DNA of 39,917 bases from Candidatus Solibacter usitatus (GTDB lineage: Bacteria > Acidobacteriota > Terriglobia > Bryobacterales > Bryobacteraceae): the NCBI GenBank assembly GCA_016213245.1, contig JACRBC010000137.1, positions 1 through 39,917 on the forward strand. The letters are read 5' to 3'. A program made the translations under genes and the position numbers. The notes below the pieces were generated by a model. The model saw nothing but the letters and a program-made list of their open reading frames with translations, had not been told where the DNA came from and ran no database searches. This document shows positions 1-39,917 of this stretch, one piece after another. Each line of letters starts with the position of its first letter. The stretch's first letter is position 1.

Positions 1-310
1 ACACCCCTCAGCGCCAATCAATCCCCATACGCCGGCCTCTCGCTGCGGTTTAGCTCACCGCGCGGTCGCACCCATTTCGCGGCTCGCGGCCCCACCCCCT
101 CCCCAGTGAAAACCGCCGCGAATCGGATGCGACCTTTTGCAATAAATAAAGTCGGCCCAGCTTCCCCCCTCTTTTCAGTCACCTGCGGGCCCACCCCAAA
201 ATCGACCGTCAGGTTTCCCCCACGCCCGTTGTAAAACCGCTTCGTAATGAGCGTCACGCGCCAACTCGCAACCCTGCCCCACTTCACCCCCGCTCCGCCC
301 GCCCCCCGCC

Positions 311-407
311 TCTCCCCGAAGCCGCTCGCCCGGCAAAAACTAAAGATGACGGAACGAGCCTACCAGCTCCTTGGAATCAACAACTTAAGCCATCTGGAAC
401 GAACCTG
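311..407. repeat. Imperfect direct repeat, copy A
   Basis: It shares long identical blocks with 522-621. These include the CCCCGAAGCCGCTC block, the CCCGGCAAAAACT block, GATGACGGAA, a TGGAATCA..CAACTTAAGCC segment and the terminal CTGGAACGAACCTG. Differences are substitutions and small indels. It does not lie in a gene and has no transposase or terminal inverted repeats, so a decayed intergenic repeat is the simplest reading. Confidence 0.8.
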
Positions 408-450
408 GGCGACCCCGGAACGACTCCAGCGACCGCCCATGGGACAATCT

Positions 451-485
451 CAATCGGCGTTCATCTCGGTTCATCCGCGGCCAAT
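451..485. repeat. TTCATC-type intergenic repeat
   Basis: The sequence contains two near-tandem GGTTCATC/GCGTTCATC units ending in CCGCGGCCAAT. From memory this resembles a short repeat seen between genes in several GC-rich soil bacteria (pattern like ATCCGCGTTCATCCGCGG). Its function is not known to me. Confidence 0.5.
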
Positions 486-521
486 ACCCTCCTCCCTCTT
501 CCTGCGCGGCCGCGCCCCCCA

Positions 522-621
522 CCCCTCCCCGAAGCCGCTCACCCGGCAAAAACTCAAGGATGACGGAATGACCCTACGGGGCCAATGGAATCATCAACTT
601 AAGCCCCCTGGAACGAACCTG
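522..621. repeat. Imperfect direct repeat, copy B
   Basis: Second copy of the roughly 100-bp unit at 311-407, in the same orientation about 210 bp further on. It differs by scattered substitutions and a few inserted bases in the central part. The pair flanks the TTCATC repeat at 451-485. Confidence 0.8.
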
Positions 622-660
622 AGAGAACCCGAAACGAACCAACCGCGCCGCGCCGCTGCC

Positions 661-1938
661 TCACCGCGCCAGGATCTCCACACCACTCCGCGGAAACCGC
701 CGCACCACCCGCAGCCCCGGCGGAATCGGCGGCCGGCCCTGGCCCCCTGCGAGCACGTAATAGTCGGCTTCCATACCGTCAGTGAATTCGACCACCCTGG
801 GCCACAACTCCAGCTTCATCGTGCGCTGGTAGAACTCCAGGCCGAATTGCAGCGGCTGGCTCGCCGCCACCCGCGGCCGTGCGTGGAGTTGCCTGAGAGC
901 CTCCATCACCTGCCTGCTGTCGGCGTCGGACTCCCACTCGCTGTAGACCTGCGGCCGGACAGCGATGAGAGACATCCCCGCCACGGCCACCAGCAGCAGC
1001 GTGGCCCAGCGAAAGCGCCTGGCAGCGAAGGCGGCCAGCAAGATGCCCACCGGCAGGAAATAGATGCCCGTGCGGCCGTACGGCCAAGGGACTCCCGCCA
1101 ACACGTGCAGCGCCGTCACCAGCACCACGCAGAGCGAAAACATCAGCGCATACACCCCGCGCTCCAGCCACATCCCTCCCACCACCAGCAGCGGGAACAG
1201 GACCCGCAGTACCGCGCTGGCCCCCGGCTGATGCGGGAACTCCAGCAGACTCCTGAGCGATTTCCAGGGCGTGTCGTATCCCAGGTAGAAGTTCCCCGCC
1301 GTAGCCCGGCTCACCGGCAATGCCAGCACCACCAGCGCCGCCACCGCGCCCGGCACAATCAACCGGTCGGCCTCCCGCCAGGCGCGCTCCACGTAGAGGG
1401 TCGCCGCAATCGCCGCCGCGGCCGGGATGACGAACACCGGATTCGACGCCACCGCCAGCCCGAAACACAGCGATGCTCGTTCCCAGCGTCTCTCCCGGGC
1501 CATCACCAGGCCCCCCACCAGAAAACCCATCGCCAGGCTGTATCCGCGGGCCAGCGAGAAGTAGTCGACAAGTCCGGAGTACGTTGCCAGCAGCAGGCAG
1601 GTGGCCGCCATCAGCGGCGTGGCGTCGAACAACCCCAGCGTCAGCCTGCGGCACGCGGCCAGGTACAGCGCCGCACCCAGCAGCGCCGGCAGCCGCAGGC
1701 TGAACTCGCTCGCTCCCAGCAGAGCCACCGTGAGCTTGCACAACAGGCTGTGCAGTACGTGGTGGTTCGCGTCGTAGGAAGTCAACACCTGCAGCAATGG
1801 AGGCGTGACGAAAGCCGTGAATGTGAACGCCTCATCCGTGGTGATCGAGGCCGTGGCGGCGCGCCAAACGTGCATGGCGAACACCGCGCCCAGCGCCGCC
1901 GCCGCCGCGTTAGTCCAGTTGGAAGAGATGCGCTCCAT
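661..1938 (-). CDS. Polytopic membrane protein, GT-C-like glycosyltransferase
   Basis: A 425-residue multi-pass protein with about 8-10 hydrophobic segments. Residues 33-36 (TTDE), just after the first membrane segment, look like the acidic catalytic motif in the first periplasmic loop of GT-C enzymes (ArnT/PMT type), and a His pair follows at 59-60. A soluble tail of about 100 residues closes the protein. GT-C enzymes transfer sugars from polyprenyl-phosphate donors outside the membrane; here donor and acceptor are unknown. It is the last gene of a minus-strand operon. Its start lies 29 bp inside the end of the preceding membrane-protein gene, so the two are probably translationally coupled. 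Glycosyltransferase function is an inference from topology and the DE motif only. Confidence 0.7.
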   Translation of the reverse strand: MERISSNWTNAAAAALGAVFAMHVWRAATASITTDEAFTFTAFVTPPLLQVLTSYDANHHVLHSLLCKLTVALLGASEFSLRLPALLGAALYLAACRRLTLGLFDATPLMAATCLLLATYSGLVDYFSLARGYSLAMGFLVGGLVMARERRWERASLCFGLAVASNPVFVIPAAAAIAATLYVERAWREADRLIVPGAVAALVVLALPVSRATAGNFYLGYDTPWKSLRSLLEFPHQPGASAVLRVLFPLLVVGGMWLERGVYALMFSLCVVLVTALHVLAGVPWPYGRTGIYFLPVGILLAAFAARRFRWATLLLVAVAGMSLIAVRPQVYSEWESDADSRQVMEALRQLHARPRVAASQPLQFGLEFYQRTMKLELWPRVVEFTDGMEADYYVLAGGQGRPPIPPGLRVVRRFPRSGVEILAR

Positions 1939-3328
1939 GGCGCGCTCCCACCTCCGTCACGCCCCAGTAGCGCGCGTTCCGGTTCAGCTCGTCCGCCAGC
2001 GCGCCGCTTTCGCCGGCCAGAATGTGCGTCACGCCGCGCTGCTTCAAGGCGGCGATCGCCGCCCGCCGCAACCCTCGGGGGACTCCGATGAACTCACCCC
2101 CAGTGCCGCCGATCCAGACCTCGTCAAACTGCACCGGCGCGCCGAAGTCCACCTCCAGCGCGCAGTCGCAGCCCGTCACCATGCTGTTGTCGAGCGCCAG
2201 CGAGGCGCGCATTTCGCCCTCCAGCGTGCGCACCCGCCACCCCGGCGAGCGGCTCAGCTCCACGCCGTTGTGGAAAAACCGCACCTCGCTCACCCAGCCG
2301 CCGCGCTCGATCGCGAACCGCCGCCGCGGCGTGTCCATCAGCGGGATGCGGCGCTCCCGCGAAGGCTGCAACACCGGCTCGATCGCCACCCGCGCCATCC
2401 GCAACAGCTCTTTCGAATCCGTGAAGTTCCTCGTGGTCCGGCTCCGCAGGAGCGGCATGTCGGTGAGGACGAACGCCGCCGCCGGCACGGACTCGTCCAG
2501 GTATGCGCCCAATTGCGCCGCCAGTTTGCGCTCCTCCGCCAGCCGCCGCGTCCACGCCGGAGCCAGCAGTTCCGTCACCGGCGGCCAGGCCGTCACCAGT
2601 TGGAACGCCGCCAGCACTGCCGCCCACAGGGCAAGCCGCTGCACCGCCCAGCCCGCCAGCAACGCCGCGAACGGCACGGCCGCCCACGGCAGGCGATCGA
2701 ACAGGAATCCTCCGAACGCCGTCCCCGTCGTCGTCCAGATGCGCGATGTGAACACAGCCAGCAGCACGGCCGGCAGCAACAGACGGAACTGCCGCGACTG
2801 CCACGCCAGCGCCGCCAGCCAGCACGAGCTGAACAGGCAGAACGCCACCAGAACCTGCGGCCCCTCCTGGCCGGCGTACGTCATCAGCGCCTGCGAGGTG
2901 AACGTCAGCAACCCCGCGCACACCGCGCCCGCCGGCCTGGCCACGCGCCGCGCCGCCGCCAGCACGGCCAGCGCCAGCCACGGCAGGAAGAGGAAGTGCG
3001 GAATCGCCGCCGCCTCGGCAGCAGCGTCGCTCAGCGCCATCCACCCGTACGCCACTCCCACCGCCGCACAGGCCGCCACCGCCCAGCGTGGCAGCGGTTC
3101 GGACTCCTCCACTCGGATGTCCTTGCGCCTCCACACGGCCAGCGCCAAAAGCACGACCGCCGCGGCCGCCATCACGCCCCAATGCACGCGCGCCAGGGCC
3201 GCCATAAGCGGAGATCCGCACGCCATCGCCGCTGGCCAGCGCTCCCCGCCGCGCAGCCGCACCCGCAGCACTCCCAGCACAAGCCAGCCGAGAGCGCCCG
3301 CCGCCACCGCTGCCGCCAGCGCGTTCAT
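1910..3328 (-). CDS. Polytopic membrane protein of unknown function with soluble C-terminal domain
   Basis: 472 residues. The ATG at 3328 overlaps the stop of the upstream lipoprotein gene (ATGA), which fixes the start, although the same frame stays open much further upstream. The N-terminal half has roughly eight Ala/Leu-rich membrane segments. From about residue 250 the protein is hydrophilic and probably extracytoplasmic. I recognise no family. The layout resembles GT-C or O-antigen-ligase-like membrane enzymes, but no DE motif is visible near the first loop. It is followed, with a 29-bp overlap, by the GT-C-like gene, so the two probably work together. Confidence 0.7.
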   Translation of the reverse strand: MNALAAAVAAGALGWLVLGVLRVRLRGGERWPAAMACGSPLMAALARVHWGVMAAAAVVLLALAVWRRKDIRVEESEPLPRWAVAACAAVGVAYGWMALSDAAAEAAAIPHFLFLPWLALAVLAAARRVARPAGAVCAGLLTFTSQALMTYAGQEGPQVLVAFCLFSSCWLAALAWQSRQFRLLLPAVLLAVFTSRIWTTTGTAFGGFLFDRLPWAAVPFAALLAGWAVQRLALWAAVLAAFQLVTAWPPVTELLAPAWTRRLAEERKLAAQLGAYLDESVPAAAFVLTDMPLLRSRTTRNFTDSKELLRMARVAIEPVLQPSRERRIPLMDTPRRRFAIERGGWVSEVRFFHNGVELSRSPGWRVRTLEGEMRASLALDNSMVTGCDCALEVDFGAPVQFDEVWIGGTGGEFIGVPRGLRRAAIAALKQRGVTHILAGESGALADELNRNARYWGVTEVGARHGAHLFQLD

Positions 3329-3849
3329 TCCGCCGTGAACCCCGCCGCGCTCAGCAGTACCCCCAACCTGGCGCCGTCTGCCGGCGCCACCCAGGGCTTG
3401 TCCACCACCGCTTCCAGGATCAACTCCCGGCCCGCGCCGGCCAGCTCCGGCGGCAGCGGCGCGCGGAAGCTGTAGCCGCCCGGCTTTGCACAGCGCAGGC
3501 GGCCCAGCTCGCGCCCGTTGACGCGGAAGGTGATCTCGATGGGGCCAGTGTCCTTCAAGGTCGCCCCGGCGACATCGAAGTCGGCGCCGGCGCTCCACTT
3601 GCCCGCGGCCGGGAGAGTGCACTTCAGCGCCGGGCTCTGCCCCGTCCAGCGATGCCACCCTCCGCCGGCCGGGATGTCGCGAACGATCGCCCCATCGGCG
3701 CGCGGCTCGCTCATGGCGAAGTAGCATGGGTGAAAGGGCGGATCGGCCGCGTCCAGCAAAGGGAACTGCGCCCCGATCGGCGAAAACTTCGGCTCGCGCG
3801 AACAGGCCGCCAGGCACAGAACCAGCGGCAAGAGGTGGCCCGGACGCAT
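3325..3849 (-). CDS. Small lipoprotein of unknown function
   Basis: 174 residues. The N-terminus is a lipoprotein signal: a short basic start, a Leu-rich stretch and a lipobox L-A-A-C with the modified Cys at residue 16. The rest has a beta-rich character (alternating hydrophobic residues, many Gly and Pro), possibly a carbohydrate-binding-like or jelly-roll fold, but I recognise no family. It starts 5 bp after the propeller gene's stop, and its own stop overlaps the start of the next gene. It is therefore firmly within the five-gene minus-strand operon. The Shine-Dalgarno site is weak (AAGG directly before ATG), consistent with coupling. Confidence 0.7.
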   Translation of the reverse strand: MRPGHLLPLVLCLAACSREPKFSPIGAQFPLLDAADPPFHPCYFAMSEPRADGAIVRDIPAGGGWHRWTGQSPALKCTLPAAGKWSAGADFDVAGATLKDTGPIEITFRVNGRELGRLRCAKPGGYSFRAPLPPELAGAGRELILEAVVDKPWVAPADGARLGVLLSAAGFTAE

Positions 3850-3854
3850 CCTTA

Positions 3855-6092
3855 TCAGCGTAGTACGATGCGCGCCAGGCCGGGATTGCCGGCCGAGTCA
3901 AACACGCGCGCCACCACGCTCTGCTCGCCGGGCCCCGCGGTGAATCGCAGGATGAACCGCTCCGCGCGGCTGTCGGCAATGCCGTCGGCCACCTCCATCC
4001 CGCGCCACGATTGGCCGTTGACCGAAAACTCGCCGCGCCGGATCGGCGAGCCGGCGTCGGCGGCGTCGATGTCGATCTCCACCTCGCTGCCGTTGCGGCG
4101 CGGCGTGCCCATCGTGAGGCGCGGCGGCGTCTGGTCGATCAGCACCGGCTGGCTCACCAGCTCGGCCTCGCGGGCCGTGGACGGACCGTTGGCCAGCCGG
4201 TCCGACGCGGTCACGCGGAAGAAGTAGCGGCCGTCGGCGAAGACCTCGGCCTCCTGCATCAGCGTGTTCTCGGTCAGGTCGGCCTTGAGCTGCTTCCAGT
4301 CGCGCTCGTCCTCGGCGCGATAGGAGAGGGTATAGACCAGCTTGTCGTTGTCCGGGTCGTCGGCCTGCCAGGAGATGAACAACTGCGGCGATCCGCTGCG
4401 GCTGACGTTCTGCGTGGGCGTCCCGGAGCTGGTGGCGCCCGCGTCGCCCGAGTCCGTGACGGTGATCGAGTAGGAGACCGGCGCCGGCGAAGCCGCCGCG
4501 GCCGTCTTCTGCGCCGCCGCCACCCACTGCGGCGTCACCTGGATGCTGCGCACCACCGGCCGCCCGTTCTGCGGCTGGTAGCTCAGCGAGACCGCGTCCA
4601 GCAGCGGCGCCGCCGACGCGCCAGGCGTCAGTTCCACCTGCCACTGGATGTAGCGCGCGTTCGGGCTCGCAATGGCGGCGCGGGCGGCATCGGTGATCGG
4701 CTCGGACCACTCGCTCCACGTCTTGTCCGGACGCGCCGAGTTGCCGCTGCGCGTGCGAAAGGCGAGAGCGCCGGCGGTGTTGTCGGCGCGCCATTCCAGG
4801 TGGCCCCATCGGGCTACGTTGGAGGCGTCGTGCACCGGCGATTCGTAGGTGCCGCTGCTGGCTGGACCGGCTGAAAGCCGGAACACCTTGCCCAGGTTCG
4901 AGGTGGCCGCCAGCAGACCTTGAGGGGTGGGCAGCAGGCGCGTGGTCTCGCCCTCGCGGGTCTCCAGCAGCAAGGTGGACTTCAGGTCCGCGGAGAGCCG
5001 GTAGATGCGCCCGCGCTGGTCGGTCGAAAAGACCAGGTCGTTCTCGCGGACCGCCAGATCGAAGACGTTCTCCTCCTTCGACGACCACAGCGTCTCCACC
5101 ATGTTGTCGGGCCAGATGCGGTAGATCGCCGCCTTCTCCACCCCGCTCAGGTCGACGGCCGCGGGCGTGGGCGGCGTCTCCGGCGACCCGGCGGGCGGCT
5201 TGGCCTGCTCGGGCTTCGGCTTCAGGTCGACGCCCGTCTGGGCCGCGGCGCCGGCGTCGGAGGTGACCGTGATGCTCGTGGTCACCATGCCCAGGCCCTG
5301 CGGCGAGGCGGCCGCGGCGCCGGCGGCCTGAGCCTGTTTCTGTGCCAGTCCTCCGCCCAGGGCGGCCACGTACACCGAGCCGTCCGCCGCCGGCACGATG
5401 GAGCGGATCTCCGGCAGGCTCGCGTCGTACAGGACGAAGGCGCGGTCCTTGGCGTCGATGCGGTACAGGATGCCGTTCGGCTCGGTGCCGGCCAGCGGAC
5501 GCCCCTTGGCATCCAGGGCCAGCGAGGTGACGTGGGTCTGGCCGGTCTCGTACCAGACCTCGCCCTGCCCGGGCCCGGTGATTCTCCACACCCGGCCGTT
5601 GTCGCCCGTGCCGGCCAGTAATGCGCCGTCGGCGCCCGCCGCCAGCGCCCAGATGTAGCGGGACTTCGGGTCGAAGTACTCGGCCGCCTTGCCGTTCTCG
5701 ATGCGCCAGATCTTGCCGCCCGGAGAGGATCCGGCATACAGCCGGCCCTGCTTGTCCAGAGCCAGCGCGAAGACCTCGGGCTGCGGCGCGGTGAAGAGGA
5801 CCGCCGGTTGCCCGCCGGCCTTCATCTGATAGACGCGGCCCCTGTGGCCGGTGGAGAAGTAGACCGTTCCGTCCGCGGCCGCCACCACGCTCCACACGCC
5901 CGCATCGCCGGTCGCCGCCAGCGTCACCAGCGAGGGCGCCAGCGTGAGCCGCCCGTCGCGCGTGAGGGAGACGCCGTTGAAGCGGCCCTTGACGAAGTCG
6001 GCGAAAGTGTTGCTCTCCCAGGCCGTGGGACCGCCGGCCCACACGGCGGCGGCCAATACTACGGCGGAGGCGCATCGCAAGGGGCGCGTCAT
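3855..6092 (-). CDS. Secreted beta-propeller protein with C-terminal Fn3/Ig-like region
   Basis: 745 residues with an N-terminal signal sequence (about 1-22). Residues 60-410 hold at least seven repeats of the type DG-x-hydrophobic-YxGT..G-x-hydrophobic-YR(I/L), typical of NHL/SMP-30-like or two-component-regulator propellers. An Ala/Pro-rich insert (about 250-318) interrupts the propeller. Residues 410-500 look like a carbohydrate-binding or discoidin-like module (ESPVHDAS, TWSEWSEP). About 505-745 resembles Fn3/Ig modules. An AAGGAG site 7 nt before the ATG overlaps the TGA of the upstream S55 gene, so the genes are coupled. It is probably a surface or periplasmic scaffold or sensor protein; its ligand is unknown. 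Confidence 0.75.
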   Translation of the reverse strand: MTRPLRCASAVVLAAAVWAGGPTAWESNTFADFVKGRFNGVSLTRDGRLTLAPSLVTLAATGDAGVWSVVAAADGTVYFSTGHRGRVYQMKAGGQPAVLFTAPQPEVFALALDKQGRLYAGSSPGGKIWRIENGKAAEYFDPKSRYIWALAAGADGALLAGTGDNGRVWRITGPGQGEVWYETGQTHVTSLALDAKGRPLAGTEPNGILYRIDAKDRAFVLYDASLPEIRSIVPAADGSVYVAALGGGLAQKQAQAAGAAAASPQGLGMVTTSITVTSDAGAAAQTGVDLKPKPEQAKPPAGSPETPPTPAAVDLSGVEKAAIYRIWPDNMVETLWSSKEENVFDLAVRENDLVFSTDQRGRIYRLSADLKSTLLLETREGETTRLLPTPQGLLAATSNLGKVFRLSAGPASSGTYESPVHDASNVARWGHLEWRADNTAGALAFRTRSGNSARPDKTWSEWSEPITDAARAAIASPNARYIQWQVELTPGASAAPLLDAVSLSYQPQNGRPVVRSIQVTPQWVAAAQKTAAAASPAPVSYSITVTDSGDAGATSSGTPTQNVSRSGSPQLFISWQADDPDNDKLVYTLSYRAEDERDWKQLKADLTENTLMQEAEVFADGRYFFRVTASDRLANGPSTAREAELVSQPVLIDQTPPRLTMGTPRRNGSEVEIDIDAADAGSPIRRGEFSVNGQSWRGMEVADGIADSRAERFILRFTAGPGEQSVVARVFDSAGNPGLARIVLR

Positions 6093-6096
6093 GACA

Positions 6097-7839
6097 TCAC
6101 TCCTTCACGTCCACTTGGACGGTCTTCGAGCCGGCAAATACGGAGTCGCCCCGAGCCATCTCAATCTCGGCCACGCGCGTCGTGGGCTGCTGGGCCGCCG
6201 TGCGGCCCAGCGTCAGCGACATCGACGGCGGCGGCGACGGCAGGTTCTCCCCCTGCACCTGCCAGGATGCCGATTGCCGCCAGACGCGCAGGTACGGCCG
6301 GTCGCTCGGGTGCAGCCCGGAAAGGAACGAGAGGAGCTGCGGGGCCGAGCGCGGCGGCGTCAGCAGGAACTGGCGGTACTCGGCCAGGTTCGACGACGGC
6401 CCGTCGGTGACCGTGAAAAACAGCGCGCCCGCGGGCGCGCCGTTGGGCACCGCGTAGCTCACCGTGCGCGTGACCTCCGTGCCGTGGTCGCCGCTGTAGG
6501 CGGCCATGATCTCCACCGTCTCGCCCGGCCGCACTTCGCGGCGCGAGGCCCAGACGTTGTCGAGCTGGAGCTGTTTCTTCTCCGGAGAGACGTCCAGCTC
6601 GATCTCCAGCCCGCGCAGCTTCAACGCGTCGAAGCCGCTTTGTAGAATCGCCACCACGGGCGCGGCCACCGCGGCGGAAACCTGCTGCGGCGCGCCCAGC
6701 TCGGAGGCGTAAATGTTGTCGATTCTCACCGGCGGCGCGCCGTCCATCAACATGCGCCCGCGCAGCGAAATACTGCCCGCGCCCGCCGTGCGCTCCGTCG
6801 CGTCAATCGCCGAAAAAACGGCCATCTGGAGCAGCAGCGGCGTGAACAGGCGGTCCTGCACCATGTTCATCTGGTAGGACCACTCGCGGGGCGCGACGCC
6901 GCGGCTCCTCACCCGAATCGTCAGCGGCAGCATCACCGCCTTGCGGCCGAGTTGGCCCGAGATGGCCGTGCTGCGGTCGCTGGTGATGGACCCGAGCCAC
7001 TCCTTGGGCGTCGAGATCTTGAACGAGGAGTTCTGGCTGGCCAGCAGCGTGATGACCTCGGCGCGGGCAAAGGGAAGATCGGTATCGCCCACGGAGAGAA
7101 AACGGTGGCCGAAGGCGTAGACGTTCCGGCCGTCGATGTGCGTGACCGTGCCGTCGGCGCCGACGCTCATGTCGCCGCTGACAAGCTGCACGCTGATCAT
7201 CGAGCCGGGTTCCAGCTTCTGCGAGGCGGATGTGGGCTCCACCGGCCTGCCGCCGCCGGAGACGCCCTGCACCGGCTCCAGTCCGGCCGTGCGCAGCGCC
7301 GGCGCGAAGAATTCCACCGCGCCGCGCGTAAATCCGCTCAGCCAAAACGGCGTGGCGATTTCCGCCAGCCGCGCCGGCCCCACGTCCAGCTCCTGCCGCT
7401 TGGGCAGCGATTCGGTGGCGTCGTAGGGAAAGCTGAGCGCGGCGGAACGCCGCGGCGAGGCGGCGGCGGCCTGAAGCATCTCCTCGATGGGACGGATGCC
7501 GGCCACAGGGTCCTTGGAGAAGGGAAAGGAGAGGGCCACCGCGCCCATCAGGCGGCCCTGATAGTAGACCGGGCTGCCGCTCATGCCCTGCATGACCCCG
7601 GTCTTGTCCAGTGGCCCGCCGCTGAGGCGGGCCAGGATGATGGACTGCTTCGGGCCGGAGTTTTCGAGCACGCCCAGGATCTCGCCCTGGAACTCCTCCA
7701 CGCGGCTGCCGGAGAACACCGTGCGCCCGGTGATCTTCATGCCGGCGCGCACGTCCTTCAGGGGCAGGAGCGGCGGGGTCTGGGCCGCCGCTACGAACGC
7801 CAGCAATGCCAAGGCGATGCGGTGCAACACGTTCACCAT
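6097..7839 (-). CDS. SpoIVB-type S55 peptidase-domain secreted protein (motifs in permuted order)
   Basis: 580 residues with a signal peptide (about 1-19). Residues 85-90 read GMSGSP followed by VYYQGRLMGAV, the serine-nucleophile signature of SpoIVB peptidases (S55). A GTVTHIDG..AFGH segment with His245 matches the catalytic-His region of the same family. In SpoIVB the His segment precedes the Ser segment; here the order is reversed. The rest is beta-rich. It heads the five-gene minus-strand operon, so it may process or quality-control the secreted partners encoded downstream. An alternative GTG start at 7830 would fit a leaderless transcript from a TACAAT box at 7838-7843. Proteolytic activity is not proven by the sequence. 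Confidence 0.8.
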   Translation of the reverse strand: MVNVLHRIALALLAFVAAAQTPPLLPLKDVRAGMKITGRTVFSGSRVEEFQGEILGVLENSGPKQSIILARLSGGPLDKTGVMQGMSGSPVYYQGRLMGAVALSFPFSKDPVAGIRPIEEMLQAAAASPRRSAALSFPYDATESLPKRQELDVGPARLAEIATPFWLSGFTRGAVEFFAPALRTAGLEPVQGVSGGGRPVEPTSASQKLEPGSMISVQLVSGDMSVGADGTVTHIDGRNVYAFGHRFLSVGDTDLPFARAEVITLLASQNSSFKISTPKEWLGSITSDRSTAISGQLGRKAVMLPLTIRVRSRGVAPREWSYQMNMVQDRLFTPLLLQMAVFSAIDATERTAGAGSISLRGRMLMDGAPPVRIDNIYASELGAPQQVSAAVAAPVVAILQSGFDALKLRGLEIELDVSPEKKQLQLDNVWASRREVRPGETVEIMAAYSGDHGTEVTRTVSYAVPNGAPAGALFFTVTDGPSSNLAEYRQFLLTPPRSAPQLLSFLSGLHPSDRPYLRVWRQSASWQVQGENLPSPPPSMSLTLGRTAAQQPTTRVAEIEMARGDSVFAGSKTVQVDVKE

Positions 7840-7853
7840 TGTAGACGCCCGCT

Positions 7854-7882
7854 GTGCTCAAAAAGCTCCGCTGCGTTATAGT
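7854..7882 (+). promoter_or_regulatory. Possible tRNA-Cys promoter
   Basis: TATAGT at 7877-7882 lies 23 nt before the mature tRNA 5' end and differs from the -10 consensus at one position. A -35 at the right distance is poor (TGCTCA at 7855-7860, spacer 16). The same 66-bp gap must also drive the divergent S55 operon. Confidence 0.35.
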
Positions 7883-7905
7883 AGAGGCGTACCTGCCACA
7901 ATCGG

Positions 7906-7980
<75 letters not shown>

Positions 7981-7981
7981 G

Positions 7982-8001
7982 GTTCTTCCTAGTTCTTCCT
8001 A
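7982..8001. repeat. Tandem 10-bp duplication after tRNA-Cys
   Basis: GTTCTTCCTA occurs twice in perfect tandem, starting 2 nt after the tRNA CCA end. It does not resemble a tRNA 3'-end duplication, so there is no attachment-site evidence. The remaining 160 bp up to 8161 hold no gene that I can support. Confidence 0.8.
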
Positions 8002-8161
8002 CTGCCGGCTCTGCGCCGCACACCGGCATCTCGCTGAGTTCCCGCGCGCGGGCCAGCAGCGAGGCGGGCGCCAGCAATCGCAATGCGGCTGCGTGCCCAA
8101 TCCCCGTCGCCGCTGTGTGCCCGTTCTCCGGGTGGCATGGGACCCCCTCTCCTCCCGGCGC

Positions 8162-9718
8162 TCATTGTTCCTCTGCGGTCAACTCCAGACGCACTTCCGT
8201 GTTTGAGCCGCCTTTGAGGCTGAGAGGGCGGCCCTTGGCTCGCAGCTTGTTCATCACAGCCTCGTCGGCGTAGTCGGCGGCTTCGCCATGCTCGAAGGCG
8301 AAGGCCAGGTAGTCGCCGGGAGGGACCGCCTGCCAGAGAAAGCTGCCGTCGCTGTCGGTCTGGTCGAAGCGGTAGGTGAGGGCGGTGGCGTTTTCGGACC
8401 GCGGGATCAGCACCACAATGACGCCGGGTCGGGGGCGGCCAGCGTGAACGACCTTGCCGGAAACGTTGAAGGAATCGGCATCGGCCACGATACGCAGATC
8501 CACCTGCCCGGCCTCCGGCACCACAATGCTTTGGCCCGAGACCACTCCGGGTCCGGCGGTTATCGAGAGTAACGCCGCCTCAACGGTGCCGGAGTATACG
8601 ACAGGTGTATAGCGGCCGGGGAGAACTTCACCGAAGTCGACGCTACCGCTTTCATCCAGCATGCGGCGGGGGTTGAAGCGCGAATCCTCGTCGAGCAACC
8701 CGATCAAGAACCCAGCCCCACTGGGCTTCCCACGCAATTGCACCTTGGCGCGCACTGAAGCCATGGGAGCGTCGCCGAGAGTGACTTCCGTGGGGTCGGA
8801 CTCCACAGTCACTGTCTTTCTGGCGAGGACTTTCTGGGAGCCGCCCGCCACAGTCAGTTCGTAGGTCCCCGGGGGAACGTCCCGGATCGTGAAGGCGGGA
8901 CCGGAGAGGTTTACTAATTCGCTGACCAGGAGCCGGCTAGGCTTCCCCATTGGCGCCATCAAGAAGGCCTGCGCGCGCCCTTCCGGTATCGCACCGGCGA
9001 ACCTCCCCTGGATCGTGACTGTCTTGGCCAGGCTCATTCGCACGTCCGCTCTGGCCTGCGCGCCAGGCTCAACGGTGACGACCTCGGCGCGGGCGAAGTC
9101 TGAGACACCAGGATGGAAAGCGGGTGCGTAGCCTGCTCTCTGTCCGGAGGCGTCGAGGATATCCTGTGACTGCCAGACCCTTCCTGTGACTGCGATGAAA
9201 TAGGCGCCCTTGGCCAGGGAGTGGAGGCGATACTCGCCGAGATCGTTGGTGGTGGCGCGATGGAGGATGTGAACGCGCCGGTCATCTCCGTGGCCGCTTC
9301 TGAGGCAGGCGAAGATGGTCAGGCCCGGGAGAGGCTCGTTCAATTCGTCGGTCACTTTGCCGGTGATGGCAGCAGAGGGGATCATGCGGAAGACGATACC
9401 CTCGGTGTTCTCTCCTTCGGCGGTGACAATCGCGGAGGAGTAGCGGGCATAGAGAGAGCGCTGTCCATAGGGCTGAGTCACGAAGCCGGCCTTTTCCGCG
9501 ACCAAAGAGTACTTGCCGGCTGGAACGGATGCGAAGCGGAAGTAGCCGTCATCGGCAGAGATCGTTCGAGCCACCTCCTTCTGGGACCGGGAAACTGTCA
9601 AGGACATGCGAACACCGGCGAGCGGCACGCCGGTAACGGAATGTACGACTGTTCCGGCGATGGGATAAGCGGGTGCCTGCACGAACAGCAGCGTGGCCAA
9701 CCAAAGGTGAGCGATCAT
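8162..9718 (-). CDS. Secreted carboxypeptidase-regulatory-like domain protein
   Basis: 518 residues with a short N-terminal signal (about 1-17). Residues 18-90 form a first carboxypeptidase-regulatory-like (transthyretin/CnaB-type) module (GTVVHSVTG.PLAGV...DDGYFRF..VPAGKYSL). About 112-175 form a second (GKVTDELNEPLPG...DLGEYRL). Further beta modules with the PPG(T/D)Y signature follow to the C-terminus. Such proteins are numerous in Acidobacteriota and lack the TonB-receptor barrel that often accompanies this domain, so they probably act as adhesive or structural surface proteins. The ATG overlaps the stop of the upstream homologue (ATGA). Its function is otherwise unknown. Confidence 0.8.
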   Translation of the reverse strand: MIAHLWLATLLFVQAPAYPIAGTVVHSVTGVPLAGVRMSLTVSRSQKEVARTISADDGYFRFASVPAGKYSLVAEKAGFVTQPYGQRSLYARYSSAIVTAEGENTEGIVFRMIPSAAITGKVTDELNEPLPGLTIFACLRSGHGDDRRVHILHRATTNDLGEYRLHSLAKGAYFIAVTGRVWQSQDILDASGQRAGYAPAFHPGVSDFARAEVVTVEPGAQARADVRMSLAKTVTIQGRFAGAIPEGRAQAFLMAPMGKPSRLLVSELVNLSGPAFTIRDVPPGTYELTVAGGSQKVLARKTVTVESDPTEVTLGDAPMASVRAKVQLRGKPSGAGFLIGLLDEDSRFNPRRMLDESGSVDFGEVLPGRYTPVVYSGTVEAALLSITAGPGVVSGQSIVVPEAGQVDLRIVADADSFNVSGKVVHAGRPRPGVIVVLIPRSENATALTYRFDQTDSDGSFLWQAVPPGDYLAFAFEHGEAADYADEAVMNKLRAKGRPLSLKGGSNTEVRLELTAEEQ

Positions 9719-11310
9719 CGGGCAGCCCCTTCGTTTGCCTCAGACGGAAGGGCCACTGTGGCCTTGGCTGTCTCGCCATTCCTCACCACGATCGTGGCGA
9801 TTCGCCCGGCAAGGGACTCCAGCACGGCCGGGTTCTCGTATTCCACGGGAGATTCAAACCTCCAGGCGAAGACGCGATATTCACCAGGCGCCAGTTCCGT
9901 GAGACTGAGCAGCCCCTCAGGCGGCATGGGCTGAGACTGGGAATACACCAACTCGCCTACTATCCTGACCACGGTGACCCACGCCGTCCTGGCTTGCGCT
10001 CCACCGGCGACTTCAACCTCCAGGCTGCCTCTTTCTCTTGCAAGCGTCAGCTCAAGCGGAGCGCAGCCGGTCTCGGTGATGGTGAGCCCTTCTCTGAGGA
10101 CATCAATCGATCCGCTACGGATTTCCGCAACGTCCAGCCGATTCGGCAGTTGCACCTTGTATCTCCCAGGCAAAACGTTGGGAATCTGAAACTCGTTGCT
10201 TGAGTCGACCGAGCCCGTATTGGCAGAGTACCGCTCAGGCGGGGAGTCAAGGCTCGCCCCGCTCAACTCAACTGAGGCCATGTCGACTCTTCCACCCCCA
10301 GCGGCGCGGATGGCGCCCTTTACTGTGACCCCTGCGGAAAGATTGAGAGTGACGCCATTCACATCGGCCGAGCCGACCGTGACCTGGGTTTCTCCGCGCC
10401 GCACCGGTGTGCCTCGAGTCCGGGCACTCAGAATGTAGCTTCCGGCGGGCACGTCGGCAGCTTCGAACCTGCCTGTCGCCAGCTCCACTTTGACCCTACT
10501 ACCCATGGTTTCCGTGCCCTGCCTGACTTCACCCTGGACGTCGTCATGGAGGGTGTGTTGAAGAAGTCTTCCGCGGATCGAAAAGGCCGGGCGGCCACTC
10601 AACCTGAAGTCTACCTGAAGGGTCTCACCGGGTTGGAGATTCAGAAGGGCAGCTTCCTCCTTGGTGGCACCGGACGGGAAGTACTGAGGACCGTAGGCCA
10701 ACTCGCCTTCGCGAGTGAGTGGCATCGCCCCCACGCCGAGCGACACCGAGCGCCGTCCCAGCGCCTTCACGTAATACTGGCCTGGCGAGAGATGCCAGAG
10801 GCGATACTGGCCGAGATCATTCGTCTGGTTGTAGGCGTATTGAGAGACCTGGCGCCGTCCGTTCGAAACTTTGCTGGAGAGGGCTTGCACGGTGATCCCC
10901 AATAACGGCTCACCGTTCTCTCCGGTGACCGTGCCTGTCACGGCCCCCAATTCGAAGAGTTTCACCTTGAACTCTGCGCTCGTGGCGGAGGAAAGGAACT
11001 TCTCCCAGACGTTCCTTTGAGACTCATCGCGGTAGCCGCGCCGCCAAACGCGTAGTCGCGTGAGTGGGCGCACTTTGGGAAAAGAGAAGCGGCCATCAGG
11101 ACCGGTGAGCGCGTGGTGCAGGACACGCTCCTGCAAATCGATTACCGCGACAGAGGCCCGCTCCATGGGTAGTCCCGTAGCGCCGTTGAGGACCACGCCC
11201 GCAACGGAGATTTCCGGCCTGCTGCTTTGGCAGCTTTCCTGAATCCGAGCGGATTGTCCAATGGCGATCTGGAGCAACAACGCGCCAAGCTGAAGCGTAC
11301 TGATCAGCAT
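9715..11310 (-). CDS. Secreted carboxypeptidase-regulatory-like domain protein, first gene of a pair
   Basis: 531 residues from the ATG at 11310, which begins a proper signal peptide (MLISTLQLGALLLQIAIGQ). The frame is open to 11412, but the extra 34 residues are not signal-like, and a promoter lies between the two candidates. Two carboxypeptidase-regulatory-like modules are visible near residues 35-85 (GVVLNGATGLPM...GPDGRFSFP) and 105-165 (GTVTGENGEPLLG...DLGQYRLWHL). Further beta repeats follow, including a PAGSYIL motif. It has the same architecture as the coupled downstream gene, so the pair probably arose by duplication. No ribosome site precedes the ATG, in line with a leaderless transcript. 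Confidence 0.8.
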   Translation of the reverse strand: MLISTLQLGALLLQIAIGQSARIQESCQSSRPEISVAGVVLNGATGLPMERASVAVIDLQERVLHHALTGPDGRFSFPKVRPLTRLRVWRRGYRDESQRNVWEKFLSSATSAEFKVKLFELGAVTGTVTGENGEPLLGITVQALSSKVSNGRRQVSQYAYNQTNDLGQYRLWHLSPGQYYVKALGRRSVSLGVGAMPLTREGELAYGPQYFPSGATKEEAALLNLQPGETLQVDFRLSGRPAFSIRGRLLQHTLHDDVQGEVRQGTETMGSRVKVELATGRFEAADVPAGSYILSARTRGTPVRRGETQVTVGSADVNGVTLNLSAGVTVKGAIRAAGGGRVDMASVELSGASLDSPPERYSANTGSVDSSNEFQIPNVLPGRYKVQLPNRLDVAEIRSGSIDVLREGLTITETGCAPLELTLARERGSLEVEVAGGAQARTAWVTVVRIVGELVYSQSQPMPPEGLLSLTELAPGEYRVFAWRFESPVEYENPAVLESLAGRIATIVVRNGETAKATVALPSEANEGAAR

Positions 11311-11317
11311 ATAAACC

Positions 11318-11346
11318 ACTATATGCGGAATTGAGCCATTTATCCA
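11318..11346 (-). promoter_or_regulatory. Promoter predicting a leaderless mRNA
   Basis: On the minus strand: -35 TGGATA (11346-11341, four of six consensus bases), a 17-nt spacer, and -10 TATAGT (11323-11318, five of six). Only 7 nt (GGTTTAT) separate the -10 box from the ATG at 11310, so transcription should begin at or next to the start codon. The absence of a Shine-Dalgarno sequence agrees. Confidence 0.55.
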
Positions 11347-11431
11347 GGCGATCCCGCGACCAGTGCGGCAGTTCCTGGGCGGCCATCCGGCGCGCGCGGA
11401 TTGGAGTATCATGGCCGCCAGATCCGGAGAT

Positions 11432-11436
11432 GGAGG
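11432..11436 (+). promoter_or_regulatory. Strong RBS deciding a GTG start
   Basis: GGAGG, extended to GGAGGTGA, lies 8 nt before GTG 11445. It decides the start of the UxuA-like gene against an upstream ATG at 11430 that has no ribosome site. Confidence 0.75.
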
Positions 11437-11444
11437 TGAGCGCC

Positions 11445-12533
11445 GTGAATTCCCGATTGACGCGAAGGACGATGATGCGGGCGGCCGGGGCGGGCGGCCT
11501 GGCGCCGGCGGTGGTTGTGGGGGCGGCGAAGGAACAGGCCTGGCCGCTGGTGGAAAGCCCCGGCACGCCGAAGCTTTGCATGCCCGGCGGAGTGGGCGAG
11601 GCAGGGATGAGAAGGGTGAAGCAGTTGGGCGTGAACTACGTCCTCGGCGGGGCCGGCCGGATTCCGTGGAAGGAAGAGGACCTGAAGGCGCAGATCGAGC
11701 GCTTCAAGGCGGGCGGGCTGACGCTGTACAACATCATGATCGGCGGCTTCAACAGCGCCATCTATGCGCGGCCGGGGCGAGACGAGGAGATCGAAAACGT
11801 CATCAAGTCGATTCGCGCGGCGGGCAAGGCGGGGCTGCCGGTGATCGAGTACAACTGGTATGCGCACCGCGCCGTGGAGGGCTACTACGAGGAGACCGGC
11901 CGCGCCGGCGCGGGGCACACGGCGTTTGACTACGACAAGATGAAGGACCTGCCTCCGCTGGAGCAGGAAGGCGCGCACACGCTGGACGAGATGTGGACCA
12001 ACATCACCTACTTCCTCAAAGCCATTGTGCCGGTGGCCGAACAGTCCGGCGTGAAACTGGCGCTGCATCCAAACGACCCGCCGTCGCCGCTGAGCCGCGG
12101 CTCGCAGCAGATCATGGCCACGGTGGCGGGGTGGAAGAAGCTGATCTCCATCGTCGACAGCCCGGCCAACGGCATCACATACGACTGCGGAGTGACGCGC
12201 GAAATGGGCGAAGACCCAATTGCGGTATGCCGCTACTTCGCCAGCCGGAAGCGCATCAACCACGCGCATTTCCGCAACGTGATCGTGCGTAAGCCATATG
12301 AGAAATACACCGAGGTTTTCATCGACGAAGGCCAGGTGAACATGTTTGGCGTCATGAAGGAGCTGGTGCGGCAGAAGTACGACGGGACCATTTATCCGGA
12401 ACACCCCCGGGCGCTGGATTACGACCGCGAGCGCGGCCCCATCCGCGGCTATCCGGGCGGCGGCGGCTATGCCGGCGACGCCTACGACGTGGGCTACGCC
12501 CGCGCCATGCTGCAGGCGGCGCTGGGATCGTGA
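11445..12533 (+). CDS. Tat-exported mannonate dehydratase (UxuA)-like protein
   Basis: 362 residues from GTG 11445. The N-terminus has a twin-arginine signal (RLTRRTMMRAAGAGG), implying folded export. The body is a xylose-isomerase-like TIM barrel. Features recalling UxuA are LHPNDPP (207-213), YDCG (246-249), HAHFRNV (273-279), PEH (318-320) and a C-terminal GYPGGGGYAG...GYARAML stretch. UxuA converts D-mannonate to 2-keto-3-deoxygluconate in hexuronate breakdown. UxuA is normally cytoplasmic, so an exported member may act on a different sugar acid or as an epimerase. Its stop overlaps the start of the next gene (GTGA). Confidence 0.75.
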   Translation: MNSRLTRRTMMRAAGAGGLAPAVVVGAAKEQAWPLVESPGTPKLCMPGGVGEAGMRRVKQLGVNYVLGGAGRIPWKEEDLKAQIERFKAGGLTLYNIMIGGFNSAIYARPGRDEEIENVIKSIRAAGKAGLPVIEYNWYAHRAVEGYYEETGRAGAGHTAFDYDKMKDLPPLEQEGAHTLDEMWTNITYFLKAIVPVAEQSGVKLALHPNDPPSPLSRGSQQIMATVAGWKKLISIVDSPANGITYDCGVTREMGEDPIAVCRYFASRKRINHAHFRNVIVRKPYEKYTEVFIDEGQVNMFGVMKELVRQKYDGTIYPEHPRALDYDRERGPIRGYPGGGGYAGDAYDVGYARAMLQAALGS

Positions 12534-15070
12534 GACGGGCCGCCGGGCTGATCGTCCTGAGTCTCTGTTGCGCGCTGGCGCCGGCGGCAATCACGATCGA
12601 CTACCCGGCGCAGGGCTCCATCTTTCCTCCGGAGATCACGCCGCCGACATTCCTGTGGAGGGACGCGGCGCCGGCGGCCACGGAGTGGCGCATCGACGTC
12701 CAGTTCGCCGATGGGGCCGCGGGCATCCAGGCGGTGACGAAAGGCGAGCGCCTGCGCCTTGGCGAGACGGACCCGCGCTGCGTTTCGGACACCAACAGGC
12801 CGCCGCAATTGACGCCGGAGCAGGCCGCCGGCCACGCGTGGGCGCCGGACGGCGCGAAGTGGGCGGAGATCAAGCGGCGCTCGGTGGAGCGCCCGGCCAC
12901 CATCGTCATCACCGGTCTGGCTCACGGCGCGCCGGTGTCGCACGGGCAGGTGACCATACGGACTTCGAAGGACCCGGTGGGCGCGCCCATCTTCTACCGC
13001 GACGTGCCGCTGATGCCGTCAGAGACAGAGAAGGGCGTCATCAAGCCGCTGGCGTCGGAGGCGGTGCGGCTGATCAACTGGCGGCTGCGCGACGTGTCGG
13101 AGCCGGCCAGCCGCGTGGTGCTCGAGAACATGCCCACGTGCGGCAACTGCCACTCCTTTTCGCTCGACGGGAAGACCATGGGCATGGACCTGGACGGGCC
13201 GCAGAATCACAAGGGGATGTACACGCTCACCAGCGTGAAGCCGGAGATGTCCATCAGCAACGAAGACGTGATCGAGTGGAGCTCGGCGCGCGGCAGGCTG
13301 GAAGGCAAGCTGAGAGTGGGCTTCATGTCGCAGGTCTCGCCGGACGGCCGATACGTGCTCACGACGATCAACGGGGCGGCAGCGGACCCGAAGACCGCCG
13401 CCGATCCGCCGACGAACTACTACGTGGCGAATTTCACCGACTACCGGTTTCTGCAGGTCTTCTATCCGACGCGCGGGATCCTGGCCTGGTACAGCCGGGC
13501 GACGGGGCTCTTGCAGCCGCTCTCCGGCGCCGACGATCCGCGTTTTGTTCAGGCCAGCGCGGTGTGGAGTCCGGATGGCAGCTACGTGGTGTTCGCGCGG
13601 GCGGAGGCGAAGGACCCGGCGCCGGCGGGCAAGCCCCTGGCGGTGCGGGCCAACGACTCGAACGAGGTCCAGGTGAGGTACGACCTGTATCGCGTTCCAT
13701 TCAACGGCGGCAGAGGCGGACGCGCGGAGCCCATCCAGGGCGCATCACAAAACGGCATGAGCAACAGCTTCGCCAAGGTGTCGCCGGACGGCCGCTGGAT
13801 CGTCTTCGTGCAGGCGCGCAACGGCCAACTCATGCGGCCGGACGGCAAGCTCTACATCGTGCCGGCGGCCGGCGGCGCGGCGCGCCTGATGAACTGCAAC
13901 ACGCCGCTGATGAACTCCTGGCACAGCTTCTCGCCCAACGGCCGATGGATGGTCTTTTCGTCCAAGAGCCGTTCGCCGTACACGCAGATGTACGTGACGC
14001 ACATCGACGAGCAGGGCAACGATAGCCCGGCGATCCTGATCGACAACGCGACGGTGGCCAACCGAGCGGTGAACATCCCGGAGTTCGTCAACATCCCGCG
14101 CGGCGGCCTGAACAGGATTGAAGTGCCGGCGGTGGAGTACTACCGGCTGTTCGACAGCGCGCTGGCGCTGCAGCAGCAGGGGGAGCTGGCCAAGGCTGCC
14201 GGGGCGTGGGCGAAGGTACTGGAAGCGGCTCCGGAGGACGCGGGCGCGCGCAACAACTTCGGGCTGGTGCTGTTCCAGGCGGGCCGGCTGGAAGAGGCGG
14301 CGGCGCAATTCCGCAAGGCCGCCGCCATCCGCCCGCGATTCGTGCAGGCGCACTGCGCGCTGGGCAGTACGCTGGCCATGCAGGGCCGCAGGGAGGAGGC
14401 GGTGGGCGTCTTCCGCGGGGCGCTGGCGATCGACGCGGAGTACGCGCCGGCGCACAACGACCTGGGCATGGCGCTGCTACAGGAAGGAAACGCCGCAGAG
14501 GCGTTGCCGCATTTCCGGAAGGCCGTGGCGCTCAAGCCCGGATTCGCCGCCGCGCGATGCAACCTGGGCACGACGCTGGCGCTGCAGGGTCACGTCCAGG
14601 AAGCCATCGCCGAACTCCGGCAGGCGCTGGAATACGACCCTTCGCACGCGCCGGCCCACTTCAACCTGGGGCTGGCTCTGGCTCGCAGCGGCCAGACGGC
14701 ACAGGCCATCGGCGAGTGGCGCGCGACGCTGAAGCTGCAGCCGAATCATCTGGAAGCATTGAACCAGGCCGCCTGGGCGCTGGCCACCAGCCCGGAGGCG
14801 GCCGCACGAAACGGAAGCGAGGCGGTGGCGCTGGCGGAAAGAGCCTATGCGCTCTCGGCAGGCAAGGACGCGGGCATCGTGGACACGCTGGCTGCCGCCT
14901 ACGCCGAGGCGGGCCGGTACGCGGAGGCCGCGCAGACGGCGCGGACCGCGATGTCACTGGCCTCGCGCCAGAGCCGGGCGGCTCAGGCGGCGATGAAAGC
15001 GCGCGTCGCGCTGTACGAGTCCAACCGGCCCTACCGCGAACCCGCGAAAAGGCAGAGGCAGGAACCATGA
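12530..15070 (+). CDS. Secreted heme-c-binding PD40/TPR protein
   Basis: 846 residues starting with GTG that overlaps the preceding stop. A signal peptide (about 1-20) is followed by a beta-rich N-domain. A single c-type heme motif, CGNCH, lies at 204-208, just after the TolB-like N-terminal part. Four PD40/TolB-propeller motifs (S-P-D/N-G-x-W/Y) occur near 268, 345, 416 and 466. About five or six TPR repeats span 537-745, and the C-terminal 100 residues look helical and Ala-rich. The heme site implies export and cytochrome maturation. Its role (electron carrier, sensor or scaffold) cannot be told. Translational coupling on both sides, to the UxuA-like and M14 genes, suggests a shared periplasmic process. 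Confidence 0.85.
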   Translation: MRRAAGLIVLSLCCALAPAAITIDYPAQGSIFPPEITPPTFLWRDAAPAATEWRIDVQFADGAAGIQAVTKGERLRLGETDPRCVSDTNRPPQLTPEQAAGHAWAPDGAKWAEIKRRSVERPATIVITGLAHGAPVSHGQVTIRTSKDPVGAPIFYRDVPLMPSETEKGVIKPLASEAVRLINWRLRDVSEPASRVVLENMPTCGNCHSFSLDGKTMGMDLDGPQNHKGMYTLTSVKPEMSISNEDVIEWSSARGRLEGKLRVGFMSQVSPDGRYVLTTINGAAADPKTAADPPTNYYVANFTDYRFLQVFYPTRGILAWYSRATGLLQPLSGADDPRFVQASAVWSPDGSYVVFARAEAKDPAPAGKPLAVRANDSNEVQVRYDLYRVPFNGGRGGRAEPIQGASQNGMSNSFAKVSPDGRWIVFVQARNGQLMRPDGKLYIVPAAGGAARLMNCNTPLMNSWHSFSPNGRWMVFSSKSRSPYTQMYVTHIDEQGNDSPAILIDNATVANRAVNIPEFVNIPRGGLNRIEVPAVEYYRLFDSALALQQQGELAKAAGAWAKVLEAAPEDAGARNNFGLVLFQAGRLEEAAAQFRKAAAIRPRFVQAHCALGSTLAMQGRREEAVGVFRGALAIDAEYAPAHNDLGMALLQEGNAAEALPHFRKAVALKPGFAAARCNLGTTLALQGHVQEAIAELRQALEYDPSHAPAHFNLGLALARSGQTAQAIGEWRATLKLQPNHLEALNQAAWALATSPEAAARNGSEAVALAERAYALSAGKDAGIVDTLAAAYAEAGRYAEAAQTARTAMSLASRQSRAAQAAMKARVALYESNRPYREPAKRQRQEP

Positions 15071-16251
15071 CACAACTCACGCTCGCCTGGGCCATCACGC
15101 TGAGCTCGGCCTTCGAGGGCGGCAACATCCGGGACTATCAGCAAGTAGCGCCCGGCCATTTCCGCATCGCGCTGCCGGGCGAGAGCGATCAGGAGGGGCG
15201 CAACCGCCAGGCCAACTGGTACTCGTTCCGGCTGGACGGCGTGCGCGGCAAGCCGCTGACGATCGAACTGACGCGACTGGAAGGCGAGTATAACTACCGG
15301 CCGAACAAGGGCGCGGTCACCGGCGACACTCCGCCGTATTACAGCCTCGACGGCCGCGCCTGGAAGCCGTGGGAGGACTTCACCTACGACGGCGAAACGC
15401 CGAAGCTGGTGCTGCGCATGACGCCGCAGTCTGACCGCTTGTGGGTGGCGCACATTCCGCCGTACACGTCGCAGCATCTGGACGCGCTGCGCCGCGATGC
15501 CGCCAGGCATCCCGCGTTCCGGGAAGAGGTCATCGGCCGCACGGCCGGCGGGCGGCCGATGCACCGCTGGAGGATCACCGCGCCGGGCGACGCGGCGGGC
15601 CGCAAAGTGATCTGGCTGATGGCGCGGCAACACAGTTGGGAGGCGTCCACATCCTGGGTGGCCGAAGGGCTGGTTCGCTATCTGCTGTCGGACGATGCGC
15701 AGGCCGCCCGGATCCGCCGGGAAACCGTCTTCGTGATTCTGCCCATGTGCGACCCCGATGGCGTGGCCCGCGGCGGCGTGCGTTTCAACGCGCACGGCTT
15801 TGACCTGAACCGGAACTGGGATTCCTTCGTTGCGGAGAAGATGCCGGAGATCGCCGCGCAGCACGCCGCGGTCAAATCGTGGCTGGCCGGCGGCGGACGC
15901 ATCGATCTGTTCCTGACGATGCACAACACAGAGACCGCCGAGTATCTGGAAGGCCCGCCCGGCGGGCGGTTTCAGGCGCTCGGCGAACGTCTGTACTCGC
16001 TGCTGGAGCAGAAGACCAGCTTCGCACCGGCGCGCGGTCTCAGTTGGGCGGAGACCACCACCACGGCGGGCAAGCCGGGCCGGATGACAGTGGTGCAGGG
16101 GCTGTGGAAGGACTTCCGCATCCCGGCCTTTCTCACCGAGCAGCGCGTGTCGTTCAACGCGAAGCTGGGCCGCCGCCCGTTGACGGAGGACCGGCTGCGG
16201 TACGGCGGGGAGCTGGCGGCGGCGTTGTGGATGGCGGTGAGCCGCGAGTAG
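15067..16251 (+). CDS. M14-family zinc carboxypeptidase
   Basis: 394 residues from the ATG that overlaps the TPR gene's stop (ATGA); the frame is open far upstream, but that is a GC artefact. A beta-sandwich N-domain (about 20-130) resembles the N-domain of cytosolic carboxypeptidases. The catalytic domain shows zinc ligands H189 and E192 (HSWE) and H286 (MHN), the substrate motif NRN (248-250) and the general base E358 (LTEQ). These are the expected M14 residues, so it is probably active. It would remove C-terminal residues or modified side chains from peptides. The first 15 residues are hydrophobic and could be a weak signal peptide. Confidence 0.85.
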   Translation: MTQLTLAWAITLSSAFEGGNIRDYQQVAPGHFRIALPGESDQEGRNRQANWYSFRLDGVRGKPLTIELTRLEGEYNYRPNKGAVTGDTPPYYSLDGRAWKPWEDFTYDGETPKLVLRMTPQSDRLWVAHIPPYTSQHLDALRRDAARHPAFREEVIGRTAGGRPMHRWRITAPGDAAGRKVIWLMARQHSWEASTSWVAEGLVRYLLSDDAQAARIRRETVFVILPMCDPDGVARGGVRFNAHGFDLNRNWDSFVAEKMPEIAAQHAAVKSWLAGGGRIDLFLTMHNTETAEYLEGPPGGRFQALGERLYSLLEQKTSFAPARGLSWAETTTTAGKPGRMTVVQGLWKDFRIPAFLTEQRVSFNAKLGRRPLTEDRLRYGGELAAALWMAVSRE

Positions 16252-16289
16252 CCGCTCCGGTGTATGCTGTCTCTCGAAAGGGGATTGGC

Positions 16290-17582
16290 ATGTCTGATAT
16301 ATCCCGCCGGGCCTTCGTGGGCTCATCACTCGCCCCGGCAGCGTACGCCGCCGGCGCTCAAGCCTCATCGGTGGCCCCGAGCGACAAGGTGCGCATCGGG
16401 CTGGTTGGCTGCGGCGGCATCTCCACGGCCGACTCCAACGCTTTCCTGGCGCACCCGGAGACGGAGATCGTCGCCGTGTGCGACGTCGACGACGCGATGC
16501 TGGCCAAGACCGTCACCCGGCTGGAGAAGCTCCGCGGCAAGCAGCCGGAGACGGCCAAGGACTACCGGCGCATCGTAGAGCGAAAAGACGTCGATGTTGT
16601 CCTGGTCTGCACGCCGGACCACTGGCACGCGCTGCCGGCCATCGCGGCGATGCAGGCGGGCAAGGACGTCTACGTCGAAAAGCCGCTGGCGACGTCGGTG
16701 CTCGAAAGCAAGGCCGTGCGGGACGCCGCGCGCAGGTACAAGAGCGTGGTCCAGATGGGCACGCACTGGCGCAGCGGGCCGCACTATGCCGAGGCGGTGG
16801 AGATGGTGCGCGCGGGCAAGATCGGCAAGGTGAGGCAGGTGCGCTGCTTCGCCTACCTCGATTGGGTGACCGATTGCGGCGCGCCGCCGGACGGCCCGGC
16901 GCCCGCGGGCGTCGACTACGACATGTGGCTCGGCCCCGCGCCGCTGCGCCCCTTCAACAAGAACCGCTTCCACTTCAACTTCCGCTGGTTCTGGGATTAC
17001 GGCGGCGGGCTGATGACGGACTGGGGCGTGCACCTGATCAATATCGCTCTGTGGGCGATGGGCCCGGAGTGGCCCAAGAGCGTGATTTCTTCCGGCGGCA
17101 AGTACGTGCTCCAGGACAACACGGAGACACCGGACACGCAGATCACGGTCTACGATTTCCCGTCGTACACACTGATCTGGGAGCACCAGGTACAGTGCGG
17201 GCTGGGTCCGGACCGTCGCGAGCACGCCGTGGTCTTCACCGGCAGCGACGCCACGCTGATTCTGGATACCAGCGGCTGGGAGATCATCGCCGAGCCGAAG
17301 AAGCGAGCTTCGGTGGTGGAGATGAGGCGCCGCTATCTCGTCGACGAGAAGGTGCGCGCCGCGCACGCGCGCAATTTCCTTGATTGCGTCAAGAGCCGCC
17401 AGCAGCCGGTGGAGAATCTCGAAGTGGGCCACCACGTCACCGCCGTCTCGCAACTTGGGAACGTGGCTCTGCGTTCGAAGAGCCGGATTGAATGGGACGC
17501 GGCGGCCGAGCGGGTTATCGGCAACGATGTGGCCAACGGCCTGCTGTTCCGATCGTACCGGGCGCCGTGGAAACTGGCATGA
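16290..17582 (+). CDS. Gfo/Idh/MocA-family oxidoreductase with Tat signal
   Basis: 430 residues. The twin-arginine signal SRRAFVGSS (5-13) is followed by a hydrophobic stretch ending near AGA. The Rossmann core starts GLVGCGGIS (38-46). CTPDHWH (107-113) and the catalytic-loop EKP (130-132) mark the family, and DWGVHLIN in the C-domain is also typical. Members oxidise or epimerise sugars using a tightly bound nicotinamide cofactor. Exported members resemble glucose-fructose oxidoreductase. An AAAGGGG site precedes the ATG. Its stop overlaps the start of the next gene (ATGA), so oxidoreductase and isomerase are likely made together. Confidence 0.9.
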   Translation: MSDISRRAFVGSSLAPAAYAAGAQASSVAPSDKVRIGLVGCGGISTADSNAFLAHPETEIVAVCDVDDAMLAKTVTRLEKLRGKQPETAKDYRRIVERKDVDVVLVCTPDHWHALPAIAAMQAGKDVYVEKPLATSVLESKAVRDAARRYKSVVQMGTHWRSGPHYAEAVEMVRAGKIGKVRQVRCFAYLDWVTDCGAPPDGPAPAGVDYDMWLGPAPLRPFNKNRFHFNFRWFWDYGGGLMTDWGVHLINIALWAMGPEWPKSVISSGGKYVLQDNTETPDTQITVYDFPSYTLIWEHQVQCGLGPDRREHAVVFTGSDATLILDTSGWEIIAEPKKRASVVEMRRRYLVDEKVRAAHARNFLDCVKSRQQPVENLEVGHHVTAVSQLGNVALRSKSRIEWDAAAERVIGNDVANGLLFRSYRAPWKLA

Positions 17583-18466
17583 TCAGCCGCCGCCTGTTCT
17601 GCAGCCTGCCCGCCGCGGCCGTGGCTTCGGCGGCCCAGAACTGGGAAGAGCGGCTGGCGGTGATGTGCCAGCTTGGCTCTTCGGAGGCGAACGCCCGCAA
17701 GGTGCTGGACGCCGCGCGCGAGGCGGGCTTCCGCCGCGTAATGGTGAACTTCGCCTGGGATCGCGTCGATGACGCGTTCCTCTCGGGCCTGCCGGGCTGG
17801 CTACGCGCCGCCGGGCTGCGCTCGGAGGCGCTGGGCGCCTACGTCAACTGCGCCGCGCCCGACCAGGTGCTGATGAGCACGCGCGCGCGCGACTTCGCCC
17901 GCGCCATCGTTTACGCCGCCGGCCTGGGCTGCCGCCGGCTGGTGGCCTGGACCGGCTCGCATACGGCGGAGCTGATGAAGGCCGACGCACGCAACTTCAC
18001 GCGCGAATCCGAGGACGCCATCGTGCGTTTCCTGGAGCCGTACTACGAGCGCCTGGAGCAGAACCGGCTCACGCTGGCCCTGGAGACCTACGTGACGCTG
18101 GTGTGCCCGGACGCGCGCGCGCTACGGCGCGTGCTGGACCGCCTGCCGCGCACCGTTACCGCGGTGATGGATCCGCCCAACCTCACGGCGCCGGCGCGCT
18201 TCCCGCAGCGCGATGAAGCGCTGCGCGAGATGTTCCGCGCGCTGGAAGGCCGGGTCGGTGTCGTCCACCTGAAGGACTTCCGCCTGGCGGCGGACGGCCA
18301 GACGTATGAGCTACCCGGCCCGCTGGCGGGCGCGATGAACTACAGGCTCTACGCGGAGTTGATCCGCACTCTGCCCGCCGATGTTCCGGTGGTCGCCGAG
18401 CACATCGGTCCGGAAGAGTTCGCCTCCACGCGGCGGAAGCTGCTGGCCATCTTCAACGCGCGGTGA
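17579..18466 (+). CDS. Sugar phosphate isomerase/epimerase-like TIM barrel
   Basis: 295 residues from the ATG overlapping the previous stop; the frame continues upstream, but coupling favours this start. The N-terminus carries an RR-type export signal (SRRLFCSLPAAAVASA). The barrel has LALETYV, VMDPPNL, VVHLKDF and PVVAEHIG segments, matching the metal-binding Glu, Asp, His and Glu of the xylose-isomerase-like/AP-endonuclease-2 superfamily. It probably interconverts a sugar or sugar derivative in the same pathway as the adjacent oxidoreductase; the substrate is unknown. Its last 14 bp overlap the convergent ThuA gene. Confidence 0.85.
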   Translation: MISRRLFCSLPAAAVASAAQNWEERLAVMCQLGSSEANARKVLDAAREAGFRRVMVNFAWDRVDDAFLSGLPGWLRAAGLRSEALGAYVNCAAPDQVLMSTRARDFARAIVYAAGLGCRRLVAWTGSHTAELMKADARNFTRESEDAIVRFLEPYYERLEQNRLTLALETYVTLVCPDARALRRVLDRLPRTVTAVMDPPNLTAPARFPQRDEALREMFRALEGRVGVVHLKDFRLAADGQTYELPGPLAGAMNYRLYAELIRTLPADVPVVAEHIGPEEFASTRRKLLAIFNAR

Positions 18467-19451
18467 GGTCTTCCGGCTTCACGCCCTTGACGTGCCCGTT
18501 GAACTTGAACGGCGAGGGCCTGTACTCGCCCACGAGGTCGACGCTGGAGCCGGGCTGGATCGCCTTCTCCATTCCCAACGCCCAGTAGACGCCGTTGACC
18601 ATCAGGCGGCGGAAGCAGGCGTCGCTCAGATCCTGGGACGAGCCCATGCTGGTGGTGAAGACGCGCGCGGCTTTGCCGGCCGATCCGGTGTAGGTGCGGG
18701 TCCAGGCCACGGGCATCATCGGCTCGTTCTGCGGGCCCGCGGCCGGCGCGGAGTCCGGCGTCATGCCGTCGGTGACCTGGCCGAGCAACAGGGGCAGGCT
18801 GTCGCCGGGCAGCGGCAGTTTGGCCGCGTAGACGTCGGTGGGCACCCAGAGCGCGCCGCTGGCGATGCCGCGCAGGATCGGGTGGGCCTCCTGGCCCGGC
18901 GCGATGATGCCGCGCGTGCCCTGTACGGCGTGCTTGCCGTGATGGCGGATCCAGGTCTCGCCCAGCACCTGGCGGCCGAAGCCGCCGTCCCACTCCTTGC
19001 TGTTCCAGCTCCACGCGGCGTAGGTCTGGTGCAGTTTGAAGTTGAAGGCATGGGTGGCGGTGCGCATGCCCACGATAGGGCGGCCGGAGTTGACGTAATC
19101 GACGATGTGCTTCATCTGCTCGTCCGGCAGGTCGCGGAAGCGCGTGAAGATCACCATCAGGCCGGCCTTGGCGAGCGCCTCCAGGCCGGGGATGTTGTCG
19201 GCCTGGTTCGGATTGATGGCGCCATCGGCCTTGTCGATGGCGAACAGCACGGTGCACTTGAAGCCGTGGCGCGTCGAGAGGATTTTGGCCAACTGCGGCA
19301 GGGCCTCCTCCGAGCGGTACTCCTCATCGCCGCTCACCAGCACGATGTGTTTGCCCCGGCCCGGGCCCTTACCGCCTTCAAAGACGATGCCCGCGCCAGG
19401 GGCCGCGCTCAGGCCGAGCGCGAGAAGAAAGGGAAGCAGACGTTGTGTCAC
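18453..19451 (-). CDS. Secreted ThuA-domain protein
   Basis: 332 residues with a signal peptide (about 1-17). The ThuA (glutamine amidotransferase-like fold) core is recognisable by VLVSGDEEYRSEE (37-49), the FTRFRDLP region and GMRTATHAF (about 130-138). ThuA is associated with trehalose and other sugar utilisation, but its reaction is not settled. The start is GTG 19451. A GGGAGG sequence lies only 1 nt before it, an unusually short spacing, yet no better start is present. It lies 19 bp after the TonB-like gene and overlaps the convergent sugar isomerase gene by 14 bp. A link to the opposite sugar cluster is plausible. Confidence 0.85.
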   Translation of the reverse strand: MTQRLLPFLLALGLSAAPGAGIVFEGGKGPGRGKHIVLVSGDEEYRSEEALPQLAKILSTRHGFKCTVLFAIDKADGAINPNQADNIPGLEALAKAGLMVIFTRFRDLPDEQMKHIVDYVNSGRPIVGMRTATHAFNFKLHQTYAAWSWNSKEWDGGFGRQVLGETWIRHHGKHAVQGTRGIIAPGQEAHPILRGIASGALWVPTDVYAAKLPLPGDSLPLLLGQVTDGMTPDSAPAAGPQNEPMMPVAWTRTYTGSAGKAARVFTTSMGSSQDLSDACFRRLMVNGVYWALGMEKAIQPGSSVDLVGEYRPSPFKFNGHVKGVKPEDLTAR

Positions 19452-19470
19452 GCCTCCCTTTCTACACCAC

Positions 19471-20223
19471 TCAGCGGTTCAGCGTGAAGCGGACTTCGAT
19501 GACGGTGGCGACCTCGACGGGGCTGCCGTTGAGCAGTGTGGGGCGGTAGCGCCACTGCCGCACGGCCTCGGCCGCGGCGGGCGCAAGCAAGGGGTGGCCG
19601 CTCATCACTTGCAGGTGCTGAATGGTCCCGCTGGTCCCGATGATGGCGGAGAAGACGACCCTGCCTTCCACGCGCGCCTGCCTGGCCAACGGCGGGTAGT
19701 CCGGAATCTTGCGGTGGAGGATCAGCGCTTCCTGCACGTCGCCGCCGACGCGGATCGGTCCGGCCGGCTTCGGCGTGCGCACCGGCTCTTTCGCCACAGG
19801 CGGTGGAGGCGGCGCGACGCGGTGCGCCGTGTCGACGAGATTGTCGAACAATGCGTCGGATACGCCGCTGGGTACCCCTGGGCCGACGCTGCCGGGCACT
19901 TCGGGGCCGCCGGGGCCGTCGGGCGCATCGACGATCTCCGTAACTGGCTGCAGGATTCTGCTGGGCCTCAACAGGTCGCGGCCGTCCCATTGCCTGGGAG
20001 CGGCACGTTTCGCCTGCGTCCCGGCTTGAGGGCCCGGTGGCGGCGGCAGCGGCGGCGCGGATAACAATGTCGCCGCCAGTACCGCGCGAGGCAGCAGATC
20101 GGGGTTGATCAGCGGGATCACTACCGCGACAACCACCACGCTGACCTGAAGGATGAAAGAAAGGGCAACCGAGGTTCCCCGGTTGGTTCTGGCTTTGCCC
20201 TCGACAAAACTCTGCTCGAACAT
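19471..20223 (-). CDS. TonB-like energy transducer
   Basis: 250 residues from ATG 20223, preceded by a GAGG site (the frame is open to 20355, but that region is not protein-like). A short cytoplasmic N-terminus is followed by one membrane helix (about 26-46), a long Pro-rich linker, and a C-terminal TonB domain (about 170-250) with PDYPPLARQARVEG and AVRQWRYRP signatures. TonB proteins couple the proton motive force to outer-membrane transport. No TonB receptor, ExbB or ExbD is encoded nearby, so partners must lie elsewhere. Many Acidobacteriota have several such stand-alone TonB-like proteins. Confidence 0.85.
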   Translation of the reverse strand: MFEQSFVEGKARTNRGTSVALSFILQVSVVVVAVVIPLINPDLLPRAVLAATLLSAPPLPPPPGPQAGTQAKRAAPRQWDGRDLLRPSRILQPVTEIVDAPDGPGGPEVPGSVGPGVPSGVSDALFDNLVDTAHRVAPPPPPVAKEPVRTPKPAGPIRVGGDVQEALILHRKIPDYPPLARQARVEGRVVFSAIIGTSGTIQHLQVMSGHPLLAPAAAEAVRQWRYRPTLLNGSPVEVATVIEVRFTLNR

Positions 20224-20357
20224 CGCTGTCCTCGTTTCTGTCGCTGGGCGCCGGCGCTTGCGAGGCTCTTTGTCTGCCCAATTGGACGCCCGCGGCTGGA
20301 CTTTGTTCCCGCTTCGCCAGCGCGTGTTACTGTGGCGTTGTCGAGGCAGGCGCACGT

Positions 20358-21029
20358 ATGACTGAATTCAAGTCGGCGGATCGTACGCAGGCCAGCATCA
20401 TGGCGGCAGCGGAGAAACGCGTCCTCATCTGGCTCGCCCAACGCATGCCGCCCTGGGTGAATTCCGACCACCTCACCGCCATCGGGTTCCTGGGGCAGGC
20501 CGCCGCCGGCCTGAGCTACTGGTACGCCAAGCGCGATCCTTTCACCGGCCTGCTGCTGGTCATCCTGTTCCTCGTTGTGAACTGGTTCGGCGACAGCCTG
20601 GACGGCACGCTGGCGCGCGTACGCGACCTGCAGCGGCCGCGCTACGGCTTCTATCTCGACCACATCCTCGATTCCATCGGCTCGGTCTTCCTGCTCGGCG
20701 GGCTGGGCCTTTCCGGCTACATGAGCCCCGAGGTGGGCGCGGGCCTGCTGATCGCCTACCTGCTCCTGAGCATCGAGGTCTTCCTGGCCACCTACACACT
20801 CGGCAAGTTCCGCATCAGCTTCGGCGCCTTCAGCCCCACCGAACTGCGCATCCTGCTGATCGTCGGCAACCTTGTCGCCCTGTGGAGGCCGATGGTGAAT
20901 ATCGCCGGCCGCTACTATCTGCTCTTCGACGCCGGCGGCGTCTGCGGCATCGTGGGCATGACGGCGATTCTCATCGGCTCCACCGTGCGCCATACGCGCC
21001 AGCTCTACCGCGAGGAGACGCGGTGGTGA
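20358..21029 (+). CDS. CDP-alcohol phosphatidyltransferase
   Basis: 223 residues with about six membrane helices. The family's metal and substrate motif is complete: D79-x2-D82-G83-x2-A86-R87-x9-G97-x3-D101-x3-D105. Enzymes of this family join a CDP-linked lipid to an alcohol such as glycerol phosphate or inositol phosphate at the membrane. The acceptor cannot be read from the sequence. The next gene (GtrA-like) overlaps the stop codon as GTGA, so the pair probably serves lipid or polyprenyl-sugar metabolism. Confidence 0.88.
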   Translation: MTEFKSADRTQASIMAAAEKRVLIWLAQRMPPWVNSDHLTAIGFLGQAAAGLSYWYAKRDPFTGLLLVILFLVVNWFGDSLDGTLARVRDLQRPRYGFYLDHILDSIGSVFLLGGLGLSGYMSPEVGAGLLIAYLLLSIEVFLATYTLGKFRISFGAFSPTELRILLIVGNLVALWRPMVNIAGRYYLLFDAGGVCGIVGMTAILIGSTVRHTRQLYREETRW

Positions 21030-21430
21030 GGCTGGGGGCCCGCTGGCTGAAGTTCAATGCCGTGGGTCTGGCCGGCGTCGGCGTCCAACTCGCCGCCCTG
21101 GCGCTTTTCGCCAAGGTTCTGCACTGGAACTATCTGGCCGCCACCGCGCCGGCCGTCGAGACCGCCGTGCTCCACAACTACGCCTGGCACGCCGCCTGGA
21201 CCTGGCGCGACCGCCCCGCCGCCGGCGAGGCGCCCTGGCTCCGCCTGCTGCGCTTCCACCTCGGCAACGGGCTGGTCTCCATCGTCTCCAACGTGCTGCT
21301 CATGCGCCTGCTGGCCGGCGCGCTGGGGTGGCCGCTGATGCTCTCCAACGGAGTGAGCATTATCCTGACGCCGGTGCTGAACTTCCTGGCCAGCGAATAT
21401 TGGGTCTTTTCCCGCGACGCCGGGAAATGA
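21026..21430 (+). CDS. GtrA-family membrane protein
   Basis: 134 residues with four predicted membrane helices, typical GtrA length. Segments such as LKFNAVGLAGVGVQLA and the C-terminal NFLASEYWVF are family hallmarks. GtrA proteins are thought to flip polyprenyl-phosphate sugars or aid cell-wall polysaccharide synthesis. The start is GTG 21026, overlapping the previous stop, with GAGGAG 8 nt upstream; GTG 21023 is an alternative one codon earlier. Coupling to the CDP-alcohol phosphatidyltransferase suggests a shared envelope pathway. Confidence 0.85.
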   Translation: MRLGARWLKFNAVGLAGVGVQLAALALFAKVLHWNYLAATAPAVETAVLHNYAWHAAWTWRDRPAAGEAPWLRLLRFHLGNGLVSIVSNVLLMRLLAGALGWPLMLSNGVSIILTPVLNFLASEYWVFSRDAGK

Positions 21431-21462
21431 TAGAAATAGTTTCATTATAAGGTTGCCGGACA

Positions 21463-21467
21463 AGGGA
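21463..21467 (+). promoter_or_regulatory. RBS selecting the DoxX-fusion start
   Basis: GGGAG, in AAGGGAG, lies 9 nt before ATG 21477. It favours 21477 over the in-frame candidate at 21453, which lacks a site. Confidence 0.6.
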
Positions 21468-21476
21468 GTACGTCTC

Positions 21477-22997
21477 ATGACAAACGACAGCACCGCGGCT
21501 TCCCGCATGGCAGATAGGCCGCAGGCCTATGGCGAATACCTGCTGGCCACGCTGCGCATCATCATTGGCTGGCACTTCCTCTATGAAGGAATGACAAAGC
21601 TGATCTTCCCGGGTTGGACATCGGCCGGTTACCTCTCGTCGAGCGTTGGGCCGTTCTCCGCACTCTTTCATTGGCTGGGCGCCAACCAGGCGCTGGTGGC
21701 GGTAATGGACCAGATCAACATCTGGGGGCTGCTGCTGATCGGGCTCGGCCTGATGCTGGGTCTGCTGGCGCGCTGGGCCGCCTGGGGCGGCATTGCGCTG
21801 CTGGCGCTCTACTACTGCGCCTATCCTCCGCTGTTCGGCCCGGTGACGGCGGGCGTCAACGAAGGCAGCTACCTGCTGGTGAACAAGAACCTGATCGAGT
21901 TGTTCGCCCTGGCCGTGCTGGCGGCCTTTCCCGGCGCAACGTTCGGGCTCGACGGCCTGCTCGCGCAGCGCTTCGACAAGCCCGTCCCGGCGCAACTCGG
22001 CCCCATCCCCCGGCGGCAGCTCATCGCCAACCTGGCCGGCCTGCCCTTCCTGGGCCTGTTTGTGCTGGCGGCGCTGAAGCGCCACGGCTGGAAGAGCATG
22101 GAAGAGATCCAGTTGCGCGCCCGCGCCGGCCGGCGCGATACCTTCGTCGCCAGCCCCACCGTCAAGAGTTTCCAGTTCAGCAGCCTGGGCGAGTTGAAGG
22201 GCCGGCTGCCGCGCGGCAAGATCGGCGATCTGACTCTCAGCCGGATGATCCTCGGCGGCAACCTGATCGGCGGCTGGGCACACGCCCGCGACCTGATCTA
22301 CGCCTCCAAACTGGTGAAGGCGTATCATCACCGTGACAAGATCTTCGAGACCTTCGCGCTGGCGGAAGCGTGCAGCGTCAACACGGTGCTGACCAATCCG
22401 GCGCTGTGCGACGTGATCAACGACTACTGGCGGCGCGGCGGCAAGATCCAGTTCATCTCCGATTGCGGCGGCAAGGACATCCTGGCCATGACCCAGAAGT
22501 CCATCGACCGCGGCGCCTGCGCCTGCTACATCCAGGGCGGCGTGGCCGACCGGCTGGTGGCCGAAAGCAAGTTCGACCTGATGGCCAAGGCTCTGGAACT
22601 GACGCGCCGCAACGGCCTGCCCGCCGGCATCGGCGGCCATAAACTGGAGACCATCCAGGCGTGTGTCGACCGCGGGCTGCTGCCCGATTTCTGGATGAAG
22701 ACGCTGCACAAGACCGAGTACTGGTCGGCCAAGCCGCAACCGGAGTGCGACAACATCTGGTGCGCCGACGCGGTTGAGGTGGCCGCCTACATGCGCAACC
22801 TGAAGCAGCCCTGGATCGCGTTCAAGATCCTGGCCGCCGGCGCCATCGAGCCCAAGGCCGCCTTCCAGTGGGCCTTTGAACAGGGCGCCGATTTCATCTG
22901 TGTCGGCATGTACGACTTCCAGGTGGTGGACGACGTCAACCTGGCGCTTAGCGTTCTGAATGCCGGTCCGGCGCGCCAGCGGGAGTGGTACGCCTAG
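21477..22997 (+). CDS. DoxX membrane domain fused to an aldo/keto-reductase-like TIM barrel
   Basis: 506 residues. Residues 20-155 form a four-helix DoxX-type domain (YLLATLRIIIGWHFLYEG, NIWGLLLIGLGL, LIELFALAVLAAFPG). Residues 178-200 (PIPRRQLIANLAGLPFLGL) read like a Tat-type signal with a fifth hydrophobic helix, now internal. About 225-506 is a soluble barrel starting LTLSRMILGGNLIGGWAHARDL, resembling aldo/keto reductases, with conserved-looking Cys and His clusters (ISDCGG, CACYIQGG, GIGGHKLE). The usual AKR Asp-Tyr-Lys-His tetrad is not obvious, so catalysis is uncertain. The organisation suggests a fusion of DoxX to a formerly exported barrel protein. The URO-D-like gene follows 20 bp later. 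DoxX proteins are often tied to redox or thiosulfate chemistry. Confidence 0.8.
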   Translation: MTNDSTAASRMADRPQAYGEYLLATLRIIIGWHFLYEGMTKLIFPGWTSAGYLSSSVGPFSALFHWLGANQALVAVMDQINIWGLLLIGLGLMLGLLARWAAWGGIALLALYYCAYPPLFGPVTAGVNEGSYLLVNKNLIELFALAVLAAFPGATFGLDGLLAQRFDKPVPAQLGPIPRRQLIANLAGLPFLGLFVLAALKRHGWKSMEEIQLRARAGRRDTFVASPTVKSFQFSSLGELKGRLPRGKIGDLTLSRMILGGNLIGGWAHARDLIYASKLVKAYHHRDKIFETFALAEACSVNTVLTNPALCDVINDYWRRGGKIQFISDCGGKDILAMTQKSIDRGACACYIQGGVADRLVAESKFDLMAKALELTRRNGLPAGIGGHKLETIQACVDRGLLPDFWMKTLHKTEYWSAKPQPECDNIWCADAVEVAAYMRNLKQPWIAFKILAAGAIEPKAAFQWAFEQGADFICVGMYDFQVVDDVNLALSVLNAGPARQREWYA

Positions 22998-23017
22998 CCG
23001 CCGGCCTCAGGCAACAG

Positions 23018-24322
23018 ATGCTGCACGACCCAAGTCACCGCTCACCGATGCCGGTCGCCACGGAGATAGCGCTCTCCGGAGGCGATCGGGAGATTTTGCG
23101 CACGCTCGCTTCGCAACTGGCCGAGATCGCCGCCCTGCCGGTTCATGCGGAGAAGGCGCGGTTGTGGCGCAAGCTGAACGACCTTCAGTCCGAGCGGCCG
23201 ATGGTGTGGATCAACGAGATCTGCTGGCAGGAGATGGACGTGGATGGCGAATTGACGCTGCGCGCTGAACATCCGTGGGCGCGCGAGCAGGAGCTCGATC
23301 TGCGGCGCACGCTCTACCAGTGGCGCCACCTGCCCGGGGACATGATCGTCAACGGCTGGCTGGCCTGCCCGCTGGCCATTCACAGCACGGACTTCGGCAT
23401 CATCGAGGACGTCGATACCGTCACCACCGACGCGGCCAGCGACATCGTCTCGCGGCGCTTTCACATCCAGATCCGCGATTTCGACGACCTGGAGAAGATC
23501 AGGATGCCGGTGGTGACCCACAACGAGCGCGCCACCGAACTGCGCTATCAGGCCATGAGCGACGTGTATGCCGGCGTCATGCCCGTGCGCAAGACCGGCC
23601 AGACGCACATCTGGTTCACGCCCTGGGACTACCTGATCCGCTGGTGGGGCCTGGAAGAGGCGATGCTGGACCTGCACGAGCGGCCGGCGCTGGTCCACGC
23701 CGCCGTGGAGCGGATGGTGGACGCATGGATGACGGAGCTGGACCAGTTTGTGGAACAGAACCTGCTGTCGCTGGACTGCAACAACACGCGCATCGGCTCC
23801 GGCGGCTACGGGTACACGCAGGCCCTGCCGGGCGCCGGCTTCGATCCGGCCTTCGTCCAGCCGCACAACATGTGGGGCTGCTCCAACGCCCAGATCTTCT
23901 CCGACGTGTCGCCGGCCATGCACTGGGAGTTCGCCGTCGAGCACGACCTGCGCTGGCTGGCCCGCTGGGGGCTGGTCTACTACGGCTGCTGCGAACCGCT
24001 GGACCGCAAGATCGACATCCTGCGCCGCATTCCGAACCTACGGAAGATCTCAGCCAGCCCGTGGTGCCGGACGCCGCGCCTGGTCGACAAGGTGGGCCGG
24101 GATTACGTCATCAGCCGCAAACCCACTCCGGCCATCTTCGCCGGCGACGTCTGGCGCCCCGAGCAGGCCCGCGACGACCTACGCCAGTTCCTGGAAGCGG
24201 CGCGAGGCTGCCACGTCGAACTGATCATGAAGGACATCTCCACCCTTCGCTACCACCCGCAACGCCTGTGGGAGTGGGCGCGCATCGCCATGGAGGTGGC
24301 CGAGGAGTTCGCTGCCTGTTAG
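23018..24322 (+). CDS. Uroporphyrinogen-decarboxylase-superfamily protein
   Basis: 434 residues from ATG 23018 (AGG 6 nt upstream). GTG 22985, overlapping the previous gene, and ATG 23048 are alternatives. The sequence has the URO-D-like TIM-barrel layout seen in corrinoid-dependent methyltransferases (MtaA/CmuA type): an aromatic-rich core and a C-terminal YYGCCEPLDRKID...SPWC region, where Cys residues could bind zinc. The tail reads VELIMKDISTLRYHP. It is not the heme-pathway HemE. The substrate is unknown; a C1-transfer or decarboxylase role is an inference. It lies 20 bp behind the DoxX fusion and probably shares its mRNA. Confidence 0.8.
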   Translation: MLHDPSHRSPMPVATEIALSGGDREILRTLASQLAEIAALPVHAEKARLWRKLNDLQSERPMVWINEICWQEMDVDGELTLRAEHPWAREQELDLRRTLYQWRHLPGDMIVNGWLACPLAIHSTDFGIIEDVDTVTTDAASDIVSRRFHIQIRDFDDLEKIRMPVVTHNERATELRYQAMSDVYAGVMPVRKTGQTHIWFTPWDYLIRWWGLEEAMLDLHERPALVHAAVERMVDAWMTELDQFVEQNLLSLDCNNTRIGSGGYGYTQALPGAGFDPAFVQPHNMWGCSNAQIFSDVSPAMHWEFAVEHDLRWLARWGLVYYGCCEPLDRKIDILRRIPNLRKISASPWCRTPRLVDKVGRDYVISRKPTPAIFAGDVWRPEQARDDLRQFLEAARGCHVELIMKDISTLRYHPQRLWEWARIAMEVAEEFAAC

Positions 24323-24432
24323 ACTGAAGCAATTGATCAGGATGGGGCCTTCTGAGTACCCAACTAGACGCCTTGCCATAGTGTGGCCGGCGCTGGATCT
24401 CGAGCCGCAGGCGCCCAGGAGACCGAACCGGT

Positions 24433-25263
24433 ATGGTTGAGCTGACGACTCCACGCGGCGAGCGTATTGCCTTTGGCGGCGGCGCGCCGTTGGCGCTGAT
24501 TGCCGGACCCTGCGTAATCGAGAGCGAGGAGCACGTCCAAGCCCTGGCTCACGAAATCGGTCGCATCGCCGGGCCGTTTGTCTTCAAGGCATCCTTTGAC
24601 AAGGCCAATCGGAGCAGTGTTTCAGCATATCGGGGCCCGGGCTTGAAGGAGGGTCTGCGCATCCTGGCCGGCGTGAAGGCCGCGGGCCACGCGATCCTGA
24701 CAGACATCCACGAGCCCTCGCAGGCGGGGCCGGCCGCCGAGGTGGCGGACATCCTCCAGATCCCGGCGTTTCTCTGCCGGCAGACCGATCTGCTGCGGGA
24801 GGCGGGCCGGACCGGCCGGATTGTCAATCTGAAGAAGGGCCAGTTCATGGCGCCGCAGGATTTCCGGCTGTGCGCTGAAAAGGTGGCGTCCACAGGGAAC
24901 TCGAAGATCCTGCTCACCGAGCGCGGCACCTCCTTCGGCTACAACAACCTCGTGGTGGATATGCGAGCGCTGGCGATCATCGGAAGCTTCGGATACCCGG
25001 TAGTCTTTGATGCCACTCACAGCGTGCAGTTGCCCGGGGCGGCTGGCAGCGCCTCGGGCGGACAGGCGCAGTTCATCGAACCGCTGACGCGAGCCGCGGT
25101 GGCGGTGTCAGTTGATGGGCTGTTTGTGGAGGTCCACGAGGCGCCCGAGCGGGCACTCTCGGACGGGCCGAACGCCTTGCGGTTGGAGATGCTGAGTCCT
25201 CTGCTAGCCAAGCTGAGGCGGATCGATAGTCTGGTCAAAAGCGCGGCGTTCTCCTGCTGTTGA
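24433..25263 (+). CDS. kdsA: 3-deoxy-8-phosphooctulonate synthase (Kdo8P synthase)
   Basis: 276 residues, usual KdsA length. It condenses phosphoenolpyruvate with arabinose 5-phosphate to Kdo 8-phosphate in lipopolysaccharide inner-core synthesis. Signatures are LIAGPCVIES (22-31), FKASFDKANR (51-60), LTDIHEP and GQFMAPQDF. The residues equivalent to the Aquifex metal ligands are all present: Cys27, His196, Glu233 and Asp244, with the same 37- and 11-residue spacings for the last three. It is therefore the metal-dependent type, not the metal-free E. coli type, which has Asn instead of Cys. The C-terminus ends in a Cys-Cys pair. Its stop lies 57 bp before kdsD. Confidence 0.95.
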   Translation: MVELTTPRGERIAFGGGAPLALIAGPCVIESEEHVQALAHEIGRIAGPFVFKASFDKANRSSVSAYRGPGLKEGLRILAGVKAAGHAILTDIHEPSQAGPAAEVADILQIPAFLCRQTDLLREAGRTGRIVNLKKGQFMAPQDFRLCAEKVASTGNSKILLTERGTSFGYNNLVVDMRALAIIGSFGYPVVFDATHSVQLPGAAGSASGGQAQFIEPLTRAAVAVSVDGLFVEVHEAPERALSDGPNALRLEMLSPLLAKLRRIDSLVKSAAFSCC

Positions 25264-25319
25264 GTGGGCGCCGGAGCAACGGCCGCACCTCCTCAGGCCC
25301 GCGGAAAGGTAGTTGGTTC

Positions 25320-26318
25320 ATGGAATCTGTCGAGCACACCAGCAAATGGCTGGCCTGCGCGCGCGCAACGATGCAACTCGAGTCTGAGGCGATCGCCCGG
25401 GCGGCGACCCGGTTGGACGGGGGCTTTTGCGGGGCCGTCCGACTGATTCTCGGACAGCCCGGTAAGGTTGTCGTGACCGGGCTTGGGAAGTCAGGCCATA
25501 TCGCAAGGAAGATCGTGGCGACACTGTGTAGCACGGGAACGCCGGCCGTCTTCCTCCACCCAACCGAGGCTGCCCATGGCGACCTCGGGGTTTACGCGCC
25601 GGGGGACTCCACGCTCATCCTGTCCAAGAGCGGCACGACCAGGGAATTGGTTCAGCTTGTTCCAGCACTGGGAGAACTTGGGTCACCGATTATCGGGATC
25701 CTCGGCAACCCGGCATCGCCTCTGGCCGCCAACATGGATGCCGTTTTGGATGCGTCCGTCAACCGGGAGGCGGATCCATCAAATCTTGCGCCGACGGCCA
25801 GCACCTCGGTTGCGTTGGCGCTGGGGGACGCGCTGGCCATTACGCTCATGCGAGCGAGAAACTTCACCGCGGAGGATTTCCAGCGCTGGCATCCGGGAGG
25901 GGCGTTGGGCGCGGGCCTGCGGCTGAGGGTCAGGCAGGCCATGCACGCTCCCTCTGAGGTGGCTTGGGTCGGATGCGGAGAGTCGTTGAGACAAGTGGTA
26001 ATCGCCATGACCGTGCACCCACTGGGTGCGGCCTGCGTCCTCAACCCCGACGGACGGCTCGCGGGGTTGATCACGGACGGAGATCTCCGCCGCACGCTGG
26101 AAAAACACGACGACATTCGCACGTTGCATGCCGCGGACGTCATGACGCCTGCGCCGGTCACCGTGGATCCGGACGCCCGGGTGCTGGATGCTCTGCGACT
26201 GATGGAGGATCGGCCTTCGCAGATCTCGGTGCTGCCGGTGGTTTCTGCCGGGGATGGCCTGTTTTTGGGGCTCCTCCGTCTGCACGATATCTACCAAGCG
26301 GCAGTATTCACCGGGTGA
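25320..26318 (+). CDS. kdsD: D-arabinose 5-phosphate isomerase
   Basis: 332 residues. It isomerises ribulose 5-phosphate to arabinose 5-phosphate, the substrate of the KdsA encoded just upstream. The SIS domain (about 40-180) shows GKSGHIARK (56-64), HPTEAAHGDLG (80-90) and SKSGTT (102-107). Two CBS domains occupy roughly 205-330, a layout identical to E. coli KdsD/GutQ. The ATG at 25320 was chosen for its AAAGG site 10 nt upstream. No kdsB, kdsC or waaA is seen next to it. A GutQ-like role is possible, but the kdsA neighbour favours KdsD. Confidence 0.92.
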   Translation: MESVEHTSKWLACARATMQLESEAIARAATRLDGGFCGAVRLILGQPGKVVVTGLGKSGHIARKIVATLCSTGTPAVFLHPTEAAHGDLGVYAPGDSTLILSKSGTTRELVQLVPALGELGSPIIGILGNPASPLAANMDAVLDASVNREADPSNLAPTASTSVALALGDALAITLMRARNFTAEDFQRWHPGGALGAGLRLRVRQAMHAPSEVAWVGCGESLRQVVIAMTVHPLGAACVLNPDGRLAGLITDGDLRRTLEKHDDIRTLHAADVMTPAPVTVDPDARVLDALRLMEDRPSQISVLPVVSAGDGLFLGLLRLHDIYQAAVFTG

Positions 26319-26401
26319 GCAAGAACAGATGTGGTGGATGGTCGCGACCGTGTTCCAACCCCGCGTGTGTTATCCTCCCCCCAAAGGAAGGGGCTTCGAC
26401 C

Positions 26402-27292
26402 ATGGAACGCAAAAAAGCATCCGATTTCCCCCAGGGACTGCTCAACCTGTTTGACCGCTACGTCCACGGCGACATCGACCGCCGCGCATTTCTCGACGGC
26501 GCGCAAAGGTACGCCACCGCCGGCGTCACCGCCACCGCGTTGTGGGAGAGTCTGCGGCCCAACTACGCCTGGGCGCAGCAGGTTCCTCAGGACGATCCGC
26601 GCATCAGGACGGAGGTCGCCACCGTGCCCTCGCCTCAGGGCAACGGCAGCATCAAGGGGCTGCTGGTGCGGCCCGCCAAGGCAGCGGGCAAACTGCCCGG
26701 CGTATTGGTGGTGCATGAGAATCGCGGGCTCAATCCCTACATCGAGGACGTGGCGCGCCGGCTCGGCGCGGCGGGCTTCATGGCGTATGCGCCCGACGGG
26801 CTGACCAGCGTGGGCGGCTATCCCGGCGACGACGAGAAGGGCGGGGCGCTCTTCCGCACCGTCGATCGCGCCAAGATGAACAACGACCTGGAAGCGGCCG
26901 CGCGCTGGCTGAAGGCCCGCCCGGACTGCACCGGCAAGCTCGGCGTGGTCGGCTTCTGCTTCGGCGGCGGCATCGCCAACATGCTCGCCGTGCGTCTCGG
27001 TTCCGATCTCGCCGCCGCCGTCCCCTTCTACGGCGGCCAACCGCCCGCCGAGGACGTGCCCAAGATCAAGGCGCCCATCCTGTTGCACTACGCCTCTCTC
27101 GATACGCGCGTCAACGCCGGATGGCCGGCCTACGAAGCCGCGCTCAAGGCCAACAACATCCCTCACACCGCCCATATGTACGAGGGAACCAATCACGGCT
27201 TTCACAACGACACCACGCCGCGATACGACGAGGCCGCCGCCAAGCTGGCCTGGCAGCGGACTCTCGATCATTTCAGCAAGTACCTTCGGTAG
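26402..27292 (+). CDS. Dienelactone hydrolase-family protein (Tat-type N-terminus)
   Basis: 296 residues from ATG 26402, with AAAGGAAGG upstream; the frame remains open to 25964, but this start has the ribosome site. The N-terminal 60 residues hold an RRAFLDG motif and a hydrophobic AlaThr-rich stretch resembling the leaders of exported dienelactone hydrolases of the YghX type. The alpha/beta-hydrolase core shows the expected Cys186 (GFCFGGG), Asp234 (SLDTRVN) and His265 (TNHGFHND), plus Glu106 near HENRG. It likely hydrolyses lactone or ester bonds. Its natural substrate is unknown. Confidence 0.88.
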   Translation: MERKKASDFPQGLLNLFDRYVHGDIDRRAFLDGAQRYATAGVTATALWESLRPNYAWAQQVPQDDPRIRTEVATVPSPQGNGSIKGLLVRPAKAAGKLPGVLVVHENRGLNPYIEDVARRLGAAGFMAYAPDGLTSVGGYPGDDEKGGALFRTVDRAKMNNDLEAAARWLKARPDCTGKLGVVGFCFGGGIANMLAVRLGSDLAAAVPFYGGQPPAEDVPKIKAPILLHYASLDTRVNAGWPAYEAALKANNIPHTAHMYEGTNHGFHNDTTPRYDEAAAKLAWQRTLDHFSKYLR

Positions 27293-27297
27293 TTTGA

Positions 27298-27980
27298 AGC
27301 GCCCGCTGCTGGCGGGATGGGAAAAAAGTGGAGCCCGGCTCCTACGTCGTGCTGAACGTGAGCGACACCGGCATGGGCATGGATGAAAAGGTCAGGAACC
27401 ACCTGTTCGCGCCGTTCTTCACGACCAAAGAGCAGGGCAAGGGAACGGGACTGGGGTTGGTGACCGTGTTTGGAATCGTCAAGACCGCCGGCGGGTACGT
27501 ATCCGTATACAGCGAGCCCGGACGAGGCACGATCTTCCGGGTCTACCTGCCGCGCGTGCAGGAATCGGTGGCCGATCCCGTCAAGCCGTTGCCGCAGGGC
27601 GACACCACCGGACACGAGACGGTTCTCGTGGTGGAAGACCATGTGGAGGTGCGGGAATTGACCAGCGCCATCCTGCGCAGCCGCGGATACCTCGTGTTGA
27701 GGCGGCCAACGGCGTGGAAGCGCTCCGGCTGTGCGAGTCTTATGGCGGGCCGATCGACCTGCTGGTCACCGACGTCGTCATGCCGCGGATGAGCGGTCCG
27801 GAACTCGCCGCGCGTTTGAAGGCGCTGCGACCCGCGATCCAGGTATCGTACGTTTCCGGCTACATGGAAGAGTTGGCGCTGCAACAAAGCGGCGAGGCGC
27901 CTCCGATCCAGTACCTGCAAAAACCGTACACAGCGGAAGGGCTCGCCGGGATGACGCGGGAAATGCTGGATCGGGCGTAA
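27298..27980 (+). pseudogene. Truncated, frameshifted histidine kinase-receiver remnant
   Basis: The frame opens a few bases after the dienelactone hydrolase gene with no signal, sensor or dimerisation domain. It starts within the HATPase domain: DTGMGMDE, FAPFFTTKEQGKGTGLGL and a final PGRGTIFRVYLPR (G1, F and G2 boxes). A receiver domain follows (VVEDHVEVRE). At about 27697-27699 one base is missing: the upstream frame reads ...YLVL and the downstream frame resumes as EAANGVEAL, with DLLVTDVVMP (phospho-Asp) and the LQKPYTAEG lysine. The N-box and everything upstream are lost. This is a remnant of a hybrid kinase, not a working gene. Confidence 0.85.
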
Positions 27981-28036
27981 CCTGGCTTGGGAGCCGGGAT
28001 GCCCCCGGGGGTTGGCGTAGAGCCGTCTAGTGTGGG

Positions 28037-28125
28037 TGGTGCCGGAGGTGGGGGTCGAACCCACATGCCCAGTGAAGGGCGCCGGATTTTGAGTCCGGTG
28101 CGTCTGCCAGTTCCGCCACTCCGGC
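28037..28125 (-). tRNA. tRNA-Leu (anticodon CAA)
   Basis: Minus-strand cloverleaf of 89 nt with encoded CCA. GCCGGAG pairs with CTCCGGC. The anticodon loop CTCAAAA gives CAA, which reads UUG. The long variable arm expected for tRNA-Leu is present (GCGCCCTTCACTGGGCAT). The T arm contains GGTTCGACCC. A TATCAT box (28154-28149 on the minus strand) 23 nt upstream is a plausible -10. Confidence 0.97.
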
Positions 28126-28714
28126 ATGGATCAGGCGGGCGAATCTTCATGATAACATCTGCGCCTTTCCCGTCCTCCGCGATATAACTGGGACACATGG
28201 TGCGTCCTGAAAGACGCGTTGATCTAGCAGGTGCAAGTCCTGTCCGGGTAAGCGCCGGAGCGCCCGGTAGCAGACTCCAGCAGGGAGGAGAGATCCGACC
28301 GCGCCGAGCGGAGTGTCGAAAGCCCTTGAAAGAGAGGGGAGCAAAGCAGCGGGCCGCAACGAAGGTGAACGCAACAGCCTCGTCAGATTATCAGCCGAAA
28401 GGTGTTTGGGAGGGCCGAGCCGCTCATGTCACGGCGAAGGCAACAGACAGCATCCTGGGAAACCGGAACGGGTGCTGGACCTCCCCGGGGTCGCAGGCGG
28501 CGGCACGTTGGGAAAGATCAGTGCGGAACAGGAGAGACCCTACCTGGCAGCCAAGTCGGGCAAAGACCGGGCGTATAAGGCCGGAAGGCTGAAGTCGCAC
28601 GGAGCCGGGAGGGAGTCCGAGAGGTCCGTAGTACCGGAGAAGGCGTGCAAGACAACGCGCTGGAGGGAAGGGGCCTTGCTTTGATCGAGCTTGTGTGGAG
28701 GTAAGTGCGAGGGC

Positions 28715-30102
28715 ATGCCGGAGACGGCTAACATCCCCGTCGATAAAGTACGACAACTCCAACGCAAGCTATGGGTGTGCGCCAAGCGGAGTAAGACGCG
28801 GCGTTTCCATGCGCTGTACGACCGGATCTGCAGGAGTGACGTTCTGTGGGAAGCATGGAAGCGAGTGCGCAGTAATGGCGGCGCGGCGGGGATCGACGGC
28901 GAGACGATCCAGGCCATCGAACAACGAGGCGCGGGAGAGTTTCTGGCGGAGATTCAGGCAGCGCTGCGGGCAGGCCGATACCGCCCTTCAGCGGTGAAGC
29001 GGCGGTACATTCCGAAGGCTGATGGGAAACAGCGGCCACTGGGGATACCGACGGTGCGGGATCGAGTGGCGCAGATGGCGGCGAAGATAGTGATCGAGCC
29101 GATCTTTGAGGCGGACTTCCAGGACAGCAGTTATGGATTCCGGCCGGGGAGGAGCGCGACACAGGCCCTGGAAGCGATCCGCGTGGCGGGCAACCAGGGC
29201 TACAACTTCGTCGTTGATGCGGACATTCAGGGCTACTTGACAACATCCGGCAGGACACCTTGCTGGATCTGGTGAAGGAGCGGATCTCGGACCGGAGGGT
29301 GTTGAAGTTGATCCGCCAGTGGTTGGAAGCCGGAGTGATGGAGGACGGCACGGTGAGACAAACGCTGGCGGGAACCCCGCAGGGCGGAGTGATCTCGCCA
29401 TTGCTGGCCAACATCTACCTGAACAAGCTGGACCGGATCTGGGCGGCTCGATGCAGCCAGCTTGGAGTCCTGGTGCGGTACGCCGACGACTTCGTGGCCA
29501 TGTGCCGGACGGAGTCGCAGGCCAGGGAAGCGCTCCGGCGGATCGGGCTGGTGATGGACCGGCTCGGATTGACGCTGCATCCGGCGAAGACGCGGTTGGT
29601 TGACTTAAGACGCGGGAAGGAGAGCTTCGTGTTTTTGGGATGCACGATTCGAAAGAAGCGGAGCATCCAGCGGGCGCCGGACAGGCATTTCATGCAGCGG
29701 TGGCCGAATCCGAAGGCAACGAAGAAACTCCGGGACCGGGTGCGAGAGCTGACCAGCAAGCGGCAAAGCGGGAAAGACGTGAAGCAGATCGTTGCTGAAC
29801 TGACGCCCGTGCTTCGCGGCTGGGGGAACTATTTCCGGACGGGGAACGCCGACCGGGAGTTCAACAAGATGGACTCGTTGGTGGTGAAGAGTCTGCGGCG
29901 CTGGCAGTATCGGCGCGGCGGGCAGAGACCTACGAAACGAGCGCCCTTCACCGGCGATCAGCTATACGGTATGGGTTTGCACAAGTTGATGGGCACGGTG
30001 GAATACCCGTCGCAAGCTACACCACGAAGATCATCGTTAAGCCGTGTGCCGGAAAACGGCACGCACGGTTTGAAAGGGGATTTTAGAAACGGGCCGGCGT
30101 AA
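28715..30102 (+). pseudogene. Group II intron reverse transcriptase/maturase, one frameshift
   Basis: ATG 28715 begins MPETANIPVDK. RT domains run through GGAAGIDG, RRYIPKADGKQRPLGIPTVRDR, SYGFRPGRS and the motif A region DADIQGY. A missing base at about 29237-29239 turns the expected YFDNI into a premature end. The next frame resumes DNIRQDTLLD and carries GTPQGGVISPLLANIYL, the catalytic YADD, and a maturase domain X (RGWGNYFRTGN). No HNH endonuclease motif is seen. Without the missing base it would be a normal-length maturase. The second frame runs on to 30102, across ribozyme domain V. A sequencing error cannot be excluded. Confidence 0.85.
30039..30071 (+). ncRNA. Group II intron domain V
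   Basis: The hairpin AAGCCGTG.. paired with ..CACGGTTT has an AGC triad at 30040-30042, an apical stem GCCG/CGGC with a GAAA-type loop, and an internal bulge. This matches the catalytic domain V of group II introns in size and motif order. It lies inside the maturase reading frame. Confidence 0.8.
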
Positions 30103-30128
30103 GCCAGTACCGCGCTAAACTTCTACCA

Positions 30129-31082
30129 ATGCAGACCCGTCAACTCGGCAACTCCGACCTCTTCCTCACGCCGCTCGGCACAGGCGCCTGGGCCATGGGC
30201 GGCGGGGGGTGGGCCTTCTCCTGGGGCGCGCAGGACGATGCGGAGTCCGTCGCCGCCATCCGCGCCGCCGTGGACGCCGGAATGAACTGGATCGACACGG
30301 CCGCCGTGTATGGGCTGGGTCACTCCGAGGAGGTGGTGGCCAAGGCCGTCGAGGGGCTCGCCGACAGGCCGTACATCTTCACCAAGTGCGAGCGCTGCTG
30401 GGACGAGAGCGGCGGCATCATCAAGCGCCTGAAGCGCGACTCCGTTCGCAGCGAGTGCGAAGACTCCCTGCGCAGGCTGAAGGTGGACGTCATCGACCTC
30501 TACCAGATTCACTGGCCCGAGCCGGACGAGGACATCGAAGAGGGCTGGGAGGCGATGCTGCGGCTCAAGGAGGAGGGCAAGGTGCGTTGGACGGGCGTCT
30601 CGAATTTCAGCGTGGCGCAACTGGAGCGCATCCGGCGGCTTGGCCCCATCACGTCGCTGCAGCCGCCCTACAATCTGCTGGCGCGCGAGATCGAGGGCGA
30701 CACGCTGCCCTACTGCGCCGCGCACAACATCGGCGTGCTGTGCTACTCCCCCATGCACTCCGGCCTGCTGACGGGCAAGATGACCCGCGAGCGCATCGCG
30801 ACGATGGATCCCGACGACCACCGGCAGCGCCGGCCGCAGTTTCAGGAGCCGCTGCTGAGCCGCAACCTGGCGCTGGTGGAACTGTTGCGCGAGATCGGGG
30901 GACGTCACGGCCGGACGGCGGGCGAGACGGCCCTCGCCTGGACGCTGCGCCGGCCGGAGGTGACGGCCTCGATCACCGGGCTACGCTCGGCGGCGCAACT
31001 GGAGGGCGTCATCGGCGCGGCAGAGTTCCGGCTGTCAGCGGAAGAGGTGGATCAGATCGAGGGCTTCCTGAACCAGGCATAG
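30129..31082 (+). CDS. Aldo/keto reductase
   Basis: 317 residues. The complete catalytic tetrad is seen: D56 and Y61 (NWIDTAAVYG), K86 (FTKCER) and H128 (QIHWPE). The family's usual TIM-barrel length is kept. It reduces aldehydes or ketones with NADPH; the substrate is unknown. The ATG at 30129 lies about 24 bp after the presumed end of the group II intron, so its original promoter is probably upstream of the intron. Its 3' end overlaps the convergent methyltransferase gene by 31 bp. Confidence 0.92.
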   Translation: MQTRQLGNSDLFLTPLGTGAWAMGGGGWAFSWGAQDDAESVAAIRAAVDAGMNWIDTAAVYGLGHSEEVVAKAVEGLADRPYIFTKCERCWDESGGIIKRLKRDSVRSECEDSLRRLKVDVIDLYQIHWPEPDEDIEEGWEAMLRLKEEGKVRWTGVSNFSVAQLERIRRLGPITSLQPPYNLLAREIEGDTLPYCAAHNIGVLCYSPMHSGLLTGKMTRERIATMDPDDHRQRRPQFQEPLLSRNLALVELLREIGGRHGRTAGETALAWTLRRPEVTASITGLRSAAQLEGVIGAAEFRLSAEEVDQIEGFLNQA

Positions 31083-31666
31083 CAGTGGTTCCCGATGCGG
31101 GCGGCGCGGGGCGTGCGCATGAGCCACGTGTCGAGGTAGCGCAGGGGAAAGAGCAGCCAGCCCAGAACGCCGTGGGCGAGGACGCGCCACCACTTCCACG
31201 GCAGCAGCAGCTTGGCGAACTCCAGGGTGAAGAGCAGCCAGGTGGCGGCCGGGCCAGTGCGCCAACCGGTGGCGACGACTTCGAGGCCGCCGGCCATCAG
31301 GCGGAGCCCGTCGGGGGTGAAGCGGCGGTAGTCCTTCGGGTACTCGTGAAATGGGTGGCAGAACGGCGTGACGACGTGGGCGAAGCCGCCGGGGGCGAGG
31401 ACGCGCTCGATCTCGCGCATCACGCTATCGGGGTGGGTAACGTGCTCGAGCACGGCGTCGCATTCCACGCGCTGAAAGAGCCCGTCGGGGAAGGGTAACT
31501 CATGCGCGTCGGCCTGGATGTCGACGCCGGGCACGGCGAACAGGTCGAGGTTGACGTACCCCGGCACGCGGCGGTTGGCGCCGCCGATGTAGAGATTCCA
31601 CCGCCCCAGCGGGGCGACCACCCGCAGCTCGTCCGGATTGTGCAGGAATGGATCAGGCGGTCTCAC
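31052..31666 (-). CDS. SAM-dependent methyltransferase, type 11-like
   Basis: 204 residues from GTG 31666, overlapping the aldolase stop (GTGA). Longer frames into the aldolase exist but lack support. The SAM-binding region is altered: LYIGGANRRVPGYVNLDLF (about 23-41) replaces the usual motif I, while DADAHELPFPD-like QADAHELPFPD and LEHVTHPDSVMREIERVLAPGG fit the family. The C-terminus has hydrophobic segments (WLLFTLEFAKLLLPW), suggesting membrane association. The acceptor is unknown. It is third in the bshC operon. Confidence 0.75.
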   Translation of the reverse strand: MRPPDPFLHNPDELRVVAPLGRWNLYIGGANRRVPGYVNLDLFAVPGVDIQADAHELPFPDGLFQRVECDAVLEHVTHPDSVMREIERVLAPGGFAHVVTPFCHPFHEYPKDYRRFTPDGLRLMAGGLEVVATGWRTGPAATWLLFTLEFAKLLLPWKWWRVLAHGVLGWLLFPLRYLDTWLMRTPRAARIGNHCYAWFRKPSI

Positions 31667-32427
31667 CGCAACTGGCTCGTGATTTCGCGGCCGCGCTCGT
31701 ACATCATGCCCACTTCGCTGCCGCAGCCGACAAAGAGGAGCCCCATGTCGATCCAACGCCTGGCCAGCGCCACGCCGCGCGCCTGTGCGCCCGGTGCGAC
31801 GCCATGCGCACGGCAGCTTTCGGCGATCTTGGCCACTGCGTCCAGCATCGCCGGATGCTCAAACTCGCCGGGCACGCCGAGACTGATCGAAAGGTCCACC
31901 GGCCCGATCATGACGGCGTCGATGTGAGCCACCGACAACAGCTCATCGCGGGCTTCAAGCGCCTTCACGGTCTCAATCTGCAGCACCACCATCTGCTGGC
32001 TGTTCATGTGCGCCATGATCTGGGGGATGCTGGCGGGTTCGAAGTCGACGTGGAGGGGCGTCAGACCCATGCCCCGGATGCCCACGGGCGGGTACTTGGT
32101 CCAACTGACGGCCTGCTCAAGCAGGCGGGGGTCCTCCACGCGCGGGAAGATGACGCCGGCGGCGCCGCAGTCGAGGGCGCGAGCGATGAGCGAGTACTGG
32201 AGATCGGCCACGCGCACGATGGGGCAGAAATCGACTTTCGCGGCCATGCGGCAGAGGTCCTGCAGCGTCTCCTGGTCGAAGCCGCCGTGCTCGCCGTCGA
32301 GGAAGGCCCAGTCGAATCCGGCCGCCTTCAGGATGCGAATCACATCCTGCGAACGGAACTGCTGGAAGGCGGTGCCGAGTTGCACCTTGCCCTCACGAAG
32401 AGCCTGTTTGACCTGATTGATCTTCAT
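31663..32427 (-). CDS. HpcH/HpaI-family aldolase
   Basis: 254 residues, standard length. Conserved residues are H47 (DGEHGG), R72 (VRVAD), E152 (IETVKALE) and D178 (GPVDLS), which bind metal and pyruvate in this family. These enzymes reversibly split 2-keto-4-hydroxy acids to pyruvate (or oxaloacetate) and an aldehyde. The exact substrate is not evident. The ATG overlaps the BshC stop (ATGA), so it is coupled to bshC even though no direct link between the reactions is known. Confidence 0.9.
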   Translation of the reverse strand: MKINQVKQALREGKVQLGTAFQQFRSQDVIRILKAAGFDWAFLDGEHGGFDQETLQDLCRMAAKVDFCPIVRVADLQYSLIARALDCGAAGVIFPRVEDPRLLEQAVSWTKYPPVGIRGMGLTPLHVDFEPASIPQIMAHMNSQQMVVLQIETVKALEARDELLSVAHIDAVMIGPVDLSISLGVPGEFEHPAMLDAVAKIAESCRAHGVAPGAQARGVALARRWIDMGLLFVGCGSEVGMMYERGREITSQLR

Positions 32428-33965
32428 ACTGTCAGCAACAAATGGTCCGGACAGCCGCTCTGCACGTTGTCATAGAGGGTGTCCAGCAGTTCCAGCCCAT
32501 GCCTGGCCAGGAACGGCAACAGCGAGAAGAGCCTCTCCTGCAAGTGCCGCTCCGGAAACACCAATCCGCTCAGGTGCGAAGCCCCATCGCTCACTTGCGA
32601 AGTGCGGCGCAAGGCCTCGCGCGCCGCCTTGCGGCGGTTTTTCTCGATCTGGTAGAGGATCTTGGCGCGGCTCTTTTGGAGGGCGGCGCCGAGAGTGGGA
32701 TCAAAGGACTTCAGCTCACCTTCGAGCCGATCCAGGGCATTCCTCACTTCGCTGGAGGTGTCCTCGAAGGAGATTTCGAGTTCCTGCGGGATGAGCCTGG
32801 CGGCGATGCGTTCCCTAAGGACATCGCCTCCGTGGAAGCAATCCGTCAGCGTAACGTGGTAGCGGTCCATCAGCGAATGAGCGCGTTCGTCGAGGAGGGT
32901 GAAGCCGCTGCGGGGGACAGCCACCGGCATGCGGCCCAGCAGGGCGCGGTAGAGCACCTGCGATTGCGCCAGGTAGGCGAGTTCGGCCGGGCCGCCGACG
33001 TAGGCGGCGGTGGGCAGCAGGTAGTCCTGCAGAACCGGGCGCAGCAGGGCGTTAGGGGAGAGTGACGCTGCCTCCGGCGGGCGCTCCTGCCGGCCCAGCT
33101 TCTGGCGGCGGCCGCCTTCGATCTTGAACAGCAGCGACGTCTGCTCGTCCACCAGCACCTGGGCGTGATAGCCGGACGACTCCAGTTCCTTGCCTCGGGC
33201 GAGCAGCTCGCGGCCGAGTTCATCCCGGCGTTCAAGCGCCGTTTCTAGCATGGGCGTGGCGATCTCCCGGATGGCGGGCTCGAGCGGATCGAAGAAGATG
33301 AGACCGTAGCCGGCCATGAGCCGCGAGAGGAGTAGGCGGAAGGCTTCGCCGTATGTTCGACCGGGTGCGTAGGCTTGCTCCACCAGGTCCGCTATTTCGT
33401 CGCCGTGCAGGAAGCCGCTGAGCGCTTCCCGCAGAGCGCCGGTGGGGGGCTGCACAATCGGGATGGAGCCCACCGGCTGTCCGGGCTGCCCGCCACCCTG
33501 TGCTTCGAGGCGCACGGCCTTGTGGTGGGAATCGAGCATCCAGGCGTGGTTGATCTCGGCGAAGTCGTGGTCCTCGGTGGCCAGCCAGAAGACGGGCACG
33601 GCGCGGATGCCGCCGGCGGTCAACTGCCGGGCGAGCTTTGCCGCCGTCAAGGCCTTGTAGATGGTGTAGGCCGGGCCAGAATAGAGGCCCACCTGCTGGC
33701 CGGTCACTACCGCCACGGTGTCGGGAAGTTCCAATTGAGCGATGGACGCGGTCTCGCCGTTCGTCTTCCTCAGGGCCGCTGCCAGGCGCTGGCGGCGTTC
33801 GTCTGGAATGGCACGGGAGGCGGCGAAGGCGGCACGGCGGATGCGCTCGGGGTCGTGCGGGTCGTGGTCGTAGAAGCGCGACACCCGGTCGAACCGGTAG
33901 AGGTAGTCGGCAAACAGCGCACTGGTGCCAGGCAGCTCGGTGTGCGGTATGCAAATGCTTCTCAT
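32424..33965 (-). CDS. bshC: Bacillithiol biosynthesis cysteine-adding enzyme BshC
   Basis: 513 residues, normal BshC length. It adds cysteine to glucosaminyl malate to make bacillithiol, the low-molecular-weight thiol that replaces glutathione in some bacteria. Signatures: VVTGQQVGLYSGPAYTIYK (93-111), PVFWLATEDHDF, the middle FDP region, RPVLQDYLLPTAAYVGGP and the helical coiled-coil C-terminal part. It heads a minus-strand operon of bshC, aldolase and methyltransferase, divergent from cyaY. No bshA or bshB is in the window. Confidence 0.95.
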   Translation of the reverse strand: MRSICIPHTELPGTSALFADYLYRFDRVSRFYDHDPHDPERIRRAAFAASRAIPDERRQRLAAALRKTNGETASIAQLELPDTVAVVTGQQVGLYSGPAYTIYKALTAAKLARQLTAGGIRAVPVFWLATEDHDFAEINHAWMLDSHHKAVRLEAQGGGQPGQPVGSIPIVQPPTGALREALSGFLHGDEIADLVEQAYAPGRTYGEAFRLLLSRLMAGYGLIFFDPLEPAIREIATPMLETALERRDELGRELLARGKELESSGYHAQVLVDEQTSLLFKIEGGRRQKLGRQERPPEAASLSPNALLRPVLQDYLLPTAAYVGGPAELAYLAQSQVLYRALLGRMPVAVPRSGFTLLDERAHSLMDRYHVTLTDCFHGGDVLRERIAARLIPQELEISFEDTSSEVRNALDRLEGELKSFDPTLGAALQKSRAKILYQIEKNRRKAAREALRRTSQVSDGASHLSGLVFPERHLQERLFSLLPFLARHGLELLDTLYDNVQSGCPDHLLLTV

Positions 33966-34034
33966 GAGGCGCTCCCCATCAGCCTAACAGACCGGCCACC
34001 CTCCAGCCGCGTGCGCGGAGTACAGTGTTACAAG

Positions 34035-34355
34035 ATGCTCACCGATCAGGAATTCCGGCAAAAGTGCGACCTCTGCCTGGAGTCTCTCTACGGGGAACTC
34101 GCCCGCGCCTCGGAGAACTACGATTTCGATGTCGAGATGAACAACGGCGCGCTCACGGTGGAGTTTGAAGAGCCGCCCCAGCGATTCGTTGTCAGCCCCA
34201 ACGCGCCGGTGAAGCAGATCTGGGTTTCGGCGCACGTGCAGAGTTTCAAGCTGGATTGGAACGGCGCCGATTTCATCCTGCCGGCAACGGGCGAGACACT
34301 GCGGGAGATGATGACCGGGGCCATCCGCAAGCTGATCCCGGACTTCGAACCATAG
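34035..34355 (+). CDS. cyaY: Frataxin/CyaY iron-binding protein
   Basis: 106 residues, typical CyaY length. The N-terminal helix (LTDQEFRQKCDLCLESLYGEL) and the acidic start, the DVEMNNGALTVEF strand, VVSPNAPVKQIWVS and a C-terminal helix fit the family. CyaY binds iron and regulates iron-sulfur cluster assembly. The hydrophobic core is conserved; the acidic iron-binding ridge looks modest. It is divergent from bshC (69-bp gap) and its stop codon shares a base with the hemW start (TAGTG). Confidence 0.85.
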   Translation: MLTDQEFRQKCDLCLESLYGELARASENYDFDVEMNNGALTVEFEEPPQRFVVSPNAPVKQIWVSAHVQSFKLDWNGADFILPATGETLREMMTGAIRKLIPDFEP

Positions 34356-35440
34356 TGGCCGGCGTCTACATTTCCTGGCCCTTCTGCGCGCAAAAGTGCA
34401 CGTACTGTAACTTCGCCTCCGGGGTCTTTCCCAAGGATCTGGAGGGGGCCTACCTGGGTGCTCTGCTGCGCGAGATCGGCTCCACCGCGTGGCCATTTGA
34501 ACCGGAGACCCTCTACCTTGGCGGCGGCACTCCGGGCTCGATGAGCGCTGAGCAGCTTGGCGCCGTGCTGGCGGCCATCCCCGGGCACCCCTGGCGCGAG
34601 GCGACTCTGGAGGCAGCGCCCGGCGCGCTCTGCCGCGACGGGGTACGGGCCTGGGTGGGCTGCGGCGTCACGCGCGCCAGTCTCGGCGTGCAGTCGTTCG
34701 TCGATGCCGAACTGCGGCGGACCGGCCGGAAGCACGACGCCCTTGCAGTGGAGGCCGATGTGGCGCTGCTGCGTTCGGAGGGTATCCAGGAAATCAACAT
34801 CGACCTCATCGCCGGCCTGCCGGGCCAGACGGCCGAAGGCTGGGGGGTCTCGCTGGACTGGATTGAACGCCTGGCGCCGCCGCACGTCTCGGTCTACATG
34901 CTGGAAGTCGATGACGAATCCCGCCTGGGCCACGAGTTGCTGCTCGGCGGCGCGCGTTACGGGGCTCTCGACGTTCCCAGCGAAGACATGATCGCCGGCC
35001 TGTACGAAACCGCGGTCGATCGACTGGCCCGCCTCGGGCTGGAGCGGTACGAGATTTCCAACTTCGCGCGCCCCGGCTCGGAGTCGCTGCACAATCTCAA
35101 GTACTGGCAACTCGAGCCGTACCTGGGATTCGGCGCCGACGCCCACTCCTTCGACGGGCGGCTGCGCTGGCAGAATGTCGAGCCGCCGGGCGACTACGCC
35201 GCGGCCGCCGATCCGCGCATCGAGTGCGTCCCGGCCAAACTCGCCGAGGAGCGCTTCTTCGTCGGTCTGCGCCTGCTGCGCGGCATCCGGCCCACGGCCG
35301 GGGAATGGGAATCGCACCGCGGGGCTATCGGGCGGCTTCTGGACGACGGCCTGCTGAGTTCCGACGGGGACACTTTGCGGCTGACAGCGAAGGGTGTCCT
35401 GTTATCCAATGAAGTTTTCCAGGAGTTCATTCATGCCTGA
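34355..35440 (+). CDS. hemW: Radical SAM HemW-like protein
   Basis: 361 residues from GTG 34355, overlapping the frataxin stop; the frame is open upstream, but only this start gives the right N-terminus. Residues 11-18 (CAQKCTYC) form the CxxxCxxC motif for the 4Fe-4S cluster. YLGGGTPG and [12 protein letters not shown] are the usual HemN/HemW segments, and [14 protein letters not shown] is the typical C-terminal stretch. HemW is a heme chaperone; some relatives act in anaerobic coproporphyrinogen oxidation. The 4Fe-4S cofactor fits its frataxin neighbour. The threonine aldolase start lies within its end. Confidence 0.9.
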
Positions 35441-36473
35441 ACCGGTTATCGATCTTCGCTCCGACACCGTTACCAGACCCACGCCGGAGATGCGCCGCGC
35501 CATGTTCGAGGCCGAAGTCGGCGACGACGTCTACCGGGAGGACCCGACGGTCAACACCCTGGAGGAGCGCACCGCGGCGGTGCTGGGCAAGGAAGCGGCG
35601 CTATTTGTGCCCACCGGCACGATGGGCAACACGATCGCCATCAAGTGCCTGACGCGCCCCGGGCAGGAGGTGATCTGCGAGGCTCGCGGCCACCTGCTGA
35701 ACTACGAGCTCTCGATGACGGCGTGGTTTTCGAACTGCCTCATCCGCTCGATCCAGACAACGGACGGCATCCTCACCTGGCCCATGATCGAGAGGGAAGT
35801 TCGTCCGCTTGGCCCCCACGCCGCCGAGACGGGTTGCATCGAGATCGAAAACACGCACAACATGGCCGGTGGAACGGTCTATGCACAGGAAGTGATCGAC
35901 GAGATCTGCGACCGGGCGCATGAGCGTGGCATCCCCGTCCATATGGACGGCGCGCGCGTTTTCAATGCCGCCGCCGCCGCCGGCCGGCCTGCAAGCCAGA
36001 TTTGCGCCAAGGTGGATACCGTCATGTGCTGCCTTTCCAAGGCGCTGGGCGCGCCGGCCGGTTCCATGCTGGCCGGTCCGAAAAACCTGATTGACCAGGG
36101 GCGCCTGTACCGGAAACGGCTGGGCGGCGGCATGAGGCAGGCCGGCATCCTGGCGGCCGCCGGACTGATCGCGCTGGAGCGAATGCCGCTACGCCTGCAT
36201 GAAGACCATCTGAACGCGCGGCTGCTGGCCTCCGGCCTTGCGGCGATTCCGGGTATCCTTGTCGAGCCAGAGATTCCCGCCACCAACATCGTCATCTTCG
36301 ACGTCTCCGCCACGGGCAAATCCAGCCAGGAGATCTCCGCCGCCCTCAAGGCCCGCGGCGTCCTCATCAACGGCATCAACGCCACCAGCATGCGTGCCGT
36401 CACCCACTACGATGTCGACCGGCGCGGATGCGAAACGGCGTTGGCCGCCCTGGGGGAAGCCGTCGCCGCCTGA
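35433..36473 (+). CDS. ltaE: Low-specificity L-threonine aldolase
   Basis: 346 residues from ATG 35433, with AGGAG 7 nt upstream; it overlaps the HemW stop by 8 bp. PLP-dependent fold: [12 protein letters not shown] at the N-terminus, TGTMGN, the MDGARVFN segment with Asp172, and SKALGAP with the PLP-bearing Lys203. It splits threonine or allo-threonine to glycine and acetaldehyde. Residues and length are complete, so it is likely active. Its link to hemW is transcriptional only. Confidence 0.93.
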
Positions 36474-36528
36474 CGGTGTTACGATGTTGTCTCGGCGCGT
36501 CTGTTTGAGTTGAGGAGGAGTCTTTCGC

Positions 36529-36873
36529 ATGAGCGTCCAGATTCAGACCCGTGAAATCAACGATGTCACGGTGATGGCCTGCTCTGGCACCATCACGCTC
36601 GGCCAGGCGACGAGTCTGTTCCGGAATACGCTGCGGGAGATCCTGCAAAACGGCGCCAAGAAGGTCCTGCTGGACCTGAACGACGTGAGCTATCTGGATT
36701 CCACAGGCATCGGCGAACTCGTGGGCGCGTACACGTCGGCGCACAACGCCCAGGCTCAGATCAAGCTCTCCCGCCTGCCGGAGAAGATCTACAACCTGCT
36801 GCAGATTACCAAGCTGGTGACTGTCTTCGAGATCTTTGACGATGAGGCCGAGGCGATCCGCAGCTTTGAGTGA
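36529..36873 (+). CDS. STAS-domain anti-sigma factor antagonist
   Basis: 114 residues, normal SpoIIAA length. The phosphorylatable Ser58 lies in LDSTGIGEL, and the IDL-like LLDLNDVSY strand precedes it. Such proteins bind anti-sigma kinases when dephosphorylated and release the sigma factor. No kinase, phosphatase or sigma gene lies in the window, so partners are elsewhere. GAGGAGGAG 8 nt before the ATG is a strong ribosome site. The intergenic gap from ltaE (55 bp) suggests its own promoter, but I see no convincing one. Confidence 0.9.
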   Translation: MSVQIQTREINDVTVMACSGTITLGQATSLFRNTLREILQNGAKKVLLDLNDVSYLDSTGIGELVGAYTSAHNAQAQIKLSRLPEKIYNLLQITKLVTVFEIFDDEAEAIRSFE

Positions 36874-36900
36874 GCGCGAAGGCGCCCGCCCCGTTGAAGA

Positions 36901-36935
36901 GGGGTACCCCCTCCCTCACGGTCGGGGCTCTGACG
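36901..36935. repeat. Palindrome plus CCCTCCCTCACGG-type intergenic repeat
   Basis: GGGGTACCCC (36901-36910) is a perfect palindrome. It is followed by CTCCCTCACGGTCGGGGCTCTGACGG, which I recall as a short repeat scattered between genes in Acidobacteriota and some Planctomycetes; this is from memory. It lies between the convergent STAS and DUF1080 genes, where a bidirectional terminator would be expected. Confidence 0.5.
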
Positions 36936-36955
36936 GTTGGGGTGCCGACTGGCCG

Positions 36956-37558
36956 CTATTTCAGTTCCTTGATGCGGATGTTCCGGAAGCGCACTTCCAT
37001 CGGCGGTCCGGCGTGGAGTTGCAGAGCGATGATGCCATTCAGCTTGACCGAGTCTTTCAACTCAGCGGTGACCAGCCCATTCACTGTGATGCGGATCTGT
37101 TCGCCCTTGCAGTAGATCTCCACCGTGTTCCAGTCGTCCCCCTTCACCACCTTCTCCGCCTTCCCCTTCCAGCCGTTCACCATGATGCCGCGAGTGCCCT
37201 TTTCCTCGTATACGCCGCCCCACCAGTTGCCCTGCGCCATATCGGCCTGGTAGCCCTTCACCACCCACTCGGGCAGTTCCTCGCTGCGGAACTGAATGCC
37301 GCTGTTGTGGTTCCGGAGCTTGACGTCGGCGCGGAGGATGAAGTCACCGAACTGCTTCTTCCTATAGATGAGGAACGTGTTTTTGGCGAGCTTCACGCCT
37401 TCGGTTGAGCCGATCAGCTCCTTGTTCTTGACCGACCACAGCCGCGGGTCGCCGTCCCAGCCCTTCAGGCTCTTGCCGTCGAAGATCGGCTTCAAACCGT
37501 CCTTATCCGCGCCCAGCGCGAAACCGCAAACAAGCAACAGGCTGACCAGGATCTTCAC
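36956..37558 (-). CDS. Secreted DUF1080 (3-keto-disaccharide hydrolase) domain protein
   Basis: 200 residues with a signal peptide (about 1-17). The concanavalin-like DUF1080 domain is clear: FDGKSLKGWDG near residue 28, the SGIQFRS core and a GPPMEVRFRNIRIKEL end. Family members act on 3-keto disaccharides or bind sugars, and are expanded in Acidobacteriota and Planctomycetes. An AGGAGG site 8 nt before the ATG and a promoter upstream support this start. The gene is convergent with the STAS gene and divergent from the Asp-box gene. Confidence 0.92.
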   Translation of the reverse strand: MKILVSLLLVCGFALGADKDGLKPIFDGKSLKGWDGDPRLWSVKNKELIGSTEGVKLAKNTFLIYRKKQFGDFILRADVKLRNHNSGIQFRSEELPEWVVKGYQADMAQGNWWGGVYEEKGTRGIMVNGWKGKAEKVVKGDDWNTVEIYCKGEQIRITVNGLVTAELKDSVKLNGIIALQLHAGPPMEVRFRNIRIKELK

Positions 37559-37566
37559 AGTTGGAA

Positions 37567-37572
37567 CCTCCT
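37567..37572 (-). promoter_or_regulatory. Strong RBS of the DUF1080 gene
   Basis: AGGAGG on the minus strand, 8 nt before the ATG at 37558. Confidence 0.8.
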
Positions 37573-37587
37573 ACACTTTCAAGTCAG

Positions 37588-37617
37588 ACTGTATCATTAC
37601 TCCAATTCGGCTGTCAT
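37588..37617 (-). promoter_or_regulatory. Promoter of the DUF1080 gene
   Basis: On the minus strand, -35 ATGACA (37617-37612, five of six consensus bases), an 18-nt spacer, and -10 TACAGT (37593-37588, four of six). The transcript would start about 20 nt before the ribosome site at 37572-37567. Confidence 0.5.
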
Positions 37618-37705
37618 GCTGCATCGCAAGGCAGTGATGCCGGATCATTGCGTGACCGAGGACAGTAGGGCACCCACCTGCGATAGACTGGCCCCCGGTA
37701 CCGTT

Positions 37706-39917
37706 ATGCGCCTTGCCATCGCCTTTTCCTCCCTCCTTTTCTGCCTTGCCGCACAGGAAGCCCCCAAGGCGGAGGCCCCGGAGCAGGAGGCCCGCCGTCC
37801 GGATCCGGTCAAACCCGACCTGAACGACCCCTGGCAGTCCGGGACGTTTTCCTCGTTCCGTCTTCGCGCCATCGGGCCGGCTTTGATGTCCGGCCGTGTG
37901 AACAGCATTGCCGTCCACCCCAATGAACCGGCGACCTGGTATGCGGGAGTAGCCTCGTCGGGCGTCTTCAAGACCACCAATGCCGGCACGACCTGGACGC
38001 CGATTTTCCAGAACGAAGGCACGTATTCGATCGGCGACCTGGTTCTTGATCCGGCCAACCCCAACACCGTTTGGGTGGGCACGGGCGAACACAACAACCA
38101 GCGCTCGGTGGGTTGGGGCGATGGGGTTTACCGCTCCGACGACGGCGGCCGCACGTGGCGCAACATGGGGCTGAAGGACTCCCAGCACATCGGGCGCATC
38201 GCCATCGATCCGCGGGACTCCAATACCGTGTACGTGGCCGCGCAAGGGCCGCTGTGGTCGCCCGGCGGCGATCGAGGTCTCTACAAGACCGCCGATGGCG
38301 GCAAGACCTGGAACAAAGTCCTCCAGATCTCCGACAACACCGGCGTTACCGACGTGGCCATCGATCCAGCCAATCCCGACATCATCCTTGCGGCCGCCCA
38401 CCAGCGCCGCCGCCACGTGTGGACCCTGATCCACGGCGGCCCCGAATCCGGCCTGCACAAGTCCAGCGACGGCGGCAAGACGTGGCGGAAGGTGTCCGGG
38501 GGCCTTCCTATGGGCGACGTGGGCCGCATCGGCCTGGCCTTCAGTCCGGCGAAGAAGGGCCTGGTCTATGCGACTGTCGAGGCCACCGAGCAAGGATCAG
38601 GATTGTACCGCTCGCACGACTCGGGAGAGAGCTGGGAGCGGCGTTCGGGTGAAACCGGCCAGGCGATGTACTACGCGCACGTGATCCCCGACCCCAACGT
38701 GGCCGACCGGCTGTACACGATGACGGTGACGGTGACTGTCTCCAACGACGGCGGGCGGACGTGGTCGCCGGCCGGCGAGCGATCCAAGCACATGGACACA
38801 CACACCTACTGGATCGACCCGAAGAACTCCGACCACATCATCGCCGGCTGTGACGGGGGCATCTACGAATCCTGGGACCGCGGCGCCATCTGGCGGCACA
38901 TGACGAACCTTTCGGTGACGCAGTTCTACAACGTGGACGTGGACAACGCCTCGCCCATCTACAACGTCTACGGGGGGACACAGGACAACTCCACGCTCGG
39001 CGGGCCCTCCCGCACACGCGGCGTGAATGGCGCCACCAACGCCGACTGGTTCATCGTCACCGGCGGCGACGGCTTCGTCTCCCGCATCGATCCCAAGGAT
39101 CCCAACATCGTCTACGGCGAGTCGCAGTACGGCGGCATCGTGCGGCTGAACCGGCGCACGGCCGAGCGGGTTTCGATCAAGCCGGTGGAGGGCAAGGGCG
39201 AGCCGGCGCTGCGCTTCAACTGGGAGTCGCCCTACATCATCAGCCCCTTTTCGAACACCAGGCTGTACTTCGGGACGAACCGCCTGTTCCGCTCCGACGA
39301 TCGCGGCAACTCCTGGACGCCGGTCTCGCCCGACCTCACCCGCCAGGTAAACCGGGACCTGATTCCGGTGATGGGCCGCGTGTGGCCGCCGGAGGCCATC
39401 GCCAAGCACCAGTCCACGACGACATATGGCACGCTGACTGCCGTGAGCGAGTCCCGGAAGAAAGAGGGACTGATCTATGCCGGCACCGACGATGGGTTGA
39501 TCCAGGTGACTGAAAACGGCGGCAAGACATGGACCAAGTACGAGAAGTTCCCCGGCTTTCCTGAAGTCGCCGGCGGGATGACGGGCGTGTACGTGCAGCG
39601 TATCTGTGCGTCCAAACACGACGTGAACACGGTGTACGCGCTGTTCAACAACCACCAGAACGGCGATTTCAAGCCCTATCTGCTCAAGTCCACCGACAAG
39701 GGCGTCAACTGGACCTCCATCTCCTCCAACCTGCCGGGCAACGGGCCGGTGCTCTCTCTCGCCGAGGACCACGTCAGCCCCAACCTGCTCTTCTGCGGCA
39801 CCGAGTTCGGCCTCTTCTTCACCGTGGACGGCGGCCAGAAGTGGATTCGCCTGCGCTCCGGCCTGCCGACGATCGCCGTCCGCGACCTCGCCATCCAGGA
39901 ACGCGAGAACGACCTGG
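37706..39917 (+). CDS. Secreted Asp-box (BNR/sortilin-like) repeat protein, cut by the window edge
   Basis: 737 codons are visible with no stop; the 3' end lies outside. A signal peptide (about 1-16) is followed by a Pro/Glu-rich stretch. At least nine Asp-box repeats of the form S/T-x-D-x-G-x-x-W are seen, for example SDDGGRTW, TADGGKTW, SSDGGKTW, SHDSGESW, SDDRGNSW, TENGGKTW, STDKGVNW and TVDGGQKW. This is the layout of long VPS10/sortilin-like multi-propeller proteins, common in Acidobacteriota. It is probably surface or periplasmic and binds or processes an extracellular ligand; catalytic residues of sialidases are not apparent. The start follows only a weak upstream ribosome site. Confidence 0.9.
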   Translation, partial: MRLAIAFSSLLFCLAAQEAPKAEAPEQEARRPDPVKPDLNDPWQSGTFSSFRLRAIGPALMSGRVNSIAVHPNEPATWYAGVASSGVFKTTNAGTTWTPIFQNEGTYSIGDLVLDPANPNTVWVGTGEHNNQRSVGWGDGVYRSDDGGRTWRNMGLKDSQHIGRIAIDPRDSNTVYVAAQGPLWSPGGDRGLYKTADGGKTWNKVLQISDNTGVTDVAIDPANPDIILAAAHQRRRHVWTLIHGGPESGLHKSSDGGKTWRKVSGGLPMGDVGRIGLAFSPAKKGLVYATVEATEQGSGLYRSHDSGESWERRSGETGQAMYYAHVIPDPNVADRLYTMTVTVTVSNDGGRTWSPAGERSKHMDTHTYWIDPKNSDHIIAGCDGGIYESWDRGAIWRHMTNLSVTQFYNVDVDNASPIYNVYGGTQDNSTLGGPSRTRGVNGATNADWFIVTGGDGFVSRIDPKDPNIVYGESQYGGIVRLNRRTAERVSIKPVEGKGEPALRFNWESPYIISPFSNTRLYFGTNRLFRSDDRGNSWTPVSPDLTRQVNRDLIPVMGRVWPPEAIAKHQSTTTYGTLTAVSESRKKEGLIYAGTDDGLIQVTENGGKTWTKYEKFPGFPEVAGGMTGVYVQRICASKHDVNTVYALFNNHQNGDFKPYLLKSTDKGVNWTSISSNLPGNGPVLSLAEDHVSPNLLFCGTEFGLFFTVDGGQKWIRLRSGLPTIAVRDLAIQERENDL

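Follow-up and report, generated by a model that had tools for sequence, protein, structure and literature searches.

The gene at 21,477-22,997 on the forward strand of the analysed DNA (a stretch of 39,917 nucleotides, hereafter the window) encodes one protein in which a four-helix DoxX domain, an internal twin-arginine (RR) motif with a fifth membrane helix (TM5), and an aldo-keto reductase (AKR)-like TIM barrel follow one another. With a probability of roughly 0.55, we read the product as a membrane-tethered periplasmic enzyme assembled by Sec and then Tat on a DoxX platform, from which electrons might pass to quinone. According to this model, the four DoxX helices would be inserted first, by Sec, and the fifth helix would be held back while the barrel folds in the cytoplasm. 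The RR before helix five would then pass the folded barrel to the Tat machinery for translocation, and the helix, left uncleaved, would serve as an anchor packed against DoxX. DoxX and the RR helix with a proline ten residues after the pair (RR-x9-P) would form a reusable platform, which elsewhere would serve Tat-exported Gfo/Idh/MocA enzymes as two proteins, and DoxX would most likely move electrons from the exported enzyme to quinone. We infer Tat dependence, topology, and docking, the last two with good support from the sequence; more conjectural than these are the electron step and the barrel reaction, which probably acts on a sugar or sugar derivative.

The gene and its parts are arranged as follows:

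21464..21468, + strand: probable ribosome-binding site GGGAG, 8 bases upstream of the ATG by direct reading
21477..22997, + strand: DoxX, RR-TM5, and AKR-like barrel gene, 506 residues plus stop, dN/dS 0.073 versus the sister
21528..21971, + strand: DoxX domain, residues 18-165, four membrane helices (PF07681 and model helices)
22008..22085, + strand: PRR and fifth membrane helix (TM5), residues 178-203, putative internal Tat signal-anchor
22011..22016, + strand: twin-arginine codons R179-R180, the pair being present in all 77 fusions and all 44 Gfo partners
22044..22046, + strand: P190, the first R of the RR pair plus 11 residues (RR-x9-P alignment)
22086..22196, + strand: linker, residues 204-240, after the positively charged residues that close TM5 (KRHGWKS)
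22197..22994, + strand: AKR-like TIM barrel, residues 241-506, best PDB match 4exb_F, without Pfam match

The order given in a preliminary description of this DNA, namely DoxX, a twin-arginine-like segment, and a full TIM barrel, is that of one intact gene: the single ATG-started frame of 506 residues is free of internal stops, and PRRQLIANLAGLPFLG (residues 178-193) lies between DoxX and the complete barrel. Comparison with the nearest relative (the sister, whose protein is 93% identical) gives an overall dN/dS of 0.073, with values of 0.087 for DoxX, 0.12 for the short linker, 0.072 for the RR-helix, and 0.035 for the barrel, and the substitutions display a strong synonymous bias in each part. 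A frame break between DoxX and the barrel, one of the caveats raised at the outset, is excluded by the intact frame and the low dN/dS, as is a misassembly. The AlphaFold2 model of the window protein, built from 77 sequences, has a mean pLDDT of 85.1 and a pTM of 0.74. It places the DoxX helices at residues 15-43, 71-94, 98-115, and 137-150, models TM5 as 179-185/189-202 with a break near P190, and has barrel strands and helices spanning residues 246 to 496.

The fusion is widespread. Sixteen full-length fusions were found in 15 of the 200 genomes of the window's order, and 10 full-length matches in 6 of the 297 genomes of its phylum, with the window included in both counts. In a pattern scan with one genome per species, of which the best 80 loci were examined, 81 relatives scored above 100 bits; 76 carry DoxX in the same ORF, three have no DoxX in the ORF, and two with masked upstream sequence (L069 and L112) enter neither count. 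The titles of the records bearing fusion ORFs include, among others, Acidobacteria, Bacteroidetes, Planctomycetes, KSB1, Hydrogenedentota, Caldithrix, Kiritimatiellae, Lentisphaerae, and Verrucomicrobia, and nearly all of these records are metagenome-assembled genomes. Because dN/dS is low in all parts and the fusion recurs across phyla, it is explained neither by chance nor by a frame break. One Kiritimatiellales genome carries tandem fusion genes (L077:4455-6047 and 6237-7625), the second of which is cut by the end of the locus.

Relatives of the barrel that lack DoxX reveal where the internal leader may come from. Stand-alone homologues with an N-terminal RR leader, whose existence the preliminary description had left to be checked, are present: the RR stands in front of the barrel in all ten close DoxX-less relatives with a readable leader (L033-L038, L092, L096, L123, and L151, where L151 starts at a contig edge and the RR of L035 lies 48 residues past the likely start). 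The distant DoxX-less relatives that were inspected also have RR leaders at their start, and the searches of the order and the phylum gave further stand-alone relatives beyond those whose leaders were read. When the barrel tree is rooted with distant relatives, the branches below the fused clade (SH-aLRT 96) are those of L034, L037, L151, L038, the pair L036 and L035, and L152; L092 with L123, and L096, fall within the clade, amounting to three state changes in all; this tree was made by a quick method and has several weak forks and long branches, and L152 is labelled stand-alone with its upstream region masked. The simplest story would be one fusion followed by two later losses of DoxX. The proposal that a leader N-terminal in stand-alone relatives became an internal anchor upon fusion is supported, because all ten leaders carry the RR and the tree places most of the stand-alone barrels first. 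Inside the fused clade, the DoxX-less barrel of L096 (L096:868-1935) keeps the RR-x9-P spacing, and the last residues of its leader, LLGAC, resemble a lipobox, as though a lipid anchor had replaced the anchor helix.

DoxX also occurs as a stand-alone gene of about 170 residues, found with the fusion profile and sharing 37-46% identity with the DoxX of the window (18 compared). In 44 of 46 loci, this gene is adjoined, in either gene order, by a Gfo/Idh/MocA oxidoreductase with a Tat leader, identified by Pfam for 8 partners and by phmmer for the rest. The 46 loci include 10 that were chosen with both matches, or one match spanning both, foreknown (L133-L139, L150, L223, and L226); for loci chosen on DoxX alone, the partner is found in 34/36. 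Weak DoxX matches (below 40 bits) of the phylum search and one later match were left out of the stand-alone set, as were, among the 40 loci L193-L232, a cut fusion (L211), fusions (L217-L221), a locus at the same place as L134 (L232), a DoxX cut by the contig end (L216), and four large-insert DoxX genes beside Gfo without TM5 (L212-L215). The two misses are L206, where the end of a Gfo gene lies one gene away with no TM5 visible, and L210, a partly masked locus in which no Gfo was seen. The pairs are found within the window's phylum as well as in genomes to which loci of other phyla led. The 44 partners retain the NAD-binding glycines (G83 and G85 in 44, G88 in 40), as well as E174-K175 in 44 and H286 in 43. 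Among the papers listed in literature searches, none dealt with a DoxX-Gfo or DoxX-barrel pair: DoxX appeared together with MocA in a tuberculosis review, together with twin-arginine in a paper on copper resistance, and together with aldo-keto reductase in none. The four excluded large-insert genes (L212:1567-2613, L213:2266-3891, L214:1629-2786, and L215:2176-3294) encode divergent DoxX proteins with a large insert after the first helix, of about 150-350 residues in the three that were read, and each lies beside or overlaps a Gfo/Idh/MocA homologue without TM5 match, which speaks against the link between DoxX and this helix.

The leaders of the 44 partners match the RR-TM5 profile of the fusions. 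This profile detects 18/18 Gfo ORFs adjoining DoxX (12.0-35.7 bits) and 0/22 Gfo ORFs elsewhere in the loci, a control set in which several ORFs are cut or leader-less and an RR leader is visible in nine. DoxX-less barrels are mostly without a match to it, L035 reaching 17.3 bits. The RR ahead of the fifth helix is invariant in 77/77 aligned fusions (76 further ones and the window), and the RR-x9-P spacing is present in these 77 and in 44/44 Gfo partners, that is, in 121/121 linked proteins, always as the exact RR pair and never as KR or RK. It occurs in 2/26 control leaders (27 rows minus L232, which belongs to a linked pair); these were chosen by regular expression, so that some may not be true leaders, and L096, with its P at +11, was missed. 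Judged by this pattern, the internal RR-helix differs from an ordinary leader and is the special helix common to the Gfo/Idh/MocA partners of stand-alone DoxX. Since the same RR-x9-P helix is carried by the Gfo leader and by the fusion, DoxX is accompanied by a single special Tat helix, either in its own chain or in that of a partner; two unrelated folds thus share this helix where DoxX occurs and, in our sample, hardly anywhere else. Most simply, a helix of the TM5 type would pack on DoxX. Alternatively, the shared helix may go back to a shuffled common ancestor, and both explanations may hold.

The DoxX domain of the window matches PF07681 over residues 23-110 with 23.7 bits, the curated cut-off being 23.6, and 76 of the 77 aligned fusions, including the window, match this family at E<=0.1. 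Whether DoxX is fused or not, five polar residues (R27, H33, Y36, K41, and E141, numbered as in the window) are conserved, which is beyond the needs of an anchor. In an alignment of the 18 stand-alone DoxX proteins and the window, 8 of 19 rows match TQO_large_DoxD (best E 5e-9) and 10 of 19 match HvfX, a family of copper-peptide maturation, with a weaker best E of 1e-6; among the 77 fusions, DoxD is matched by 10 and HvfX by 20, and the window's own DoxX matches neither family. The equivalog cut-off of DoxD is far off, as L134 reaches 18.2 of 300 bits and the window gives no score. We regard this DoxX as a subfamily related to the DoxD of thiosulfate:quinone oxidoreductase, below the equivalog cut-off. 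A Foldseek search with the DoxX and TM5 model gave no match at E<=0.001. In VIA-align, the DoxX model resembles NACHO at a Z of 12.2 and vitamin K carboxylase at Z scores of 7.4-10.0, a likeness that we take as a hint only, because helical bundles may reach such Z scores by a common arrangement. Quinone binding by DoxX would be based on the kinship with DoxD and this weak structural likeness, and we put the quinone step at somewhat under even odds. The transfer of electrons by DoxX to quinone is proposed because it is paired with an oxidoreductase of the NAD(P) type and its best-scoring characterised kin is the membrane subunit of thiosulfate:quinone oxidoreductase. Several observations speak against the overall reading: the barrel lacks the AKR tetrad, more DoxX rows match HvfX than DoxD, TM5 is not unusually weak on the Kyte-Doolittle scale, TatC was not detected in the incomplete genome of the window, the genes neighbouring the fusion vary, and the four large-insert DoxX genes lie beside Gfo genes without the TM5 match. 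Tentatively, the model can be widened: DoxX with RR-x9-P might be a general respiratory platform on which folded dehydrogenases of at least two unrelated folds, delivered by Tat and either fused or separate, dock and hand their electrons to the quinone pool, so that sugars or their derivatives would be oxidised outside the inner membrane with the nicotinamide cofactor staying bound.

The barrel had been described beforehand as AKR-like and without an obvious AKR tetrad, and both points are borne out. Pfam returned no match for the barrel of the window, and structure comparison with Foldseek and VIA-align led to the AKR fold: the closest PDB entry is 4exb_F (Z 21.0, rmsd 2.6, 221 aligned), with further matches to 4exa (Z 20.8; 4exb and 4exa are both PA4992) and L-galactose dehydrogenase (Z 20.0). 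A profile of 95 barrels aligned by hhalign to ten AKR ORFs from the same genome gave a probability of 96.7% and an E of 3.4e-10 for one comparison, and a PDB profile search with the fusion gave weak rows only (best E 0.076, the rest being IMP dehydrogenase). In this remote profile alignment, the tetrad sites D50, K84, and H117 correspond to L305, D329, and Q353, and Y55 falls in a five-residue gap; the H117-equivalent is His in some fusions, and in a global alignment with just one AKR, which is of lower quality, the last tetrad position shifts by one. Following these alignments, the barrel is a remote AKR fold in which three or four members of the catalytic tetrad are lost. Other residues are strongly conserved: N262, H269, H388, K450, and G354 are kept in 95/95 aligned barrels, and K408, T409, H411, Y415, W416, and S417 in 77/77 fusions, so that the fusions share invariant His (269, 388, and 411) and Lys (408 and 450). 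K408 is absent in L035, L037, and all 8 distant relatives. As the tetrad is gone and other residues are conserved, the barrel would work at most like a changed AKR, and we do not file it as one. The Cys/His clusters proposed earlier were not seen in the sequence: the conserved Cys are scattered, partly kept in close DoxX-less relatives (C396 in 7/10 and C475 in 6/10), and give no support for a metal or Cys/His cluster.

Lacking the tetrad, the barrel could instead be a lyase, isomerase, or hydrolase. The most serious rival to electron transfer, which we hold to be rather unlikely, is that DoxX acts only as an anchor or assembly platform and that the barrel is a periplasmic non-redox sugar aldolase, lyase, isomerase, or epimerase, using Lys/His chemistry on an old AKR scaffold. 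The loss of the tetrad, the existence of DoxX-less relatives, and the conservation of K450, H269, H388, and N262 in every barrel and of K408 in every fusion would fit this reading, as would the presence of a deoxyribose-phosphate aldolase (6z9h_A, 4.6e-4) among the Foldseek matches. In deoxyribose-phosphate aldolase, strands 6 and 7 each carry a Lys. Against this rival, DoxX has the same conserved polar core whether it is fused or paired with Gfo, stand-alone DoxX has an NAD-fold oxidoreductase as its partner in all but two loci, and K408 is lost in the relatives named above. That the barrel is a membrane-tethered NADP-dependent aldo-keto reductase of the ordinary type appears improbable: fold similarity to 4exb and L-galactose dehydrogenase and the profile-profile probability argue for it, whereas the tetrad sites are replaced by L305, a gap, D329, and Q353, none of the 77 fusions matches the Pfam AKR model PF00248 even at E<=0.1 (among 10 DoxX-less relatives scanned, L035 alone scores, with 15.1 of the 24 bits required), and the periplasm is not expected to contain free NADPH.

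Concerning the export route, Tooke et al. (2017; PMC5449189) describe representative five-helix proteins with an RR before the last helix that are inserted by Sec and then Tat, and attribute the release from Sec to the low hydrophobicity of the last helix and the positive charges after it. In 75 fusions, the loop ahead of the RR has 11-43 residues, and the 15 residues from position 199 include 2-6 K/R (mean 3.7). On the Kyte-Doolittle scale, TM5 is the least hydrophobic helix in 12/75, and the TM5 of the window is the most hydrophobic of its five; on a biological scale with ad hoc weights, TM5 is the worst helix in 48/75 and the worst or second worst in 64/75, the window's being middling. The helix plan, the RR position, the following charges, and the loop length of the window and the other fusions fit a dual Sec-Tat architecture, and the hydrophobicity values are mixed. 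Every one of 30 other genomes tested has TatC; 29 of these, among them the sister, bear a fusion, and 14/14 of the fusion-bearing ones with at least 90% completeness and at most 5% contamination have it. In the genome of the window itself, which has a completeness of 78.6%, TatC was not detected. That the RR is a positive-inside signal only, with the fifth helix Sec-inserted or lying on the membrane and Tat unused, is the most improbable of the readings. In its favour are the overlap of TM5 hydrophobicity with ordinary helices and the similar plan of DoxDA, which gives no RR-TM5 match; against it are an exact RR pair in all linked proteins, ordinary Tat-type leaders on DoxX-less barrels, and TatC in every other genome tested.

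Two known kinds of protein have features that the fusion joins, dual Sec-Tat membrane proteins and DoxDA-like fusions. The dual Sec-Tat proteins treated by Tooke et al. (2017; PMC5449189), with which we compared the actinobacterial Rieske protein Sco2149, the MoCo protein Sco3746, the MLMS-1 polyferredoxin, and the YkuE family, resemble the window protein in having an even number of helices followed by the RR, a last helix, and an extracytoplasmic domain; positive charges past the last helix are also shared, as are five helices with two of these families. Unlike the proteins in that account, the window protein has DoxX for the heme or Fe-S membrane part, an AKR-like barrel for the MoCo or Fe-S domain, and an additional invariant Pro, and the term DoxX is absent from its main text. 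DoxDA (PF04173, PF07680) is similar to the fusion in that a DoxX-type part is followed by a further hydrophobic segment (seen by eye) and then the DoxA domain. DoxD/DoxA and DoxX-enzyme systems both occur fused or as two genes, with a weak sequence kinship of 9.9-20.5 bits. However, DoxDA has no RR-TM5 match and carries the small DoxA domain in place of the barrel or Gfo, and PF07680 was not among the Pfam matches of the 77 fusions. DoxDA fusions (L234-L236) were present in three Bacteroidota genomes of 247 searched. According to a review, decylubiquinone or ferricyanide accepts the electrons of thiosulfate:quinone oxidoreductase, and Acidithiobacillus has DoxD fused to DoxA (PMC6335251). The barrel shares its fold (Z 21) with the aldo-keto reductase superfamily (PF00248), from which the fusions differ in giving no Pfam match and not keeping the tetrad. 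Tat-exported Gfo/Idh/MocA enzymes have an RR leader and an NAD(P)-fold that differs from the barrel of the window. Their precedents are glucose-fructose oxidoreductase and GH109.

What is new here is that DoxX with an RR-x9-P helix is common to the barrel fusion and the Gfo/Idh/MocA pairs. Few protein families are known whose insertion takes Sec first and Tat second (Tooke et al., 2017; PMC5449189); the fusion is a further candidate, widespread and with a signal, RR-x9-P, that is easy to test. Apart from DoxD, the proteins of the DoxX family are described as mostly uncharacterised (PMC6704655), and in M. tuberculosis a DoxX protein reportedly joins SodA and SseA in an oxidoreductase complex associated with the membrane (PMC6930017). 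DoxX proteins would gain a candidate role as membrane partners of Tat-exported enzymes, and the data point to DoxX with the RR helix as a possible common way of tethering, and perhaps powering, such enzymes. Electron flow through DoxX to quinone, if it takes place, would account for the turnover of exported NAD(P)-type oxidoreductases in the absence of free cofactor.

No fixed operon was seen around the fusion, whose neighbours vary: in the 80 loci in which they were named (by eye, from one example per cluster), Gfo/Idh/MocA genes occur in 12 and sulfatase genes in 10. The next gene in the window (23,048-24,322) encodes a 424-residue protein that is 92% identical in the sister genome. Its earlier description as URO-D-like was not confirmed, as neither Pfam nor NCBIfam gave a match for it and the PDB gave none that was significant, and a URO-D operon partner was dropped from consideration since, among the 94 loci searched (some short or overlapping), a homologue lies next to the fusion in the sister genome only. 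Upstream, the region 15,879-19,451 looks like a sugar-oxidation cluster, with a Tat-leader Gfo/Idh/MocA gene (16,290-17,582) whose leader has no TM5 profile match, a xylose-isomerase-like TIM barrel (17,492-18,466), and a gene on the minus strand (18,453-19,451) that is ThuA-like by eye. Further downstream, a group II intron at 28,225-30,102, with an Rfam D1-D4 match at 28,225-28,364 and a reverse transcriptase with maturase domain at 29,260-30,102, directly precedes an aldo/keto reductase gene at 30,129.
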